Assembly: GCF_900564145.1 (NCBI RefSeq)
Contig: NZ_UOOB01000001.1
Span: 186,001 to 250,000, forward strand
DNA from: Comamonas sp. lk
GTDB lineage: Bacteria > Pseudomonadota > Gammaproteobacteria > Burkholderiales > Burkholderiaceae_C
Direction of reading: 5' to 3'
DNA length: 64,000 nucleotides
In this document: positions 1-64,000 of the stretch, in pieces
How positions within the stretch are numbered: the first letter of the stretch is position 1
Layout: the number at the start of each line of letters is the position of its first letter
Program-made: the position numbers and the translations under genes
The notes under the pieces: model-generated
Told to the model about the DNA's origin: nothing
Database searches by the model: none
What the model saw: the letters and a program-made list of their open reading frames with translations, nothing else

Positions 1-1000
1 CATCGAAACCTGCGAGGAAAGCGGCTCGGCCGACCTGCTGCCCTATGTGGAAATGCTGCGCCCCCGCCTCGGTGATGTGGGCCTGGTGATCTGCCTCGAT
101 AGCGGCGCCGGCAACTACGACCAGCTGTGGCTGACCACCAGCTTGCGCGGCATGGCCAGCGGCACGCTCAAGGTGCAGATCCTGACCGAGGGCATTCACT
201 CGGGCGATGCCTCGGGTGTGGTGCCCTCCTCGTTTCGCATCCTGCGCCAGGTGCTGGACCGCCTGGAAGACAGCAAGAGCGGTCGCCTGCTGCCTCAGAG
301 CTTTCACTGCGAGGTGCCGGCCGAGCGTCTGCAACAGATCCGCGCCACGGCCGACATTCTGGGCGAGGACACCTATGCCCGCTTTCCCTGGGCGCACTAT
401 GACTGCGGCGGCTCGGCCCGCGTCTCCCTGCCCACCACCACCGACCCCGTGGAGGCGCTGATCCGCCGCACCTGGTCGCCCACGCTCAGCGTGACCGGCG
501 TGGACGGCATTCCCAGTCTGCAGAATGCCGGCAATGTGCTGCGCCCCTACACGGCCTTCAAGCTCAGCCTGCGCCTGCCGCCGCTGGTGGATGCCTCGGT
601 CTGCGTGCAGGAATTGAAGACCCTGCTGGAAGACAACGCCCCCTACGACGCCAAGGTGACCTGGGAAGGACTGTCCAGCTCCAGCGGCTGGAATGCGCCG
701 GGCATGGACAGCTGGTTTGAAAAAGCCCTCAACAGCGCCAGTCAGGCCCACTTTGGTGCGTCTTGCGGCTATATCGGCCAGGGCGGCACGATTCCGCTGA
801 TGAACCAGCTGAGTCAGGGCTTTCCCAAGGCCCAGATGATGGTCTGCGGCGTGCTCGGCCCCAAGAGCAATGCCCACGGCCCCAATGAGTTTCTGCACGT
901 GCCCTACGCCAAAAAGCTCACCGCCTCGGTGGCCGAAGTGATTGCCGCCATGGCGCGCGCGCAAAGCGAGGAGCCCGGAGAAAACACGCCTGTGGTCTGA
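1..1000 (+). CDS. M20 family metallopeptidase, 5' end missing
   Basis: The reading frame is already open at base 2, so the N-terminal part lies outside the window; about 332 residues are visible. The visible part starts inside the metal site: ETCEESGS carries the catalytic and zinc-ligand Glu pair of M20 peptidases, and CLDSG a few residues on supplies another acidic ligand. A dimerisation domain follows, then the C-terminal metal ligand region around NAHGPNEFLHVPY. Proteins of this family hydrolyse dipeptides or N-acyl amino acids with two zinc ions. The substrate cannot be read from the sequence. A repeat-derived hairpin with a T run follows the stop codon. Confidence 0.9.
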   Translation, partial: IETCEESGSADLLPYVEMLRPRLGDVGLVICLDSGAGNYDQLWLTTSLRGMASGTLKVQILTEGIHSGDASGVVPSSFRILRQVLDRLEDSKSGRLLPQSFHCEVPAERLQQIRATADILGEDTYARFPWAHYDCGGSARVSLPTTTDPVEALIRRTWSPTLSVTGVDGIPSLQNAGNVLRPYTAFKLSLRLPPLVDASVCVQELKTLLEDNAPYDAKVTWEGLSSSSGWNAPGMDSWFEKALNSASQAHFGASCGYIGQGGTIPLMNQLSQGFPKAQMMVCGVLGPKSNAHGPNEFLHVPYAKKLTASVAEVIAAMARAQSEEPGENTPVV

Positions 1001-1033
1001 AGATCAGGTCATCTTCATTTTTGAAATGAAAAC

Positions 1034-1075
1034 AGCTGCTGGCGCTTGTACATAGAGCGCAAGCAGCTATTTTTT
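1034..1075 (+). repeat. Dispersed repeat copy acting as terminator
   Basis: Arms AGCTGCT and AGCAGCT (1034-1040 and 1062-1068) enclose GGCGCTTGTACATAGAGCGC, and a T7 run follows. It is a member of the short intergenic family seen repeatedly in this window and is placed like a terminator for the M20 peptidase gene. Confidence 0.7.
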
Positions 1076-1205
1076 TGATAGATCTACTTGGCCCCAACAG
1101 GTAAGCCCGTGTTGACGCTAGGCACCCGTCCCGTCATCCTCGCAGCCTTGGGCGAACACCGCCTTCACACCGCCTGCGGACGCAGGAGAGCCAGGAAAGC
1201 CGAGC

Positions 1206-2081
1206 GTGACGCTGACACATCCCACACAGACTGCCATGCGCATCAGCCATATGCTGGCGCCAGACGGTACGGAGCTGGCCCTGCGCGACTGGCCGCTGCC
1301 GCCTTCGGAGCGCCCGCGCGCCACGGTACTCATCGTCCACGGCCTGGGCGAGCATTGCGGCCGCTACGACCTGCTGGCGCGCCACCTCAACGAATGGGGC
1401 TTTGCCGTGCGCAGCTATGACCAGTACGGGCACGGTCTCTCGGGCGGGCCGCGCGGCGGCCTGAGCAGCGACACGCGGCTGCTCGACGATCTGGCCGCCG
1501 TGATGGATGCCACCCGCGCCAGCCAGCTGCAACAGCTGCCGCTGGTCTTGCTGGGCCATAGTCTGGGCGGTCTGGTCGCTGCAGATTTTGTGGCCTCGGG
1601 CCTGCGCCATGTGGATGCGCTGGTGCTCTCCTCGCCGGCACTGGCTCTGCATTTGTCGGGTGCTCAGCGGCTGCTGGTCAACACCTTGCCCAAGCTGCTG
1701 CCCAAGCTGCAGATCAGCAACGGGGTGAAGTCGCAATATCTGTCACATGATCTGGCCGTGGTTCAGGCCTATGACGCCGATGGGCTGCAGCACCGGCGCA
1801 TCAGCGCCAGGCTGGCGCAGTACATGGCTGAAGGCGGCCCGCGCGTGCAGGCCAGGGCCAGGGCCTGGTGCGTGCCCACCCTGCTGCTGTGGGCCGGGCA
1901 GGACAAGCTGGTGGACCCCGCCGGCAGCCAGCTGTTTGCCGAGCATGCGCCGCCTGCCGTGCTGCAGGCTGAGCGCTTTGGCGAGGCCTATCACGAGATC
2001 TTCAATGAAAGCGAGACGCTGGCCGCGCCCGTGTTCTCACGCCTAAGGCACTGGCTGGATCAGCAGTTCGCGCCCGCGTGA
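1206..2081 (+). CDS. Alpha/beta hydrolase, monoacylglycerol-lipase-like
   Basis: A 291-residue serine hydrolase of the alpha/beta fold. The oxyanion region VHGLGEHCGRY near residue 42 and the nucleophile elbow GHSLGG near residue 120 are typical of lysophospholipase/monoglyceride lipase relatives. The acid is the Asp in WAGQDKLVD and the base is the His in AYHEIF near the C-terminus. There is no signal peptide, so a cytoplasmic location is inferred. The GTG start at 1206 is preceded by AGGA; an ATG at 1236 is a possible alternative. The stop lies three bases from the stop of the convergent SRAP gene, leaving no room for a separate terminator. The exact ester substrate is unknown. Confidence 0.85.
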   Translation: MTLTHPTQTAMRISHMLAPDGTELALRDWPLPPSERPRATVLIVHGLGEHCGRYDLLARHLNEWGFAVRSYDQYGHGLSGGPRGGLSSDTRLLDDLAAVMDATRASQLQQLPLVLLGHSLGGLVAADFVASGLRHVDALVLSSPALALHLSGAQRLLVNTLPKLLPKLQISNGVKSQYLSHDLAVVQAYDADGLQHRRISARLAQYMAEGGPRVQARARAWCVPTLLLWAGQDKLVDPAGSQLFAEHAPPAVLQAERFGEAYHEIFNESETLAAPVFSRLRHWLDQQFAPA

Positions 2082-2084
2082 AGT

Positions 2085-2903
2085 TCACAGAAACGAGGGC
2101 GGCTGCTTGCGGCCTTTTTCCACCGGATTGGCTCTGAGCTTTTCTGCGGGATAGGGGCGCAAAAATTCCTTGGCCTTGCTGACCTTGGCTTGCAGCCAGG
2201 CGTCATAAGCACCTTCGTTGAGGATGGCAGGCATGGCCTTGTCATTGCCGTGGTGGCCGTAGCGGTTCATCAGCGCATGGGCATTGGCGTTGATGGTGAT
2301 CAGCGCATAGCTGGTGATGATCTCGCCGTCCTCCCCCACCCAGCGCGCCCAGACGCCTGCGGCACCCATGGGCTGGTTATCGACGCGCGTGATGCGCGTG
2401 GGCAGTGCCTTGCCGGGACGCATATCGTCGACCTGAAACGACTGAATGGGAACAATGCAGCGCTGGCCGTTGAGCCAGGCATCGCGAAACGCCGTGCCCG
2501 TGGTCAGATTGTCGATCTTGGCGTTGACCAGCTTGAGCGCGCGCAGGCGGCCATCGGACGCGGATTTGACCCAGTGGGGCACCAGGCCGAACTGGGCGGG
2601 CACCAGCACCCGCTCCACGGTCAAAGGAGCGCTCTCCTTGGGCTTGCCTTCGGGTGCCTCTGCGGCAGCTGGCGTATCTGCCGCGGCCTCTGCAGGAACG
2701 GCGGCCAGCTCGGCAGGCAGCTTTTCAGCCACGGCAGGATCGCGACCCAGCAACACGGCCGATGCGTCGGCCGCGGCGTTGACGATGATGTAACCAAGCT
2801 TGCGCGGGGTGATGTGGCGCTCCGGCAGGGGCTCGGGCGCATCCACGCGAAAGGCCTGGCGGTACAGCTCGGCATCGTGGAGGGAAAGGTGAAAACTGCT
2901 CAT
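2085..2903 (-). CDS. Divergent SRAP-family (YedK/HMCES-like) protein lacking Cys2
   Basis: 272 residues. The body matches the SRAP fold: FGLVPHWVK, then LVNAKIDN in place of the usual NARxE, AFRDAWLNGQRCIVP, AAGVWARW and ALITINANAHALMN. SRAP proteins form a thiazolidine cross-link to abasic sites through Cys2 exposed after Met removal. Here the N-terminus is MSSFHLSL, and an in-frame TAA lies five codons upstream of the ATG, so no MCGR start can be recovered. The FYEW-type Glu is replaced by FQVDD. An Ala/Glu/Pro-rich insertion occupies roughly residues 55-95. The fold assignment is fairly safe, but abasic-site cross-linking by the canonical route looks impossible. The gene sits 23 bp downstream of rsmE and may be cotranscribed with it. 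Confidence 0.8.
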   Translation of the reverse strand: MSSFHLSLHDAELYRQAFRVDAPEPLPERHITPRKLGYIIVNAAADASAVLLGRDPAVAEKLPAELAAVPAEAAADTPAAAEAPEGKPKESAPLTVERVLVPAQFGLVPHWVKSASDGRLRALKLVNAKIDNLTTGTAFRDAWLNGQRCIVPIQSFQVDDMRPGKALPTRITRVDNQPMGAAGVWARWVGEDGEIITSYALITINANAHALMNRYGHHGNDKAMPAILNEGAYDAWLQAKVSKAKEFLRPYPAEKLRANPVEKGRKQPPSFL

Positions 2904-2926
2904 AGAAATCTCAATTTATTGCCCGC

Positions 2927-3667
2927 TCAATCAAGAGCCAGCAAAGACAGGGCCGCAACAGAGGCGGTCTCGGCGCGCAGCACACGGCTGCCCAGGCCAG
3001 CGGGTGCCCAGCCCTGCTCCAGCGCCCAATCTTCTTCCTGTGCGGTCAACCCGCCTTCGGGGCCGTGCAGCACCCACACGGCAGACGCATCGCCGGCCGC
3101 AACGCGCAAAGGGCGGCTGCCGTCGCGCAACGACAGCAGCAAGCGGGCCGCATCGGCAGCCGGTGCATTCTTGCCCTTGAGCCAATCGGCCAGCGATTGA
3201 GGGGCATGAATGACGGGCACCTGATTGCGGCCGCATTGCTCGCAGGCCGAAACAGCAATCGCCTGCCAGCGCTCGATTTTCTTGTCGGCGCGCTCGCCTT
3301 TGAGCTTGAGCACGCTGCGCGCGGCCATCACGGGCTGAATACTGGCCACGCCCAGCTCGGTGGCTTTTTCCACCAGCCAGTCCATGCGCTCGTTGGCCGG
3401 CATGCCGACCACCAGATGCACGGCACGGGCAGCCTCGCGCTCCACGGCGCGGTGCGCCTCAATGCGCACTCCTACATCGCTGCGGCCCATATGGGTGATG
3501 ACGGCTTCAAATTCGCCGCCGCTGAAGCCCTGACCCGTCTGCCCTTCAAACAGGGTGACGGTGTCGCCCGGCTGGTGGCGCAGCACCTGCACATGGCGGG
3601 CTGCGCCCGCGGGCAGATCCAGTTCGGCGCCCAGGTGCAAGGGCGTGGGGCAGTGAAAACGGGGCAT
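2927..3667 (-). CDS. rsmE: 16S rRNA (uracil1498-N3)-methyltransferase RsmE
   Basis: 246 residues from the ATG at 3667; an upstream in-frame TTG at 3676 is less likely. The N-terminal PUA-like part (MPRFHCP, then LRHQPGDTVTLFEGQ) is followed by the SPOUT methyltransferase domain. Family signatures are KATELGV, a run near EQCGRNQVPVI, and the knot region VLHGPEGGLTAQEE with GSRVLRAETA at the end. RsmE methylates U1498 in the decoding region of 16S rRNA using SAM. The short spacing to the SRAP gene suggests a bicistronic unit. Upstream is a 100-bp gap with one degenerate copy of the dispersed intergenic repeat. Confidence 0.95.
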   Translation of the reverse strand: MPRFHCPTPLHLGAELDLPAGAARHVQVLRHQPGDTVTLFEGQTGQGFSGGEFEAVITHMGRSDVGVRIEAHRAVEREAARAVHLVVGMPANERMDWLVEKATELGVASIQPVMAARSVLKLKGERADKKIERWQAIAVSACEQCGRNQVPVIHAPQSLADWLKGKNAPAADAARLLLSLRDGSRPLRVAAGDASAVWVLHGPEGGLTAQEEDWALEQGWAPAGLGSRVLRAETASVAALSLLALD

Positions 3668-3735
3668 GAATTTCAAAAGTGAAGCGGCTTGCGCTCGTTG
3701 ATCAATGACTTCAGGCCAATTCGAAACTGAAGTTC

Positions 3736-3760
3736 ATATTGAACAAGCGCTAGCCGCTAT
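3736..3760 (+). repeat. Degenerate dispersed repeat copy
   Basis: Contains GAACAAGCGCTAGCCGCTAT, the right half of the AGCGCTTG/CAAGCGC..AGC(A/C)GCTAT family, in the gap between the kinase stop and rsmE. Confidence 0.5.
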
Positions 3761-3773
3761 GGTTTTATATAGC

Positions 3774-4880
3774 TTACATCCGGCCGTAGGCGTAGCCCAC
3801 CTGGGCCTGGATGCCTTCGATCTCATCGATCAACTTCAAGAAGGGGCCTAGCGCGCGGTAGCGGTTGCAGGTGGAGCGGATGTAGTGGATGAAGCGCGGT
3901 GCATCGGCCAGGTATTTGGGCTTGCCGTCACGCAGGGTAAGGCGCGCAAAGATACCAGCAACCTTCAAATGGCGCTGCAGACCCATCCATTCCACCCCAC
4001 GGTAGAACTCGCCGAAGTCATCGCCCCAGCCGCTGGCGCTGTTGGCGCCCACGAGACCGGCCTTGCGGGCTTTTTCCCAGTAACGCACGGTGATGTCGAT
4101 GATGAATTCCTCTTCCCAACTGATGAAGGCATCGCGCAGCAGGCTGGCAATGTCATACGTGATGGGACCATAGACGGCATCCTGAAAGTCCAGCACTCCC
4201 AAAGGAGCGCCTGCGGCCACCGGCTGCATCAGATTGCGCATCATGAAATCACGGTGCACATATACGCGGGGCGCCTGCAGATTGTGAGCCACGATCTGGT
4301 CAAATGTCTTGGTCAGCAAGGCCTGCTGCTTGTCATCCAGCGTGAACTGGCGATGCTGGGCGATATACCAGTCGGGAAACAGCTGCAGTTCGCGGCGCAG
4401 CAGGGCTTCGTTGTATTCAGGCAACTGGCCGACATTGCCGGCCTTGGAAGCCAGCTGCCATTCCAGTAACGCTTCTGTCGCAGCGCGATACCAAGCCTCT
4501 GCATCCTGCGGCTTTTCGGGGTTCAGCGCCTCGATCACGGTCTGGCTGCCCAGGTCGCTCAGCAGCATGAAGCCATGCTGGGCATTCCAGTCCAGGATTT
4601 GCGGCACGCACAGGCCGGCACCTGCCAGCAGGGCCTGGATTTTGACAAAGGGCGCGCAATCTTCCTTGTCCGGCGGCGCGTCCATGACGATCAGGCTTTC
4701 GCCGCCCACGCCATCAAGGCGCAGATAGCGGCGAAAGCTGGCATCGGCCGAAGCGGGACGCAGGGTTTCAGGGCGCAGCTGGTGGCTGGCGGCCAGGGGG
4801 GCCAGCCAGGCATCGAAGGCTGCATGGCGGTCTGCGTCAGCCCAGACAACGGCGGAGGTGGAGGTGATTGAAGCGGTCAT
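3774..4880 (-). CDS. amgK: Phosphotransferase, AmgK-like sugar kinase
   Basis: 368 residues with an aminoglycoside-phosphotransferase-type kinase fold. Visible landmarks are VHRDFMMRN (catalytic Asp and metal-binding Asn) near residue 220 and LDFQDAVYGP (DFG-like metal site). The family member studied in Pseudomonas putida, AmgK, phosphorylates the anomeric position of MurNAc and GlcNAc in a cell-wall recycling route that bypasses de novo UDP-MurNAc synthesis. In that organism it also sits beside lptD, which supports the name. The partner gene murU normally found next to it is absent here; rsmE follows instead. The start is the ATG at 4880. The frame stays open far upstream across lptD, but that extension is antisense to lptD and has no family resemblance. 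Confidence 0.8.
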   Translation of the reverse strand: MTASITSTSAVVWADADRHAAFDAWLAPLAASHQLRPETLRPASADASFRRYLRLDGVGGESLIVMDAPPDKEDCAPFVKIQALLAGAGLCVPQILDWNAQHGFMLLSDLGSQTVIEALNPEKPQDAEAWYRAATEALLEWQLASKAGNVGQLPEYNEALLRRELQLFPDWYIAQHRQFTLDDKQQALLTKTFDQIVAHNLQAPRVYVHRDFMMRNLMQPVAAGAPLGVLDFQDAVYGPITYDIASLLRDAFISWEEEFIIDITVRYWEKARKAGLVGANSASGWGDDFGEFYRGVEWMGLQRHLKVAGIFARLTLRDGKPKYLADAPRFIHYIRSTCNRYRALGPFLKLIDEIEGIQAQVGYAYGRM

Positions 4881-4909
4881 GGATAATCGGATTTTACAAA
4901 CCGATGCCA

Positions 4910-4933
4910 TAGCACCTGAAGTCAGAGGTGCTA
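4910..4933. promoter_or_regulatory. Inverted repeat between amgK and lptD
   Basis: TAGCACCT (4910-4917) and AGGTGCTA (4926-4933) form a perfect 8-bp inverted repeat with an 8-base spacer in the divergent promoter region. It could be an operator or a short hairpin in the leader of either gene; the sequence alone does not decide. Confidence 0.4.
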
Positions 4934-5051
4934 GGCTCTGTAGTTTTCCCCATCGTCTGCCTGCGCGCGCGCGCTTTTGATCACCGTGCCCTCCCCATCC
5001 AACCCGCGAGATTCTTTGCCAGCCCAGCCGCACAGCCCCCGCCGGGCCGCT

Positions 5052-7490
5052 ATGGCACGGCCGGTCATCCGCCCCCTGGCCTGGGCCGTGGCTCTGGCCT
5101 GGTCGGGTGCGGGCATGTCGGCCTACGCGCAAGAGGCCGCGCCTTCGGCCCAGCCCCCGCAAGTCAGCCAGGTCACGAAAGCTCCAGCAGCGCCAAGCAC
5201 GGCGTCCGATGGCCTGGCCCCGCTGGAGCTCAAGTCCAGCAATCTGCTGCAGGAGACCTACTCCAAAGAGGTGCAGGACCAGCAGCCCACCTACATCAAA
5301 GGCGATGCGCTCTCGGGCCAGCCCGATATCAAGGCATCCGTCACCGGCGAGGCCGAAATTCGCCGTGGCGACACCATGATCCGCGCCGAGCGCCTGGACT
5401 ATGCCGTGCCCGATGACCGAGTCAACGCCGTGGGCTCCGTACACATCAACCAGGCAGGCAATGTCTATGAAGGCACTGCACTGGACCTGCAGATGGACGC
5501 CTTCAAAGGCCAGTTCGACAACGCCAACTACCGTTTTCTGGCAACCGGGGGTTATGGCGAATCCACACGCGTGGACTTTATCGACAGAGACCACGCCGTC
5601 GTCCACAACGCCACCTACACCACATGCCAGCGTGACGACGAAGCCAGCTGGACGCCGGCCTGGCAGATGAAGGCCGAAACCATAGAGATGGACATGGCCG
5701 AGGATGTAGGCGTGGCCCATAACGCGGCCCTGCAGTTCAAAGGCGTGACCATTTTGCCCGTGCCGCGCATGAGCTTTCCGCTGTCGGACAAGCGCAAGTC
5801 GGGCCTGCTGCCGCCCATGTTCGGCATGGACAAGCTGGGCGGCTTTGAACTGACCCAGCCTTATTACTGGAATATTGCCCCCAACCGCGATCTGACGGTG
5901 ACCCCCACCGTGATGACCAAGCGCGGCTCCAATCTGGCCGGTCTGTTCCGCTATCTGGAACCCAGCTACTCCGGCGAAGCCTATGCCAGCTATATGCCCA
6001 AGGACAATCTGCGCGACCGTTCGCGCTGGGCGTACTCCTTGCAGCACCGCGGTACTTTCGATACCCAGCTGGGAGGACTGGGGCTGAACCTGGATCTGAA
6101 CCAGGTCAGCGACAACGACTACTGGCGCGATTTCCGCTTGGCCCCGGTCAGACTGCGCCAGCGGCTGATCACAAGCACCGGCGGCCTGAGCTGGGCCAAG
6201 GGCGACGGGGTGCTGAGCCTCAATATGACGCGCTACCAGACCCTGCAAGACCCTGCGGCGCTGATTGCCCCGCCCTATAGCATGATGCCCCAGCTGCAGT
6301 ACCGCTATACGCCGCTGGATCTGCCGCACGGCCTGGATTTCAGTCTGGTGGCGGACACCACGCGCTTTGAACTGCGCAACCCCCTGGCTGGCCAGCTCTT
6401 TAACAATGGCCAGCGCAGCTATTTACAGACGCAGCTGAGTCGCCCCTTTCTGTCGCCAGGAGGCTTCATCACCCCCAAGCTCATGCTGCATTCGGCTCTG
6501 TACCAGACCGACCAGTTGATGAGCAACGGCAGCAAGAACGCCAACCGCAACCTGCCCACCTTCAGCCTGGACAGCGGCTTGGTGTTCGAGCGCGACACCT
6601 CCCTGTTCGGCAGCAATCTGCTGCAGACCCTGGAGCCGCGCGCCTTCTATACCTATACACCCTACCGCGACCAGAGCATGCTGCCGCTGTATGACACGGC
6701 GCGCAACGACTTCAACTTCGCCAGCATCTTCTCGGAAAACGATTACGGCGGCCAGGATCGCATTGCAGACAACAATTTGCTGTCGCTGGGCGCAACCTCG
6801 CGCTTCATCGATCCGGACACCGGTGCCGAAAAATTCAAGCTGGCCATTGCCCAGCGCGTGCGTTTTTCCGACCAGAAGGTCGCTTTGGGCCCGGTGGCCA
6901 CCAAGGGCCTGTCCGACATTCTGCTGGGTGCCAGCATCAACTGGACGGACAAATGGTCCACGGAAGCCACCACCCAGTACAACAAGGACCTGAACCGCAC
7001 CGTGCGCACCACGGCCACGGCGCGATACAGCCCCAGCCCGTATAGAACTTTCAATATCGGCTACCGTACCCAACTGGATACCACGACCAAGAAGCCGACC
7101 AGCGAGTTGATCGATGTAGGCTGGCAATGGCCTATCAATGATCTCTGGGGCGATAAAGGCCGAGATCTGGGCAAGGGCCGGGGCCAGGGCGGTGGTCGCT
7201 GGTATACCGTGGGTCGCCTCAACTACAGCATCAAAGACAGACAATTGGTGGATACCGTGGTGGGCTTCGAATACGACGGTTGCTGCTGGATTGGCCGCGT
7301 GGTGCTGGAGCGCCTGCAAAGCTCGGTCGTGCAGTCCAATCTGCGCCTGCTGTTCCAGGTCGAGTTTGTGGGCTTCTCGCGCCTGAGCTTTGGTGCCGAT
7401 CCCACGGCCAGCCTCAAGCGCAACGTACCCCGTTATGAATATCTGCGTGAAGCGGTCTCCCCGCCTAGCCGCTTTACCAATTACGACTGA
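5052..7490 (+). CDS. lptD: LPS-assembly outer membrane protein LptD
   Basis: 812 residues from the ATG at 5052, which begins a good Sec signal peptide ending around AYAQ. In-frame GTG (4986) and TTG (4977) starts would add 22-25 residues. The periplasmic OstA/LptA-like jellyroll follows (LLQETYSKEVQ...IKGDALSGQPDI...GEAEIRRGDTMIRAE), then a large C-terminal beta-barrel. LptD with lipoprotein LptE inserts lipopolysaccharide into the outer leaflet. Only three mature cysteines are visible: one in TYTTCQRDD and the adjacent pair in DGCCWIG. The first N-terminal cysteine of the E. coli protein is missing, so only one long-range disulfide type can form. The gene is 15 bp upstream of the gene for its folding chaperone surA. 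Confidence 0.95.
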   Translation: MARPVIRPLAWAVALAWSGAGMSAYAQEAAPSAQPPQVSQVTKAPAAPSTASDGLAPLELKSSNLLQETYSKEVQDQQPTYIKGDALSGQPDIKASVTGEAEIRRGDTMIRAERLDYAVPDDRVNAVGSVHINQAGNVYEGTALDLQMDAFKGQFDNANYRFLATGGYGESTRVDFIDRDHAVVHNATYTTCQRDDEASWTPAWQMKAETIEMDMAEDVGVAHNAALQFKGVTILPVPRMSFPLSDKRKSGLLPPMFGMDKLGGFELTQPYYWNIAPNRDLTVTPTVMTKRGSNLAGLFRYLEPSYSGEAYASYMPKDNLRDRSRWAYSLQHRGTFDTQLGGLGLNLDLNQVSDNDYWRDFRLAPVRLRQRLITSTGGLSWAKGDGVLSLNMTRYQTLQDPAALIAPPYSMMPQLQYRYTPLDLPHGLDFSLVADTTRFELRNPLAGQLFNNGQRSYLQTQLSRPFLSPGGFITPKLMLHSALYQTDQLMSNGSKNANRNLPTFSLDSGLVFERDTSLFGSNLLQTLEPRAFYTYTPYRDQSMLPLYDTARNDFNFASIFSENDYGGQDRIADNNLLSLGATSRFIDPDTGAEKFKLAIAQRVRFSDQKVALGPVATKGLSDILLGASINWTDKWSTEATTQYNKDLNRTVRTTATARYSPSPYRTFNIGYRTQLDTTTKKPTSELIDVGWQWPINDLWGDKGRDLGKGRGQGGGRWYTVGRLNYSIKDRQLVDTVVGFEYDGCCWIGRVVLERLQSSVVQSNLRLLFQVEFVGFSRLSFGADPTASLKRNVPRYEYLREAVSPPSRFTNYD

Positions 7491-7505
7491 TCAAGGCTTT
7501 TTTTC

Positions 7506-8924
7506 ATGCGTTTTTTCTCCAAGACATCGTGCGCCGCCGCTGTCGCCGTCGCCATGCTGGCCATCGGCGCTCAAGCCCAGACTATGCGTGCCCCCGGCCA
7601 GGCCAAGAAAAGCGATGCAGCGGTTTCCCGCGCCCTCGATGCCACGGCCCAGCCCGCTGCTGCGCCTTTGCGTGATGCCGGCAAAAGCGGTGTTCGCTCC
7701 GCCGACTACATCGTGGCCGTAGTGAATTCCGAGCCCATTACCAACAACGAAGTTCGCGCCCGCATGGCGCGTGTGGCGCAGAACGTGAGCGAACAAGGCG
7801 GCCAGCTGCCGCCTGATGCCATCTTGGCGCGCGAAGTGCTGGAGCGCCTGGTGGTGGAAAAAGTGCAGCTGCAGGAAGCCAAAGATTCCGGCATCAATGT
7901 CGACGACCTGACCATCAACCAGGCCATCGCCAATGTGGCCCGCCAGAACAATACCGATCATGCGGGTCTGATGGCCCGTTTGAAGTCCGAGGGCATCTCC
8001 GAAACCCAGTTCCGTAGCGAAATCCGCAACCAGATGCTGATGCAGCGCGTGAAAGAACGCGATGTGGACAATCGCGTCAAGGTCAGCGACGCTGATATCG
8101 ACCGCTATCTCAAGGAACAAAAGCGCCCTGGCGATGCCCAGGCGAGCTCGGCCGTGAATCTGGGTCACATCCTGATCACCGTGCCCGAGAATGCCAGCCC
8201 CGCCGTGGTTGCCGAGCGCGAGGCCAAGGCCAGGAAGGCAGCCGAAGCTGCCACCGCCAATGCCGACTTTGCCGCCGTGGTCAAAGATTACTCGGATGTA
8301 CCCAACGGCCAGGGCGGCGGCGCCATGGGCCTGCGCCCCTTGAGCGACTATCCCGAGCTGTTTGCCAAGGCAGCAGGCGCTGCGGCCACCGGCGCCGTGG
8401 TCGGCCCTATTCGCTCGGGTGCAGGCTTTCACGTGCTGAAGGTGCTGGAAAAGTCCCAGGGCGGACTGCCTGTGATGATCACGCAAAACCATGCACGCCA
8501 TATTCTGCTGCTGGTGGGCGACGGCATGAATGAAGCCCAGGCCGCCAAACGCCTGGAAGACTACAAACGCCGCGTGCAAAGCGGCCAGGCCACCTTCGAG
8601 CAACTGGCTCAGGAGTTCTCCAAGGACGGCAGCGCCCGCAGCGGCGGCGATCTGGGCTGGTCCTCTCCCGGCCAATTTGTACCGGAGTTCGAACGCGTCC
8701 TGGATGCGCTGCAACCCGGCGAGATCAGCGACCCCGTGGTCTCGCGCTTTGGCGTGCACCTGATCCAGCTGGTCGAACGCCGCCAGGAAAAGCTCACCCC
8801 ACGCGAGCAGCGTGAAATGGTGCGCAACGTGGTGCGCGAACGCAAGGCCGAGCAGGACTACGGTACCTGGCTCAAGGAATTGCGCGGCCGCGCCTATGTG
8901 GAATACCGCGAGGCTCCGCTGTAA
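7506..8924 (+). CDS. surA: Periplasmic chaperone and prolyl isomerase SurA
   Basis: 472 residues with a signal peptide ending near AQAQ. The N-terminal chaperone region starts at VDYIVAVVNSEPITNNEV-like sequence (here YIVAVVNSEPITNNEV). Two parvulin-type PPIC domains follow: the first around NLGHILITVPENAS to GFHVLKVLEK, the second around HARHILLLVGDGMNE to GVHLIQLVERR. SurA escorts outer-membrane beta-barrel proteins, including LptD, across the periplasm. The 15-bp spacing after lptD indicates cotranscription. An AAGG motif precedes the ATG. Confidence 0.95.
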   Translation: MRFFSKTSCAAAVAVAMLAIGAQAQTMRAPGQAKKSDAAVSRALDATAQPAAAPLRDAGKSGVRSADYIVAVVNSEPITNNEVRARMARVAQNVSEQGGQLPPDAILAREVLERLVVEKVQLQEAKDSGINVDDLTINQAIANVARQNNTDHAGLMARLKSEGISETQFRSEIRNQMLMQRVKERDVDNRVKVSDADIDRYLKEQKRPGDAQASSAVNLGHILITVPENASPAVVAEREAKARKAAEAATANADFAAVVKDYSDVPNGQGGGAMGLRPLSDYPELFAKAAGAAATGAVVGPIRSGAGFHVLKVLEKSQGGLPVMITQNHARHILLLVGDGMNEAQAAKRLEDYKRRVQSGQATFEQLAQEFSKDGSARSGGDLGWSSPGQFVPEFERVLDALQPGEISDPVVSRFGVHLIQLVERRQEKLTPREQREMVRNVVRERKAEQDYGTWLKELRGRAYVEYREAPL

Positions 8925-8998
8925 CAGGCAGCCCCCTAGATGACCCTGCCCTGCCGTCAATCAGCACAGCAGTGTCATGATCATCCCCATTACTTTCT

Positions 8999-9020
8999 AA
9001 GCGGTGCTGCGGCACCGCTT
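8999..9020 (+). promoter_or_regulatory. UNCG-loop hairpin in front of rsmA
   Basis: AAGCGGTGC (8999-9007) and GCACCGCTT (9012-9020) pair perfectly over 9 bp around the loop TGCG, closed by C-G, which fits the extra-stable UNCG tetraloop class. The stem ends four bases before the ATG at 9025, where a ribosome-binding site would normally be. No T run follows, so it is not an ordinary terminator. Confidence 0.65.
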
Positions 9021-9024
9021 TCTC

Positions 9025-9798
9025 ATGGCAATGAAACATATTCCCCGCAAGCGCTTTGGCCAGAACTTTCTGACCGACGGCGCCATCATTGACAGCATTG
9101 TCGACGCCATCAACCCCCAGGCGGGCGAGCCCGTGGTGGAAATCGGCCCCGGCCTGATGGCGCTGACCCAGCCCCTGGTCGAGCGCGTGGGCAAGCTCAC
9201 TGTGATCGAACTCGATCGCGATCTGGCCGCACGCCTGCGCCTGCGCTCCGATCTGGATGTGGTGGAGTCGGATGTGCTCAAGGTGGACTTTCGCGCCATC
9301 GCGGCACGCCTTGGCGTGGCCAAGCTGCGCGTGGTCGGCAACCTGCCCTACAACATCTCCAGCCCCATCTTGTTTCACCTGCTGGAGCAGGTGGATGTGG
9401 TGCAGGATCAGCACTTCATGCTGCAAAAAGAGGTGATTGATCGCATGGTGGCCGATGCCGGCACGGCCGCCTATGGCCGCCTGACGGTGATGCTGCAGTG
9501 GCGCTACGCCATGGAGAGCGTGCTCTTTGTGCCGCCCGGCAGCTTCAACCCACCGCCCAAGGTCGACAGCGCCGTAGTGCGCATGATTCCGCGCCAGACC
9601 CCGGCCCAGCTCGATGCCAAGCTGCTGGAGACCATGGTGCAGGTCGCTTTCAGCCAGCGCCGCAAGATTCTGCGCAACACCCTGGGCAAATGGCTGGACG
9701 AAAAAGGCTTCAGCGGCGAATTCGATCTGCAGCGACGCGCCGAAGAAGTACCCGTGGCCGAATACGAGGCGGTAGCTGCCCAGCTATCGCAAAAATAA
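9025..9798 (+). CDS. rsmA: 16S rRNA dimethyladenosine transferase RsmA (KsgA)
   Basis: 257 residues. [26 protein letters not shown] (SAM-binding motif I), VIELDRDLA and [15 protein letters not shown] (the catalytic NLPY motif) are diagnostic. The enzyme dimethylates the two adjacent adenines in helix 45 of 16S rRNA. ATG starts at 9025 and 9031 are both possible. Neither has a Shine-Dalgarno site, because the space is occupied by a stable hairpin. In many betaproteobacteria pdxA lies between surA and this gene; here it is absent and the gap is 100 bp. Confidence 0.95.
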
Positions 9799-9799
9799 G

Positions 9800-9830
9800 A
9801 GCTGCAGGCGCTTGATACTCAAGCGTTTCA
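9800..9830 (+). repeat. Dispersed repeat copy
   Basis: AGCTGCAGGCGCTTGATACTCAAGCGT-type sequence directly after the rsmA stop codon; member of the AGCGCTTG/CAAGCGC intergenic family. Confidence 0.6.
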
Positions 9831-9847
9831 GATCTCATTCAATGCAA

Positions 9848-9872
9848 AACGCCCGCTAATCAAGCGGGCGTT
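9848..9872. terminator. Bidirectional terminator between rsmA and barstar gene
   Basis: AACGCCCGCT (9848-9857) and AGCGGGCGTT (9863-9872) form a perfect 10-bp stem with loop AATCA, sited between the convergent ends of rsmA and the barstar gene. Confidence 0.8.
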
Positions 9873-9897
9873 GCTATTAATGCTGCGTGCTTACGCG

Positions 9898-10452
9898 CTA
9901 CAGAAACGAGTAAAAGCAGCGAAAAGCCGTCTTGCGCTCGCCCCAGAACTCGGCCGTGTCGCGGAACACGTCCAGCAGCTGCTCGCGCGCCTCCTTGTCG
10001 AACTTGGGCGCCGTGGGAATCTGGTCCAGCACCACAATGAAGCCCGGCTGCTCGCCGGCCTTGTGGATGGGGTCCGTCATCACGTCATAGAGAGCATCGA
10101 AGTTCTTGCCGAAGTGCGCTGGCAGGTGGAATTGCGTGGCCAGCAGCTCCATGATGTCGGCCTTGCTCTGGGCATGAGCCAGGTTGGCATACAGAAAATG
10201 GGATCCCAGAGTCTCCGCGGCCTTTTGCAGATCGGGAATGCGATAGGCGCGAATGGACTGCACGATGTTCGGGCGAACATTGCGCAGCGGGGTTTCTGAG
10301 GCTTTACGAAGTGGCGTGTCCATCTCCGTGATTCTTTCTAAAAACATCAAAGCAGGTGGCAGATGGGGTACTGACGGCTGTTGTAAGTCAGAGGCGCGAC
10401 TCGCGTCAACGTCTTCCAGCCTCTCCAGACTAGCAGCAACGGAGGGGCTCAT
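9898..10452 (-). CDS. Barstar-family ribonuclease inhibitor with N-terminal extension
   Basis: 184 residues from the ATG at 10452, which overlaps the stop of the RNase gene as ATGA, indicating translational coupling. The C-terminal half holds the barstar-like core: IPDLQKAAETLGSHF, then HFGKNFDALYDVMTDP, matching the barstar helix that plugs the RNase active site. Barstar itself is about 90 residues, so the first 60-90 residues here are an extension of unknown role. A second ATG at 10320 would give 141 residues. The protein has no signal peptide, so it would stay in the cytoplasm and neutralise the RNase made beside it before export. Assignment to barstar is strong because of the partner gene. 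Confidence 0.85.
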   Translation of the reverse strand: MSPSVAASLERLEDVDASRASDLQQPSVPHLPPALMFLERITEMDTPLRKASETPLRNVRPNIVQSIRAYRIPDLQKAAETLGSHFLYANLAHAQSKADIMELLATQFHLPAHFGKNFDALYDVMTDPIHKAGEQPGFIVVLDQIPTAPKFDKEAREQLLDVFRDTAEFWGERKTAFRCFYSFL

Positions 10453-10868
10453 TCGACGATCTGCTGAAAACTGTTGTAATGATCGCCGGTGTAGAAGCAC
10501 GCATCGGGTCGCTGTGGCTGCTCGCCACCGCAGACTATGCGGCGTGCACCGCGATTCTTGGCCCCGGGCGTACGCACCGTGTACTCACGGTAATAGCCTC
10601 GGGATTGACGGGGAAGTATGCGCTCACGGTTACCAAAAACCGTGCCGTCCTTGTCGCTACTGAAAGGGCCGCCCTGCAGGATGCGGGCATAGGTGCTGCG
10701 GCCATCACGCGGCAAGTCGGCCAGGGCGATTGCCGCCAGGCCAGACTCCGCCGCCACGGGCTCTACAGCCTTGCGCGCCTGCGCAGCCGGGGAGGCCAAC
10801 ACAAAAGCAGCACCCAATACGAGTGCTAAACCGGTCTGGTACAGCTTGGCGGCAGTGGCCTTCAGCAT
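10449..10868 (-). CDS. Secreted guanyl-specific ribonuclease (barnase/RNase Sa-like)
   Basis: 139 residues with a signal peptide (roughly residues 1-31, ending SPAAQA). The mature enzyme shows LQGGPF and DGTVFGNRERILP, then GYYREYTVRTPG with the catalytic Glu95, GARRIVCGG with Arg109/110, and TGDHYNSF with catalytic His130. This is the N1/T1-type microbial RNase pattern. Cys113 and Cys124 can form a disulfide, consistent with export. Such enzymes cleave RNA 3' of guanosine. The gene is the first of a two-gene unit with its barstar inhibitor. AAGGTG precedes the ATG. Whether the role is nutritional or interbacterial killing is not visible here. Confidence 0.9.
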   Translation of the reverse strand: MLKATAAKLYQTGLALVLGAAFVLASPAAQARKAVEPVAAESGLAAIALADLPRDGRSTYARILQGGPFSSDKDGTVFGNRERILPRQSRGYYREYTVRTPGAKNRGARRIVCGGEQPQRPDACFYTGDHYNSFQQIVE

Positions 10869-10981
10869 TCAAAACACCTTTCAGAATCTCAGGGAAGGCC
10901 TGAAATTTCGACCCGTAAGTGTGACGGATAGCCCTCAAAAATGCAAGTTATGCCCAAATTTTAAGCAAAACTCCATGTGAT

Positions 10982-11016
10982 GCCAGCCCGGCAGCCGCAA
11001 GGCTTGCCGGGCTGGC
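10982..11016. terminator. GC-rich hairpin downstream of maeB
   Basis: GCCAGCCCGGCA (10982-10993) and TGCCGGGCTGGC (11005-11016) form a 12-bp stem just past the maeB stop. No T run follows on the minus strand, so termination would be weak or factor-assisted. Confidence 0.5.
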
Positions 11017-11037
11017 CTTGAGAGAGGCGGGTCGCTC

Positions 11038-13347
11038 TCAGCGACCGACGTTGGCATCCGCCACGGTCAGGGCCGTCATGTTCACAATGCGGCGCACCGT
11101 GGTGCTGGGAGTCAGCACGTGCACGGGCTTGGCCGCACCCAACAGGACCGGGCCGACCGCAATGCCGCCGCCCGCCGCCTGCTTGAGCAGGTTGTAGCTG
11201 ATGTTGGCCGCATCGATATTGGGCGAGACCAGCAAGTTGGCATCACCGAGCAGCGTGCTGTTGGGCATGAGCTTGGCGCGGGCCTTGCCGTCCAGGGCCA
11301 CATCGCCGTGCATTTCGCCATCCACTTCCAGCCAGGGTGCCTGCTCGCGCAGCAGTTCCAGGGTCCGGCGCATCTTGATGGCGCTGGGCTGGTTGCTGGA
11401 GCCGAAGTTGGAGTGGCTCAGCAGCGCGGCCTTGGGCTTGATACCGAAGCGCATCATTTCCTCGGCGGCCATGATGGTGATCTCGGCCAGTTGCTCGGCG
11501 GTCGGGTCGTAGTTGACGTGGGTGTCCACCAGGAAGACCTGGCGCTCGGGCAGCAGCAGACCGTTCATGCAGGCATAGGTGGTCACGCCGCTGCGGCGGC
11601 CGATGACCTGATCGATATAGTTCAGGTGCACATTGGTGTTGTTCCAGGTGCCACAGATCAGGCCATCGACCTCGCCCTTGTGCAGCAGCATGGAGCCGAT
11701 CAGCGTCAGGCGGCGGCGCATCTCGATCTTGGCGATCGGAGCGGTAATGCCCTTGCGCTCCGTCATGCGGTGGTAGCTCTGCCAGAAGTCGCGGTAGCGC
11801 TCGTCATGCTCGACGTTGACCACATCGTAGTCGCGCCCTTCCTGCAGACGCAGGCCGAACTTCTCTACACGCTGGGCAATGATGCCGGGGCGACCGATCA
11901 GCGTGGGGCGGGCAATGCGCTCGTCCACCACGATTTGCGCAGCGCGCAAGATGCGCTCTTCCTCGCCTTCGGCGTAGGCAATGCGCTTCTTGGACGCCTT
12001 CTTGGCGGCCATGACGATGGGCTTCATCATGGTGCCGGAAGCGTAGACAAAGGTCTTCAGATGCTCGCGGTAGGCATCCATGTCCTCGATGGGGCGCTTG
12101 GCCACACCGGCAGCAGCCGCAGCCTCGGCCACGGCAGGCGCCACGATCAGCATCAGGCGCGGATCGAAGGGCTTGGGAATCAGGTACTCGGGGCCGAAGC
12201 TCAGCTCTTCGCCCACATAGGCGGCTGCCACTTCTTCGCTCTGCTCGGCCTGTGCCAGCGCGGCAATCGCGTGCACGCAGGCAATTTCCATCGAGGTGGT
12301 GATGGTGGTGGCACCGCAATCGAGCGCACCGCGGAAGATATAGGGGAAGCACAGGACGTTGTTGACCTGGTTCGGGTAGTCCGTGCGGCCCGTGGCGATG
12401 ATGGCATCGTCGCGCACTGCCTTTACATCTTCGGGAATGATTTCAGGGTTGGGATTGGCCAGGGCGAAGATGATGGGCTTGGCCGCCATCTTCTTGACCA
12501 TGTCTTGCTTGAGCACATTGCCCGCCGACAGACCCAGGAAGGCGTCGGCACCTTCAATCACTTCACCCAGGGTGCGCAGCGGAGTGTTCTGGGCAAACAG
12601 CGCCTTGTCCGGATCCATCAGCTCGGTACGGCCTTCGTAGACCACACCGGCGATATCGGTCACAAACACGTTTTCGCGCTTCAGGCCCACTTCCAGCAGC
12701 AGATTCAGGCAGGCCAGGGCAGCAGCACCTGCGCCCGAGGACACCAGCTTGATCTCCTCGATCTTCTTGCCCGCCACCTTCAGCGCGTTGACCATGGCGG
12801 CCGCCACGGTGATGGCCGTGCCGTGCTGGTCGTCGTGGAAGACGGGAATATTCATGCGCTTGCGCAGCTCGCGCTCGACGAAGAAGCACTCGGGCGCCTT
12901 GATGTCCTCAAGATTGATAGCGCCAAACGTAGGTTCCAGCGCGGCAATCACGTCCACCAGCTTTTGCGGGTCTTTTTCATCGATTTCGATGTCGAACACA
13001 TCGACGCCGGCGAACTTCTTGAACAGAACGCCCTTGCCTTCCATCACCGGCTTGGAAGCCAGCGCGCCGATGTCGCCCAGACCCAACACGGCTGTGCCGT
13101 TGGAGATCACGCCGACCAGGTTGCCGCGGCTGGTGTACTTGTAGGCAGCAGCAGGGTCCTTGACGATTTCTTCACAGGGAGCGGCCACACCGGGCGAATA
13201 AGCCAAAGCCAGATCGTGCTGGTTGGCCATGGGCTTGGTCGCCATGATCGCCACCTTGCCGGGCTTGGGGAACTCGTGATATTCCAGTGCAGACTGGCGC
13301 AGCAGCGCGCGCTTATCAATCGATGTAATTGGCTTGGTGTCGGACAT
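11038..13347 (-). CDS. maeB: NADP-dependent malic enzyme with phosphotransacetylase-like domain
   Basis: 769 residues from the ATG at 13347, chosen because GGAG lies 8 bases upstream; longer in-frame starts lack this. Residues ~20-420 form the malic enzyme domain: YSPGVAAPC, GDIGALASKPVMEGK, FHDDQHGTA (metal site), and the NAD(P)-binding LVSSGAGAAALACLN. Residues ~440-760 resemble phosphate acetyltransferase (EGEEERILRAA to GPVLLGAAKPVHVL). In MaeB-type enzymes that domain is not catalytic but senses acetyl-CoA. The reaction is oxidative decarboxylation of malate to pyruvate, giving NADPH. The gene stands alone between the RNase pair and the aminotransferase. Confidence 0.95.
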   Translation of the reverse strand: MSDTKPITSIDKRALLRQSALEYHEFPKPGKVAIMATKPMANQHDLALAYSPGVAAPCEEIVKDPAAAYKYTSRGNLVGVISNGTAVLGLGDIGALASKPVMEGKGVLFKKFAGVDVFDIEIDEKDPQKLVDVIAALEPTFGAINLEDIKAPECFFVERELRKRMNIPVFHDDQHGTAITVAAAMVNALKVAGKKIEEIKLVSSGAGAAALACLNLLLEVGLKRENVFVTDIAGVVYEGRTELMDPDKALFAQNTPLRTLGEVIEGADAFLGLSAGNVLKQDMVKKMAAKPIIFALANPNPEIIPEDVKAVRDDAIIATGRTDYPNQVNNVLCFPYIFRGALDCGATTITTSMEIACVHAIAALAQAEQSEEVAAAYVGEELSFGPEYLIPKPFDPRLMLIVAPAVAEAAAAAGVAKRPIEDMDAYREHLKTFVYASGTMMKPIVMAAKKASKKRIAYAEGEEERILRAAQIVVDERIARPTLIGRPGIIAQRVEKFGLRLQEGRDYDVVNVEHDERYRDFWQSYHRMTERKGITAPIAKIEMRRRLTLIGSMLLHKGEVDGLICGTWNNTNVHLNYIDQVIGRRSGVTTYACMNGLLLPERQVFLVDTHVNYDPTAEQLAEITIMAAEEMMRFGIKPKAALLSHSNFGSSNQPSAIKMRRTLELLREQAPWLEVDGEMHGDVALDGKARAKLMPNSTLLGDANLLVSPNIDAANISYNLLKQAAGGGIAVGPVLLGAAKPVHVLTPSTTVRRIVNMTALTVADANVGR

Positions 13348-13622
13348 CAGCAGTCTCCAGCTCGCAAAGTAAGCCATCCGCAGTGAGGGCTCTCTCTGGC
13401 CTGACGGCCCAGCCCTTCTCAGCGCGCGGATGATAGGTCTCGAATCGGCCATTGTAGGCCGAGTGCTATCAAAAAAAGAGGCGTAACAGTACACCGCTGC
13501 GGGTCAAACTGCTGTGACTTGTAGGCGAAAGAAAAAGCTGCTCATTTCCACTGCGCCAGCCGGGTGCGGCGATGCTGCCCAAGGCCTTGATGATCTGGCC
13601 TGGGCAGATGGGTCAGGCGCGC

Positions 13623-14996
13623 TCAGTCCGTGGCCTGCAAGGCGTCGCCCAGAGCATTGACCAGACGCTCGATCTCGGCTTTTTCGCTGATGAAGGGCGG
13701 AGCCAGCTGAATCGTGTCGCCGCCATAGCGCACATAAAACCCGGCATCCCAGCACTTCATCGCAATCTCATAAGGGCGCTTGGCCGGCTCGCCGGGAAGC
13801 GGCGCAATGCTCAGCCCCGCCGCCAGCCCGATATTGCGGATGTCCAGCACATGTTTTGCCCCCTGCAAGCTGTGCACGGCCTGTTCGAAAAACGGGGCCA
13901 TGGCCTTCACACGGCCCGGCCCGTCTTCCTGCTCCAGCAGCTCCAGCGCCGCCAGCCCGGCAGCGCAAGCCACGGGGTGAGCCGAATAGGTATAGCCATG
14001 GGCAAATTCCAGCATGTATTCGGGCCCTCCGGCCGCCATGAAGCTGTGATAAATCTCGCCCGTCACCACGCAGGCCCCCAGCGGCTGGGTTCCGTTGGTT
14101 ACCTGCTTGGCGATGTTCAGGATGTCGGGCGTCACGCCAAAGGCCTCGGCCGCCGTCATGGCACCGACACGGCCAAAGCCGGTGATGACTTCGTCAAAAA
14201 TCAGCAAGATGCCGTGCTGGGTGCAAATCTCGCGCAGCCGCTGCAGATAGCCGGCCGGCGGTATCACCACACCGCCCGAGCCCGACATGGGCTCGACGAT
14301 GACCGCGGCGATATTGCTGGCGTCATGCAGGGCGATGATGTCCAGCAGCCGGTCGGCCAGCGCGCGGCCGTCGCTGTGGGCTATGGTTTGCGGCATGCCT
14401 TTGCAAAACGAGCCGGGCGGAGGCTGGGTATGGGGCAGGTGATCGGCCTCCACGCCCTGACCGAAGGACTTGCGGTTGCCCGACATGCCGCCCACGGAAA
14501 TGCCGCCGAAATTCACGCCGTGATAGCCTTTTTCGCGACCTATCAAACGGGTTTTGCTGCCCTGCCCTTTGGCCCGCCAGTAGGCACGTGCCATCTTCAG
14601 CGAGGTGTCCGCCGCTTCCGAGCCCGAGCCGGTAAAAAACACATGCGACAACCCCTCAGGCATCAGGCTCTTGATCTTGTTGGCCAACGCAAACGCCGCC
14701 GGGTGGCCGAACTGGAAGGCCGGTGCGTAATCGAGCTGCAGCGCGGCCTTGCCCACGGCCTCGGCAATCTCGCGCCGACCATGACCCAGGCCGGAACACC
14801 ACAGACCCGAGAGTCCGTCGAAAATCCTGCGCCCGTCGGCATCGGTGAAATATGCCCCCTGCGCGCCGGTGATCATGCGCGGGTTGGCCTTGAAGTTGCG
14901 GTTGCCGGTGAAGGGCATCCAGTGGGCTTCCAGCCACTGCGCATCCCGGCGCACTTCGGTATGGGAGGTCTCGGGTCGGGCGTCGGCAAACGGCAT
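13623..14996 (-). CDS. Class III omega-amino acid:pyruvate aminotransferase
   Basis: 457 residues; the ATG at 14996 has AGGAG 6 bases upstream. HWMPFTGNRNFKANPRMI at the N-terminus and FDGLSGLWC are typical of the beta-alanine:pyruvate transaminase branch. PLP-binding features are GSEAADTSLK, the aspartate in LLIFDEVITGFGR, and the Schiff-base lysine in NIAKQVTNG. The enzyme transfers the amino group of beta-alanine or other omega-amino acids to pyruvate. The substrate range is inferred from family similarity. The promoter region upstream is the AT-rich gap with a DnaA box. An imperfect hairpin (about 13576-13606) lies just beyond the stop. Confidence 0.88.
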   Translation of the reverse strand: MPFADARPETSHTEVRRDAQWLEAHWMPFTGNRNFKANPRMITGAQGAYFTDADGRRIFDGLSGLWCSGLGHGRREIAEAVGKAALQLDYAPAFQFGHPAAFALANKIKSLMPEGLSHVFFTGSGSEAADTSLKMARAYWRAKGQGSKTRLIGREKGYHGVNFGGISVGGMSGNRKSFGQGVEADHLPHTQPPPGSFCKGMPQTIAHSDGRALADRLLDIIALHDASNIAAVIVEPMSGSGGVVIPPAGYLQRLREICTQHGILLIFDEVITGFGRVGAMTAAEAFGVTPDILNIAKQVTNGTQPLGACVVTGEIYHSFMAAGGPEYMLEFAHGYTYSAHPVACAAGLAALELLEQEDGPGRVKAMAPFFEQAVHSLQGAKHVLDIRNIGLAAGLSIAPLPGEPAKRPYEIAMKCWDAGFYVRYGGDTIQLAPPFISEKAEIERLVNALGDALQATD

Positions 14997-15302
14997 GGAA
15001 ACTCCTGGGCTCAACAAGCGCCCCATGTTGCCCTGCCAACCCGGTTTGCGAAATAGCCGCAAACCCATGGCTGCTGCCTGTCACGACCCCCTTTCACCTA
15101 TAAATTCTTAGTTATCCACAGATAAAACCAAACAACAAACAAAACACCAACAATCAAATAACAGGACTGTTAACAACATTTGATGAACATCTTCTTTTCA
15201 AAGAAGAATCAACAGAAATTCATCACAAGATAAGAAAATATATTCAACAGGTTTTTAAAAAGCTTTTACTCATATTTATCAACATAAATTACACAGCATG
15301 TA
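14997..15302. other. AT-rich intergenic region with DnaA box
   Basis: This 306-bp gap holds no convincing gene. From about 15100 it is strikingly AT-rich against a GC-rich chromosome. It has a perfect DnaA box TTATCCACA at 15112-15120 and a near match TTATCAACA at 15276-15284. A core at 15199-15236 resembles one at 62052-62086 upstream of dinG. It also serves as the upstream region of the aminotransferase gene. Confidence 0.7.
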
Positions 15303-15380
15303 TCAGCTGCCGTGGCCGCCGCAGTCGGCCCATGCGGCCAGGGTCTGCAACAGCCACGGACCAAAGTGTTCAAAGCGCAT
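15303..15380 (-). CDS. Small 25-residue ORF behind DUF2061 gene
   Basis: ATG at 15380, TGA at 15303-15305; it encodes MRFEHFGPWLLQ followed by TLAAWADCGGHGS. A perfect AGGAGG lies 5 bases before the ATG, inside the 11 bases that separate it from the DUF2061 stop, so translation as the second gene of a two-gene unit is credible. The peptide has a hydrophobic, Trp-rich middle and a Cys/His/Gly tail (DCGGHGS). I recognise no family. Too short for homology to be judged by eye; conservation of the reading frame next to DUF2061 in relatives would settle it. Confidence 0.5.
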   Translation of the reverse strand: MRFEHFGPWLLQTLAAWADCGGHGS

Positions 15381-15391
15381 CACCGCCTCCT

Positions 15392-15646
15392 TCAAGCCGC
15401 GCCGGCCGCCAGTTGGCCTTCGTTTTTATCGCGTTTTTTCAGACCGCGATCCCAGGCTTTCTCGTGAAAGAAAAACGCCACCGCCTGAACCGTAGGTTCC
15501 AGCAGACTCAGTGTCAGCGATGCCCACAGATTGCCGGTGACGGCATAGGCCACGCAGGCGGCCACCACCACGTGAATGCAGTAATAGCTGCCCGTCTTGG
15601 CCAGCGTGGTCTGGTGGGTGCGCAAGGTGTTGGTCAATCGTGTCAT
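15392..15646 (-). CDS. DUF2061 small membrane protein
   Basis: 84 residues. LAKTGSYYCIHVVVAACVAYAVTGNLWASLTLSLLEPTVQAVAFFFHEKAWDR has the DUF2061 layout: an amphipathic start, two membrane segments (about residues 22-40 and 44-62), then the conserved HEKxWDR end (described here by its key residues). Members are small inner-membrane proteins of unknown role. A good Fur-box match overlaps the likely promoter spacer 56 bp upstream, so iron-dependent repression is inferred. A 25-codon ORF with a perfect Shine-Dalgarno site follows. Confidence 0.8.
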   Translation of the reverse strand: MTRLTNTLRTHQTTLAKTGSYYCIHVVVAACVAYAVTGNLWASLTLSLLEPTVQAVAFFFHEKAWDRGLKKRDKNEGQLAAGAA

Positions 15647-15701
15647 GGAGGCCCTTTCTGATAGCAGTTTCCTTGATGGTAGGTGGACGCTATATATTTC
15701 T

Positions 15702-15720
15702 CCAATTGAGAATCATTACC
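15702..15720. promoter_or_regulatory. Putative Fur box
   Basis: CCAATTGAGAATCATTACC matches 14 of 19 positions of the consensus GATAATGATAATCATTATC. On the minus strand it falls between a weak -35-like hexamer and a TATATA -10 (15691-15696), the usual position for repression of the DUF2061 gene. The plus-strand GNAT gene begins 136 bp away on the other side. Confidence 0.6.
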
Positions 15721-15855
15721 ATCGCGATAGTCAACAAAGCCGCAGCGCCCGGCTTTGCCGCGCAAGCTTGCTAAGCTGGGGCAGAGAAATACAAGGCAAA
15801 CAAGCCTTCGGCGCTTATCCCAAAAGCGTGACCAGCTATCCATCTTGAAAATCAA

Positions 15856-16398
15856 ATGTCGGCAAGCCACAAGTCATCCAAGCCGCCAGCAGCTCTGTCC
15901 ATGCGCCCTCTTATTGCTGCAGATATCGACGCCGTGATGCGCATACAACGGCAGTGCTATGGCGAGCATTTTGCGGAGCCGCGCGCCGTGTTCTTGCGCC
16001 GCCTGCAAACGGCTTGGCACTGCTCCTGGGCTGCCGTGCGCGGCGATGAGGTGATTGCCTATCTGGCAGCCTACTGGTCGCGTCCCGGGGCCATCACGCC
16101 GCTGAACGGCGACTTTGCCGAGTACCAAGACGCCAGCGTGCTCTATCTGCATGACATGGCCGTCTCGCCCACCGCAGCAGGCCAGGGCGCGGCAGGGCGG
16201 CTATTGGCGGCCGTGTATCAGCAGGCCCGGCAACGCAACATCAGGCAGGCGGCCCTGGTGTCAGTTCAGGGCTCACAGGCTTATTGGGAACGTCAAGGCT
16301 TTCGCGCCACACAGGTGACAGATGCGGCACAGCAACAACATCTGGCCACCTACGGAGAGGGTGCGCTGTACATGGTAGGAAATATCCTACATCTCTGA
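15856..16398 (+). CDS. GNAT family N-acetyltransferase
   Basis: 180 residues. The GNAT core is clear: IAADIDAVMRIQRQCYG at the N-terminus, LYLHDMAVSPTAAGQGAAGRLL as motif A with the acetyl-CoA loop (GQGAAG), and ALVSVQGSQAYWERQGF as motif B. Such enzymes acetylate an amino group on a small molecule or protein; the acceptor is not predictable. The stop codon is 17 bp before the NUDIX gene start, so the two are probably cotranscribed. It faces away from the DUF2061 gene across a Fur-box-containing gap. Confidence 0.85.
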   Translation: MSASHKSSKPPAALSMRPLIAADIDAVMRIQRQCYGEHFAEPRAVFLRRLQTAWHCSWAAVRGDEVIAYLAAYWSRPGAITPLNGDFAEYQDASVLYLHDMAVSPTAAGQGAAGRLLAAVYQQARQRNIRQAALVSVQGSQAYWERQGFRATQVTDAAQQQHLATYGEGALYMVGNILHL

Positions 16399-16415
16399 CA
16401 GACGAGATTGGGATA

Positions 16416-16976
16416 ATGCCCGCCATGCCCAATCGCTGGAAACCCAATGTCACTGTGTCGGCCATCATCGAGCGCGATGGCCGCTTTTTAATGGTGGAAG
16501 AAAACACGGCGGATGGACTGCGTCTGAACACGCCTGCCGGTCACCTGGACCCCGCTGAAACCCCAATCGAAGCCTGCGTGCGCGAGGTGATGGAGGAGAC
16601 CGCATACAGCTTCACGCCCCAGTCGCTGGTCGGCATCTACATGAACCGTTTCGTGCGCACGCGTACCGGTGCCGACATCACCTATATGCGCTTTGCCTTT
16701 ACCGGCCTGCTGGGCCAGCACCATGCCGAACGTCTGCTCGATGACGGCATTGTGCGCAGCGTCTGGCTGACGCTGGACGAGCTCAAGGCCAGCGCCCATC
16801 TGCACCGCAGCCCCATCGTGCTGCAGTCGATTGGCGACTATCTGGCAGGCCAGCGCTTTGATATCAGCCTGATCCAGGCAGACCCCAGCATCTACAGCGC
16901 CCCGGCACCCACACAGCCCGTGCCAGGCAATGCACCGGCCACGCTGGACGAGGTTCTCGCCCACGATCCCGCCTGA
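16416..16976 (+). CDS. NUDIX hydrolase, NudJ-like
   Basis: 186 residues; ATG at 16416, with a second ATG at 16425. WKPNVTVSAIIERDGRFLMVEE leads into a complete Nudix box, key residues G-x5-E-x7-R-E-x-x-E-E-x-G/A-x, here from GHLDPAETPIEACVREV to MEETAY (residues ~47-70). NudJ-type enzymes hydrolyse nucleoside tri- and diphosphates or thiamine pyrophosphate intermediates. The C-terminal 30 residues are Pro/Ala-rich and variable. Cotranscription with the upstream GNAT gene is likely. The gene ends at a dispersed repeat shared with the convergent desaturase-like gene. Confidence 0.85.
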   Translation: MPAMPNRWKPNVTVSAIIERDGRFLMVEENTADGLRLNTPAGHLDPAETPIEACVREVMEETAYSFTPQSLVGIYMNRFVRTRTGADITYMRFAFTGLLGQHHAERLLDDGIVRSVWLTLDELKASAHLHRSPIVLQSIGDYLAGQRFDISLIQADPSIYSAPAPTQPVPGNAPATLDEVLAHDPA

Positions 16977-16985
16977 AGCAAAACC

Positions 16986-17021
16986 GGCTGCAGCGCTTGA
17001 TGTTCAAGCGCCAGCAGCTAT
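16986..17021 (+). repeat. Dispersed repeat copy, best example
   Basis: GGCTGCAGCGCTTGATGTTC followed by AAGCGCCAGCAGCTAT. The arms GCGCTTGA/TCAAGCGC form a hairpin. It lies between convergent genes and probably terminates both. Confidence 0.75.
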
Positions 17022-17037
17022 GTTTTCAGGAAAACAC

Positions 17038-17805
17038 TCAGTCTGCTGGCTTGCGGCCTGCGGTGCAGGCCGGCGGGCTTTTGTGCACGTCACGCCACAG
17101 CAGCATTTCGGCCAGGCGCTCTGATTTTTCATCATCAAAACCCAGGTGCTGCGAGCGCTCTGCGGGATTGGTCCAGGTGCCAAACAAGATGTCCCACAGC
17201 GGCAGGCCGTAGTTTTGCGCATGGTGGCCGTACTGGTGATGCACGGTATGCATTTCGGGCCGCTGCAACACATAGCCCAGCCAGCGCGGCGTGCGCATAT
17301 CGGCATGGGTGAACAGATCAAATCCTGCCGTCAGCGCCAGCGCCACCGCGGCTGCCGCAGGGCTGGCCCCCAGCACCCAGTAGCTCGATAGCGTGCTCAG
17401 CATCACGGCAGCGGCCGAGTCCATGGGATGGGCATAAAACGCGGTCAGCGCTTCGACCCGGCGTGCGCTGTGGTGCAGCTGATGGAAGCTGCGCCACAAA
17501 AAGTCAGAGGCATGGGTGGCCCTGTGCCACCAGTAAAAGACAAAGCTGGTCAGGAAAAAACTCAGAAAACCCACCAGCAGCGGATTCCAGCGCGCGCCCA
17601 CCTCCAGCAGGGCATGGGCACGTATGCGGTCTTCCAGAAAATAGCCCAGCGCCAGCGCGCTGAGCATGGTCAACGCTCCCAGTCCCGCGCTATAGATCAG
17701 CCAGCGCCGGTTGCAGAGATTGCGCGATGCAGGCGCGATCACCTCGCGTGTGAACACGGCGACAAACATCAGCGCAATCAGCGGATAGACCAGATACTCC
17801 AGCAC
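17038..17805 (-). CDS. Sterol desaturase / fatty acid hydroxylase family membrane protein
   Basis: 255 residues from a GTG at 17805 with GGGAG about 8 bases upstream. Four or so membrane segments carry the histidine clusters of the family: WWHRATH, FHQLHHS and MHTVHHQYGHH, which bind a di-iron centre. The family uses O2 to hydroxylate or desaturate lipids; in bacteria the substrates are mostly unknown. The final ~25 residues (KSPPACTAGRKPAD) are polar. The gene is followed by a repeat-derived hairpin and stands next to an unrelated binding-protein gene. Confidence 0.88.
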   Translation of the reverse strand: MLEYLVYPLIALMFVAVFTREVIAPASRNLCNRRWLIYSAGLGALTMLSALALGYFLEDRIRAHALLEVGARWNPLLVGFLSFFLTSFVFYWWHRATHASDFLWRSFHQLHHSARRVEALTAFYAHPMDSAAAVMLSTLSSYWVLGASPAAAAVALALTAGFDLFTHADMRTPRWLGYVLQRPEMHTVHHQYGHHAQNYGLPLWDILFGTWTNPAERSQHLGFDDEKSERLAEMLLWRDVHKSPPACTAGRKPAD

Positions 17806-17877
17806 GGTGGCAACTCCCTCGCATTTCAGCGACCCAAACGTTGCCAGCCAGTCTATCTGCTGTGCCCGCGCAGCGGT

Positions 17878-18837
17878 TTAGCGGGGTATCACGAACTCTT
17901 CCAGCGGCGTGTCATTGGGCGCGGCCAGCTGCTTCTTCAGGGTCTCGCCCATGGGCAGGTTCAGGTTCACGTTCTTGGGCGCAATCGGCTGCATAAACCA
18001 CTTGGCATAGAGCTTGTGCATCTCGCCCGAACGGATCAGCTGCAGGATGGCGCCATCCACGGCCTTCTTGATCTGCGGATCGTCCTTGCTGAACTGAATC
18101 GCAATCGGCTCGGCACCAATCACCTCGCCCACGATCTTGTAGTCCTTGGGGTTCTTGCTCTGGCTGATGACGCCGGCCAGCAGGTTGTCGTCCAGCACAA
18201 AGGCATCGACGCGGCCTGACTCCAGCAGCATGAAACTCTCGAAGTGATCCTTGCTCATCAGCGTCTTGAATTTCAGCTCATTCTCGCCCGCGTACTTGCG
18301 CAGAATCTGCACAGCCGTCGTGCCCGTGGTGGCAGCCACATTCCGGCCTTGCAGCTGCTTGAAGGAGGTGATGGGCGAATCCGCGCGCACCGCCATCCGC
18401 ACCTCGCTCACATAAGTGGTCAGGCCGAAAGCCACCTGCTTTTGGCGGTTGAGGTTGTTGGTCATGCTGGCGCAGTTGAAATCCGCCGTGCCGTTGTGGA
18501 TCAGCGGCATGGTGTTCTGCGCCGTCAGCACCATGGGCTTGATCTGGGCCTTGGGCGCAATCGCCTGCACCACGCGCTCGCACAACTCCATGTGATAGCC
18601 GACAAACTTCTCGTTGGCCCCCAGAGCATAGACCATGGGCGAAGCCGCCTCGCGCACGCCCAGCACCACCGTGCCGCCGGCCTGCCAGCGCTGCAGCGTG
18701 GGCGACTGGCTTACATCCACTGTCGTATCGATGTTGGCACCAATCGGCTCGGCCTTGCCCGGCTTGCCTGCTGCCAGGGCCGAAGCCGCGCAAACCAGGG
18801 CCGCAGCCAAACCAACCCATTTCAAGGACTTGCTCAT
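17878..18837 (-). CDS. Amino-acid ABC transporter substrate-binding protein (family 3)
   Basis: 319 residues, signal peptide ending near ASALAA. The SBP family 3 fold is seen in VVLGVREAASPMVYALG, GYHMELCERVVQAI, and the ligand-loop region ADFNCASMTNNLNRQKQVAFG. It is closest in style to glutamate/aspartate (GltI-type) binding proteins. No permease or ATPase gene is adjacent, so it is an orphan that must pair with a transporter encoded elsewhere. The start is the ATG at 18837, five codons inside a longer open frame. Confidence 0.88.
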   Translation of the reverse strand: MSKSLKWVGLAAALVCAASALAAGKPGKAEPIGANIDTTVDVSQSPTLQRWQAGGTVVLGVREAASPMVYALGANEKFVGYHMELCERVVQAIAPKAQIKPMVLTAQNTMPLIHNGTADFNCASMTNNLNRQKQVAFGLTTYVSEVRMAVRADSPITSFKQLQGRNVAATTGTTAVQILRKYAGENELKFKTLMSKDHFESFMLLESGRVDAFVLDDNLLAGVISQSKNPKDYKIVGEVIGAEPIAIQFSKDDPQIKKAVDGAILQLIRSGEMHKLYAKWFMQPIAPKNVNLNLPMGETLKKQLAAPNDTPLEEFVIPR

Positions 18838-19002
18838 CACCCACTCCAAAAAACAAAAGCGCCGAGACCCATGGCCATCGGCGCTGATTCACCAACCCAA
18901 TCCGGCAAAGCTCTCCCCTGGCACAGCACGGGAGGTCGATGACTTGATTGTCGTTGCTGGCTTATCGCTTTGAGTGGAATGCTTATGCCTGCCCTTGCGG
19001 TT

Positions 19003-19809
19003 TCACGAGGTCCAGCCCATCAACTCGCACAGGCGCTGATGGGCAGCGCTTTGCGCATCGGCAGGCTGCTGGTTCTTGGCCTGCAGATAGCGCTCGGTAA
19101 ACACGCCCAGATAGCTCTCCAGCACCTGGCCTGCACGCACATCGGCCGCATCGCCCACCAGCTCCAGACACAGCGCCGCCACCTCGCTGGTGCAAAAGTG
19201 ATCGTCGCGCGTGGAGCGGCGCAGCCGGTAGCCGGAGACCTGATCGGGGTGCAGGCTCAGCACCGGATAGCCGTCCAGGTACGGGCTTTTGCGGAACATC
19301 TTGCGCGCCTCGTGCCAGGTGGCATCAAGCAAGATGAACAAGGGCCGCTTGCCCGGCTGCAGCACCGCCGTCTCGCCGTCCAGTGCCTGCACGGAGCGCC
19401 CTTCTTCGTGCACAAACTCGCGCGGGAAAACCACATAGGGCTGCCACTGCGGGTCGGCCAGCAAAGCCTCGAGTTGCGGGTCGATTTCCGTGCGTGCCCA
19501 GCCAAAGGCAAACGTGTCCTGCACCACATCGGCAATCAGCCAGCCGGTGTTGCTGGGTTTCAGGGGTTCGGCGTCGTGCATTAGCACGCACATGCCGGCC
19601 CGCGTTGCCTGCTGCGGGCGCAGCGCGCACATGCAGTGCGAGGGGCGCAGGCGGCAGCCTTCGCAGCGCTCGCCACGCGGGCCGCCACGGGCCAGAAACG
19701 GCCGCGTACTGCGTGCCAGTCTTGCGGTGCGCAGACGCGAAACTGCATGCGGCTCCACCTCAGACTCAACCGCTTGCAAATGGCTCAGAGGAGGCTGCGG
19801 AACAAGCAT
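19003..19809 (-). CDS. DTW-domain tRNA-uridine aminocarboxypropyltransferase
   Basis: 268 residues from the ATG at 19809; a TTG twenty codons upstream is possible. RTARLARSTRPFLARGG, the cysteine cluster CEGC...CMCA, LMHDAEPLKPSNTGWLIAD and DATWHEARKMFRKSP define the DTW family (the name motif is DATW here). Characterised members, TapT in E. coli, transfer the 3-amino-3-carboxypropyl group of SAM to U47 of tRNAs. Four cysteines at the N-terminus may bind metal. The gene is separate from its neighbours. Confidence 0.85.
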   Translation of the reverse strand: MLVPQPPLSHLQAVESEVEPHAVSRLRTARLARSTRPFLARGGPRGERCEGCRLRPSHCMCALRPQQATRAGMCVLMHDAEPLKPSNTGWLIADVVQDTFAFGWARTEIDPQLEALLADPQWQPYVVFPREFVHEEGRSVQALDGETAVLQPGKRPLFILLDATWHEARKMFRKSPYLDGYPVLSLHPDQVSGYRLRRSTRDDHFCTSEVAALCLELVGDAADVRAGQVLESYLGVFTERYLQAKNQQPADAQSAAHQRLCELMGWTS

Positions 19810-19964
19810 TTCAGCAGAAGGCAAAGGCGTGGAAGCGGACGGCAAGAAAGCGGACACAAGGCGTACCAACAGATTCAGTCACAAGGGCGGCCATTGTGCG
19901 CGCGTTCGCAAGCCTGTTCATTCGCCTGCAGCTTTGCGGCTACGGCACAGCCAGTGCCGCCGGC

Positions 19965-20753
19965 CTAGCTGCACTCGCCCGGAGGAAAGCCCAGATCGCG
20001 GCCAAAGGTGAAGGCCGTGGGCTTGACCGCCGCCAGACCCGTGGCGATGACGGAGCGGAAACGCTGGGGATCGCAGTTGAAGCGCGTGTCCAGCACATAG
20101 TCCTCGGACTCGGCCTTGATCATGGCATCGCGCCATTGGCTGGTCGCATTCAGCACCGGGCCCGACACCATGGGGGCCTGCACCATGAACTCCATCAAAT
20201 GCATGGCACGCGAGCCTTCCGCATGCAGGTACACCACGGGGTCTGCGGCATTGCCGCACAGGCTCAGGCAATCGGCGTAGTAGCCGCCGCCCAGCATCTG
20301 CTCGTATTTGCCAAAAGTCAGCTCATTGAGCGTGATGGGCGGCTCGCCCGCAAAGCCACCAAGCAGCGGGGCCAGCGAGAGGTTGCAGCTCGGTGCAATC
20401 GCCACTTCCACGCCATTGACCACCTTGTCGGCATCGTCGGTGAGCAGCGTGACTTCGCAGCCATCGCTGCGGAATTGATGGCGGTGAAATTCGGAGCGCA
20501 TGGCCGGGCCCGCGATTTTTTCCACATAGGCCAGGTTCATGCCAACCGTCTCCAGGCTGAACAGCTGATCAATGACGCGCTTGTCTCCCGGCGCAGCGGC
20601 TGGCGTTGCAGCGGTGTTAGCGGGCTCTGGCGCCGCTGCAACTGGCGGCTGGGCCGCAGGCGCTGCCGCATCCTTGGAGTCGGTGCAGCCGGCCAGCAGG
20701 GCCGCCGCAGTCACCACGCCCATCAGCAGCGGCTTGATTCTTCTATTTCGCAT
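19965..20753 (-). CDS. Hypothetical lipoprotein
   Basis: 262 residues with a lipoprotein signal peptide (lipobox LLAGC, Cys at about residue 23). An Ala/Pro-rich linker spans residues ~28-55. A folded domain follows with several cysteines (SDGCEV, PSCNLS, ADCLSLCGN, FNCDPQ, PGECS), probably paired as disulfides in the periplasm. I do not recognise the domain. The gene precedes nothing obviously linked; the methyltransferase gene upstream ends 75 bp away. Confidence 0.75.
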   Translation of the reverse strand: MRNRRIKPLLMGVVTAAALLAGCTDSKDAAAPAAQPPVAAAPEPANTAATPAAAPGDKRVIDQLFSLETVGMNLAYVEKIAGPAMRSEFHRHQFRSDGCEVTLLTDDADKVVNGVEVAIAPSCNLSLAPLLGGFAGEPPITLNELTFGKYEQMLGGGYYADCLSLCGNAADPVVYLHAEGSRAMHLMEFMVQAPMVSGPVLNATSQWRDAMIKAESEDYVLDTRFNCDPQRFRSVIATGLAAVKPTAFTFGRDLGFPPGECS

Positions 20754-20828
20754 TCCCGTCTCTCGTCTTTTGCAATGATCCGAAATATAGGCTGCTGCCT
20801 GCAAAAAACCAAGCTGCGCAAGCCAAGA

Positions 20829-21440
20829 TCAGCCGCCCACGCACTCCAGCTCGAACAGCGGCAGCTCGGCCTTGCGGCTCAGCCACACGCCGCCGCCCAG
20901 CTCCTTGAAATGGGGCTGCAGGCCGCGCCGGTACAGCTCGGCACGGTGGCGGTACAGGCGCGCATCGGTGAGGTCTTCGTCAATGATGTCGCGCTCATAG
21001 TCCTCGCGCGCCACGGCCTCGATATACAGGCCGCCGCTGGACAGCGCGCCCAGATTGCCCAGGGCCTTCTTCAGATCGGCCGGGCTCAGATACGGCAGCA
21101 CGCCCTGGCAGATCACCAGATCAAAAGGCTGCCCATCCTTGGGCCGGTAATCCACCACCGAGCCCTGCTCCCAGCCATAGCGCTCGCACAGATAGGGGCT
21201 GAACTCCACACCGTGATAGCTGGCACCCGGAAAGTGCTGCAACACCGGCTCGCGCCACAGGCCGATGCCGCAGCCCACATCCAGCACGCGGCGCACCGGC
21301 ACACGCAAATAGGCAAGATACGAGCAAACAAAAGCACCCAGCCGCCGCGCGTGCTCGGGGTCGATCACGCTGGTCTTCTTGTCAAAGTAAAAGCGCTGGT
21401 AATACGCCTCGTCAAACCACTCGTTGCTTGCTGATTGCAC
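20829..21440 (-). CDS. Class I SAM-dependent methyltransferase
   Basis: 203 residues from a GTG at 21440, which has AGGGAGG 5 bases upstream, the strongest Shine-Dalgarno site nearby. WFDEAYYQRFYFD opens the protein. Motif I is VLDVGCGIGLW near residue 55, then SYHGVEFSPYLCERYG, and FDLVICQGVLPYL as motif IV. The substrate is unknown. It follows the small zinc-ribbon gene in the same direction, with a terminator-like hairpin between the two. Confidence 0.85.
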   Translation of the reverse strand: MQSASNEWFDEAYYQRFYFDKKTSVIDPEHARRLGAFVCSYLAYLRVPVRRVLDVGCGIGLWREPVLQHFPGASYHGVEFSPYLCERYGWEQGSVVDYRPKDGQPFDLVICQGVLPYLSPADLKKALGNLGALSSGGLYIEAVAREDYERDIIDEDLTDARLYRHRAELYRRGLQPHFKELGGGVWLSRKAELPLFELECVGG

Positions 21441-21466
21441 GCAGCCTCCCTGAAATATCCAATGAA

Positions 21467-21489
21467 AACGGCGCCGCAAAGGCGCCGTT
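21467..21489 (-). terminator. Terminator after zinc-ribbon gene
   Basis: AACGGCGCC and GGCGCCGTT (21467-21475 and 21481-21489) form a 9-bp stem; on the minus strand it is followed by TTTTCATT, 34 bp past the stop of the upstream gene. Confidence 0.65.
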
Positions 21490-21523
21490 GTGCCCAAGCC
21501 GCCTACACGGCGGCGGCTCGCTT

Positions 21524-21766
21524 TTAAACGCGGCCCACCACGGACCAGCCCTTGCGCTGATCCTTTTTGTCGTTCTCATAGTCCCACACGGTGCCGCAGC
21601 GCTCGCAGAGATAGCGCGTAATCGTCACGCTGTGGGAGCCACGCTCTTCATTGCGGTTGCCGCGCTGCATCAGCTCGGCATGGCCCGGGGCCTTGCGCCA
21701 GTTGCGCTGAATACCGGTGCAGGGTTCGCACAGATGCTCTTCAGAAGGTTTGGTGGTCTTGTTCAT
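21524..21766 (-). CDS. Small zinc-ribbon-like protein
   Basis: 80 residues with two CxxC knuckles, LCEPC near residue 12 and LCERCG near residue 53, spaced as in a zinc ribbon. The rest is basic and polar (QRNWRK, NDKKDQRKGW). No family name is recognised. It could be a regulator or an adaptor. It has its own terminator. Confidence 0.65.
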   Translation of the reverse strand: MNKTTKPSEEHLCEPCTGIQRNWRKAPGHAELMQRGNRNEERGSHSVTITRYLCERCGTVWDYENDKKDQRKGWSVVGRV

Positions 21767-21893
21767 GTCTTGATCGTTCAGTAATTGCCGCCATTGTGCC
21801 GCCCAGACCGCATTTGCACCGGCCCATCCCACATCGCCACCCCTGCCCACTCGGGCATGCCGGGAATTTGGCACATTTGATGGAATAAAAATC

Positions 21894-21930
21894 GGCTGCA
21901 GCGCAATGCAGACAATCTTTTTAAGCTATC
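21894..21930 (+). repeat. Degenerate dispersed repeat copy
   Basis: GGCTGCAGCGCAATGCAGAC then TTTTTAAGCTATC keeps the ends of the family but has lost the inner palindrome. Confidence 0.4.
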
Positions 21931-22046
21931 AAAATTATTCTTACAGCCATGTTGGCAACAAGGTAAAGCCAGGTAAAGACCCGGCCACACACAGCAACGG
22001 CCGGCTGCTGCCGCTTAGCATTTGCGCGTCATCAGGAATGCGCACC

Positions 22047-23027
22047 ATGCCCACAGCTCCATACGACTTTGCCGCTTCGGCACCAAGCACCTTTGCCCCA
22101 CTCTCGCGGCGTGCGCTGATGCGCCACGCCAGCCATGCCGCCTGGGCACTGCCGCTATGGGGCACTCTGGGCGGCTACAGCACCCTGGCAGGCGCACAGG
22201 CCCGCAATGCCAAGGCCGTAGAAAGCTGGACCCAGGCCCGCTGGGCCAGTGGCGGCACGGCCGGCATAGGAGCCGCTGCGCGTGCCGTCAAACCGTTTGC
22301 GGCCACCGCCGTCTCCAGCAGCTGCCAGCTAAGCTGCGAGGCCACCATAGGCCCTTGCCACACCCAATCGCCAGAGCGTCAGGACATCAGCGACGGCTGG
22401 AACGGCCTGCCCATGCTGATGCAGCTGCGGGTGGTGGATGCCCAATGCCAGCCGGTGGCGGGCGCAATCTTGGAGGTCTGGCACACCAACCACACAGGCG
22501 GCTATTCGGGCGATATACACCCCATGTGCAACAACAACGCACAAGACAAGAACCGGCAGTTTTTCCGCGGCTGGCAACGCACGGATGAGCTGGGCGTGGT
22601 GCACTTTGACAGCTGCTTTCCCGGCTGGTACGGCGGGCGCGCCAACCATGTGCATTTGCGCGTGATGAAGGGCAGCTACGACGGGCGCGACCGAGCCCCG
22701 TCCTGGCTGGTCAGCCAGCTGCTGTTTCCCGATGCTCTCAACACATCCATCTTTGAGCAGCAGCCGCTGTACATCGCCAAAGGCCTGCCGGACACCACGC
22801 TGGATACCGACAACGTCATAGGCAACGAGAGCGACAAATCGCCCTATCTTTTCGACATCCAGAATGTGGGCGGCGTGATGCTGGCCAGCAAGACGCTGGT
22901 CATTCGCAGCAATCTGGACGACGCGGTGTGTCAGGCCAGGGGCAAGCGCCCGTCCGGCCCGCCACCAGGCAGCCGGGGACCGGGGCGCGGCATGCGGCCG
23001 CCTGGCGAGCCGCCACGCCAGCCCTGA
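22047..23027 (+). CDS. Exported intradiol ring-cleavage dioxygenase-like protein
   Basis: 326 residues. The ATG at 22047 has AGGA 9 bases upstream; ATG 22038 is the alternative. SRRALMRHASHAAWALPLW resembles a twin-arginine signal, suggesting export after folding. The dioxygenase core shows the ferric-iron ligands: Tyr in HTGGYSGD, and Tyr, His and His in GWYGGRANHVHLRV. This is the protocatechuate 3,4-dioxygenase beta-type fold. No catechol pathway genes lie nearby, so the substrate may be an external aromatic. A low-complexity tail rich in Arg, Pro and Gly covers the last 35 residues. Confidence 0.85.
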   Translation: MPTAPYDFAASAPSTFAPLSRRALMRHASHAAWALPLWGTLGGYSTLAGAQARNAKAVESWTQARWASGGTAGIGAAARAVKPFAATAVSSSCQLSCEATIGPCHTQSPERQDISDGWNGLPMLMQLRVVDAQCQPVAGAILEVWHTNHTGGYSGDIHPMCNNNAQDKNRQFFRGWQRTDELGVVHFDSCFPGWYGGRANHVHLRVMKGSYDGRDRAPSWLVSQLLFPDALNTSIFEQQPLYIAKGLPDTTLDTDNVIGNESDKSPYLFDIQNVGGVMLASKTLVIRSNLDDAVCQARGKRPSGPPPGSRGPGRGMRPPGEPPRQP

Positions 23028-23055
23028 GCCTCGCTCACGCCCACGCACAAATAAA

Positions 23056-23077
23056 AAAGCGGCCCGTGGGCCGCTTT
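23056..23077. terminator. Bidirectional terminator
   Basis: AAAGCGGCCC and GGGCCGCTTT form a 10-bp stem flanked by A and T runs, between the convergent dioxygenase-like and VOC genes. Confidence 0.85.
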
Positions 23078-23081
23078 GTTT

Positions 23082-23465
23082 TTACGCCTTGGGCTTGCGA
23101 TAAGCCAGACAGATCTTGTTGCCGTCCGGGTCACGCAGATAGGCCAGATACATGGCGGCAGCGCCTTCGCCGCGCCAGCCCGGTGCGTCTTCGATCGACA
23201 CGCCACCGGCCTCCAAACCTGCCGCATGTGCGGCATCGATCTGCTCGGGCGACTGGGCGCCAAAGCCCACGGTCGCGCCGTTGCCTGCCGAGGCAGGCTC
23301 GCCATTGATGGGCGTGGAGATCGCAAACGTGCCCGTGGGGCTGCGGTAGAAGAAGCGGTTGCGGTTGGCCACGCCGGGCGCAATGCCCAACTGACCCAGC
23401 AACGCGTCGTAAAAGCGCTTGCCGCGCTCCAGATCATTCACACCCAACATGATGTGGCTAAACAT
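23082..23465 (-). CDS. VOC (glyoxalase/bleomycin-resistance fold) family protein
   Basis: 127 residues; the ATG at 23465 has AAGGAG 6 bases upstream. MFSHIMLGVNDLERGKRFYDALLG is the first beta-alpha-beta module, and AYLRDPDGNKICLAYR is the second with the usual metal-site Asp-Pro-Asp-Gly-Asn stretch. Members range from lyases to dioxygenases and antibiotic-binding proteins; the role here is unknown. It is divergent from the flavin reductase gene. Confidence 0.85.
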   Translation of the reverse strand: MFSHIMLGVNDLERGKRFYDALLGQLGIAPGVANRNRFFYRSPTGTFAISTPINGEPASAGNGATVGFGAQSPEQIDAAHAAGLEAGGVSIEDAPGWRGEGAAAMYLAYLRDPDGNKICLAYRKPKA

Positions 23466-23570
23466 GGTGTTCTCCTTGAGGGGCCCGGATTCGGGCGAAG
23501 ATGGGGAAATCGCCGCGCCATCGTAACGGGCTTTTGAGCCAACCCTGTCTCCTTGCATTCACCACTTGCC

Positions 23571-24170
23571 ATGCTGCCTGCACACTTCACTCCCGTCCCT
23601 CTGGAAAAAGCCTACCGCCTGCTCAACCACGGCCCCACGGTCATCGTCTCGGCCCGGCATGCGGGTCAGAGCAATGCCATGAGCGCCGCCTGGGCCTGCG
23701 CACTGGACTTTGCGCCGCCCAAGGTCACCGTCGTGCTCGACAAGGCCACGCGCACCCGTGCCCTGGTCGAAGCCAGCGGCCTGTTTGCCCTGCAACTGCC
23801 CACCGTGCCCCAGGCCGCCATGACGGTAGGCATTGGCACGGACAGCGCCGTGACCGAGCCCGAAAAGCTCGCCAAGCATGGCGTGCCGCTGTTCGAGGCC
23901 CCGGGCTTAGCCCTGCCCCTGGTCGCGGGCTGCGCCGCCTGGCTGGTCTGCAAGCTCATACCCGAGCCGCACAACCAGCAGACCTACGACCTGTTCATAG
24001 GCGAAGTCATCGCCGCCTGGGCCGACGAACGCGTGTTCCGCGACGGGCACTGGGAGTTTGATTCGGCACCGGCCGAGCTGCGCACGCTGCACTATGTGGC
24101 GGGTGGGCAGTTTTTTGCGATCGGGAAGGGAGTGAACGTACCCAGCTCCACGGTACAGGGGTCTCCGTAG
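23571..24170 (+). CDS. Flavin reductase family protein
   Basis: 199 residues from the ATG at 23571. GPTVIVSARHAGQSNAMSAAWACALDFAPPKVTVVLDK is the FMN-binding split barrel of the flavoredoxin/flavin reductase family, described by the key stretch NAMSAAW and the PP-K-V turn. A later GEVIAAWADERVF strand completes the fold. Members bind FMN and either reduce it with NAD(P)H or pass electrons on. No monooxygenase partner is adjacent. A GNAT gene follows 39 bp downstream. Confidence 0.85.
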   Translation: MLPAHFTPVPLEKAYRLLNHGPTVIVSARHAGQSNAMSAAWACALDFAPPKVTVVLDKATRTRALVEASGLFALQLPTVPQAAMTVGIGTDSAVTEPEKLAKHGVPLFEAPGLALPLVAGCAAWLVCKLIPEPHNQQTYDLFIGEVIAAWADERVFRDGHWEFDSAPAELRTLHYVAGGQFFAIGKGVNVPSSTVQGSP

Positions 24171-24209
24171 AAACGCCCCTCAGTCCTCCTCTAAAAAAGG
24201 CCACCAGCT

Positions 24210-24788
24210 ATGGAATTTGATAAGCCACGACTTCACCGCCTCCCAACCGTCGAATGCGAAGGGCTGGTGCTGCGCGCCTTTGAAGACAGCGATGCGCGCG
24301 CCATGACGGCAGCCACCTATGAATCGCTAGCCACCGTGGGCCGCTGGATGGACTGGTGCCAGCCCGGCTTTTCAGAAGCCACCGCCCTGGCTTGGTTTTC
24401 CATGTGCCGCGAAAGCCTAGCCAGCGGCAACGCCCATGAATTTGGCATCTTCTCAGCAAAGGGCGAACTGCTGGGTGGAGCAGGGCTGAACGCCATCAAT
24501 CACGAGCACCGGTTCTGCAACCTCGGCTACTGGGTCAAACAATCGGCACAGCGCCAAGGCATCGCCTTGCGCACGATGCAGACGCTGCTGCCCTACGCAT
24601 TTCAGACACTGGGCATGCAGCGCGTGGAAATTGTGGTGGCGACGGGCAATACCGCCAGCGAGAGCGTGGCCAGGAAGTACGGTGCCACACGGGAATGCAT
24701 GGCCCGCAACCGGCTACAACTACATGGCAAAGCAGTGGCAGCCACGGTGTTTTCCGTCGTGCCAGATACAGGGAAAATTGCTGGCTAG
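24210..24788 (+). CDS. GNAT acetyltransferase, RimJ/RimL-like
   Basis: 192 residues. LVLRAFEDSDARAMTAA opens the domain, and GYWVKQSAQRQGIALRTMQ is motif A with the acetyl-CoA loop QRQGIA. VATGNTASESVARKYGAT is motif B, a pattern of the RimJ/RimL branch that acetylates protein N-termini or small amines. The target is unknown. It may be cotranscribed with the flavin reductase gene. The stop is followed by a weak copy of the dispersed repeat. Confidence 0.83.
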   Translation: MEFDKPRLHRLPTVECEGLVLRAFEDSDARAMTAATYESLATVGRWMDWCQPGFSEATALAWFSMCRESLASGNAHEFGIFSAKGELLGGAGLNAINHEHRFCNLGYWVKQSAQRQGIALRTMQTLLPYAFQTLGMQRVEIVVATGNTASESVARKYGATRECMARNRLQLHGKAVAATVFSVVPDTGKIAG

Positions 24789-24933
24789 CGCTTATCCATA
24801 GCGCGGCAAAAGCCTGCTCCGCTGCACCGGCAGGCAATTAGGCTTCCGGCACGCCACACACACTCGGGTGCAGATGCGAAAATCCCGCCCTTTCTCATTG
24901 ACTTCCCTCTCTCTATTTTTTTCCTTGCCCACC

Positions 24934-26010
24934 ATGTCTGCTTTTTTCTCACTCTCCCGAATCGCTTTGGCTGCCGCAGTACTGAGCGCTGCAGCAAGCG
25001 GCGCTTACGCGCAAAACCAGGCGCAGACCCAGACCCCAGCCACCAGCGCGGCGGCAACCACCGTGGCTGCGGCCAAACCCGTGGCCGTGAAAGTCTTTAT
25101 CGGCGCCATGTTTGAAATCGGCAATAACACCGGTGACCGCGCGGGCGAGTTTCAGCTGTGGTTCGAGCGCTACTGGAAAGACGCCACGCCCATCAACGTG
25201 CCCGGCGCACTGAGCCCGGTGTTCTGCAACGCCGACGGCGTCTGCGGCAGCGTGCTCGGCATGGGCAAGGTCAACTCCTCGGCCTCGGTGCAGGCCATCG
25301 TGCTGAACCCGCAGTTCGACTTCTCCAAGGCCTATTACGTGATCTCCGGCGTGGCCGGCACGCCGCCAGCGCGCGGCACCATAGGCGACGTGACCTGGGG
25401 CAGCTGGCTGGTCGACTACGACCTGGGCCACCGCTGGGCACCCGAAGAAGGCAAGCCCGGCGCGCCCGTCTTCATGCCGCGCAAAGGCTACGAAAACTAC
25501 CGCCGCTTCCAGCTCAACCCCACCCTGGTGCAATGGGCCATGCAGCTGACCCAGAACACCCAGCTGCAGGACTCCGAATCGGCCCAGCGCTACCGCCTGC
25601 GTTACCCCCAGCCACAGGCACGCCGCGCTCCCCATGTGGGCGTGGGCACCCATGTGTCGGGCGACACCTTCTTCCACGGCCCCGGCCTGTCGAACGAAGC
25701 GCAGTACATCGTCAAGAGCTACGGTGCAGACGACTACGTGGCCACCGAAATGGAAGCCGCCGCCATCGCCCTGGTGCTGGCCCGCACCCACGGCACGGAC
25801 CGTATCCTGAGCCTGCGCGGCTCGGTCAACTTCGACCAGGGCAACCCCAACGAAACCACGCTGGCCCACCTGGACCCCGCGCCCGGCGAAACCGCCGGCG
25901 GCTTTGCCGAAACCGTGGCCAATGTGACGAAGGTCGGCAGCATCGTGGTGGACACCATCGTGCGCGACTGGGCCACCTGGCAAAACGGCGCGCCCGCGTT
26001 GAAGAAGTAA
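24934..26010 (+). CDS. Purine nucleoside permease family protein
   Basis: 358 residues with a signal peptide ending at AYAQ from the ATG at 24934. VFIGAMFEIGNNTGDRAGEF, YYVISGVAGTPPARGTIGD, and DYVATEMEAAAIALVLAR are hallmarks of the NUP family (PF06516). Despite the name, the fold is related to nucleoside phosphorylases, and the exported bacterial members probably bind or cleave purine nucleosides in the periplasm. No transporter gene is near. Codon use and GC match the neighbours. Confidence 0.88.
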   Translation: MSAFFSLSRIALAAAVLSAAASGAYAQNQAQTQTPATSAAATTVAAAKPVAVKVFIGAMFEIGNNTGDRAGEFQLWFERYWKDATPINVPGALSPVFCNADGVCGSVLGMGKVNSSASVQAIVLNPQFDFSKAYYVISGVAGTPPARGTIGDVTWGSWLVDYDLGHRWAPEEGKPGAPVFMPRKGYENYRRFQLNPTLVQWAMQLTQNTQLQDSESAQRYRLRYPQPQARRAPHVGVGTHVSGDTFFHGPGLSNEAQYIVKSYGADDYVATEMEAAAIALVLARTHGTDRILSLRGSVNFDQGNPNETTLAHLDPAPGETAGGFAETVANVTKVGSIVVDTIVRDWATWQNGAPALKK

Positions 26011-26107
26011 GCCTGCGCCTTCGCAGCTGAGCGTGCAGCCCGGCTGCTGGAGAGTGCATCAGGCACGGCGCTGGGGCAGCTCGCCCTTTTGTGCCAAATC
26101 TGCCTTT

Positions 26108-26147
26108 AGCGCTTGTGCATCAAGCGCAGACGGCTATCAAATTTGAT
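26108..26147 (+). repeat. Dispersed repeat copy
   Basis: AGCGCTTGTGCATCAAGCGC then AGACGGCTATCAAATTTGAT. The inner arms GCGCTTG/CAAGCGC pair, and the family tail GGCTAT is present. Confidence 0.7.
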
Positions 26148-26190
26148 ATGCCCTGACATTGCCCGCTAGCGGCCTGACCAGACATGCCGG

Positions 26191-26236
26191 GTCTCGCCCC
26201 GGTGGGCGAGTTACTTTCTGACGCGCCAGAAAGTAA
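26191..26236. repeat. Twin-hairpin block containing ACTTTCTG palindrome
   Basis: CTCGCCC/GGGCGAG (26193-26199, 26204-26210) is followed at once by TTACTTTCTG/CAGAAAGTAA (26211-26220, 26227-26236), a perfect 10-bp stem with loop ACGCGC. From general knowledge, GGGCGAGTTACTTTCT-type blocks recur in many beta- and gammaproteobacterial genomes; only one copy is seen here. Confidence 0.6.
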
Positions 26237-26350
26237 GCAAAGAACGCCGCCCTGCTGTCTGCGTCCCTGCGTTTCGCTGCGGGCGCAGCCAAAAGGGGTG
26301 GGAGCGGACGGTCTGCGAGATTTATGAGCGAAATAGGCCTTCAGCCGAAT

Positions 26351-26370
26351 AGCTGCTTGCGCTAACAGCT
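26351..26370 (+). repeat. Short dispersed repeat copy
   Basis: AGCTGCTTGCGCTAACAGCT, a shortened member whose outer arms AGCTG/CAGCT are retained. Confidence 0.45.
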
Positions 26371-26551
26371 ATTAATTTCATAAAGAAGCTATTCCGCCCC
26401 GGTAATCGTCCCTTATGCCCACTCCGGTGACGGCAGCCTCTTGTTGCGCGCAGCGGCGCCGAAGAGTGCAGCCACATGGTGCTCAAATTTACGGCAATGT
26501 GTTGGCCTGGGATTCATACCAACCTCTTCCCAAAAAACACATTCAAAGTAA

Positions 26552-28369
26552 TCAAACTTGAATTGCTTTATATGTTGCGCGAGTTGCAGCCACATAAACC
26601 AATCTGGCCTCCAGCGCCCCATCCTTTTTCACGTCCTTGGCTTTGCGCTCTGCGTCAGAAGCAACCACCGCCACCACCGGCCACTCCAGCCCCTTGCTGG
26701 CATGCATGGTCATGAGCTTGATGGAGTCGTGCTCAGGCTTGAAGTCACCGGACTTTTCCCGCACGCGATGCGGCAAGGCTTTGCGGCGCAAGGCGTCTGC
26801 GCAAACCCATAGCTCGTCCTTGTGGCGACACAGCACGGCCATATCGCCCCAGGCATGGCCTTGGGCATGCTGGTCGGCCAGCAGCTCGGCCACGCGGGCA
26901 GCGCGTTCGGGCAAGGTAGGCAGGTCGATGACGATGGGATCCGGGCCTTCGCGGCCGCAGCTCAGAGGTTTGAGCAGGGGAATGCTGTCTTCATCCTTGG
27001 CATCTTCGGCCGTGAGCATGTCGCCCGCCACACGGTGGGCCAGTTGCAGAATCTGGTGCGTGTTGCGGTAGTTGATTTTGAGAATGGTGGTGCGGCCGGC
27101 CGCATGTATGCCCACGCTTTTGAGGCTGAAGTTGCGCTTCTGGCCCCGGTCGTAAATGCTTTGCGCATCGTCATAGAGCAGCAGCAGGCTGTCGGTACTG
27201 GGGTCCACCATCTGGGTGACAAGCTTGAGCCATTCGGGCGCAAAGTCATGGCCTTCGTCGATGAGGATGGCGTGGTACTGGCCGGTGGGAATCAGCTTGT
27301 CCTCCACGCCCCGGATGACGCGCCGCACATATTCCTCCATCAGCTTGCCTGTCGGCCAGCCGTGGGTGTCTTCGGGCAGCAGCTCATGGGCCACCAGTTG
27401 CTCGCGGCACCATTTGTGGAAATGGCGCACATGGACGCGGTCCTGCAGGCCCTTGGCCTCCATGCTGGCCGCCAGTTGCACGCCCAGCGGCTCGTTGTAG
27501 CAAAGCACCAGAATCGGCTTGCTGTCCGGCACGTCCGCCTGTTGTTGCGTGCTGGCCAGATACTCGGCGCGGTAACCCAGAATCATGGTCTTGCCCGAAC
27601 CTGCCACGCCGTGGATGACGCGGTGGCCGTCGCCCAGGCTGCGCGCCAGCTGCTCCTGCTGCAAGTCCATCACGCGCATGATGTCGGGCAGCTCATCCTG
27701 ATTCCGGGCGCTGTCGTCAAACAGGCTTTGCTGCTGAGGCACGCGCACTTCGGGGAACAGAATCCAGCGGATGCGCTCCAGCTGCGGCACATTGATGTCT
27801 GGGCCAAAGCGGTGCGGAAACATATTCCACAGCTGCTGCTGAAAGACTTCGGCATCGACGTTTTCCAGCATCTCATCCTGGCAGATCACCAGATGCCCGG
27901 CAATGGCATGGCCCAGACCGGCATCGTTGAACTGCTTGCGCGTGATGCGGGTGAAGACCACGCCATGGCCCCAGGGAAAAGCCAGCTTGCCTTGGTGCGG
28001 GCCGTCATCAGCAACCAATTGCGGATCGCGCTCCAGCGCATTGATAACCTGAATCGCGCAGTGGCGCGCCTGCTGCAGCGGGCTCATGACCACCTTGGCT
28101 CGGCTGCTGCCGGCATCCAGAATTTCAAAATATTCGCGCGTGGCTTTGCGAATGGTTTCCAGATGCCAGTCCTTGGTTTCCAGAATCAGCGCACCCCGGC
28201 GCGGATGCACCAAGACAAAATCGGGCCGCGTCTGTTTGGGGCCGATTGGCACATCCCACCACAGCCAATAATCGTCTTCCAGCTTTTGCTGCAAACGCTG
28301 GGCCAGACGCTTTTCACCATGTGTCATACGCCCCGCGCAACTGCCGAATGCGGGTATCAGTACCGCCAT
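26552..28369 (-). CDS. NERD nuclease-like domain fused to UvrD-type helicase
   Basis: 605 residues from the ATG at 28369. Residues ~15-120 are a NERD domain (GEKRLAQRL, then RPDFVLVHPRRGALILETKDW), with the D...ExK pattern of restriction-type nucleases. The helicase part follows: Walker A GVAGSGKTMIL, motif Ia near LVLCYNEPLG, Walker B ILIDEGHDF, KINYRNTHQIL (motif IV), MTMHASKGLEWPVV (motif V) and VYVAATRAT (motif VI). This is superfamily 1 DNA helicase architecture. The protein stops eight residues after motif VI, so the usual C-terminal extension is missing. It stands alone, flanked by repeats, as mobile or defence-related genes often do; a DNA-repair or anti-invader role is inferred. Confidence 0.85.
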   Translation of the reverse strand: MAVLIPAFGSCAGRMTHGEKRLAQRLQQKLEDDYWLWWDVPIGPKQTRPDFVLVHPRRGALILETKDWHLETIRKATREYFEILDAGSSRAKVVMSPLQQARHCAIQVINALERDPQLVADDGPHQGKLAFPWGHGVVFTRITRKQFNDAGLGHAIAGHLVICQDEMLENVDAEVFQQQLWNMFPHRFGPDINVPQLERIRWILFPEVRVPQQQSLFDDSARNQDELPDIMRVMDLQQEQLARSLGDGHRVIHGVAGSGKTMILGYRAEYLASTQQQADVPDSKPILVLCYNEPLGVQLAASMEAKGLQDRVHVRHFHKWCREQLVAHELLPEDTHGWPTGKLMEEYVRRVIRGVEDKLIPTGQYHAILIDEGHDFAPEWLKLVTQMVDPSTDSLLLLYDDAQSIYDRGQKRNFSLKSVGIHAAGRTTILKINYRNTHQILQLAHRVAGDMLTAEDAKDEDSIPLLKPLSCGREGPDPIVIDLPTLPERAARVAELLADQHAQGHAWGDMAVLCRHKDELWVCADALRRKALPHRVREKSGDFKPEHDSIKLMTMHASKGLEWPVVAVVASDAERKAKDVKKDGALEARLVYVAATRATYKAIQV

Positions 28370-28678
28370 TGCCTCCACCCTCACTTGTATCTTGTTGTTT
28401 CAAGGATGGGTGTTTATAGCCTATGGCCCAGGCATCAGTCTTTCAGCGAAAGAATCTCCATCGGGCGAGAGATATCAATCCATTCACTCATTACGGTCTC
28501 GCGTTTATCGGTCAATTGCCATTGGCTATTGAATTTGGATTTTCTTTGCTTGCAAAGCATGGCTATCCAGCCGTGAGGGATCGATAGCCGGCCGCTAAAA
28601 GCCAATCGGGCATGCGATTCAAAAATAATCACATGCCCGATCCATCTCAAACCAAGGCGCGTCAAGCGCCATCAGCTA
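28370..28678. other. Gap upstream of NERD helicase
   Basis: About 300 bp with lower GC than its flanks. It holds only one doubtful minus-strand frame and a dispersed-repeat half-copy (28651-28680). The helicase promoter should lie near its left edge; no clear -35/-10 pair was identified. Confidence 0.5.
28435..28665 (-). CDS. Doubtful small hypothetical ORF
   Basis: 76 codons, opening only with a TTG and no Shine-Dalgarno site. The product has no signature. The C-terminal part (SEWIDISRPMEILSLKD) reads like protein, but the N-terminal part does not. It may be a decayed remnant of a gene upstream of the helicase or noncoding sequence. Confidence 0.2.
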   Translation of the reverse strand: MTRLGLRWIGHVIIFESHARLAFSGRLSIPHGWIAMLCKQRKSKFNSQWQLTDKRETVMSEWIDISRPMEILSLKD

Positions 28679-28680
28679 TC
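28651..28680 (+). repeat. Dispersed repeat half-copy
   Basis: AAGGCGCGTCAAGCGCCATCAGCTATC, with the CAAGCGCCA..AGCTAT right half, at the end of the quinone reductase gene. Confidence 0.5.
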
Positions 28681-29686
28681 AATATTCCAAGCAAATCTTG
28701 CCGAAATGCTTGCCTGCTGCCTGGTGCGCAAATGCCTCGGCCATACGCTCCAGCGGGTAGCTGCTGTCGATCACCGGCTTCCAGCCGAACACTTCCAGCG
28801 CGCGCACCATGTCCTGCTGCTGCTCGCGGCTGCCGACGATCAGGCCTTTGAGGATCTGCTGCTTGCGCATCAGCTCCAGCGTGGGCACGGCGCCAGCAAT
28901 GCCGGTGAGCACGCCGATCAGCGCAATATGGCCGCCGGGGGCACAGGCGCGAATCGATTGCGGCAGGGTGCCGGGGCCGCCGACTTCGACCACGATGTCA
29001 GCACCGCGCCCGCCGGTGGCGGCCAGGACGGCGTCGCCCCATTCAGGGGTTTCGCTGTAGTTGATGACGACATCGGCACCCAGGGCGCGCAGACGTTCGG
29101 CCTTGGCGGTGCTGGAGGTGGTGGCAATCACTTTGGCCCCCATGGATTTGGCCATTTGCAGCGCCAAAATCGAGACCCCGCCGGTGCCCAGCACCAGCAC
29201 GGTATCGCCGGCCTGAATGCCGCCATCAACCACCAGGGCGCGCCAGGCCGTCAGGCCGGCCGTGGTCAGCGTAGAGGCTTCGGCATGCGTCCAGCCCTTG
29301 GGCGCACGGGTAAAAGAGGTGGCGGGCAGGGTCACGGACTCGCGGGCAAAGCCGTCCATGCCGTCGCCGGGCACCAGCTGAAAGTCAGTCGGCACCTTGC
29401 GGCCGGCCAGCCATTGCGGGAAGAAGGTGGAGACCACGGCATCGCCCACGGCAAATTCCGTCACGCCACCGCCCACGGCGGTCACCACGCCCGCGCCATC
29501 GGCCATGGGAATGCGGCCGTCGGCAGCCGCGCCGGGGCGGCGAACCACGCCCAGATCGTGATAGTTGAGCGAGCTGGCGTGAATGCGCACCTGGATCTGT
29601 CCTGCAGCAGGGGCAGCAGCGGCAGGCAGGTCGGTGATCTTCAGGTTATCCAGGCCACCGGGGGCGGCAAGTTGCATGGCTTTCAT
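28679..29686 (-). CDS. Zinc-type alcohol dehydrogenase / NADPH:quinone reductase-like protein
   Basis: 335 residues of the medium-chain dehydrogenase superfamily: SSLNYHDLGVVRR and PMADGAGVVTAVG in the catalytic domain, VLVLGTGGVSILALQMAKSMGA in the Rossmann fold, and GGHIALIGVLTG. There is no structural zinc cysteine lobe, and Tyr/Asn near the active site fit the quinone oxidoreductase branch. It likely reduces quinones or enals with NAD(P)H. The gene is divergent from an HxlR regulator across a 168-bp gap that has an inverted repeat, so HxlR-controlled response to electrophiles is inferred. Confidence 0.88.
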   Translation of the reverse strand: MKAMQLAAPGGLDNLKITDLPAAAAPAAGQIQVRIHASSLNYHDLGVVRRPGAAADGRIPMADGAGVVTAVGGGVTEFAVGDAVVSTFFPQWLAGRKVPTDFQLVPGDGMDGFARESVTLPATSFTRAPKGWTHAEASTLTTAGLTAWRALVVDGGIQAGDTVLVLGTGGVSILALQMAKSMGAKVIATTSSTAKAERLRALGADVVINYSETPEWGDAVLAATGGRGADIVVEVGGPGTLPQSIRACAPGGHIALIGVLTGIAGAVPTLELMRKQQILKGLIVGSREQQQDMVRALEVFGWKPVIDSSYPLERMAEAFAHQAAGKHFGKICLEY

Positions 29687-29756
29687 GGCTGTCCTTGTGA
29701 AGAAGAAATGCAGAGGCTGTGCATGGTGCCGTCAAAGGATGAAAAACGCCAGAACC

Positions 29757-29787
29757 TACATATTTGTTTGATAGTATTAAAAATGTA
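29757..29787. promoter_or_regulatory. Candidate HxlR operator
   Basis: TACATATTT (29757-29765) and AAAAATGTA (29779-29787) form an imperfect inverted repeat (8 of 9 pairs) with a 13-base spacer, midway between the divergent genes. HxlR-family dimers bind sites of this size. Confidence 0.5.
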
Positions 29788-29854
29788 AGTAATGCATGAA
29801 TGCTTGCCTGGCGCTAGGATGTAGCGTATCTGGAAATCAGGAAAAGAGGTGCTT

Positions 29855-30235
29855 GTGAAACGTTTGAACAGCAAAAGCGGTTGCACTGTGGAGGTGACGC
29901 TGTCTGTCATGGGCGGCACCTGGAAGCCCATCATCCTGTTCCATCTGCTGCACGGCAAAAAGCGCTTCAGCGAGTTGAGCCGCTCGATAGGCGCCATCAC
30001 CCAGCGCATGCTCACGCTGCAGCTGCGCGAGCTGGAAGACGCGGGCATTGTGCTGCGCACGGTATATGCCGAAGTCCCGCCACGCGTGGACTACGAATTG
30101 ACCGAACTGGGCCGCAGCCTGAAGCCTGTGCTGATTGCCATGCGCAACTGGGGCCAGGAATATGTCAAGGACCGTCTGCATGACGACACCCCGCCCGCCA
30201 GCTGCACCGAAAATTCAGAGCAAAAAGCGGCCTGA
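29855..30235 (+). CDS. HxlR family transcriptional regulator
   Basis: 126 residues. The GTG at 29855 is chosen because AGAGG ends 5 bases before it; a GTG two codons upstream overlaps that site. The winged helix shows CTVEVTLSVMGGTWKPIIL, GKKRFSELSRSIGAITQRMLTLQLRELE as recognition helix region (key residues RFSEL and QRML), and YELTELGRSL. The N-terminal Cys (SKSGCTVEV) is typical of redox- or electrophile-sensing members such as HypR or YodB. The adjacent divergent oxidoreductase is its probable target. Confidence 0.88.
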   Translation: MKRLNSKSGCTVEVTLSVMGGTWKPIILFHLLHGKKRFSELSRSIGAITQRMLTLQLRELEDAGIVLRTVYAEVPPRVDYELTELGRSLKPVLIAMRNWGQEYVKDRLHDDTPPASCTENSEQKAA

Positions 30236-30272
30236 GCGCAGACGCAATATCCGCTTTCAGCTATCAAAAAAG

Positions 30273-30306
30273 CAAAGCCCGTCAGCGCATCGCGCGACGG
30301 GCTTTG
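30273..30306. terminator. Bidirectional terminator
   Basis: CAAAGCCCGTC (30273-30283) and GACGGGCTTTG (30296-30306) form an 11-bp stem between the convergent hxlR-type gene and the isochorismatase-like gene. Confidence 0.85.
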
Positions 30307-30323
30307 TTGCGGGCTGAGCAGGC

Positions 30324-30953
30324 TTATTTGCCGGCCGTCAGCGCGCTGTAGCTATTCATCAGATTGCGGTAATCGGGGATGTGGTTGGAGAACAGTGTGC
30401 CCAGGCCTTCCACGTCATTGCGCCAGTCGCGGTGCAACTCGCAGGCCGCGCCAAACCAGGTCATCAGCTGGGCACCGGCTTGTTCCATGCGGCTCCAGGC
30501 GGCTTGCTGGGTCATGGCGTTGAAGGTGCCGGAAGCATCGGCAATCACAAACACCTCAAAGCCTTCTTCCAGGGCGGCCAGCACGGGGAAAGCCACGCAG
30601 ACTTCAGTCACCACACCGGCCACGATGAGCTGCTTTTTACCCGTGGCTTTCACGGCCTTCACAAAGTCTTGGTTGTCCCAGGCATTAATCTGACCGGGGC
30701 GGGCGATATAGGGTGCGGTAGGGAATTTCTCCTTGAGTTCGGGCACCAGCGGACCGTTGGGACCGTTCTCGAAACTGGTGGTCAAAATCGTGGGCAGCTT
30801 GAAGTATTCGGCCATGTCGGCCAGGGCCAGCACATTGTTCTTGAACTTGTCCGGATCGATATCGCGCACCAGGGACAGCAGACCGGTCTGGTGGTCCACC
30901 AGCAGCACGGCGGCATTGTCTTTGTCGAGGCGAACGTAGGGCTTGTTGCTCAT
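30324..30953 (-). CDS. Isochorismatase-family cysteine hydrolase (YcaC-like), copy 1
   Basis: 209 residues; ATG at 30953 with AAGGAG upstream. VLLVDHQTGLLSLV gives the catalytic Asp, GKKQLIVAGVVTEVCVAFP holds the Lys region and the nucleophilic Cys, and NAWDNQDF is a further family motif. YcaC-like members form large ring assemblies and hydrolyse unknown amides. It is the last gene of a three-gene unit with a paralogue and a pirin. The two hydrolases share a near-identical NAWDNxDFVxAVKxTGKKQLI core, so they arose by tandem duplication. Confidence 0.87.
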   Translation of the reverse strand: MSNKPYVRLDKDNAAVLLVDHQTGLLSLVRDIDPDKFKNNVLALADMAEYFKLPTILTTSFENGPNGPLVPELKEKFPTAPYIARPGQINAWDNQDFVKAVKATGKKQLIVAGVVTEVCVAFPVLAALEEGFEVFVIADASGTFNAMTQQAAWSRMEQAGAQLMTWFGAACELHRDWRNDVEGLGTLFSNHIPDYRNLMNSYSALTAGK

Positions 30954-30991
30954 GGGAATCTCCTTCAGGGTAGATGACGGGACCAGGGAAA

Positions 30992-31687
30992 TCAGGCGCG
31001 CAGGGAATCGAGCACTTCGTGGTTTTGCACCACTTCCTGTGCCTTGGCATAGCTTTCGATCAGCAACTGGTAGTTGGGGAAGATGCCGGTATAGGCCTGG
31101 GCCCACTCGGCCGCATCAGCGCGGTTCCAGGTCTTTTGCAGCTCGGAGGCCACGGCCGCGGTATCGATGGGCACCACGCCGGCCTGCAGCATGCGCGCCA
31201 GGGTGATTTCTTCGGCCATCTTGGAGTAGGTGCCCGAAGCATCGATCACCGCAAACACCTGGTAGCCGTCCGCCACGGCGGCAATGGAGGGAAACGCCAT
31301 ACACACGCTGGTGATGGTGCCGGCAATGATCAGCTGCTTCTTGCCCGTATTCTTGACGGCCTGCACAAAGTCCGGGTTGTCCCAGGCGTTGATTTCGCCC
31401 TTGCGAGGCACGTAGATGGCATGGGGCGCGTTCTGGTGAATCTCGGGAATCAGCGGGCCGTTGGGGCCCTGGGGCACCGATGCCGTGGTGATCACGGGAA
31501 TCTTGGCCAGGCTGGCGATCTTGGCCAGCGTGCTGGCCAGGCGGCGCAGCGTGGTGAAAGGCATGTCCTGCACGGTCTGGAACAGACCGCTTTGGTGATC
31601 GATCAACAGCATGGCCACGTTGTCGGGATCGATCACGGGCTTGGCACCGTTGAAGTTGGCAGGAATCGCAGCGGACGGGATGCTCAT
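30992..31687 (-). CDS. Isochorismatase-family cysteine hydrolase, copy 2
   Basis: 231 residues. MLLIDHQSGLFQTVQD holds the catalytic Asp and TGKKQLIIAGTITSVCMAFP the nucleophilic Cys. It differs from copy 1 mainly in the N-terminal 18 residues and the C-terminal helix region (GIFPNYQLLIESYAKAQEVV). The 38-bp gap to copy 1 carries that gene's ribosome-binding site, so the two are cotranscribed after the pirin gene. Divergent substrates for the two copies are plausible but unproven. Confidence 0.87.
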   Translation of the reverse strand: MSIPSAAIPANFNGAKPVIDPDNVAMLLIDHQSGLFQTVQDMPFTTLRRLASTLAKIASLAKIPVITTASVPQGPNGPLIPEIHQNAPHAIYVPRKGEINAWDNPDFVQAVKNTGKKQLIIAGTITSVCMAFPSIAAVADGYQVFAVIDASGTYSKMAEEITLARMLQAGVVPIDTAAVASELQKTWNRADAAEWAQAYTGIFPNYQLLIESYAKAQEVVQNHEVLDSLRA

Positions 31688-31790
31688 GGCAGTCTCCTGG
31701 AGGTGGAAAAGGACAGGGGGAGGGGCAGGGATAAAGCGGGTGAGCCTGGAGATCGCAGACCTGCGCTGCCGCGCAGGTCCGGGCGATGCA

Positions 31791-32708
31791 TCAGTGGTTC
31801 AGTCCAGCCTGGGGCGCATCGCGCACCACGGCTGGAATACGGCCAAACTGGCCGCTGCGGAAATCGTCAATGGCCTGCTCGATTTCCTCGTCAGTGTTCA
31901 TGACGAAGGGGCCGTGACCGACCACGGGTTCGTCAATCGGCTCGCCGGAGAGCCACAGCAGCGTGACCTCGTTGTTGGCTTCGAGATGCACGGTGTCCTC
32001 AGCACGATCCATATGCACCAGCTGACCGGCACGCGCCACTTCTTCGCCATTGATCAGCACCGTGCCGTGCAGCACCACCAGCGCCAGCGTGTGGCCGGGC
32101 TGGGCCTTCAGCTCGGTCGTGGCACCGGCCTTGATACGCACATCCCAGACATTGATGGGAGTGAAGGTATGGGCCGGGCCGTGGGCCTTGCGGTCTGCCC
32201 CGTTGTAGTCCCCTGCGATGACGCGCAGATGACCGGCACCGCCGGGCAGCTCAACCTGCGTAATATCGGCATTGAGCAGGTTCTGATAGCCGGGAGCGCT
32301 CATCTTGTCCTTGGCAGGCAGATTGACCCACAGCTGCACCATCTCCAGCGCGCCGCCGCTGCGGGCAAAAGCTTCGGAGTGAAACTCCTCATGCAAGATG
32401 CCCGAGCCCGCCGTCATCCACTGCACATCGCCGGGACCGATGGTGCCGCCTGCGCCGGTGGAGTCGCGGTGAGCGACTTCGCCTTCATAGACGATGGTCA
32501 CGGTCTCGAATCCACGGTGGGGATGCGTGCCCACGCCGCGTCGGCCGCTGGTGGGGGCAAAGCTTTGCGGACCGGCATGGTCGAGCAGCAAAAAGGGACT
32601 CAAAGCCTTGCCGTGGTCGCCGTAGCTGAACAGCGAACGCACGGGAAAGCCATTGCCCACCCAGTGGGGACGGGGGGCTTCGTAAACACCCAGAATTTTC
32701 TTGAGCAT
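31791..32708 (-). CDS. Pirin family protein
   Basis: 305 residues from the ATG at 32708. The N-terminal cupin shows the pirin metal site: the two His in GTHPHRGFET, then His and Glu in ILHEEFHSE. The C-terminal cupin ends in LLWLSGEPIDEPVVGHGPFVMNT, the usual pirin C-terminal signature (key residues GEPIxEP and GPFVMNT). Bacterial pirins act as quercetin dioxygenases or redox-sensitive cofactors. It is the first gene of the unit pirin-hydrolase-hydrolase, divergent from a LysR regulator. Confidence 0.9.
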   Translation of the reverse strand: MLKKILGVYEAPRPHWVGNGFPVRSLFSYGDHGKALSPFLLLDHAGPQSFAPTSGRRGVGTHPHRGFETVTIVYEGEVAHRDSTGAGGTIGPGDVQWMTAGSGILHEEFHSEAFARSGGALEMVQLWVNLPAKDKMSAPGYQNLLNADITQVELPGGAGHLRVIAGDYNGADRKAHGPAHTFTPINVWDVRIKAGATTELKAQPGHTLALVVLHGTVLINGEEVARAGQLVHMDRAEDTVHLEANNEVTLLWLSGEPIDEPVVGHGPFVMNTDEEIEQAIDDFRSGQFGRIPAVVRDAPQAGLNH

Positions 32709-32853
32709 GGCACTTCTCCTGTTGCGGCAAACACGGCGTTTTTCACCGGTTGCCTGCTTTGGGATCGGAAGCCAGTCACCACCTGTGCCTGACATCACCG
32801 ATCCGTTGAACATGGAGAGAAGTATGAATTCGGAACAATGATTTGAGTAGTCG

Positions 32854-32864
32854 GCAATAATTGC
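32854..32864. promoter_or_regulatory. Candidate LysR operator
   Basis: GCAATAATTGC is a perfect 11-bp palindrome 24 bp before the LysR-gene start in the divergent gap with the pirin operon. It is the only perfect palindrome I see there. Confidence 0.4.
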
Positions 32865-32888
32865 TCTCAGAGTTCTATTTTTGAAACA

Positions 32889-33800
32889 ATGAAACTACCC
32901 GACCTCAACGAGCTGTACTACTTTGCCCAGGTGGTGGAACACGGCGGTTTTGCGCCTGCAGGCCGCGCCCTGGGTCTGCCCAAGTCCAAGCTCAGCCGCC
33001 GCGTGGCCTTGCTGGAGGAGCGGCTGGGCGTCCAGCTGCTGCTGCGCTCCACCCGCAGCTTTGCCGTCACCGAGGTGGGCAAACGCTATTACGAGCACTG
33101 CCGCGCCATGCTGACCGAGGCCGAGGCCGCCGAGGAGTCGGTGGCGCTGATCCAGTCCGAGCCCTGCGGCCTGGTGCGCCTGAGCTGCCCCGTGGCCTTG
33201 CTGGCCGCACGCGTGGGCGCCATGCTGGCCGACTTCATGCTGCAGCACCCGCGTGTGCAGCTGCAGGTGGATGAAACCAATCGCCGGGTGGATGTGGTGG
33301 CCGAAGGCCTGGATCTGGCGATTCGCGTGCGCCCGCCGCCGCTGCAGGACAGCGATCTGGTACTGCGCACGCTGGCCGAACGCCGCCAGTGCCTGGTGGC
33401 CGCACCAGCGCTGCTGCAGCAATGCGGTCAGGCGGCCGGGCCCATGGATTTATCGCACTGGCCCAGCCTGGATATGGGCACGCCACAGGAAGCGCATCGC
33501 TGGCAGCTTTACGGCCCCGACGGCAACCGTGCCGAGATACGCCACAGCCCGCGCTTTGTCACGCAATCCATGCTGGCGCTGCGCGATGCCGCCATGGCCG
33601 GCGTGGGCGTGGTGCAGCTGCCCAGCATGTTTGTACGCGACGATCTGCGCAGCGGCACGCTGGTGCAGGTGCTACCGGGCTGGGAGCCGCGTGCCGAGAT
33701 CATCCACGCCGTCTATGCCTCGCGCCGGGGGCAGCTGCCTGCGGTGCGGGCACTGCTCGATCATCTGGCGACGGCCTTCAAAGCCATGGGTGAGGAATAG
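32889..33800 (+). CDS. LysR family transcriptional regulator
   Basis: 303 residues. The N-terminal winged helix is standard (LNELYYFAQVVEHGGFAPAG, then KSKLSRRVALLEERLGVQLL) and is followed by the two-lobed effector-binding domain. SRRVALLEERLG belongs to the branch of regulators (AaeR/DsdC-like crp-type) with LPKSKLSRR in the recognition helix. It reads away from the pirin/hydrolase operon and probably controls it; the inducer is unknown. Confidence 0.9.
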   Translation: MKLPDLNELYYFAQVVEHGGFAPAGRALGLPKSKLSRRVALLEERLGVQLLLRSTRSFAVTEVGKRYYEHCRAMLTEAEAAEESVALIQSEPCGLVRLSCPVALLAARVGAMLADFMLQHPRVQLQVDETNRRVDVVAEGLDLAIRVRPPPLQDSDLVLRTLAERRQCLVAAPALLQQCGQAAGPMDLSHWPSLDMGTPQEAHRWQLYGPDGNRAEIRHSPRFVTQSMLALRDAAMAGVGVVQLPSMFVRDDLRSGTLVQVLPGWEPRAEIIHAVYASRRGQLPAVRALLDHLATAFKAMGEE

Positions 33801-33930
33801 CGGCAGGGCCTGGCGCCGGGCGCCTGCCATTCACCTGCACGTGCTGTTTCCTTTTTGGACGGCGCAGCATCCAGCACAATGCAGTCCCGTCACGGCACCG
33901 AGCTAAAAACTTCAGTCCAACTCGCCGGTA

Positions 33931-33958
33931 ATGCTTGATATACGGACGTAGCGCTAAC
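33931..33958 (+). repeat. Degenerate dispersed repeat copy
   Basis: ATGCTTGATATACGGACGTA followed by GCGCTAAC, in the leader of the following hypothetical gene. Confidence 0.3.
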
Positions 33959-33977
33959 CTTTTTAATAGCAAAACCC

Positions 33978-34337
33978 ATGAGCATCCATAGCTTTACCCT
34001 GCCCTTCTACACCATTGGCGAATTTGACGGACTGAGCGGTGACGACACCACGCGCACCGCGCACATCGACTTCCCCCAGGCCTTCCAACCCGTGGCCGCC
34101 ACGCTGCGCTCTGCCCGCCAGTGGCTGCTGGAGCAGCACGCAAATACCGACATGGAATGCGCTGCCGAGCTGCCGCTGCGCGGCTTTTTCAGCTTCGACG
34201 GCCCGCAAGGCAAGCAGGGCCAGAATGTGGACAGCGTGCAGCTGGTGGCCATTGACGAGGGCTTTGTGCTCCGCACCAGCCTGGACAACGGCGTGTGCGT
34301 TGAAACCGATGTGCTGACGCTGGACGGCATCGCCTGA
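33978..34337 (+). CDS. Hypothetical protein, 119 residues
   Basis: Acidic, soluble-looking protein with no signal peptide or membrane segment. It starts MSIHSFTLPFYTIGEFDG, and a beta-rich second half (RGFFSFDGPQGKQGQNVDSVQLVAIDEGFVLRT, key stretches FFSFDG and SVQLVAIDEGF) suggests a compact fold. Codon use matches the neighbours, so it is probably real. I recognise no family. It is convergent with the glutathione peroxidase gene. Confidence 0.7.
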   Translation: MSIHSFTLPFYTIGEFDGLSGDDTTRTAHIDFPQAFQPVAATLRSARQWLLEQHANTDMECAAELPLRGFFSFDGPQGKQGQNVDSVQLVAIDEGFVLRTSLDNGVCVETDVLTLDGIA

Positions 34338-34375
34338 CAGCGGGCGGCGCATTCAGGCCACATGCATGAAAAAAC

Positions 34376-34410
34376 AGCGGCCAGCCCTTGATCAACAAGC
34401 GCTGGCCGCT
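34376..34410. terminator. Repeat-derived bidirectional terminator
   Basis: AGCGGCCAG (34376-34384) and CTGGCCGCT (34402-34410) form a 9-bp stem, with A runs before and ATTGTTTTA after. The interior CCCTTGATCAACAAGCG marks it as a member of the dispersed repeat family. Confidence 0.8.
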
Positions 34411-34434
34411 ATTGTTTTAGAAAATTCAACTGCT

Positions 34435-34929
34435 TCAGCTCAGCACCGCTGCGATATCCTCGGCCAGCTTTTCCGGCTTGTCCTGGGGGGCATAACGGCG
34501 CACCACCTGGCCGTCACGGGCGATCAGGAACTTGGTGAAATTCCACTTGATGGACTTGGTGCCCAACACGCCCGGCGCTTCGCTGCACAGCCAGCGGTAC
34601 AACGGGTGAGCGCCATCGCCGTTGACCTCGATCTTGTGCATGAGCGGAAAGCTCACGCCAAAGTTTAGCTCGCAAAAGCTGGCGATTTCATCGTCCGAGC
34701 CTTTTTCCTGGGCGCCAAACTGATTGCAGGGAAAGCCCAGCACCACCAGGCCCTGGTCCGCATACTTTTCATGCAGGGCCTGCAACCCCTTGTACTGCGG
34801 CGTGAAGCCACAGGCACTGGCCGTGTTGACAATCAGCAATACCTTGCCCCGGTACTGCGACAGGGGCACGCTCTGCCCCTTGATGTCCGTGGCTTCAAAG
34901 TCGAAAACGCTTTGTGCTGTGCTGCTCAT
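34435..34929 (-). CDS. Glutathione peroxidase (cysteine type)
   Basis: 164 residues. The peroxidatic Cys is in NTASACGFTPQY (residue ~40), the Gln in FPCNQFGAQE and the Trp-Asn in KWNFTKFL complete the catalytic tetrad. FPCNQF also carries the Cys that serves as resolving residue in thioredoxin-dependent members. It reduces hydrogen and lipid peroxides, and bacterial Cys-type enzymes usually take electrons from thioredoxin. The start is at 34929 with GGGAGG about 6 bases upstream. Confidence 0.93.
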   Translation of the reverse strand: MSSTAQSVFDFEATDIKGQSVPLSQYRGKVLLIVNTASACGFTPQYKGLQALHEKYADQGLVVLGFPCNQFGAQEKGSDDEIASFCELNFGVSFPLMHKIEVNGDGAHPLYRWLCSEAPGVLGTKSIKWNFTKFLIARDGQVVRRYAPQDKPEKLAEDIAAVLS

Positions 34930-35187
34930 GCGGCCCTCCCGTTTGGGCTGATGTGAAGCGACAAGCTTACGTCATGGTGCAAAGCACTGTTACCGGCACA
35001 GCTCGCGCGGGCTGCCTGCCGCAATCGGGCTAAGCCGTTTTGCCACCCGCCAGAGCCGAGCCCGCAAAATACCGGGGCTGTCTGCGTAGAAAAGACCGCC
35101 ACCCCAAGCAAACTGCCTTGATTTTGGGCATTCTTTGCGCTTTCGCCAATCCGCAGCCCAGTGCTGCCCTGCTCCGTGCGCCTGTCC

Positions 35188-37716
35188 GTGAACGATTTCA
35201 AAGAAAAACTGGTGGCCTCCATAGCTGCGCTGTGGATGCGCTGGCGCGCCAGCGCCCTGGGCCAGCGCATTGCCGATCTGCCCTGGTGGCGCCGCCTGCC
35301 CACAGGGCGTGAATGGCTGTGGTTTGCGGCGGCAGTGCCGGCCCTGTCCCTGCTCTATGTGCTGCTGCTGATTCCCTTCACCCCCAGCATCAGCGACCTG
35401 CGCAAGGCCAAGCTGGAGCAGCCGGCGCAAATCCTCAGCGCCGACGGCAAGCTGATCGGCGAGTTCAAGCGCAGCAACCGCCAGTGGGTGCCACTGGCGC
35501 AGATTTCGCCCTCGGTGGTGAAGGCGCTGGTGTCTACCGAAGACCACCGTTTCTACCAGCACCACGGTATGGATTTCACGCGCACCGTGGGCTCGATGAT
35601 TCATACGCTGGGCGGCAATCCGCAGGGCGGCTCCACCATTACGCAGCAGCTGGCGCGCAATCTCTACCCCACGGAAATCGGCCGGGCGCGCAACCTCAAC
35701 CGTAAATTGAAGGAAGCCATCACGGCCTTCAAGATCGAGGCGCTCTATACCAAGGACGAGATTCTCGAGACCTATCTGAACACCGTGCCTTTTCTCTACA
35801 ACGCCTATGGCATAGAGATGGCGGCGCGCACCTATTTCGACAAGCCGGCGGCCAAGCTCTCGGTGCTGGAAAGCGCCACCCTGGTGGGCATGCTCAAGGG
35901 CAATGCCTATTACAACCCGGTGATGAATCCGGACCGCGCCATCTCGCGCCGCAACACGGTGCTGGCACAGATGGTCAAGCGCGGCGAGCTCAAGGACGAT
36001 GAGTTCGAACGCCTCAAGAAACGCCCCATGCGCCTGAACTTCGAGCGCCAGGAAGAGCCCACGGGCATGGCCCCACATTTTTCGCAGCAGCTGCGCAAAT
36101 GGCTGATCGCCTGGGCCGACAAGAACGACTACAACATCTACACCGACGGCCTGATCGTGCGCACCACGCTGGATTCGCGCCTGCAGAACTGGGCCCAGCA
36201 GGCGGTGAACCGCCAGATGCAGACGCTGCAAGGCATTACCAACAACAACTGGAACCACGCCGACGGCTGGAATGCCAACAACCCGCTGGTGGTGCAGCTG
36301 GTGCGCGAAAGCGATGCCTTTCGCAAACGCATGAAGAGCGCCAAGACCGAGGACCTGAGCGAGCAGGAGGTCGTCAAAAAACTGCTGGCCGACAAGAGCT
36401 TCATGAAGGAGCTGCGCACGGACAAGACGCGCATACAGGCCGGCTTTGTGGCCATGGACCCGCGCACCTCGGCCGTGCTGGCCTGGGTGGGCAGCCGCGA
36501 CTATGCGTTGGATGCCTTCGACCATGTGGCGCAGGCGCGCCGCCAGCCCGGCAGTACCTTCAAACCCTTTGTCTACGGCGCCGCCCTCAAGGACGGCCTA
36601 AAGCCCGAGGACAAGCGCCGGGACGAGGCGGTGGAAATCGCTCTGCCCGGCGGTGAGATCTGGCGCCCCTCCGATGCCTCGGCCCCCACGGGCGTGGAAC
36701 TCACGCTCAAGGACGCCCTGGCCTATTCCAAGAACACGATTACCGCCAAGCTGATGCAGGAAGTCGGCCCGACCTCCGTCATCAAGCTGGCGCAAAGCCT
36801 GGGCGTACGCCAAAGCCCGCTGGAGGCCGTTCCGGCCCTGGCTCTGGGCGCCAGCCCGGTCACGCTGCTGGAGATGGTCAACGCCTATGGCAGCCTGGCC
36901 AACCAAGGCGGCTATATACCGCCGCAGTTGGTCACCCGCATCGAGAATTCCGACGGCGAAGTGCTGGCCGAATTTGCCCCACCCAAGCCTCAGCAGGCCT
37001 GGGATGAGGAAGAGAACTACGCCCTGGTGGACATGTTGCGCGGCGTAATCGACAAAGGCACGGGCCGCGCCATTCGCCGCCAGTACGGCATACGCGCCGA
37101 TGTGGCCGGCAAGACCGGCACCACCCAGGGCAATGCCGACGGCTGGTTCATCCTCATGCACCCGCAGATCGTGACCGGTGCCTGGGCCGGTTTCAACGAT
37201 GCGCGCATCACCATCAAGAGCGATCTCTGGGGCCAGGGTGCGCGCAGCGCCCTGCCCATGGTGGGCGACTTCATGCACCGCGCGCTGGCCAGCCCGCTGC
37301 TCAATGCCAAGGCCCAGTTTGTCCAACCCGAGTCCAGCCATTGGTGGGGCAATCTGGTGGACCGCCTGCGCGAGAAGCTGCAGCAATGGGCCGGAACCGA
37401 TGAGGACGCCGGCAAGGACGAGGGCAAGGCCCCGCCACCCGCCAGGCCGCAGCCCGCCGACACCCCGGTGGAGATTGAGGAGAGCACGCCCGCCCTGCCC
37501 TCTTCCAACGCTCCGGCAGCGCCGACGCCGGCTCAGGGTCAGGACGGCCCGGATCTGGATACCAGCCCGGGTCTGGCTCCGCCGTCTGCACCACCCTCTC
37601 CGCTACCGTCTTCGACGCCATCGCAGTCGGGGTCGTCCACGCCGCCCGGCTGGAGCGATGTGGGCACGCAACTGCCGCCCCTGGCTCCGTTACCCGTCCC
37701 GGCAGCACCGCAGTAA
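35188..37716 (+). CDS. Class A penicillin-binding protein (PBP1A-like)
   Basis: 842 residues from the GTG at 35188; GTGs at 35161 and 35176 are alternatives. One membrane anchor lies near residues 50-70 (FAAAVPALSLLYVLLLIPF). The GT51 glycosyltransferase domain has EDHRFYQHHGMD (catalytic Glu) and GGSTITQQLARNLY. The transpeptidase domain has the active Ser in GSTFKPF, the SKN motif in AYSKNT, and KTGTT. The enzyme polymerises and cross-links peptidoglycan in the periplasm. The last ~95 residues are a Pro/Ser/Ala-rich low-complexity tail, an unusual extension. A strong terminator follows. Confidence 0.92.
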   Translation: MNDFKEKLVASIAALWMRWRASALGQRIADLPWWRRLPTGREWLWFAAAVPALSLLYVLLLIPFTPSISDLRKAKLEQPAQILSADGKLIGEFKRSNRQWVPLAQISPSVVKALVSTEDHRFYQHHGMDFTRTVGSMIHTLGGNPQGGSTITQQLARNLYPTEIGRARNLNRKLKEAITAFKIEALYTKDEILETYLNTVPFLYNAYGIEMAARTYFDKPAAKLSVLESATLVGMLKGNAYYNPVMNPDRAISRRNTVLAQMVKRGELKDDEFERLKKRPMRLNFERQEEPTGMAPHFSQQLRKWLIAWADKNDYNIYTDGLIVRTTLDSRLQNWAQQAVNRQMQTLQGITNNNWNHADGWNANNPLVVQLVRESDAFRKRMKSAKTEDLSEQEVVKKLLADKSFMKELRTDKTRIQAGFVAMDPRTSAVLAWVGSRDYALDAFDHVAQARRQPGSTFKPFVYGAALKDGLKPEDKRRDEAVEIALPGGEIWRPSDASAPTGVELTLKDALAYSKNTITAKLMQEVGPTSVIKLAQSLGVRQSPLEAVPALALGASPVTLLEMVNAYGSLANQGGYIPPQLVTRIENSDGEVLAEFAPPKPQQAWDEEENYALVDMLRGVIDKGTGRAIRRQYGIRADVAGKTGTTQGNADGWFILMHPQIVTGAWAGFNDARITIKSDLWGQGARSALPMVGDFMHRALASPLLNAKAQFVQPESSHWWGNLVDRLREKLQQWAGTDEDAGKDEGKAPPPARPQPADTPVEIEESTPALPSSNAPAAPTPAQGQDGPDLDTSPGLAPPSAPPSPLPSSTPSQSGSSTPPGWSDVGTQLPPLAPLPVPAAPQ

Positions 37717-37742
37717 GCGCTTGATTTCACGACAAAGGGCCA

Positions 37743-37768
37743 GGCTGCAGGCGCGCCTGCAGCCTTTT
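37743..37768 (+). terminator. Terminator after PBP gene
   Basis: GGCTGCAGGC and GCCTGCAGCC (37743-37752, 37755-37764) form a 10-bp stem followed by TTTT. Confidence 0.85.
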
Positions 37769-37903
37769 GTCCTACTGGGCTGTTGAGAAGCTGTTCCAAT
37801 ACCGGCCTGGCCTTGCCCTGTGCGACCTATCCGGTTCACCTGTGCGAGGCCTTCTTGCGCGCCCTCACTACCGTGGAGTGTGCCGCGCCGAACCGGAGCC
37901 TCC

Positions 37904-39394
37904 ATGACCGCCAATACACCAACGCTCGTCACCTTCGCCATCTACCTGCTGGCCATGTTTGCCATCGGCTGGATGGGATACAAAGCCACTTCCAGCCTCT
38001 CCGATTACATTCTGGGCGGACGCAGCCTGGGGCCCGTGGTCACCGCGCTCTCGGCTGGTGCCTCGGACATGAGCGGCTGGCTGCTGATGGGCCTACCGGG
38101 TGCCGTGTTCGTGCAAGGCCTGTCGGCCTCGTGGATTGCCATAGGCTTGTGCCTGGGCGCCTGGCTGAACTGGCGTTTTGTGGCGGCGCGCCTGCGCGTC
38201 TATACCGAGAAAGTGGGCAATGCGCTGACGCTGCCCGACTACTTCACCAACCGCTTTGAAGACCGCAGCAATCTGCTGCGCATCGTCACCGCCATGGTGA
38301 TTCTGGTGTTCTTCACGATTTACTGCGCTTCGGGCGTGGTGGCCGGTGCCCGCCTGTTCGAGAGCATGTTCGGCATGGACTACCAGACCGCCCTGTGGGT
38401 GGGCGCCATCGCCACCATGGCCTATGTCTTCATCGGCGGCTTTCTGGCCGTGAGCTGGACGGACACCATCCAGGCCTCGCTGATGATCACGGCGCTGATT
38501 CTGGCGCCGCTGATGGTCATCTACGCCGACGGCGGCGTGGGCGCCAGCACGGCCATCATCGCGACCGCCCGCAGCGGTGCCTTCGACATGTTCCAGGGCC
38601 AGACGGCGATTGCCGTGATCTCGCTGCTGGCCTGGGGCCTGGGCTATTTCGGCCAGCCCCACATCCTGGTGCGCTTCATGGCGGCGGAATCCCTCAAGAC
38701 CATTCCCCATGCCCGCCGCATCGGCATGAGCTGGATGGTGCTGTGCCTGGGTGGCGCCGTGTCCGTGGGCTTTTTCGGTATCGCCTTTTTCGGCAGCCGC
38801 CCCGATCTGGCCGTGGGCGTGAACGGCAACGCCGAAACCGTGTTCCTGGAAGTCGCCAAGCTGCTGTTCAACCCCTGGATCAGCGGCGTGCTGCTGGCTG
38901 CCGTGCTGGCCGCCGTGATGAGCACCCTGTCCTGCCAGCTGCTGGTCTGCTCCAGCGCCCTGACGCAAGACATCTACAAAACCTTTTTGCGCAAGCAGGC
39001 CGGCCAGAAAGAGCTGGTCTGGTTCGGCCGCGCCATGGTGTTTGCCATTGCCGTCATCGCCATCGTGATTGCGCAAGACCCGGACAGCAAGGTGCTGGGC
39101 ATGGTCAGCAATGCCTGGGCCGGCTTTGGTGCGGCCTTCGGCCCGCTGGTGCTGCTGTCGCTGCTGTGGGGCCGCATGACGCGCAACGGCGCCCTGGCCG
39201 GCATGATCGTGGGCGCCGTGACGGTGCTGGTCTGGCAGAACTACCAGTGGTTCAAGCTCTATGAAATCGTGCCGGGCTTTGCACTGTCCAGCCTGGCCAT
39301 TATCGTGGTCAGCCTGCTGGGCAAAGCGCCTTCGGCCGAGGTGCAGAAAACCCATGCCCAGGTGAACGCCGAAATCGCCGCACACGGCGAGTAA
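37904..39394 (+). CDS. putP: Sodium/proline symporter PutP
   Basis: 496 residues with about 13 membrane segments of the SSS family. The start is the ATG at 37904 after GGAG. YILGGRSLGPVVTALSAGASDMSGWLLMGLPGA is the Na+/proline site region (key stretch SAGASDMSGWLLMGLPGA with its Ser and Asp residues), and FGQPHILVRFMA and STLSCQLLVCSSAL are typical of PutP. It takes up proline with sodium. No putA is adjacent. A rho-independent terminator follows. Confidence 0.93.
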   Translation: MTANTPTLVTFAIYLLAMFAIGWMGYKATSSLSDYILGGRSLGPVVTALSAGASDMSGWLLMGLPGAVFVQGLSASWIAIGLCLGAWLNWRFVAARLRVYTEKVGNALTLPDYFTNRFEDRSNLLRIVTAMVILVFFTIYCASGVVAGARLFESMFGMDYQTALWVGAIATMAYVFIGGFLAVSWTDTIQASLMITALILAPLMVIYADGGVGASTAIIATARSGAFDMFQGQTAIAVISLLAWGLGYFGQPHILVRFMAAESLKTIPHARRIGMSWMVLCLGGAVSVGFFGIAFFGSRPDLAVGVNGNAETVFLEVAKLLFNPWISGVLLAAVLAAVMSTLSCQLLVCSSALTQDIYKTFLRKQAGQKELVWFGRAMVFAIAVIAIVIAQDPDSKVLGMVSNAWAGFGAAFGPLVLLSLLWGRMTRNGALAGMIVGAVTVLVWQNYQWFKLYEIVPGFALSSLAIIVVSLLGKAPSAEVQKTHAQVNAEIAAHGE

Positions 39395-39413
39395 ACACTC
39401 GCCATACGCTCGC

Positions 39414-39453
39414 AAAAAAGCCCCGCCTGCATGGTTGCCGGTGGGGCTTTTTT
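39414..39453. terminator. Terminator after putP
   Basis: AAAAAAGCCCC (39414-39424) and GGGGCTTTTTT (39443-39453) pair around GCCTGCATGGTTGCCGGT. A and T runs on both sides let it serve both strands (putP and the small lipoprotein gene). Confidence 0.9.
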
Positions 39454-39493
39454 TATGGGGCTTGTCCAATTGCAGCAACAGCCGCAGCGGTGT

Positions 39494-39646
39494 TTAACGC
39501 GTGTGGCTGATGTTGGTATCGATGGTGCCAAACACCGTGACGCCGCTTTGACTGCTTTGGCCCGATTGTGTGGGGGTGGTGCCTGAGCAGGCGGTCAGTG
39601 CGGCCGTCAGCAAGGCGGCGGCTGCCAATGAAATCCAGGTTCGCAT
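39494..39646 (-). CDS. Very small lipoprotein, 50 residues
   Basis: ATG at 39646 with GGAGAGAG about 6 bases upstream. The sequence opens MRTWISLAAAALLTAALTAC, a clean lipoprotein signal with lipobox LTAC at residues 17-20. Only 30 mature residues follow: a Ser/Gly/Gln linker and the end GVTVFGTIDTNISHTR. That end resembles the first beta-strand of betaproteobacterial porins (VTxFGxxDxxxxxTR), but no barrel follows. Role unknown. Confidence 0.65.
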   Translation of the reverse strand: MRTWISLAAAALLTAALTACSGTTPTQSGQSSQSGVTVFGTIDTNISHTR

Positions 39647-39832
39647 GTCTCTCTCCAGTACGCCCGACTCGATATTCGGGACCATTGCCCCATGGTAACC
39701 CCTGGAAAAATACCCCAGGTCGGCGCAACGAATCTGGGGTATTTCAGAGTGTAAACACACTCAAAACTTGGCTTAATTTGTGCTCAAGATCAATGCAATC
39801 AAACGTATGAAGCTATCGAATCAGGAGTTTCT

Positions 39833-40624
39833 TCAAGCTTCCAGATACAGCTGCGCCAGGCGCTCGCGCGCGGCACGGTCCACACCCAGCACCTCGGTCA
39901 GATAGCGGTCCACCGAGCCGCTTTGCGCGCGCACCACATCGACCGAGGCCATCAGATAGGAAGGCTGCACCCGCCACAAGGCGTCCAGCACCTCTTCGGA
40001 CATGTTGCCGTACATCGACGCCGGACGTTTGAACAGCTGGTTGGTCAGCAGATAGTCTTCCATGATCTGCTGCTCATCCACACCCAGTGCGGTCAGCAGC
40101 AGCAAGGCGGCCCAGCCCGTGCGGTCCTTGCCGGCCGTGCAATGAAAGACCAGCGGCTCATCGCTGACCTGCAGCAGGGCAAAGAACTCCGCAAAGCGGT
40201 GGCCGTAAACGTTCACAAAGCTGCGGTAAGTGTCGTGCATCAGCTCCTCGGTGGTGCCTGCCGTCAGCTCCTCGCCTTGGCTCATCATGGCCTGGGCACG
40301 CTGCACCACGGTGGGCTCCACCACCAGGGCATGGCGGGCAATGCTGGGCCACTGGTATGCCAAATGCAGGCTCTCGCCCGAGCCGCGAAAATCGGCGCTG
40401 CGCTTGACGCCCAGGGTTTGGAGCTGGGCCAGATCCTCGGGCGTCAGGTGAGCCAGATGGGCCGAGCGATACAGCTTGCGCCAGTGCAGGCTGCGCCCGT
40501 CCAGCCCCCGGTAACCGCCCAGGTCGCGGAAGTTGGAAGCACCAGACAGGGCAATGGGGCGGCTGAGGTCTGGGGCCTCAGCGGTTGCGACCGAGGTCGC
40601 CAGCAGATCGTCGTTCAGTTGCAT
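39833..40624 (-). CDS. Tyrosine-protein phosphatase (DSP/PTP-like)
   Basis: 263 residues from the ATG at 40624. ALSGASNFRDLGGYRGLDGR is the N-terminal signature of the bacterial tyrosine phosphatase family (Y_phosphatase3), LYRSAHLAHLTPEDLAQL follows, and the P-loop HCTAGKDRTG holds the nucleophilic Cys and the Arg. The Lys-Asp inside the P-loop is typical of members with phosphoinositide activity, such as mycobacterial MptpB. Substrate unknown. There is a short gap to the topB terminator. Confidence 0.9.
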   Translation of the reverse strand: MQLNDDLLATSVATAEAPDLSRPIALSGASNFRDLGGYRGLDGRSLHWRKLYRSAHLAHLTPEDLAQLQTLGVKRSADFRGSGESLHLAYQWPSIARHALVVEPTVVQRAQAMMSQGEELTAGTTEELMHDTYRSFVNVYGHRFAEFFALLQVSDEPLVFHCTAGKDRTGWAALLLLTALGVDEQQIMEDYLLTNQLFKRPASMYGNMSEEVLDALWRVQPSYLMASVDVVRAQSGSVDRYLTEVLGVDRAARERLAQLYLEA

Positions 40625-40723
40625 AACAAGATTTATAGCTGATTGCCGAGTAGCGCCTGTGTCGCAAAGGTCACCCAGAAAAAGCAGCGGGCAGGCATGG
40701 GCAGCATCGAGCGGCACAGCCGG

Positions 40724-40767
40724 GCACAAAAAAGCCCCGTGCAGCTCAGACGGCTGCACGGGGCTTG
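40724..40767 (-). terminator. Strong terminator after topB
   Basis: AAGCCCCGTGCAGC and GCTGCACGGGGCTT form a 14-bp stem (40732-40745, 40753-40766) with loop TCAGACG; reading on the minus strand it is followed by a TTTTTT run. Confidence 0.93.
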
Positions 40768-40785
40768 ATCGCACCGGTAGGCTGA

Positions 40786-43728
40786 TCAGCTCACATGCTT
40801 GCCGACGATGCCGGCGAGTTCGAACATGCTGACCTGATCCTTGCCGAACACGGGCTTGAGCTTGGCATCGGCGTTGATGGCGCGCTTGTCCTTGGCGTCC
40901 TGCAAGCCGTTGGCCTTGATGTAGTCCCACAGCTTCTTGATTACTTCGGGGCGCGATGTCGCCTCGCCGCCGATCACCGCAGCCAGCTCGGCACTGGGCT
41001 TGAGCGTGGCGCTTACGGTGCGGGGCTTTTTGACGGCTGGAGTCTTGGCAGCCGTCTTGCTCGCCGCCTTGGTGGTTTTTGCAGCCGCTTTTTTGGCTGC
41101 AGCGCCCGTCTTGCTTGCGCCAGCAGCTGCAATCTTGGTAGCAGCAGCACCGGCGGTCTTGCGAGCCGGGTACTTGCTTTCGCGCTGCTCGAACTCGAAG
41201 TTAACCTTGCCCGCAGCCGCATCCCAGACCAGGAAGGCCTTGAAGTTGCGGCGGGTGCGGTTGGAGACGAACTTCTCCAGCAGATCGGTCTTGCCGGTGG
41301 AGAGCAGCTTGATCATCTGCTCGCGCTCTATGGGCTGCTGCAAAATGATCTGGCCGCTCTTGAAGTCGCAGCTCGGTGTGGGCTGCTCCTGCGTAGGCAC
41401 GGCCTTGCCGCAGACATAGTTGGCGCCATGCTCAAACACGGACGAGCCGCACTTGGGGCATGGGCCCAGAGACTGCTGACCGGAGAAGTCCACGATTTCG
41501 CCGGACTCTTCTTCCTTGTCGTCGCCAAAGTCGAACTCGAACTTATAGTTGCCGTTCTCCTCGTCGCGAACGATGGTCACTTCGGCCGTGAACGGCCAGC
41601 CGGCCTTGGAGCGGAAGCCTTCCAGCGGGCCGATGCGGCGGTCGCGCAGCAAGGCCTCGGCCTCAGCGGTTTCAAAGGTGCGGCCGGCAGGCGATTTGGT
41701 GAACGAGAAGCCGCAGCCTTCGCTGGAGCCATTGGCACCCGTGCAAGCGTAGCGACGGTAGTTTTCCTTGACCACGCCGCCGCAGTTGGGACATGGCGTT
41801 TGCAGCGTGGCGTAGTCACCGGGAATGGTGTCGCGGTCGTATTCCTTGGCTTTCTTGACCAGCTTTTCGGTCATGGCCTGAATCTGCTGCATAAAGGCTT
41901 CGCGCGAGAGCTGGCCTTTTTCCATTTGCGAGAGCTTGAACTCCCACTCACCGGTCAGATCGGCGCGGCACAGCTCCTCAACCTGCAGGCCGCGCAGCAG
42001 CGTCATCAGCTGAAAGGCCTTGGCCGTGGGAATCAGCTCGCGGCCTTCGCGCAACATGTATTTCTCGGTCAGCAAACCTTCGATGATGGCCGCGCGCGTG
42101 GCAGGCGTGCCCAGGCCTTTTTCCTGCATGGCTTCGCGCAGCTCTTCGTCGTCGATCTGCTTGCCGGCGCTTTCCATGGCGCCTAGCAGCGTGGCTTCGG
42201 AGTAGCGTGCGGGCGGCTTGGTTTTCAGGCCCTTCACATCGGCATGGTCGGTGCGCGGCTGCTCGCCGGGCTTCACCGCGACCAGAGGCTGGCCCTTGTC
42301 GCCTTCCTTGGCGTCTTCCACCTCGTTGGCGGCTTCCTTGCCGTAAATCGCCAGCCAGCCCGGTTTGACCAGCACCTTGCCTTCGGTCTTGAAGCTGTAT
42401 TGATCCACCTTGCTGATGCGGGTGGTGACCTGGTACTCAGCGCTGGGGAAGAACACGGCCATGAAGCGGCGCACGACCAGGTCGTACAGCTTTTGCTCGG
42501 CCTCGGACAGGCCCGATGGCGCCTGCAGCGTGGGGATGATGGCAAAGTGATCCGACACCTTGCTGTTGTCGAAAATACGCTTGCTCGGGCGAATGTAGTT
42601 ATCGTTGATGGCCTGCTGGGCAAACGGCGCCAGATGGCGCATGCCGCTGGTGGCCAGCATGTCGAAAGTCTGCTTGGCCACGGGCAGGTAATCCTCGGGC
42701 AGGGCGCGAGAATCGGTACGCGGATAGGTCAGCGCCTTGTGGCGTTCGTACAGGCTTTGGGCCAGGGACAGCGTGGTCTTGGCCGAGAAACCGAACTTGC
42801 CGTTGGCCTCGCGCTGCAGGCTGGTCAGATCGAACAGCAGGGGCGAGGCTTGCGTGGTGGGCTTGCTCTCTTCCGTCACCGTGGCGGGCTTGCCCTTGAC
42901 GGCGGCGGCAATGGCTTCGGCCTGGGCCTTGTTCCACAGACGGTCGGCCCGGGCCTCGGGGTCTTCGCTCTTCCTCCACTGCGTGTCAAACCACTTGCCC
43001 AGGTACTGGCCGGCTTGGGCGTCGAACGTGCCGTGCACTTCCCAGTAATCACGGACGATGAATTTGCGAATCTTTTCTTCGCGCTCCACCACCAGCGACA
43101 ACGTGGGTGTCTGCACCCGGCCCACCGTGGTCAGGAAGAAGCCGCCGTCACGCGAGTTGAAGGCCGTCATGGCACGCGTGCCGTTGATGCCCACCAGCCA
43201 GTCGGCCTCGGAGCGGCTGCGCGCGGCACTGGCCAGGCCTTGCATCTGCGCGTCGCTGCGCAGATTGTTGAAGCCGTCACGGATGGCTTGCGGCGTCATG
43301 GACTGCAGCCACAGGCGTTTGACGGGCTTGCCCAGACCGCCCTTGGCGCCGCCTGCGTATTGCTCGATCAAACGAAAGATCAATTCCCCTTCGCGGCCCG
43401 CGTCACAGGCGTTGATGAGTTCGGTCACATCCTTGCGCTTGGCCTGCTTGACCACGGCGTTCAGACGCGTCTTGGTCTTGTCCACGGGCTTCAAGTCAAA
43501 GCGCGGGGGAATCACCGGCAGGTTGGCAAAGCTCCATTTGCCACGCTTGACGTCGAATTCCTCGGGCGCCTGAATCTCCACCAGATGGCCGACCGCACTG
43601 GTCACCACATAGCTGTCCGATTCAAAGTAGTCATCGTGTTTCTCGAACTTGCCTGCCACAGGGGTCAGTGCACGGACGATGTCCTGTGCAACAGAAGGCT
43701 TTTCTGCAATCACCAGGGTTTTAGTCAT
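40786..43728 (-). CDS. topB: DNA topoisomerase III with Lys/Ala tail and SWIB domain
   Basis: 980 residues. The N-terminal Toprim domain starts MTKTLVIAEKPSVAQDI and includes NACDAGREGELIFR. The catalytic Tyr is in LTYPRTDSRALP near residue 335. Two zinc-ribbon-like modules follow (CPNCGGVV..., CPKCGSSVFEH...). Residues ~852-908 (41005-41175) are a Lys/Ala/Thr tail resembling histone H1 or bacterial HctA-like tails (KKAAAKTTKAASKTAAK). Residues ~909-980 (40789-41004) are a SWIB/MDM2-like domain (AELAAVIGGEATSRPEVIKK, SMFELAGIVGKHV). The enzyme relaxes and decatenates DNA by single-strand passage. SWIB fusions to topoisomerases are known from chlamydiae and Burkholderiales. It is divergent from a SET-domain gene. 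Confidence 0.95.
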   Translation of the reverse strand: MTKTLVIAEKPSVAQDIVRALTPVAGKFEKHDDYFESDSYVVTSAVGHLVEIQAPEEFDVKRGKWSFANLPVIPPRFDLKPVDKTKTRLNAVVKQAKRKDVTELINACDAGREGELIFRLIEQYAGGAKGGLGKPVKRLWLQSMTPQAIRDGFNNLRSDAQMQGLASAARSRSEADWLVGINGTRAMTAFNSRDGGFFLTTVGRVQTPTLSLVVEREEKIRKFIVRDYWEVHGTFDAQAGQYLGKWFDTQWRKSEDPEARADRLWNKAQAEAIAAAVKGKPATVTEESKPTTQASPLLFDLTSLQREANGKFGFSAKTTLSLAQSLYERHKALTYPRTDSRALPEDYLPVAKQTFDMLATSGMRHLAPFAQQAINDNYIRPSKRIFDNSKVSDHFAIIPTLQAPSGLSEAEQKLYDLVVRRFMAVFFPSAEYQVTTRISKVDQYSFKTEGKVLVKPGWLAIYGKEAANEVEDAKEGDKGQPLVAVKPGEQPRTDHADVKGLKTKPPARYSEATLLGAMESAGKQIDDEELREAMQEKGLGTPATRAAIIEGLLTEKYMLREGRELIPTAKAFQLMTLLRGLQVEELCRADLTGEWEFKLSQMEKGQLSREAFMQQIQAMTEKLVKKAKEYDRDTIPGDYATLQTPCPNCGGVVKENYRRYACTGANGSSEGCGFSFTKSPAGRTFETAEAEALLRDRRIGPLEGFRSKAGWPFTAEVTIVRDEENGNYKFEFDFGDDKEEESGEIVDFSGQQSLGPCPKCGSSVFEHGANYVCGKAVPTQEQPTPSCDFKSGQIILQQPIEREQMIKLLSTGKTDLLEKFVSNRTRRNFKAFLVWDAAAGKVNFEFEQRESKYPARKTAGAAATKIAAAGASKTGAAAKKAAAKTTKAASKTAAKTPAVKKPRTVSATLKPSAELAAVIGGEATSRPEVIKKLWDYIKANGLQDAKDKRAINADAKLKPVFGKDQVSMFELAGIVGKHVS

Positions 43729-43796
43729 TGTTTGTTCTCGTCGTCTTTAACCGCCTGCGCTCCGGTGTGGCGCTCAGGCTCATACAATCCGCTTCT

Positions 43797-43827
43797 CACG
43801 CGCGCGTACGCGCACATGTGTGCATAT
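43797..43827. promoter_or_regulatory. 31-base alternating purine-pyrimidine tract
   Basis: From 43797 every base alternates pyrimidine/purine: CACGCGCGCGTACGCGCACA then TGTGTGCATAT. Such tracts adopt Z-DNA readily under negative supercoiling. It lies between the divergent topB and SET genes, ending 20 bp before the SET start. Confidence 0.6.
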
Positions 43828-43846
43828 TCAAAGTATCAGAGAAATC

Positions 43847-44350
43847 ATGCCCCGCACATCCCTGGCCCCTTCTGGGGGCCGTCGCATCCAGACTCGACGC
43901 TCCGGCGTGCATGGCAAAGGCGTTTTCGCCGTGCAGGATATTGCCGAGGGCGAGACGATTATTGAGTACGTGGGTGAAGTGATTGGCTGGCAGGAGGCAC
44001 AGGATCGCCACCCGCACGACCCCAGCCAGCCCAACCACACGTTTTATTTCCATGTGGACGAAGACCATGTGATCGACGCCACGCACCAGGGAAATTCCTC
44101 GCGCTGGATCAATCACAGCTGCGGACCCAATTGCTATACCGACGAGCAAGACGGCCGCATCTTCATCGTGGCGCTGCGCAATATCGCAGCCGGCGAAGAG
44201 CTGAACTACGACTACGGCCTGATGGTGGAAGAGCGCTACACGCCCAAGCTCAAGGCCGAATATGTCTGCTGGTGCGGAGCATCCAACTGCCGGGGCACCA
44301 TGCTCGCGCCCAAGCGCGGCTGGCGCCCGCCCATGCCTGGGGATCAATAG
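43847..44350 (+). CDS. SET-domain protein lysine methyltransferase
   Basis: 167 residues from the ATG at 43847. A compact SET domain fills the protein: RRSGVHGKGVFAVQDIAEGE, then RWINHSCGPNC (the NHSC motif of the SAM/lysine site) and AAGEELNYDYG (ELxYDY). A post-SET zinc cluster CWCGASNCRG follows. These features match eukaryotic-type protein-lysine methyltransferases; related bacterial proteins exist in chlamydiae and Burkholderiales. The substrate is unknown. The divergent neighbour encodes a protein with a Lys-rich H1-like tail, an obvious candidate. Confidence 0.9.
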   Translation: MPRTSLAPSGGRRIQTRRSGVHGKGVFAVQDIAEGETIIEYVGEVIGWQEAQDRHPHDPSQPNHTFYFHVDEDHVIDATHQGNSSRWINHSCGPNCYTDEQDGRIFIVALRNIAAGEELNYDYGLMVEERYTPKLKAEYVCWCGASNCRGTMLAPKRGWRPPMPGDQ

Positions 44351-44363
44351 CGTCCCTTGATGC

Positions 44364-44425
44364 CCCTCTCTGCTTCACGCAGGGGGACGGTGCCTTCGCT
44401 GCGGGGCCGCCCTTGCCGGGCAACT
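44364..44425 (+). repeat. Second dispersed repeat family, copy A
   Basis: CGCAGGGGGACGGTGCCTTC then GCTGCGGGGCCGCCCTTGCC. The same block, about 80 percent alike, occurs inverted at 48757-48802. Confidence 0.6.
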
Positions 44426-44489
44426 CTGAACTGGGGCATGCTTGTTTTAGCCGCCTGCGTTGATGCAGGCCACTTTATGGACAACTGAA

Positions 44490-45323
44490 ATGACTCAGCC
44501 CATTCACTGGAATGCCGAAGCCCTGTGGCAGCACATTGCCCCCCAGCTGCCAGGCTTCAGCGTGGAAATTCTGCCCAGCGTGGACTCCAGCAACACCGAA
44601 CTCATGCGCCGTGCGCGCGACGGCCAGACCGATCCCGTTCTCTTGATTGCAGAGCAGCAGACGGCCGGTCGAGGCCGCCTGGGCCGCCAATGGGTTAGCG
44701 GCGTGGGCGATTCGCTGATGTTCTCTCTGGGCCTGCCCCTGACGCCCAGGGACTGGTCTGGCCTGTCTCTGGCCGTTGGCCTGAGCGTGGCCGAGAGCCT
44801 GCAGCCCCAGCTGCCGGCCGCGGGCAGCAGCATTCCCAGAATCGGCATCAAATGGCCCAATGATTTGTGGCTGGAAGGCGACCGCAAGCTGGCCGGCATC
44901 CTCATCGAAACGGCCAGCTTTGTGGGCAGCCATCAGCACGATGTGCACGCACCGCGCTATGTGGTGATCGGCATAGGCATCAATATCCGCCCCCGACCCG
45001 GCGACGGCATGCGCACCACGCCGGCCTGCCTGCAGGAGTTCGATGCCGCGCTGGATGCGCCCACGGCCCTGGCCTGCATCTTGCCCAATCTGGTGGCCCA
45101 GGTGCAAAGCTTTGCCCAGAGCGGTTTCGAGCCCCTGCTGTCGCGCTTTGCCCAGCGCGATCTGCTGGCCGGACGCGAAGTGGTGCTCAGCGACGGCAGC
45201 ACCGGTCTGGCCCAGGGCGTGGCTGCCGATGGCGGCTTTCTGGTACGCACCGCCAGCGGCGTACAGGCGGTGACCAGCTCCGAGATCAGCGTGCGCCCGG
45301 CCAGCAGCCCGCTGCAGGCCTGA
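44490..45323 (+). CDS. birA: Biotin--[acetyl-CoA-carboxylase] ligase BirA
   Basis: 277 residues from the ATG at 44490. The catalytic domain shows EQQTAGRGRLGRQWVS (biotinyl-AMP loop, GRGRxGRxW), IGIKWPNDLWL, KLAGILIET and GIGINI. A C-terminal SH3-like part ends GVQAVTSSEISVR. There is no N-terminal helix-turn-helix, so it is a catalytic-only form that cannot repress the biotin operon. It attaches biotin to the carboxylase BCCP. It overlaps or abuts the SPOR gene by 3 bp; coaX, often between the two in related genomes, is absent. Confidence 0.93.
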   Translation: MTQPIHWNAEALWQHIAPQLPGFSVEILPSVDSSNTELMRRARDGQTDPVLLIAEQQTAGRGRLGRQWVSGVGDSLMFSLGLPLTPRDWSGLSLAVGLSVAESLQPQLPAAGSSIPRIGIKWPNDLWLEGDRKLAGILIETASFVGSHQHDVHAPRYVVIGIGINIRPRPGDGMRTTPACLQEFDAALDAPTALACILPNLVAQVQSFAQSGFEPLLSRFAQRDLLAGREVVLSDGSTGLAQGVAADGGFLVRTASGVQAVTSSEISVRPASSPLQA

Positions 45324-45326
45324 ACC

Positions 45327-46094
45327 ATGCTGCGACTTGTTTTTTTGCTGCTGGTACTGGCCAATGCCGGCTATTACCTCTGGAGCCACGGCCACTTGGC
45401 TGCGCTGGGCGCACAGCCGGCAACTCAATCCGAACCCCAGCGCCTGCAGCAGCAGATTCAACCCGACGCCCTGCGCGTGCTGCCGCCCGGTGAAGTCCCG
45501 GCTCCAGCCCTGCTCCCTGAAGTCAAGCCGGTCACAGAAGCTGAAAGCAAGCCGCAAGAAGAACCTCAAGAGGATTCAAAGCCCCCCAAGACCGAGCCAA
45601 AAACCGAGCCCAGGCCCGAAGCCAAAGCAGACACCAAGGAGGCCGAGAGCTGCTATCTGGCCAGCAATCTTGACGAGCGCCAGGTCGGCCATATCCGCCG
45701 CGCCCTGACCGCCAAGCCCAAGAGCCAGTGGGAGCTGATACCCAGCCATCAGGGCGGTCGCTGGATGGTGTACATGGGCAAGTTTCCCGATGCCGAGTTT
45801 CTAGACCGCAAGCGCGTCGAACTGCGCCTGATGGACATCGAATTTGACCGTGCCGGCGGCGCTCTGGAGCCCGGCCTGTCCCTAGGGCGTTTCTCCAGCG
45901 AAGAGGCCGCACAGCGCCAGCTGGCCACGTTTGCGCGCCAGGGCGTGCGCACCGCCCGTGTGGTGCAGGAGCGCGCCGAGCTGACCACCTATGCGTTGCG
46001 TCTGCCCAAGGCCACGGCCAGCTTCAAGCAGGAAGTGACGGCCTTGCTGGGCAAAAATCTGGAAGCCAAGGCCTTGCGCTCCTGCCCCAAGTAA
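45327..46094 (+). CDS. SPOR-domain membrane protein
   Basis: 255 residues. One N-terminal membrane anchor (LVFLLLVLANAGYYLW), a long Pro/Glu/Lys-rich periplasmic linker (residues ~30-108), then a SPOR domain of ~75 residues (GGRWMVYMGKFPDAEFLDRK to GLSLGRFSSEEAAQRQL). SPOR domains bind denuded glycan strands at the septum, so a role in division or cell-wall turnover is inferred. The ATG is 3 bases after the birA stop, implying one transcript. A terminator follows. Confidence 0.85.
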   Translation: MLRLVFLLLVLANAGYYLWSHGHLAALGAQPATQSEPQRLQQQIQPDALRVLPPGEVPAPALLPEVKPVTEAESKPQEEPQEDSKPPKTEPKTEPRPEAKADTKEAESCYLASNLDERQVGHIRRALTAKPKSQWELIPSHQGGRWMVYMGKFPDAEFLDRKRVELRLMDIEFDRAGGALEPGLSLGRFSSEEAAQRQLATFARQGVRTARVVQERAELTTYALRLPKATASFKQEVTALLGKNLEAKALRSCPK

Positions 46095-46117
46095 AGCCCA
46101 AGCGAGCCACCAAGAAA

Positions 46118-46142
46118 AAGGCCTGCAATGCAGGCCTTTTTC
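46118..46142 (+). terminator. Terminator after SPOR gene
   Basis: AAAGGCCTGC and GCAGGCCTTT (46118-46127, 46131-46140) with loop AAT; the T run continues past the stem. Confidence 0.9.
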
Positions 46143-46153
46143 AATGAAATCGA

Positions 46154-46184
46154 CTGCTAGCCCAATCAATAAATGGGCTAGCAG
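46154..46184. repeat. Dispersed repeat copy with 11-bp arms
   Basis: CTGCTAGCCCA and TGGGCTAGCAG form a perfect 11-bp stem around ATCAATAAA, followed by the family tail CTAT. It lies between convergent genes and can terminate the Bug gene. Confidence 0.65.
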
Positions 46185-46193
46185 CTATCACTT

Positions 46194-47171
46194 TTAGTCG
46201 ATCTGAATATTGGCGGCAGCAGCCACCTTCTTCATCTTGGCCACTTCGCTAGCGATCTGCTTGGTGAAAGCAGCGCTAGAGGTGCCCGAAGGGTACAGAC
46301 CTTGCGCGGCCATGCGTTGCTGAACTGCGGGGTCCTGCAGCGCGGCGACGATGGCTTTTTGCACGCGTTCCACTTGTGCGGCAGGCGTGTTCTTGGGGGC
46401 CACCAGGCCGAACCAGGAAGGATCGTTGAGGTCGGGATGACCGGTCTGGGCGTAGGTAGGCACATCGGGCAGCACGTCCAGGCGCTCGTGCCAGGACACG
46501 GCCAGGGCGCGCATCTTGCCTGCCTTGATGTGGGGCAGAGAGGCCGCAACCTGGTCGAAGTACACGGGCACCTGACCGCCCAGCACGTCGTTGATGGCAG
46601 GGCCGGCACCACGGTAAGGGATGTGGTTCATCTCGGTGCCTGTGCTCTTGAGGAACTGCACGCCCCACATGTGGCCGATGGTGCCGTTGCCAGGCGTGGC
46701 ATAGGACACCTTGCCGGGGTTGGCCTTGAGGTAGGCCACGAATTCGGCAAAGGTCTTGACGGGGATGAGCTTGGGGTTGATCACGATCACGCCCGGAGCC
46801 TTGACGATTTCCGTCACGCCCACAAAGTCCTTGGTGGCGTCGTAAGGCAGCTTCTTGAACACGGCAGGGTTGACGCCGTGGGTGGACAGGGTGGCGATGC
46901 CGAAGGTCACGCCGTCGGTGGCACGGGCCACTTCAGCCATGCCGATGGAGCCGCCTGCACCGGCCTTGTTCTCGATCACCACGGCCTGGCCGCCCAGCAG
47001 CTTGGGCAGCACGTCCTGCATGTTGCGGGGAACCATGTCGGTAGCGCCACCGGCGGGGAAAGGCACGACGATGCGCAGAGCGCGCGAAGTATCCTGGGCC
47101 ATAGCCAGACCAGGCAAAGAGGAAACCACGGCGGCTGCAGCAGCGGTGTGAATGAAATGACGACGTTGCAT
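46194..47171 (-). CDS. Bug/TctC-type tripartite tricarboxylate transporter binding protein
   Basis: 325 residues from the ATG at 47171. The N-terminus MQRRHFIHTAA has a twin-arginine-like start, cleavage near AMAQ. The Bug fold shows IVVPFPAGGATDMVPR, VVIENKAGAGGSIGM (ligand loop), YRGAGPAINDVLGGQVPVYF and GLVAPKNTPA. Bug proteins capture carboxylates for TctAB transporters or act as sensors. No tctA/tctB genes are here, but the TctD/TctE regulators lie directly upstream in the same direction, suggesting a sensing or inducible uptake role. Confidence 0.92.
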   Translation of the reverse strand: MQRRHFIHTAAAAAVVSSLPGLAMAQDTSRALRIVVPFPAGGATDMVPRNMQDVLPKLLGGQAVVIENKAGAGGSIGMAEVARATDGVTFGIATLSTHGVNPAVFKKLPYDATKDFVGVTEIVKAPGVIVINPKLIPVKTFAEFVAYLKANPGKVSYATPGNGTIGHMWGVQFLKSTGTEMNHIPYRGAGPAINDVLGGQVPVYFDQVAASLPHIKAGKMRALAVSWHERLDVLPDVPTYAQTGHPDLNDPSWFGLVAPKNTPAAQVERVQKAIVAALQDPAVQQRMAAQGLYPSGTSSAAFTKQIASEVAKMKKVAAAANIQID

Positions 47172-47278
47172 CAGAAAGGCTCCCGGATCCAATGAAATAC
47201 CAAAAGCTTGCCTCCGGGGTGCGCACACCCTACGGGCAAGTCCTATAAAAATTCATTTTAGGGTAAGCAAGTATTTGC

Positions 47279-48730
47279 CTAGTACGCAGTTTCCGATATG
47301 CGCTGCGCAATAAATCGCACCGTAAACCGGGCGCCGCAGGGGTTTTGCCCCGGATTGGCGTCTTCCAGCAGCACTTGTGCACCATGTTGGCGCGCAATCT
47401 CCTGGACGATGGGCAGACCCAGGCCCGAGCCGTCGGCCTCGGTACCCAGCACGCGGTAAAAAGGCTGAAAGACCAGTTCGCGCTCGGTTTGCGGCACGCC
47501 GGGACCAGAATCCTCGACCTGCAGCAGCAGCACCCGGGCAAAGTGGTCTGCCAGCACGCGCACGGTGACCACGCCGGGTGCGCTGCTGCTGGAGGGTGTG
47601 TAGTTGATGGCGTTGTCCACCAGATTGCGTATCAGCTCCATCAGCAGCGTGGGATTGCCGTTGAGCCAGACGCCTGGCGTGCCAGCCTCTGCGCCTTCAT
47701 AGCCCAGGTCTAGGTGCTTGTCCATGGCGCGCGGCAGGCAGTCCAGCACCACTTCGGCGGCCAGCTCCACCAGATTGCAGGGCTGCATGGCGGGCACGGC
47801 GCTTTCCGCCCGCGCCAGCGCCAGCAGCTGGTTGACGGTGTGCGTGGCACGAATGCTGGAGCGGCCGATCTGCATCAGCGAGCGCTTGATTTCCTCAGGG
47901 CTTGTGCCTTCGCGCTGGGCCAGATCGGCCTGCATGCGCAGCCCTGCCAGCGGCGTCTTGAGCTGATGGGCGGCATCGGCCAAAAAACGTTTCTGGGTAG
48001 CGATGGAGTCGTCGAGTCGCTCCAGCAAATCGTTGACGGAATCGACCAGCGGCACCACCTCCAGCGGCACATCCTTGTGGTTGATGGGCGAGAGATCCTC
48101 GGGCTTGCGGGCCCGTATGCGCTCTTCCAGCCGGTGCAGCGGCTTGATGCCGCGCGCCAGCGCCAGCCACACCAGCAGCGCCGCCAGCGGCAGGCTGACG
48201 AACTGCGGCAGCATCACGCCCTTGATGATTTCCGTGGCCAGCACGCTGCGCTTTTCGCGGGTCTCGGCCACCTGCACCAGAGCGTGCTGCTCCCCGGGCA
48301 GCGGCATGCGCACCCAGATATAGGCCACGCGCAAATCAATGCCCTTGTACTCCTCGTCGCGAAGCAGCACCGTGCCGGTGGCCGGTGCCTCTTCCGTTTC
48401 CGGCGGTCTGGGCAAATCGCGCTCACCGGCCAGATGCTCGCCCTTGGCACCCAGCACCTGGAAAAACACCGTATCGGAATCATCGGCACGCAGAATCTCG
48501 GTGGCCGACTGCGGCAGATTGAACTGCACCTTGCCGCGCTGCACGATGACCAGCTGAGCCAGGGCCTGGGCGTTGTACTCCAGCGCCCGATCGAAAGGCT
48601 TGTTGGCCAGGCCCTGGGCCACCAGCCAGGTCAGCGCCAGGCTGATGGGCCACAGCAGCAGCAATGGCGTGAGCATCCAGTCCAGGATTTCGCCAAACAG
48701 GGATCGCTGCTCACGCTGAAAGATCTTCAT
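47279..48730 (-). CDS. TctE-like sensor histidine kinase
   Basis: 483 residues from the ATG at 48730. N-terminal membrane segment (LTPLLLLWPISLALTWLVAQ), a periplasmic 2CSK_N-type sensor domain (residues ~40-165), a second membrane segment (VSLPLAALLVWLALA), then HisKA with DAAHQLKTPLAGLR and the HATPase lobe (NLVDNAINYTP, VEDSGPGVPQ, GSGLGLPIVQEI). This architecture matches TctE, the citrate/tricarboxylate sensor. It partners the response regulator gene just upstream and probably controls carboxylate uptake. A GC-rich hairpin repeat lies between the two genes. Confidence 0.92.
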   Translation of the reverse strand: MKIFQREQRSLFGEILDWMLTPLLLLWPISLALTWLVAQGLANKPFDRALEYNAQALAQLVIVQRGKVQFNLPQSATEILRADDSDTVFFQVLGAKGEHLAGERDLPRPPETEEAPATGTVLLRDEEYKGIDLRVAYIWVRMPLPGEQHALVQVAETREKRSVLATEIIKGVMLPQFVSLPLAALLVWLALARGIKPLHRLEERIRARKPEDLSPINHKDVPLEVVPLVDSVNDLLERLDDSIATQKRFLADAAHQLKTPLAGLRMQADLAQREGTSPEEIKRSLMQIGRSSIRATHTVNQLLALARAESAVPAMQPCNLVELAAEVVLDCLPRAMDKHLDLGYEGAEAGTPGVWLNGNPTLLMELIRNLVDNAINYTPSSSSAPGVVTVRVLADHFARVLLLQVEDSGPGVPQTERELVFQPFYRVLGTEADGSGLGLPIVQEIARQHGAQVLLEDANPGQNPCGARFTVRFIAQRISETAY

Positions 48731-48756
48731 GGACAAGCGCTACGTAAGGTCAGAGG

Positions 48757-48826
48757 CAGCCAGCAAGGGCCGCCCCGCAGCAAAGGCTGCCGTCCCCTGG
48801 GGGAAGCGGCGCAGCCGCTCAGGGGG
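48757..48826 (-). repeat. Second dispersed repeat family, copy B, with cruciform
   Basis: The inverted counterpart of the 44364-44425 block (GGGCCGCCCCGCAGC...GCCGTCCCC on the plus strand). It ends in a two-part hairpin: CCCCTG/CAGGGG (48794-48799, 48820-48825) enclosing AGCGGC/GCCGCT. It sits between the tctD- and tctE-like genes and overlaps the end of the former. Confidence 0.6.
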
Positions 48827-49496
48827 AAGATATTTTTTCAAGGCAATAGCCCAGGCCGCGCACGGTGGCGATGCGAATCGGCCCCTTCTCGATCTTCTTG
48901 CGCAAGCGGTGGATATAGACCTCGATGGCGTTGTTGCTCACCTCCTCGCCCCACTCGCACAGGCGGTCCACCAGCTGGTCCTTGCTGACCAGGCGACCGG
49001 CGCGCTGCAGCAGCACTTCCAGCAGACCGAGTTCGCGGGCCGACAGCTCAATCATCTTGCCGTCAATCGTGGCCACACGGCCGGCCTGGTCGTATACCAG
49101 CGGCCCATGCTTGATGGTGGAGCTGGCGCCGCCCATGCCGCGACGCGTCAGCGCCCGCACGCGCGCTTCCAGCTCGGACAGAGCAAACGGCTTGGCCATG
49201 TAGTCGTCGGCGCCGTAGTCCAGGCCTTGCACGCGCTCTTCGATCGAATCGGCCGCCGTGAGAATCAGCACCGGCAGCGCATCGCCGCGGCCGCGCAGGC
49301 GCTTGAGCACCTCCAGCCCATGCATCTTGGGCAGACCCAGATCCAGAATCAGCAAATCAAACTCGCTGTTGGTGAGCAAGGCGGCATCGGCCTCGCTGCC
49401 GCTGGCCACATGGCTGACCACGGCACCCGAGCTGCGCAGCGTGCGCAGCAAGCCATCGGCCAGCACCTGGTCGTCTTCAGCAATCAGTATGCGCAT
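48819..49496 (-). CDS. TctD-like OmpR-family response regulator
   Basis: 225 residues. The receiver domain has ILIAEDDQVL (acidic pocket), LILDLGLPKM (phosphoacceptor Asp51) and ADDYMAKPF (switch Lys). The winged-helix output shows ELSARELGLLEVLLQRAGRLV and NNAIEVYIHRLRKKI. It forms a two-component pair with the downstream kinase. Typical of TctD, which activates tricarboxylate transport genes; the Bug gene 1.6 kb downstream is a likely target. Confidence 0.93.
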   Translation of the reverse strand: MRILIAEDDQVLADGLLRTLRSSGAVVSHVASGSEADAALLTNSEFDLLILDLGLPKMHGLEVLKRLRGRGDALPVLILTAADSIEERVQGLDYGADDYMAKPFALSELEARVRALTRRGMGGASSTIKHGPLVYDQAGRVATIDGKMIELSARELGLLEVLLQRAGRLVSKDQLVDRLCEWGEEVSNNAIEVYIHRLRKKIEKGPIRIATVRGLGYCLEKISSP

Positions 49497-49611
49497 GGGG
49501 TTGTCTCCTGGTTATGTATGGCTGCCGCAGGGCAGGCAGTCTGCAAATCTGCGGCGCCTTTGCTGCCATTGTAGAGAGCGGCCCGCCGTCTGCAGACTCA
49601 ACGGCAGCGCT

Positions 49612-50103
49612 TCAATAGCCTTCGGCATAGGCTTCCAGACCCAGAGCCACCACCGTGGCCACATCCTCGCCCACGGCCTCCCTAAATTCGGCCTGTGCCT
49701 GCGCGACGGCATCGTGAAAGGCTTTGAGCCATGCCAGCCCGCTTTGCGTGAAGCGCACCCGCTTTGCGCGCGCATCGCGCGCGTCGATTTCGCGCGTCAC
49801 CAGACCCCAGGCCTCGCACTGGGCCACCAGGTCGGCCATGGCCTGTTTGCTCATGCCGGCCTTCTCGGCCAGATCGGTAAGCCGGTCTCCGGCCAGCGAC
49901 AAATGCCTTGTGATGTGGATATGGGCAGCGCCCACCTTGTCGCGCGCCGCCAGATTGGACAGCGCCAGCGGCACCTCCAGATCGCGCGCCATGAGCTGCA
50001 GCACGCGCGCATCGAACCGGCGCATGGCATGGCCCAGCAAGCGACCCAGATGGGTTTGCCGCCAGGCATCGTCGGCAGGGGTCACGGGGGCGATTTCGGT
50101 CAT
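49612..50103 (-). CDS. MarR family transcriptional regulator
   Basis: 163 residues. LGRLLGHAMRRFDARVLQLM is the dimerisation helix, DRLTDLAEKAGMSKQAMADLVAQ the winged helix with recognition helix, and DARDARAKRVRFTQSGLAW the wing (key residues DARDxRAK). The ligand and targets are unknown. An imperfect palindrome sits 8 bases upstream of the start codon and suggests autoregulation. The gene is divergent from recA. Confidence 0.88.
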   Translation of the reverse strand: MTEIAPVTPADDAWRQTHLGRLLGHAMRRFDARVLQLMARDLEVPLALSNLAARDKVGAAHIHITRHLSLAGDRLTDLAEKAGMSKQAMADLVAQCEAWGLVTREIDARDARAKRVRFTQSGLAWLKAFHDAVAQAQAEFREAVGEDVATVVALGLEAYAEGY

Positions 50104-50110
50104 TGATTAA

Positions 50111-50129
50111 TAGTAAGGCAAACTGACTA
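50111..50129. promoter_or_regulatory. Candidate MarR operator
   Basis: TAGTAAGGCAAACTGACTA has outer arms TAGTnAG/CTnACTA, 19 bp overall, close to typical MarR sites, and abuts the marR-type start (50103). Confidence 0.45.
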
Positions 50130-50134
50130 AATAT

Positions 50135-50164
50135 TTCAACACATGGCAAGTACAAGCCCATAAA
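50135..50164 (+). promoter_or_regulatory. Likely recA promoter
   Basis: TTCAAC (50135-50140) and CATAAA (50159-50164) with an 18-base spacer are 4/6 matches to -35 and -10. The LexA box begins 2 bases downstream, over the expected start point. Confidence 0.45.
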
Positions 50165-50165
50165 C

Positions 50166-50185
50166 TACTGTTCAAGCATCCAGTT
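50166..50185. promoter_or_regulatory. LexA (SOS) box of recA
   Basis: TACTGTTCAAGCATCCAGTT fits CTG-N10-CAG exactly, with flanking TA matching TACTG...CAGTA at 9 of 10 conserved positions. It is 57 bp before the recA ATG. Confidence 0.75.
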
Positions 50186-50242
50186 CTGAAGCCAATACAG
50201 AGCTGACCCCAGACCGCCGCACCACCGACCCAGGAGCTAGAT

Positions 50243-51355
50243 ATGAACGCCACAGCCAAGTCCGCAGACGCCAACAGCGAAAAAGCCAAAGCACTGGCAG
50301 CCGCACTCGCCCAGATCGAAAAGCAGTTCGGCAAGGGCACCATCATGAAGCTGGGCGAAGGCGAAGCCATCCAGGACATCCAGGTGGTTTCCACCGGCTC
50401 TCTGGGTCTGGACATTGCTCTGGGCGTAGGCGGCCTGCCCCGCGGCCGCGTGATCGAAATCTACGGCCCCGAGTCCTCGGGCAAGACCACGCTGACGCTG
50501 CAGGTGATTGCCGAGATGCAAAAGCTGGCCGGCACCTGCGCCTTCATCGACGCCGAACACGCACTGGACACCGGCTATGCTCAGAAGCTGGGGGTGAACC
50601 TCAATGAGCTGCTGATCAGCCAGCCCGACACCGGCGAGCAGGCACTGGAAGTGGTGGACAGCCTGGTGCGCTCCGGCGCCGTGGATCTGATCGTCATCGA
50701 CTCGGTGGCCGCCCTGACCCCCAAGGCCGAAATCGAAGGCGAAATGGGCGATGCCCTGCCCGGCCTGCAAGCGCGTCTGATGAGCCAGGCCCTGCGCAAG
50801 CTGACCGCCACCATCAAGAAGACCAACTGCATGGTCATCTTCATCAACCAGATCCGCATGAAGATCGGCGTGATGTTCGGTTCGCCCGAAACCACCACCG
50901 GCGGCAATGCGCTGAAGTTCTACGCCTCGGTGCGCCTGGATATCCGCCGCACCGGCACCATCAAAAAAGGCGACGAAGCCATCGGCAACGAAACCAAGGT
51001 CAAGGTTGTCAAGAACAAGGTTTCGCCTCCATTCAAGACCGCCGAGTTCGACATCCTGTTTGGCGAAGGCATCAGCCGCGAAGGTGAAATTCTGGACATG
51101 GGCGTGACCGCCAAGATCCTCGAAAAATCCGGTGCCTGGTATGCCTACAACGGCGAAAAAATCGGCCAGGGCCGCGACAACTCACGTGAATTCCTGCGTG
51201 AAAACCCCGCCCTGGCTTTCGAAATCGAAAACAAGGTGCGCGACAGCCTGGGCATTGCTCTGCTGCCCGGCGCAGGCAACAGCGATGTGCCCGAAGCCAA
51301 GCCCGCCAAGAACGGCAAGGGCAAGGTCGACAAAGACGGCGTGATCGCGGAATAA
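50243..51355 (+). CDS. recA: Recombinase RecA
   Basis: 370 residues; CAGGAG lies 6 bases before the ATG. Walker A is [13 protein letters not shown], Walker [11 protein letters not shown], and the DNA-binding loops follow ([19 protein letters not shown] for L1 and [20 protein letters not shown] for L2, described by their key residues). The C-terminal ~25 residues are Lys/Ala/Gly-rich and acidic-ended. RecA drives homologous recombination and activates LexA self-cleavage. A LexA box precedes it and recX follows. Confidence 0.98.
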
Positions 51356-51443
51356 AACGCGCTGCGCACGGCAATGGCGCCTCTGAAACGGAGCGCGCCA
51401 GTTTTGAAATCTGGGTCTTGCCGCCCTACAGGTTGCCATCTTT

Positions 51444-51468
51444 GCGCAGGTTCGTCCTGCGCCTTTTT
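51444..51468 (+). terminator. Attenuating terminator between recA and recX
   Basis: GCGCAGG (51444-51450) and CCTGCGC (51456-51462) with loop TTCGT, followed by TTTTTGT. It should let only part of the recA transcripts continue into recX, which keeps RecX scarce. Confidence 0.85.
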
Positions 51469-51488
51469 GTTTCTGGAGAACTGCTGAC

Positions 51489-51944
51489 ATGGGCTTTGCC
51501 AAGCTCTCGCTCAAGGGTCGCGCACTCAAGTTGCTGTCGCAACGCGAACACTCACGGCTGGAATTGCAGCGCAAGCTGATCGGGTATGTGGAGGAAGGCG
51601 ATGACCTGAACGCCATTCTGGATGAGCTGGAAAAGCGCGGCTTCATCAGCGTGCAGCGGGTGGTGGAGTCTGTGATCCACAGCAAGGCGCGCCGCTATGG
51701 CTCGGCGCGCCTGGTGCAGGAGCTCAGAACCAAGGGGCTCGATGACGACACCCTGCGCAGCGCCGCCGAGCAGCTGCGCGATACCGAGCTGCAGCGCGCC
51801 CATGCGCTCTGGCTGCAGCGCTTTGGCAGCCAGCCGCAAACGCCGCAAGAGCATATGAAGCAGATGCGCTTTCTGGCCTCTCGCGGCTTTAGCGCCGAAA
51901 TTGCCAGCAAGGTGCTGCGCGGCAAAGGTTTTGAAGAAGAGTGA
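51489..51944 (+). CDS. recX: RecA modulator RecX
   Basis: 151 residues built from RecX three-helix repeats: LKGRALKLLSQREHSRLELQRKL, then LEKRGFISVQRVVESVI and KARRYGSARLVQELRTKGL, and MRFLASRGFSAEIASKVLRG at the end (key stretches only). It binds the RecA filament and limits its extension. The gene lies 133 bp after recA with a terminator between them. The ATG at 51489 is preceded by a GGAGAA site. Confidence 0.95.
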   Translation: MGFAKLSLKGRALKLLSQREHSRLELQRKLIGYVEEGDDLNAILDELEKRGFISVQRVVESVIHSKARRYGSARLVQELRTKGLDDDTLRSAAEQLRDTELQRAHALWLQRFGSQPQTPQEHMKQMRFLASRGFSAEIASKVLRGKGFEEE

Positions 51945-51955
51945 AGCCGGGCGGG

Positions 51956-52867
51956 CTAGCCCATGCGTCGGGTTGCCATCCAGCAGATCAGCGAGCCCAG
52001 CGTCACCAGGGCCACGCCCTGCCAGAAACTCCAGCCCGGCAGCACCTGCAGCAGCGCACTAGCCATGAGGGCCGAGAGCACGGGCGTGAAATACGAGGCG
52101 GCGGCCATGATGGCCAGCTTGCCGTGCTGGATTCCATGCTCCCAGCAGCTATAGCCCAGCGCCGTCAGAGCCCCGACCAGAAAGACCTGCACGCCCGTGA
52201 TCACAGACCAGTCCATGGTCTTGTCGACATCGAGCATCAGCCACTTGATCCAGAGCGCCAGTGCCGTCCACAAAACAAACAAGCCCACCGCGTTGAAGCC
52301 GCCGCCAAAACGTCGCGCCAGCAGGCTGTAGGCAGGCCATAGCAACGCCGCCGCAAACGCCATGCCATAAGCCACGGGATTGCCCTGCACATGAGACCAC
52401 ATGGAGCGCGCACTGAAGGCGTCTCCAGCCAGCACGCGCGCCAAGCCCCACAGGCATAGGGCCACGCCGGGCCATAGCCACCAGCGCGCGCTTTGCTGCT
52501 TGCACAACACGGCCAGCACAATGGTCAGACTGGGCCAAAGATAGTTGATCAGTCCTATCTCCATGGCCTGGGATCGGTCGTCTGCCAGGCCCACGGCCAC
52601 CGACAGACAGATTTCGTACACCACGAACAAAGCGCCGCAGCCCCAGAAATACACGGGATGCATGGAACGCCATTGCCTAGGCCCTTGAATACCACGCGTC
52701 AGCGCGATACACACGGCGGCCATCGAATAAAGACAGGCTGCGCCGCCTACGGCCCCCAGGGGTTCGGCAATGGCACGCATCAGCCCCACGGTACAACTCC
52801 AGCACAGCACCGCCAGCAAGCCTATGGCTGTGGCCCGGGTCTGGACACTTGAAGAGGAGGAATTCAT
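51956..52867 (-). CDS. YddG-like aromatic amino acid exporter, DMT family
   Basis: 303 residues from the ATG at 52867, ten membrane segments in two EamA-type halves. AIGLLAVLCWSCTVGLMR, then SVAVGLADDRSQAMEIGLINYLWPSL (here in short: GLINYLWPSLTI), FGGGFNAVGLFV and GALTALGYSCWEHGIQHGKL are typical of YddG. The family exports aromatic amino acids such as phenylalanine and paraquat-like compounds. It is convergent with recX (11 bp between stops). Confidence 0.88.
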   Translation of the reverse strand: MNSSSSSVQTRATAIGLLAVLCWSCTVGLMRAIAEPLGAVGGAACLYSMAAVCIALTRGIQGPRQWRSMHPVYFWGCGALFVVYEICLSVAVGLADDRSQAMEIGLINYLWPSLTIVLAVLCKQQSARWWLWPGVALCLWGLARVLAGDAFSARSMWSHVQGNPVAYGMAFAAALLWPAYSLLARRFGGGFNAVGLFVLWTALALWIKWLMLDVDKTMDWSVITGVQVFLVGALTALGYSCWEHGIQHGKLAIMAAASYFTPVLSALMASALLQVLPGWSFWQGVALVTLGSLICWMATRRMG

Positions 52868-52889
52868 GGCGGGATACTCTTGAATCAAT

Positions 52890-52918
52890 AGCTGCTTGCG
52901 CTTTGAGAATAAGCGCAA
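52890..52918 (+). repeat. Dispersed repeat copy
   Basis: AGCTGCTTGCGCTTTGAGAA then TAAGCGCAA; the arms TTGCGCTT/AAGCGCAA (52896-52903, 52911-52918) form an 8-bp stem. Confidence 0.65.
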
Positions 52919-53091
52919 AACCGTTATTTGACTGGATATTTTGACTGGCATGAGGAGTTGCTGAGCGGCCCGGACTGAGGCCCGCCGATAGACCTGACAA
53001 GACATCAGGGGCGTTTGCGGGCTCTACCATCCAAGCGCGGTGCGGGCCGTATAGTGCGCCCTCTTTCTTCGCCCCTTGCAGCGCAAACACC

Positions 53092-53493
53092 ATGAAATCC
53101 TCCATCCGTATCGTCGACGTGGATCGGCTCGAAACCTGGAGCAAATACAAAGCCGGCATGTGCGACAGCTGCGCCGCCAATTGCTGCACCATGCCGCTGG
53201 AAGTTCAGCTGCCGGATCTGGTGCGCCTCGAGCTGGTGGACCCGTTTGAAGTGGAAAACGTGGAGCCCAAGCTGATCGCCAAGCGCCTGCTAAAAGCCAA
53301 GCTGATAGACCACTACAACCCCAAGCACAATATCTTCACCATGGCGCGCCGCGCCGGCGGAGATTGCAATTTTCTCGACAAGAAGACCCGCCGATGCACG
53401 GTGTATGACAAGCGGCCGGAAACCTGCCGCCTGCACCCCAAGAAAGGCCCCAAGCCCGGCTTCTGCGCCTACGGGAACAGGGCGCTTTCCTGA
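53092..53493 (+). CDS. YkgJ-type cysteine cluster protein
   Basis: 133 residues. Metal-binding cysteines appear in MCDSCAANCCTMP (four) and in GGDCNFLDKKTRRCTVYDKRPETCRLHP (three, listed as C-x8-C-x10-C), with a last Cys in GFCAYG. The pattern is that of the CxxCxxCC family (YkgJ, PF03692) thought to bind zinc or an Fe-S cluster. Function unknown. The gene is convergent with the czcS-like gene. Confidence 0.85.
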   Translation: MKSSIRIVDVDRLETWSKYKAGMCDSCAANCCTMPLEVQLPDLVRLELVDPFEVENVEPKLIAKRLLKAKLIDHYNPKHNIFTMARRAGGDCNFLDKKTRRCTVYDKRPETCRLHPKKGPKPGFCAYGNRALS

Positions 53494-53499
53494 GCAGTA

Positions 53500-53516
53500 A
53501 AAGCCTCAGAGGCTTT
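53500..53516. terminator. Short hairpin between convergent genes
   Basis: AAAGCC and GGCTTT pair around TCAGA, overlapping the last base of the sensor-kinase stop. Weak terminator-like. Confidence 0.4.
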
Positions 53517-54916
53517 CAGGTCCGCGCCATGGCGGGCAACCAGATGCGCGCCTGCAATCCGGGTTGACGGTTGTGAAAACTGAGCTTGCCCCCGTGCAGC
53601 TGCACGATGGCCAGCACGCTGGCCAGACCCAGCCCATAGCCCTCTCTTTCGGAGTCGGCACGGAAGAAGCGGGTAGTCATTTTCTCCAGTGTTTTTTCGT
53701 CCACACCAGGGCCCTGGTCCTGCACGGTGATCTCCACGCCCGGCGCACCGCCTTCGCTGCCATGCTCGGCCGCCACACCGGCGTGCAAGCGCAAATCGGC
53801 ACCATGCTCGCTGCCCGGAGCCGAGCCGTATTTGATGGCGTTATCCACCAAGTTGGCCACGGCACTGGCGATCAGATCGGCATCGCCCAAGGCCATGGGT
53901 TCGCCATGCACATCGAGATGCAACACCCCTCCCGCATCCTCGACCAGAGGCTCGTAGAAATCCACCACATCCACCAGCAGGGCCTTGATATCCATGGGCG
54001 CAAAGTTCTGACGACTGGCACCACTTTCCACCTCGGCGATCTGCAGCAGTTTCTCAAACACAATGCCCAGTTCCGCCACTTCTTCGGCCACTTTTTCCAG
54101 CACCGCAGACTGATCGACCTGGCCCGCCTGCTGCGCATTTCTCAAACGCAACAGAATGCGGGTCAGCGGCGTTCTGAGGTTGTGCGCAATCGTGTTGGAG
54201 ACGTGACGTATGCCCTCCATCAGCTGCTCCAGCCGATCCAGCATGGTGTTGATGTCGCGGTTGAGCAAGGTGAACTCGTCATCGTTGCCCGTCACCGGAA
54301 TGCGCTGCCTCAAATCACCGGCAGCGACACGCGACATGGTGCTGCGAATGTCGGCGGCTCGCTCTTCCACCACGCGCCTGAAGATCAGCGCACCGATGAC
54401 GGCCATGATGCAGGCCGCAATCGCGGCCATCAGGCTGGCCTGGCCGAACAGCTCCTCCAGATTGCGCTGCACCTGCATATCACTGCCCACGGCCAGCAGA
54501 TTGCCATTGGAAAGTTCGGAGACAGCCACCCGGCCGACGATCAGGCGCCCGTTGCGCTTGACGGTCAGCTCGCGCACCCCCATGGCGGTCAGGCGACGTG
54601 GCGGAAACACCTGCGCATTGGCCATGATGGGCGTGCCCTCAGGGTCCATCAGAATCAAGATTTCCGTGTCGGTGTTCACGCCATCGAGCAGGGTCTGGCG
54701 AACTTCAGTCTCCAGCGCATCCTGGCCATATTTGGCCAGATGCTCGGTCAGGCGACGCAGATGGTTCTCGGCCTGTTTGTCGAACTTGATGCGCACCACG
54801 CCCACCGTCTGCACATAAAAAACCGACAGCACAATCGCCATGGTCAGCACCATGAGCGCGCCATAGCTGAGCGCCAACCTGAAGGCCAGGGAGCTCCACG
54901 GTTTGACGAGGCGCAT
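53516..54916 (-). CDS. Heavy-metal sensor histidine kinase (CzcS-like)
   Basis: 466 residues from the ATG at 54916, which overlaps the response-regulator stop by one base (TGATG). Two membrane segments (LSYGALMVLTMAIVLSVFYVQ region and MAAIAACIMAVIGALIF) flank a periplasmic sensor domain. HAMP and HisKA follow, with the H-box NTIAHNLRTPLTR, then HATPase motifs NLVDNAIKYG, DQGPGVDE and GYGLGLASVLAIV. The residue after the phospho-His is Asn rather than Asp or Glu. It is the last gene of the efflux operon and senses the exported metal, by context. Confidence 0.9.
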   Translation of the reverse strand: MRLVKPWSSLAFRLALSYGALMVLTMAIVLSVFYVQTVGVVRIKFDKQAENHLRRLTEHLAKYGQDALETEVRQTLLDGVNTDTEILILMDPEGTPIMANAQVFPPRRLTAMGVRELTVKRNGRLIVGRVAVSELSNGNLLAVGSDMQVQRNLEELFGQASLMAAIAACIMAVIGALIFRRVVEERAADIRSTMSRVAAGDLRQRIPVTGNDDEFTLLNRDINTMLDRLEQLMEGIRHVSNTIAHNLRTPLTRILLRLRNAQQAGQVDQSAVLEKVAEEVAELGIVFEKLLQIAEVESGASRQNFAPMDIKALLVDVVDFYEPLVEDAGGVLHLDVHGEPMALGDADLIASAVANLVDNAIKYGSAPGSEHGADLRLHAGVAAEHGSEGGAPGVEITVQDQGPGVDEKTLEKMTTRFFRADSEREGYGLGLASVLAIVQLHGGKLSFHNRQPGLQARIWLPAMART

Positions 54917-55620
54917 CAAACCACCTCGGGCAGTTCGTGGGGCTTGTCCGAAAGGCTGTAACCCACGCCACGAATGGTGTGAATGAGTGCCGGTTCAAAA
55001 CCTTTGTCCACCTTGCTGCGCAGACGGCTGATGTGCACGTCGATCACATTGGTTTGCGGATCAAAGCGATAGTCCCACACCGATTCCAGCAACATGGTTC
55101 GCGTGACGATCTGGTGGGCATGCTGCATGAGAAATGCCAGCAGCCTGAATTCGCGTGGCTGCAGCATCAGGGGCTGGCCTGCGCGCTCCGCACTTCGGCT
55201 GAGCAAATTGATGCGCAGGTCGGCCACCCGCATCTCGCGCGTAGGTGCCGGAATTTGCGCGCGGCGCACCAGAGCTTCCAGCCGTGCCGAAAGCTCGGAA
55301 AACGCAAACGGCTTGGTCAGGTAGTCATCACAGCCGGCCTTCAGCCCTCGCACTCTCTCATCGGTAGCAGACAGTGCACTGAGCACCAGGACAGGCGTCT
55401 GTTTTCCCATGGAGCGCAGCGTCTGCAGAATCTGCAGGCCGTCAAAGCCATTGGGCAGCATGCGATCGAGAATGATCACGTCCCAACTCTCGCCCACGGC
55501 CTGGGCAATGCCTTGCACCCCGTCGCCGCAAACGTTCACGTAAGCGCCTTGCTGGCGCAAGCCTTCAGCGATGTACCGCGCATTGAGCGCATCGTCTTCG
55601 ATGATGAGGTAGCGGTACAT
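54916..55620 (-). CDS. Heavy-metal response regulator (CzcR/CopR-like)
   Basis: 234 residues from the ATG at 55620; a longer open frame upstream overlaps the intergenic gap and lacks family match. The receiver has YLIIEDDAL, ILDRMLPN (Asp phosphoacceptor) and CDDYLTKPF. The winged-helix output has LQPREFRLLAFLMQHAHQ and NVIDVHISRLRSKVDKGF. It is OmpR-family, of the metal-resistance branch. It pairs with the sensor and is coded 138 bp after the outer-membrane component gene; it probably activates the efflux operon. Confidence 0.92.
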   Translation of the reverse strand: MYRYLIIEDDALNARYIAEGLRQQGAYVNVCGDGVQGIAQAVGESWDVIILDRMLPNGFDGLQILQTLRSMGKQTPVLVLSALSATDERVRGLKAGCDDYLTKPFAFSELSARLEALVRRAQIPAPTREMRVADLRINLLSRSAERAGQPLMLQPREFRLLAFLMQHAHQIVTRTMLLESVWDYRFDPQTNVIDVHISRLRSKVDKGFEPALIHTIRGVGYSLSDKPHELPEVV

Positions 55621-55758
55621 GCGATGTCTGTCGGTTGCCGGTTGCAAACAGACACTATACGGGGATGCAGCCGCATCCGCAGCGCAAGTAAATGTGATGG
55701 AGGATGCGGGTGGATCGGCAGGTTCTGGCAGTTCCACGCAAACCTCCCCTCTGGCCAA

Positions 55759-57039
55759 TCAAGGCCGCACTTGCGGCAGATCGCCGCTGGCCACACGCAC
55801 TTCCCACTCAGCGTCCAGCATGTCCTTGACCAACTCCAGGTGCTCCAGGCGGTGCTCGGTAATCGATGCCAGGGCATCCACCAGCTCCAGAATGGTGCCC
55901 TTGCCCAGCTTGTAGCCGTCCTGCGCCATCTGGTGCAGGGGCGAAATCTGGGCCAGTCCCACTTTTTCATAGTCCAGCACCGCGCTGCGACGGATACGCA
56001 GCTGCTCCAGCGCACGCTGCAGCTCGGACTGCGCAGCCAGCAAGGCGGCATCGCGCCGCAGCTCCGCCTGATCCGCCTCCACCTTGGCGCGGTCTATGAC
56101 GCCTTTTTTGCGATCAAACAGCGGAATTTCCACCTGGATGCCGACTTGATTGAAGCTGCCATCGAGGCTGTTGCGTATGCGGGCCACACCGACTGTGGGC
56201 GTGGGCAAGGCCTCGCGCTCTTCCAGCCGGATTTTCTGTCTGGCCTGATCCAGCGCCGCCTGCGCCGCGCGCACCATGGGCAAACGCGTCTGCGCCTGAT
56301 CCCACAAGCTGCCATACGCGGCTGGCGCATGGGTGGCATCGGCCTTCAGACTGCCCACCACGCGGGCCTGCCACTGGGGCAGATCGGCCAGCGCAGCCAC
56401 GCGCGATGCAGAGTCTCGCAGCGCCGCCTGTGCCTTGCTTACCTGCATGGACATCTGGGCTTGCTGCAGGCTCAGACGCGCCCCGTCATAGCGGCTGCGC
56501 GTTCCGGCTTCAATCTGCCCTGTGACGATGAAGGCCGCTTTGTTCAGCTCTTCCTGCGCATGCTGCCATACCGCCAACCGCTGCTGGGCCACCAGCAGCT
56601 CGTTGAACACATGGGCGGCATCGTTCATGCTGCCGGCAGCAGCCAGATCGACATTGGCGGCGGCCGTCACCTCGCCCTTGCGCGCGTTTTCGATGCGCAT
56701 GCCGCGCTGGCCAAAAATGGGCAAGGGCTGCTCCACACCCCATTCACGCTCGCCACGCTTGTTGCTGTAGTGCACGGAGGGGTTGGGGAAAGCCGATGCC
56801 GTGCGACTGTCGGCCTTGGCCAGATCAAGCTGCAGGCGGTCTGCAGCCAGGCCACGCTGGTTTTGCACCACCAGGCGCAGATATTCTTCCAGACTGACGG
56901 CCTGTGCCGGAGCCGCCACACCGCTTGCTGCAGGCAATGCCGACAATGCAGAGGGCTGAGCCTGGCTCCAGACCGCGCCGGAGAATGACGCAGCCACCAG
57001 TCCCATGGTCAGCCATTTATTCATTTTGTGCGCTTTCAT
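55759..57039 (-). CDS. TolC-family outer membrane efflux protein (CzcC-like)
   Basis: 426 residues, signal peptide at the N-terminus. The ATG at 57039 has AGGAAG 6 bases upstream; the gene overlaps the end of the pump gene by 23 bp. The two long alpha-barrel repeats are visible (VSLEEYLRLVVQNQRGLAAD to LAVWQHAQEELNKAA, and QTRLPMVRAAQAALDQARQK to LEHLELVKDMLDAEW), with LPIFGQRG and VEIPLFDRKKG marking the beta-strands. It forms the outer-membrane channel of the tripartite pump. Confidence 0.92.
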   Translation of the reverse strand: MKAHKMNKWLTMGLVAASFSGAVWSQAQPSALSALPAASGVAAPAQAVSLEEYLRLVVQNQRGLAADRLQLDLAKADSRTASAFPNPSVHYSNKRGEREWGVEQPLPIFGQRGMRIENARKGEVTAAANVDLAAAGSMNDAAHVFNELLVAQQRLAVWQHAQEELNKAAFIVTGQIEAGTRSRYDGARLSLQQAQMSMQVSKAQAALRDSASRVAALADLPQWQARVVGSLKADATHAPAAYGSLWDQAQTRLPMVRAAQAALDQARQKIRLEEREALPTPTVGVARIRNSLDGSFNQVGIQVEIPLFDRKKGVIDRAKVEADQAELRRDAALLAAQSELQRALEQLRIRRSAVLDYEKVGLAQISPLHQMAQDGYKLGKGTILELVDALASITEHRLEHLELVKDMLDAEWEVRVASGDLPQVRP

Positions 57040-60000
57040 CGCGTTCTTCCTGCGTCATCATGTTCTTGGGACCCAGCAGGGCATACAGCACCGGCAGCAG
57101 CACCAGCGCCACCAGAGGCAAAATCACCATGCCGCCGACAATCACCGAGGCAAATGGGCGCTGTGTCTCGCTGCCAACGCCCGTGGACAAGGCCATGGGC
57201 AGCAGGCCCAGCAGCGCCAGCAAAGCCACCAAGATGATGGAGCGCATGCGCTCTGCCGTGCCCTCGACCAAGGCCTGCATCATGGGCATGCCCTGGCGGC
57301 GAAATTCCTCCACGGAAGAAATCACCAGCAGCCCCGCCAGAGCCACCTGGCCCAGCAGCGCAATAAAGCCAATCGCCGCGCTGATGGACAGCTCGATATG
57401 CGCCAGATGCAAGGCCGCAATACCGCCCACCATGGTGAAAGGCGCGCACAGCAAGATGATGCCGGCGCTACGCGCCTGCCCCAGCGCACCGAACAGTAGG
57501 GCATAAACAATGAGCAGAGACAGGGGCACCACGATCTTCAGGCGCGAAGCCGCCCGTTGCTGGTTTTCCCACTCGCCACCCCAGATGGCCTGGTAGCCGT
57601 CAGGCAGCTTTACATGCTCCTTGAAGGTGGCCAGCGTGTCCTTGACCACCGAGCCTATATCGCGCCCTTCCACGTTGAATTTGAGCGCCATGTAGCGCGC
57701 ATTGCCTTCACGGAAAATGGAGGAGTTGCCGATCTTGATGCTGACCGCACCTACCGAATGCAGGGGCACGGAGCCGCCATCGGGCAAAGGAATGGCGATG
57801 TTGCGAATGCGCTCTTCATCCATGCGGTCCACATAAGGCAGACGCACACGCACCGGCACGGGGAACTCGCCCTCCCACAGCGTGGTGGCTACATTGCCGG
57901 CCAGGGCCACTTCCAGCGTCTTTTGCGCCGTCTCCATGGCAATGCCCTGGCGTGCCAGAGCCTGGCGATCAAACTCCACATGCACCTGAGGCGCGGGCGC
58001 ATCACGGTACAGATCCAGGTCCACCACACCTTCAATGGGTTTGACCAGAGATACCGTCTGCTTGAGTATGGAGCGCAGCGTAGGAATGTCGGGGCCGAAC
58101 AGCTTCAAAACCACCTGACCACGCGCACCGGAAGTGGACTCTTCCACGCTATCGCGAATCGGCTGGGCGAAGTTGAATGCCACACCGGGAATTTCACCCA
58201 GAGTCGCCCGCATTTCCTCGATCAAAGCCGGCTTGTTCAGCCCTTTGCGCCATTCGCCATGGGGCTTGAGTCGCACCAGGGCCTTGGCAAGATTCAGGGT
58301 TTCGTTATCGGTGCCCGATTCGGGTCGCCCCTGCTCCGTGGTGACCGTGATCACTTCGGGAAAGACTTTGAGCCGCATGCGCACTTCGCGCAGCACTTCC
58401 TGGCCTTTTTCCAGAGAGATGGAGGCCGGCATCTGCACCAGCACATAGGCATCGCCTTCATCGAGCTCCGGCAGGAATTCGGTACCCAGCCATTTGGCCG
58501 AAACACCGGCCACCACCAGCACGCTGACAAAGGTGATCAACACCATGGAGCGGCGGCTGGCCGCAGACAGCACCTTGCCTATCCAATGCTGGTAGCCATG
58601 CTGCATGCGGTCGAACACCTTGGGCTCATCCACGATCACATGCTGCGGCTTGAGAAACAGCGCGCACAAAGCGGGCACCAGACCCATAGCAAATACCAGC
58701 GCGCCCAACAGCGCGAAGCTATAGGTCATGGCCAAGGGACGGAAGATGCGGCCTTCGATGCTTTGCAGCGAGAAAACCGGAATCAGCGCGGCAATCACGA
58801 TCGCCATGGCAAACAGCGTGGGCTTGGCCACGGCGACTGCCGAATCCACGATGATGTGGCGCATGTCGTTGGCAGTCTGCGGCCTGCGATGGCGAGCATT
58901 GCGGATGATGTTCTCGGCCAGCACCACAGCGCCATCGACCATGATGCCGAAGTCAATCGCGCCCATAGAGATCAGGTTCGCCGGCATGCCCAGCCAGTGC
59001 AGGCCGATGAAGGCCACCAGCAAGGACAGCGGAATGACGGTGGCCACAATCAGCGAGCCGCGCAGACTGCGCAGAAACAGCCACAGCAGCGCCACGATCA
59101 GCGTGGCACCAAACAGCAGATTGTGCTGCACCGTCTTGAGGGTATGGCCCACCAGATCCGAACGGTCATAGTTGGTCACCATCTGCATGCCGTCGGGCAA
59201 GCCACCCTGGTTGAGCTCTTCCACCTTGGCGTGGATATCGTCCAGCACCAGCGAGGGATTGGCACCGCGCTTGAGCAGCACAATGCCTTGCACCACATCG
59301 TTCTGGTCATCCATGCCCACCGAGCCCTGGCGCGGTGTATGCGACTGCGAGACACGGGCCACGTCGCCAATCGTGACGGGCGCGCTGCCACGCATGGCCA
59401 CCACGACTTCCTGAATTTCCTGCGGCGTGCGCAGCAAGCCAATGCCGCGAATGATCAGCGACTGCTCGCCGCGGCGCATGAGTCCGCCACCGACGTTGCG
59501 GTTGGACTTGGACAAGGCATTGCTCACATCATCCAGAGACAGGCCCAGGCTGTAGAGCTTGTCGGGGTCCACTTCCACATGGAATTCCTTGACGAAGCCG
59601 CCAATGCTCACCACATCGGCCACGCCCTGCACCTGCTTCAAGACCCGCACCACATGCCATTCCTGCTCGGTACGCAACTGCGCCAGCGTGTGCTTGTCGC
59701 TTTGCAAACGGTAGTAGAAGATCTTGCCCAGCGGCGTGTAATCGGGCGCCATTTCAGGCGTCACACCGTCCGGCAGATTGGCTTGCGGCAGCCGCTGAGA
59801 AACTTCGGCACGGGCGTTGAAGCTATTGGCCTCGTCGTTGAAGACCAAGTTGACCATGGCCAGACCAAAGTAACTCTCCGAACGCAGCGAAACCAGTCCC
59901 GGCGTGCCGTTGAGTTCGCGCTCCAGCGGCTGGGTGATCTGGCGCTCGACTTCCTCCGGGGCCAGACCCGGCGCCTGGGCAATCACGCCGACCTGCACAT

Positions 60001-60130
60001 TGGTCACATCGGGGTAGGCCTCGATGGCGGTTTGCAGATAGGAGTACACGCCATAAATGGCAATGGCCAGGGTGGCACAAACAGCCAGCAGGCGTCGATG
60101 AACGACAAACGAAATGAATGAACGCAGCAT
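57017..60130 (-). CDS. Heavy-metal RND efflux pump (CzcA-like)
   Basis: 1037 residues, 12 membrane segments and two large periplasmic loops. TM4 carries DFGIMVDGAVVLAEN with Asp393, Asp399 and Glu406 at exactly the spacing of the proton-relay residues D402/D408/E415 of CzcA. This is the divalent-cation branch (Co, Zn, Cd, Ni), not the Cu/Ag CusA branch, whose TM4 lacks this DFGxxVDG pattern. IRNIAIPLPDGGSVPLHSVG and NVGGGLMRRGEQS are other family stretches. It drives export with the proton gradient. The exact metal is not certain. Confidence 0.93.
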   Translation of the reverse strand: MLRSFISFVVHRRLLAVCATLAIAIYGVYSYLQTAIEAYPDVTNVQVGVIAQAPGLAPEEVERQITQPLERELNGTPGLVSLRSESYFGLAMVNLVFNDEANSFNARAEVSQRLPQANLPDGVTPEMAPDYTPLGKIFYYRLQSDKHTLAQLRTEQEWHVVRVLKQVQGVADVVSIGGFVKEFHVEVDPDKLYSLGLSLDDVSNALSKSNRNVGGGLMRRGEQSLIIRGIGLLRTPQEIQEVVVAMRGSAPVTIGDVARVSQSHTPRQGSVGMDDQNDVVQGIVLLKRGANPSLVLDDIHAKVEELNQGGLPDGMQMVTNYDRSDLVGHTLKTVQHNLLFGATLIVALLWLFLRSLRGSLIVATVIPLSLLVAFIGLHWLGMPANLISMGAIDFGIMVDGAVVLAENIIRNARHRRPQTANDMRHIIVDSAVAVAKPTLFAMAIVIAALIPVFSLQSIEGRIFRPLAMTYSFALLGALVFAMGLVPALCALFLKPQHVIVDEPKVFDRMQHGYQHWIGKVLSAASRRSMVLITFVSVLVVAGVSAKWLGTEFLPELDEGDAYVLVQMPASISLEKGQEVLREVRMRLKVFPEVITVTTEQGRPESGTDNETLNLAKALVRLKPHGEWRKGLNKPALIEEMRATLGEIPGVAFNFAQPIRDSVEESTSGARGQVVLKLFGPDIPTLRSILKQTVSLVKPIEGVVDLDLYRDAPAPQVHVEFDRQALARQGIAMETAQKTLEVALAGNVATTLWEGEFPVPVRVRLPYVDRMDEERIRNIAIPLPDGGSVPLHSVGAVSIKIGNSSIFREGNARYMALKFNVEGRDIGSVVKDTLATFKEHVKLPDGYQAIWGGEWENQQRAASRLKIVVPLSLLIVYALLFGALGQARSAGIILLCAPFTMVGGIAALHLAHIELSISAAIGFIALLGQVALAGLLVISSVEEFRRQGMPMMQALVEGTAERMRSIILVALLALLGLLPMALSTGVGSETQRPFASVIVGGMVILPLVALVLLPVLYALLGPKNMMTQEERDESAQNE

Positions 60131-60151
60131 GTGTGAAAACTCCTGCCGCGA

Positions 60152-61315
60152 TTACAGCAACTGCGCCGCAGCGCCATCCAGCAGCAGACCGCCACGCACC
60201 ACAATTTTCTCGCCCACCTTGAGGCCGGAGATCACAGGCACCATGCCCCGAAATGGACGACCCAGGTTGACCGTTCGGGCCTCGAATCGGTTGCCGTCGA
60301 GCTGCACAAACACCACGCTGCGGCTTTCGTCCTTGATCAGCACCGCCGAGACGGGAATCAGCATCTCATGCTGATTGGACAGTTGCACGCCCACACGGGC
60401 CTGCATGCCGGGGCGCAATGCGGAGTTCTGCTCGCTCAGCTCCACCACCACGGCGGCACGGCGGGATTCCTTGTCCAGCGTGGCCCCCAGGTGGCGCACG
60501 GTTCCTTTGATCGGCTTGGGCAACTGTGGTATTTCCACCGTCACCGAACTGCCCAGGCGAATGCCGGGCAGGTCTGTTTCAAACACTTCGGCCACCACGT
60601 TCATGGACTGAGGATCGCCCACCATGAACAGCGCGGAACCGGGCTCTACCGAGGAGCCTACGATGGCTTTTCGCTCCGCGACAATGCCAGCACGAGGAGC
60701 ACGCAGATCAATGCGATCAGCACCACCGGAGCCCAGCAATGCAGCTGTACCCTGCGCGCGAGAAAGCTCTTGTGATGTCTCGCGCAGCTTGGCCTGCGCA
60801 GCACGCAGATCCACTTCCACACCCACCCCTTTGTCGACCATGTTTTGCTGGCGCTGGGATTCGACCACCGCCACATCGTGCGCGGTCTTGGCTGCGGCCA
60901 CTTCATAGCGTGTGCGCAGCGCATCAGGGCTGACCAGGGTGGCCAGCACATCGCCGGCCTTGACCATATCTCCCACGTGCGCATTGACGCTGACCACACG
61001 TGCCGTCACGGGAACGGAAACCGAGGCCACGCGATCTTCCGCAAAAGCCACATGTGCCGGAGCCCAGGCCGTTTGCGCTCCGGTGGGATCGGCCACCACG
61101 GCAATCTCCAGCATCTTCATGGACTCGGGCCTGACTTGCAGCACGCCCTTGGGCAGGGCGGCTGCAGGCTTGGGCGAGTCTTCCTTGGCATTCGATGAAT
61201 CACAAGCTGCAAGCAGAGCGGCAACCGCCATGGCCGCCACACCGATTGCCAATCTGAACTGAGCGCGCTCCGGCATATGCGCAGCTCGTGCAAATGCTGC
61301 AAGGCTTTTCTTCAT
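60152..61315 (-). CDS. RND periplasmic adaptor (CzcB-like membrane fusion protein)
   Basis: 387 residues. The signal peptide ends in a lipobox-like LLAAC, so it may be lipid-anchored. The lipoyl/barrel-sandwich halves are VTARVVSVNAHVGDMVKAGDVLATLV and IDLRAPRAGIVAERKAIVGSSVEPG (key stretches VGDMVKAGDVL and RAPRAGIV), with an alpha-hairpin between them (LRAAQAKLRETSQELSR). Beta-barrel and membrane-proximal domains follow. It is the first gene of the operon (B-A-C-R-S). It has no His-rich metal-binding N-terminus. Confidence 0.92.
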   Translation of the reverse strand: MKKSLAAFARAAHMPERAQFRLAIGVAAMAVAALLAACDSSNAKEDSPKPAAALPKGVLQVRPESMKMLEIAVVADPTGAQTAWAPAHVAFAEDRVASVSVPVTARVVSVNAHVGDMVKAGDVLATLVSPDALRTRYEVAAAKTAHDVAVVESQRQQNMVDKGVGVEVDLRAAQAKLRETSQELSRAQGTAALLGSGGADRIDLRAPRAGIVAERKAIVGSSVEPGSALFMVGDPQSMNVVAEVFETDLPGIRLGSSVTVEIPQLPKPIKGTVRHLGATLDKESRRAAVVVELSEQNSALRPGMQARVGVQLSNQHEMLIPVSAVLIKDESRSVVFVQLDGNRFEARTVNLGRPFRGMVPVISGLKVGEKIVVRGGLLLDGAAAQLL

Positions 61316-61422
61316 CTCTTGACCCTTTGTTCTGACTTGAAAGTGAAGCGCTGCATGGCTAGGCGCTCACCACTCCGTGATGGCAGAAATCCTAAAAAAC
61401 CGGCACTCATGTGTGGGTGACG

Positions 61423-61459
61423 CCTTGATTACCGTTTGGTAAGCGCTTTGCCCATCAAG
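61423..61459. promoter_or_regulatory. Nested inverted repeat upstream of efflux operon
   Basis: Inner TTACC/GGTAA (61429-61433, 61438-61442) lies inside outer CTTGAT/ATCAAG, about 110 bp before the adaptor gene start. It is a candidate binding site for the operon's response regulator. Confidence 0.4.
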
Positions 61460-61893
61460 CCTCTCGCATGCCGCAGCCACTGTGCATTCGTACAGCTAGG
61501 CTGCTTTTCCATCAAATCCGGTGGAATGCCTTGTTTTTAAGCAAGTCACAGAAAAGTGGGTGCACTTTAGTGCATCAATCTTCGGGGCTCAGAGAATTCT
61601 CTGTATTTTTTCGTACAAGAGTATTTTTTGCAGCATTCAGAGTCCACTACGCTCCAAAAGCTCATGCCTATAGAAAAACCATAAAAAATGACTTTTGTTC
61701 AATAAATACATTTGAATAAAGCTATCAATTTTGATTTTTCAAAGTTATCCATTCGGTGGACATCTCGATAGAGTGGGCTTCGTAGAACGCAGTTAGGCAC
61801 TTTCTTACCGCTAGGCTCATACAAACGACCCTCAACGAGGAAAGCGTGCACAACTTTCAGCTGCAACCGCGCAGCAAACAAAGATAAAAAATC

Positions 61894-62117
61894 TGTGGAT
61901 AAATGACATGTGATAGTGCAGTGCAGCAGAGTGATTTCTCTGGAACAAGCTTACCCACAGCACTGGAAAACTGAAGTCAACACAGACAATTCACAGCCAA
62001 CTCTGTTTTATAAAAATCTTTTTGTTCATAAAAATTTAACAATACTTTCAACAAAGAAATCAACAGAGATATCTACAAGATAAGAACAGACATACAAGCA
62101 CTCCATCCTGTGGATAA
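61894..62117. other. DnaA-box cluster
   Basis: Two perfect inverted DnaA boxes (TGTGGATAA) and one TTACCCACA within 224 bp of AT-rich sequence, with A/T-only runs such as TTTTATAAAAATC and CATAAAAATTTAAC between them. Confidence 0.6.
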
Positions 62118-62244
62118 TTTTCTTGACAACTACCGCATCTGGAATCCACAACTAGAATGGATAACCAAGAAACAAGAGGTGGACAAACATCGGCGATGCA
62201 GAGTCCGAAGCGAAGCAGGCATCAGATGTATCGCCCTCAGTAAG

Positions 62245-62270
62245 GCATACAGGATCGCTGTTTTGTATGC
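62245..62270. promoter_or_regulatory. Inverted repeat upstream of dinG
   Basis: GCATACA (62245-62251) and TGTATGC (62264-62270), perfect 7-bp arms with a 12-base spacer, 100 bp before the dinG start. No CTG-N10-CAG LexA box was found in this gap. Confidence 0.35.
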
Positions 62271-62369
62271 TGTATTGCATAAGAAAAACAATATTATTTA
62301 ATACATATCACTGTACGAATACTTATAAAACGCCAAGACAAGTGTCTTTGCGTTCCAGATAACGCTGAA

Positions 62370-64000
62370 ATGCATGAAAAAAAGTGGGCTCAAGAGGCCT
62401 TGAATTCCTTTGATGCCGTGGTCGGAGCCATGCCAGGTTTCCGAAATCGTGAGGGGCAGCGAAAAATGGCCGCCCAGATCGCACAGACCCTGAGCCAGGC
62501 CCAGCTGGGAAAAGTGGATGAAGATGGGCCCGAGCCCAAAAAAGCCATTGCCGTCGTCCAAGCCGGCACCGGTGTGGGCAAATCGCTGGCCTACAGCATT
62601 CCGGCCATCAGCATGGCTTTGTCACGCGGTACGCGGGTGTTGATTTCCACAGCCACGGTGGCATTGCAGGAACAGCTGGTGAACAAGGATTTGCCAGCCT
62701 TGGCCGAGAAGCTGGAACAGCCTTTCAAATTCGCCCTGGCCAAGGGGCGCGGCCGCTTTGTCTGCAAGCTCAAGCTGGAGCGCCTGGCCAGTACCGGCGA
62801 AACCCATGACGAAGCCGACGACCTGTTTGGCGAAGAGGAGGCTCAGGCCCGCGCCAGTCGTCCGCAGCACGAGTTGCAGGCGCGCATGCAGTTCTACAAA
62901 TCCATGGCCGATGCGCTGGCAACCGAAGCCTGGAATGGAGACAGGGACGCGCTGGAAACGCCGCCCGAAGCCGAGGCCTGGAGCCCTGTTGCAGCCGAAT
63001 CAGCCTCTTGCACCGGCAAGCATTGCCCGGCCTTCAGCAATTGCGTCTATTACGAGCGACGCAAGGATCTGGTGGCCGCTCAAGTCATTGTGGCCAACCA
63101 TGATTTGCTGCTTTCATCGCTAGGCTCCAAGCTGCTGCCGGAGCTGGACAACTGCCTGCTGGTGCTCGATGAAGCCCACCATCTGCCTGCCACGGCTCTG
63201 GACCAGTTTGCCGGCGAGATGGACTTGTCGCGCCTGGGCTGGATAGACAAGCTGGCCAGCCGCGCCCTGCGGGTCAATGCCGTGGCCGAGGTGGAAGAGC
63301 TGGCCGATGTGCCCAAGCATGCCAGCGGGCTGCGCCAGCAGATGCAGGAGATGGCCAGGCTGGTGATGGAGCAGTACGGAGAGGCCCTCAAATCGCAAAA
63401 GGACAGCTATGGCCCTGCCAGGGTACGAGCCAACCGCGGCCTGCTGCCAGAGCCGCTGCTGGAGCCTTTGAGCCAGATTGCCCACCATGCCGACGGCTTT
63501 CTGGATGCGCTGCGCGCCGTCTCCAAGGCCTTGCGGGCAGAGATCAAGGACAAGCCCGAGGAAGCACGTCGACTATCCACCATTTACGCCCAGGTCGGCG
63601 CCCTGGCGCCTCGCCTGGAAGCCATCTTCAACACCACCCAGTTGCTGCTGCAGCAATCGCAGGACGAGGCAGACAGCAAGCCTGTGCCCAATGCCAAGTG
63701 GTTCACGCTGGAGACGGATGGCGAATACATCGTCGTCAAGGCCCATGCCAGCCCGATACAGCCCGGCTCCACCCTGCGCCAGCATCTCTGGTCCCAGGTG
63801 CGCGGTGCGGTGCTCACATCGGCCACGCTGACCAGTTGCGGGCATTTCGATTTCTTTTTGCGCGAGGCCGGCCTTGCGAACGACGCGGCCGTCACCACGC
63901 TGGAAGTGCCCAGCCCCTTTGACTATGCCCGCCAAGGCACGCTCGTGGCCCGGGAAACGGTCTCAGACCCGCGTGAAGCGGCCCGCTTTACCGAGGAGAT
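62370..64000 (+). CDS. dinG: ATP-dependent DNA helicase DinG, 3' end beyond window
   Basis: The frame opens with the ATG at 62370 (MHEKKWAQEALNSFDAVVGA) and runs open to the window edge, about 543 residues. Walker A is QAGTGVGKSLAY near residue 60. Four Fe-S cluster cysteines are visible: RFVCKLK, SCTGKHCP (two) and SNCVYYERR. VIVANHDLLL and the DEAH box VLDEAHH follow. GAVLTSATL marks helicase motif III-like sequence near residue 480. DinG is an XPD-like 5'-3' helicase that removes R-loops and D-loops. About 150-200 C-terminal residues with motifs V and VI are missing from the window. Confidence 0.95.
   Translation, partial: MHEKKWAQEALNSFDAVVGAMPGFRNREGQRKMAAQIAQTLSQAQLGKVDEDGPEPKKAIAVVQAGTGVGKSLAYSIPAISMALSRGTRVLISTATVALQEQLVNKDLPALAEKLEQPFKFALAKGRGRFVCKLKLERLASTGETHDEADDLFGEEEAQARASRPQHELQARMQFYKSMADALATEAWNGDRDALETPPEAEAWSPVAAESASCTGKHCPAFSNCVYYERRKDLVAAQVIVANHDLLLSSLGSKLLPELDNCLLVLDEAHHLPATALDQFAGEMDLSRLGWIDKLASRALRVNAVAEVEELADVPKHASGLRQQMQEMARLVMEQYGEALKSQKDSYGPARVRANRGLLPEPLLEPLSQIAHHADGFLDALRAVSKALRAEIKDKPEEARRLSTIYAQVGALAPRLEAIFNTTQLLLQQSQDEADSKPVPNAKWFTLETDGEYIVVKAHASPIQPGSTLRQHLWSQVRGAVLTSATLTSCGHFDFFLREAGLANDAAVTTLEVPSPFDYARQGTLVARETVSDPREAARFTEE

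What the first reader, a model, noticed from the sequence alone, without database searches (positions are those of the whole stretch)
40786..44350. SET methyltransferase head-to-head with a topoisomerase III bearing an H1-like tail and SWIB domain
Two genes with eukaryote-like chromatin modules are divergent neighbours. TopB residues ~852-908 are a Lys/Ala/Thr tail like histone H1 (over a dozen lysines), followed by SWIB. The SET protein has a full active site (NHSC, ELNYDY) and a post-SET zinc cluster, so it can plausibly methylate lysines. I infer that the tail is a substrate, giving methyl control of topoisomerase DNA binding. Chlamydial SET and SWIB proteins provide a precedent for each part, not for the pair.
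Basis: partly seen in the sequence, partly recalled or inferred. Interest (0 to 1): 0.75.

Follow-up and report, generated by a model that had tools for sequence, protein, structure and literature searches.

The report
SET methyltransferase paired with topoisomerase III
A bacterial enzyme resembling the ones that methylate histones in our cells sits beside a DNA-untangling enzyme in almost every related genus tested, but the lysine-rich tail proposed as its target comes and goes independently of it, so its true target is still open.

Summary
In detail: an intact SET methyltransferase gene lies head-to-head with a topoisomerase III gene whose product ends in a Lys/Ala tail and a SWIB domain. 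The pair is no local accident: SET is head-to-head with topB in 110 of the 111 family loci where SET was found and upstream DNA was readable. SET is about as conserved as TopB. But the inferred mechanism (tail = SET substrate) is not supported by co-variation. Tail lysine content is the same with SET (121 tails, median 9) and without (29, median 8), and four genomes of one genus with SET directly beside topB have 0-1 tail lysines. birA belongs to the same conserved block. SET lies behind gyrB in Polynucleobacter and near neither gene in Burkholderia, Cupriavidus and Ralstonia. Across the order SET co-occurs with SWIB more strongly than with topB (odds ratios 26 and 8), uncorrected for phylogeny. 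Best reading: SET is a vertically inherited house-keeping lysine methyltransferase, probably acting on DNA-associated proteins; the TopB tail is at most one substrate. The gene families are known; paper searches mostly failed, so I cannot say whether the linkage is published.

The parts
40786..43728 (-). topB: DNA topoisomerase III with C-terminal Lys/Ala tail and SWIB domain, 980 aa
   Evidence: Pfam and NCBIfam NF011313 (PRK14724) 2073 bits over residues 1-980, cut-off 1088
41005..41175 (-). Lys/Ala/Thr tail, residues 852-908 (12 K, 21 A, 0 D/E)
40792..41004 (-). SWIB domain, residues 909-979
   Evidence: PF02201 5e-26; coordinates
43729..43846 (.). intergenic region between the two divergent genes (118 bp if SET starts at the ATG, 91 bp if at the GTG); no sigma-70-like match found
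43847..44350 (+). SET-domain protein, putative lysine methyltransferase (alternative GTG start 43820)
   Evidence: PF00856 2.4e-26; closest solved structures are KMT2A
44460..45323 (+). birA-like biotin protein ligase, the third member of the conserved topB/SET/birA block
   Evidence: Pfam BPL_LplA_LipB and BPL_C; next to SET in 109 of 110 linked family loci

Best explanation
The locus is a conserved block (topB <- -> SET -> birA) of one family of its order (shown). SET keeps its catalytic motifs and is under strong constraint (shown); I infer that it is a vertically inherited protein-lysine methyltransferase with a house-keeping role inside the bacterium. Its most likely substrates are lysine-rich DNA-associated proteins, of which SWIB proteins with Lys/Ala tails are the best candidates (inferred). 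TopB is a type IA topoisomerase III whose tail is found with or without SET (shown) and probably contacts DNA (inferred), and whose SWIB was gained or lost by fusion in part of the family (inferred). The TopB tail may be methylated too, but it is not the feature for which SET is kept (inferred).
For: SET is in 112 of 120 family genomes; in 112 SET proteins from family loci the NHxC, EL-x-YDY and CxCG...CRGT positions are kept at 90% or more. Median identity to the window protein is 70% for SET, 73% for TopB and 48% for the neighbouring birA. SET and TopB distances correlate over 102 genomes (Spearman 0.52, maximum of 300 permutations 0.15). SET is head-to-head with topB in 110 of 119 family loci read, 109 of them with birA next. 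Tail Lys does not depend on SET. SET and SWIB co-occur in the order: SWIB is in 35 of 40 SET+ genomes and 23 of 110 SET-. Many free SWIB proteins carry the same Lys/Ala stretch before SWIB.
Against: Linkage kept in 110 loci, and adjacency in a second arrangement (gyrB-SET-><-topB), is also what a functional SET-topoisomerase tie would give. The SWIB/SET co-occurrence is not corrected for phylogeny or genome size. All 8 SET-less family genomes still have SWIB, and 6 of the 7 of them whose free SWIB protein I read keep its Lys/Ala stretch, so SWIB does not depend on SET either. Five SET+ genomes of the order have no SWIB, and in the class sample 51 of 183 genomes outside the family have SET and none has SWIB above cut-off. 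No substrate was measured.
Confidence: 0.55

Rival explanations
1. One reading: SET methylates the TopB Lys/Ala tail and so tunes topoisomerase DNA binding; the pair is an enzyme-substrate module.
For: Near-universal head-to-head linkage; lysine-rich tail present; adjacency recurs tail-to-tail in four genomes of one genus of another family; a review says cpnSET methylates the H1-like Hc1 of Chlamydophila pneumoniae (PMC3980110, passages).
Against: Tail Lys equal with and without SET (p 0.61 and 0.67); the four tail-to-tail cases have 0-1 Lys; tails of SWIB-less family TopBs have a median length of 17 residues although SET is kept; birA equally linked.
Confidence: 0.15
2. SET is tied to DNA topology or replication genes generally: it acts on gyrase/topoisomerase or on an origin-region protein, hence the gyrB-SET, SET-topB and gyrB-SET-topB arrangements.
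For: gyrB directly before SET in 16 of 80 named loci, mostly with dnaA-dnaN before it, with a 1-2 base gap in two genomes; gyrB, 33 bases, SET-><-topB in G124; topB<->SET in the window's family.
Against: gyrB and topB are themselves neighbours in SET-bearing genomes whose SET lies on another contig (for example G131, G165, G208, G210, G250), so one ancestral location near the origin could explain both; 42 of 80 named loci have SET near none of these genes in the DNA held.
Confidence: 0.15
3. SET is a secreted effector that methylates host histones, as described for B. thailandensis BtSET.
For: Two reviews list BtSET as a secreted H3K4 methyltransferase (PMC3980110 as type III, PMC12914800 as T6SS; passages). 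It may belong to the same family; not tested.
Against: Present in 112 of 120 family genomes and kept in small-genome Polynucleobacter-type genomes in the dnaA-gyrB run; the LegAS4/AnkI model scores 49 bits against a 550 cut-off. Secretion was not tested.
Confidence: 0.1

Closest known systems
TopB of NCBIfam NF011313 / PRK14724
   Same: Match over residues 1-980, 2073 bits against a cut-off of 1088
   Different: No difference seen; the topoisomerase is a member. The model's description does not mention SWIB or the tail.
Bacterial SET proteins treated as histone methyltransferases (BtSET, LegAS4, cpnSET/NUE, from reviews)
   Same: SET domain; lysine-rich candidate substrates
   Different: No LegAS4/AnkI model match above cut-off; head-to-head with topB; present in nearly every genus sampled of the family; substrate unknown
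Chlamydial SET / H1-like protein pair (cpnSET methylates Hc1, per review PMC3980110)
   Same: SET enzyme in a bacterium with Lys-rich DNA-associated proteins
   Different: Hc1 (PF07432) found in only 2 of 150 order genomes; here the Lys-rich candidates are SWIB proteins and TopB
Topoisomerase I/SWI fusion (NCBIfam NF004966 / PRK06319)
   Same: Topoisomerase fused to a SWI-type domain
   Different: 183.5 bits here against an 868 cut-off, so not a member

Membership tests
DNA topoisomerase III, PRK14724 type | Full-length curated model above cut-off | tested here: met
   2073 vs 1088 bits
DNA topoisomerase III, PRK14724 type | Toprim plus type IA catalytic domain | tested here: met
   PF01751, PF01131
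SWIB/MDM2 domain | PF02201 above cut-off | tested here: met
   90.6 vs 25 bits
SET-domain lysine methyltransferase | PF00856 above cut-off with NHxC and ELxYDY | tested here: met
   92.6 vs 22.4 bits; motifs at residues 89 and 118 of the 167-aa form
SET-domain lysine methyltransferase | Lysine methyltransferase activity | not testable with these tools
   needs purified protein
LegAS4/AnkI-type effector | NF043024 equivalog score | tested here: not met
   49 vs 550 bits
Topoisomerase I/SWI fusion PRK06319 | NF004966 score | tested here: not met
   183.5 vs 868 bits
SET enzyme with TopB-tail substrate (proposed module) | Lys tail co-varies with SET | tested here: not met
   121 SET+ vs 29 SET- tails, p 0.61 (count) and 0.67 (fraction); four SET-adjacent tails with 0-1 Lys
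SET enzyme with TopB-tail substrate (proposed module) | Genes linked in relatives | tested here: met
   110 of 119 family loci read; 110 of 111 where SET was found and upstream DNA readable. Not seen in 58 of 80 named loci of the wider order

The most novel reading that the evidence does not exclude
These bacteria have an endogenous 'chromatin methylation' system: SET methylates the Lys/Ala tails of SWIB-type nucleoid proteins, both the free tail-SWIB protein and, where fused, TopB, and so couples DNA compaction to DNA topology. Its gene sits beside topB or gyrB in several arrangements.
Probability: 0.2. Interest if true: 0.8.

Novelty: new variant of a known kind. Interest (0 to 1): 0.5.

Why it matters
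In the review passages I read, bacterial SET proteins appear mainly as effectors that rewrite host chromatin. A SET gene this conserved, and held beside topoisomerase genes in many ordinary bacteria, points to a native role. If its substrate is a Lys/Ala-tailed DNA-associated protein, bacteria would have a histone-like methylation system of their own, testable in a harmless strain with one deletion and mass spectrometry.

Tried and rejected
Rejected: chance tail; local accident of gene order; Hc1-type histone as a general substrate (PF07432 in 2 of 150 order genomes). The promoter scan of 43600-44000 found nothing. The distance comparison with birA failed because of an empty alignment pair, so only topB-SET is reported. 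One search used pasted rows of capped tables: it filed five TopBs with split matches (G023, G044, G064, G070, G079) as SWIB-less and missed the topB-linked SET of G017, which read the DNA, replace it. Literature: seven of eight paper searches and one look-up timed out, so I make no claim that the linkage is unpublished. Not done: structure prediction, deep protein search, phylogenetic trees, phylogeny-corrected tests.

Full report
What is there. topB (43728->40786, -, 980 aa) and a SET gene (43847 or 43820 to 44350, +) are divergent, followed by a birA-like gene (44460-45323, +). TopB has Toprim, the type IA domain, Toprim_Crpt and SWIB at 909-979, and matches NCBIfam NF011313 over residues 1-980. 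The tail 852-908 has 12 Lys, 21 Ala and no acidic residue, beyond any stretch before it and beyond 500 shuffles. The SET protein's best match among solved structures is human KMT2A (MLL1; 4.4e-28), with NHSC, the EL-x-YDY region and the post-SET cysteines aligned. Of 124 SET proteins extracted from loci, 112 from the family, NHxC, EL-x-YDY and CxCG...CRGT positions are kept at 90% or more in the family; the exact string NHSC is in 76 of 124, a strict EL-x-YDY pattern in 100 of 124 and CxCxxxxC in 122 of 124.

Linkage in the window's family. In 120 genomes, one per genus label, drawn evenly from a larger group, SET was found in 112, SWIB in 118 and topB in 117. From the printed best rows, 107 of 110 genomes with both genes have them divergent and under 1.5 kb apart. 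Reading the DNA of the 117 topB loci plus two congeners (G211, G251) gave 119 loci: 110 with SET head-to-head (109 of them with birA next), 4 with birA directly head-to-head and no SET (G024, G026, G038, G073), and 5 others. Of these 5, three have topB within 225 bases of a contig edge (G057, G065, G089), G079 has SET 8 kb away, and G093 has neither gene in 2.6 kb. So linkage holds in 110 of the 111 loci where SET was found and upstream DNA was readable. birA is linked as firmly (113 of the 116 loci not cut at the edge), so linkage alone does not single out SET. G017 has one SET beside topB and another about 2 Mb away beside birA. 'SET-less' means no PF00856 match at E 0.001; two of the eight such genomes are only 55% and 65% complete.

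Outside the family. In 150 genomes of the order, SET is in 40 and this TopB type in 73. In four genomes of one genus label (G124, G173, G218, G258; one event at most) SET and topB are adjacent and convergent. gyrB lies directly before SET in three of them; in G173 the contig begins there. In G124 the gap gyrB-SET is 33 bases and SET-topB 3 bases, with dnaA and dnaN before gyrB by my reading of the ORFs. In two genomes (G150, G194), whose SET is most like Polynucleobacter SETs, the order is dnaA-dnaN-gyrB-SET with a gap of 1-2 bases. A scan of named genomes confirmed 585 relatives and kept the best 80 for that query: 22 have topB<->SET->birA (for example Rubrivivax, Roseateles, Rhodoferax, Aquabacterium, Thiomonas), 16 have gyrB-SET (Polynucleobacter and MAGs), and 42 have none of these genes in the DNA held, up to 6 kb each side and less for some (Cupriavidus, Ralstonia, Burkholderia, Paraburkholderia and others). 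In 40 of the 42 the conserved neighbours are ORFs that look like a sensor kinase and response regulator; those names are my reading, not a profile search. In the class sample of 185 genomes, 4 match this TopB at E 1e-100 and SET is in 53.

The tail test. I read 150 TopB C-termini: 114 from the family, and from the rest of the order 14 of 29 topB+/SET+ genomes (chosen partly for gene proximity) and 22 of 40 topB+/SET- genomes. Median Lys per tail is 9 in 121 SET+ and 8 in 29 SET- (Mann-Whitney p 0.61; Lys fraction p 0.67). Tails with 5 or more Lys: 105 of 121 with SET and 25 of 29 without. The only SET+ tails with 2 or fewer Lys are the four in which SET is convergent with topB (0, 1, 1, 1). 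G026 keeps tail and SWIB with no SET match. The expected dependence fails in both directions. The test ignores phylogeny, and a tail could be methylated without being the selected target.

SWIB. SWIB is fused to TopB in 53 of 112 tails read of G000-G119. Of 30 SWIB loci read, the best-scoring ones and so not a random sample, 28 are not TopB; many begin with a MATAKK-type Lys/Ala stretch before SWIB, like the TopB end, but several (for example L037, L040, L042, L047) do not. In 6 of 7 SET-less genomes among them the stretch is kept. In the order sample SET and SWIB co-occur (35 both, 5 SET only, 23 SWIB only, 87 neither; odds ratio 26), more strongly than SET and topB (33, 7, 40, 70; odds ratio 8), not corrected for phylogeny or genome size. 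Three of the five SET-only genomes are in family f32, and two of these are the only ones of 150 with the H1-like Hc1 domain. Against a SWIB substrate: all 8 SET-less family genomes have SWIB, and in the class sample none of the 183 genomes outside the family has SWIB above cut-off while 51 have SET.

Conservation. Median identity to the window protein across family loci: TopB 73% (n 116), SET 70% (109), birA 48% (112), SPOR-like 36% (78). SET distances follow TopB distances (Spearman 0.52 over 102 genomes, maximum of 300 permutations 0.15).

Literature. In PMC3980110 (passages; section 4) BtSET of B. thailandensis is listed as an H3K4 methyltransferase and type III effector, cpnSET is said to methylate Hc1, and bacterial SET genes are argued to be native. 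PMC12914800 (passages) lists BtSET with T6SS. I did not fetch or compare BtSET itself.

Verdict. The pair is real and strongly conserved in its family. The gene families are known. The specific mechanism proposed is not supported by co-variation, although not excluded.

Noticed in passing
L198:2620-5614, L200:2852-5847, L251-L265, L304: SET gene placed directly behind gyrB, mostly in a dnaA-dnaN-gyrB-SET run, in Polynucleobacter and related genomes.
   Followed up: partly
L191:5028-10526: gyrB, SET and topB packed together, with SET and topB tail-to-tail and a TopB tail with a single lysine.
   Followed up: yes
L031-L051, L053-L059: Free-standing SWIB proteins, many with the same Lys/Ala stretch before SWIB as the TopB end, suggesting a gene fusion.
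   Followed up: partly
L108, L230 (G017): Two SET genes, one beside topB and one beside birA about 2 Mb away.
   Followed up: no
L195:6116-6610, L201:14053-14580, L202:19507-19956: Some SET proteins outside the family carry their own Lys-rich C-terminal tail.
   Followed up: no
L141, L144, L215, L222, L225: The sensor kinase/regulator pair lies on the other side of topB in opposite relative orientation, as if the topB-SET-birA block had inverted as a unit.
   Followed up: no
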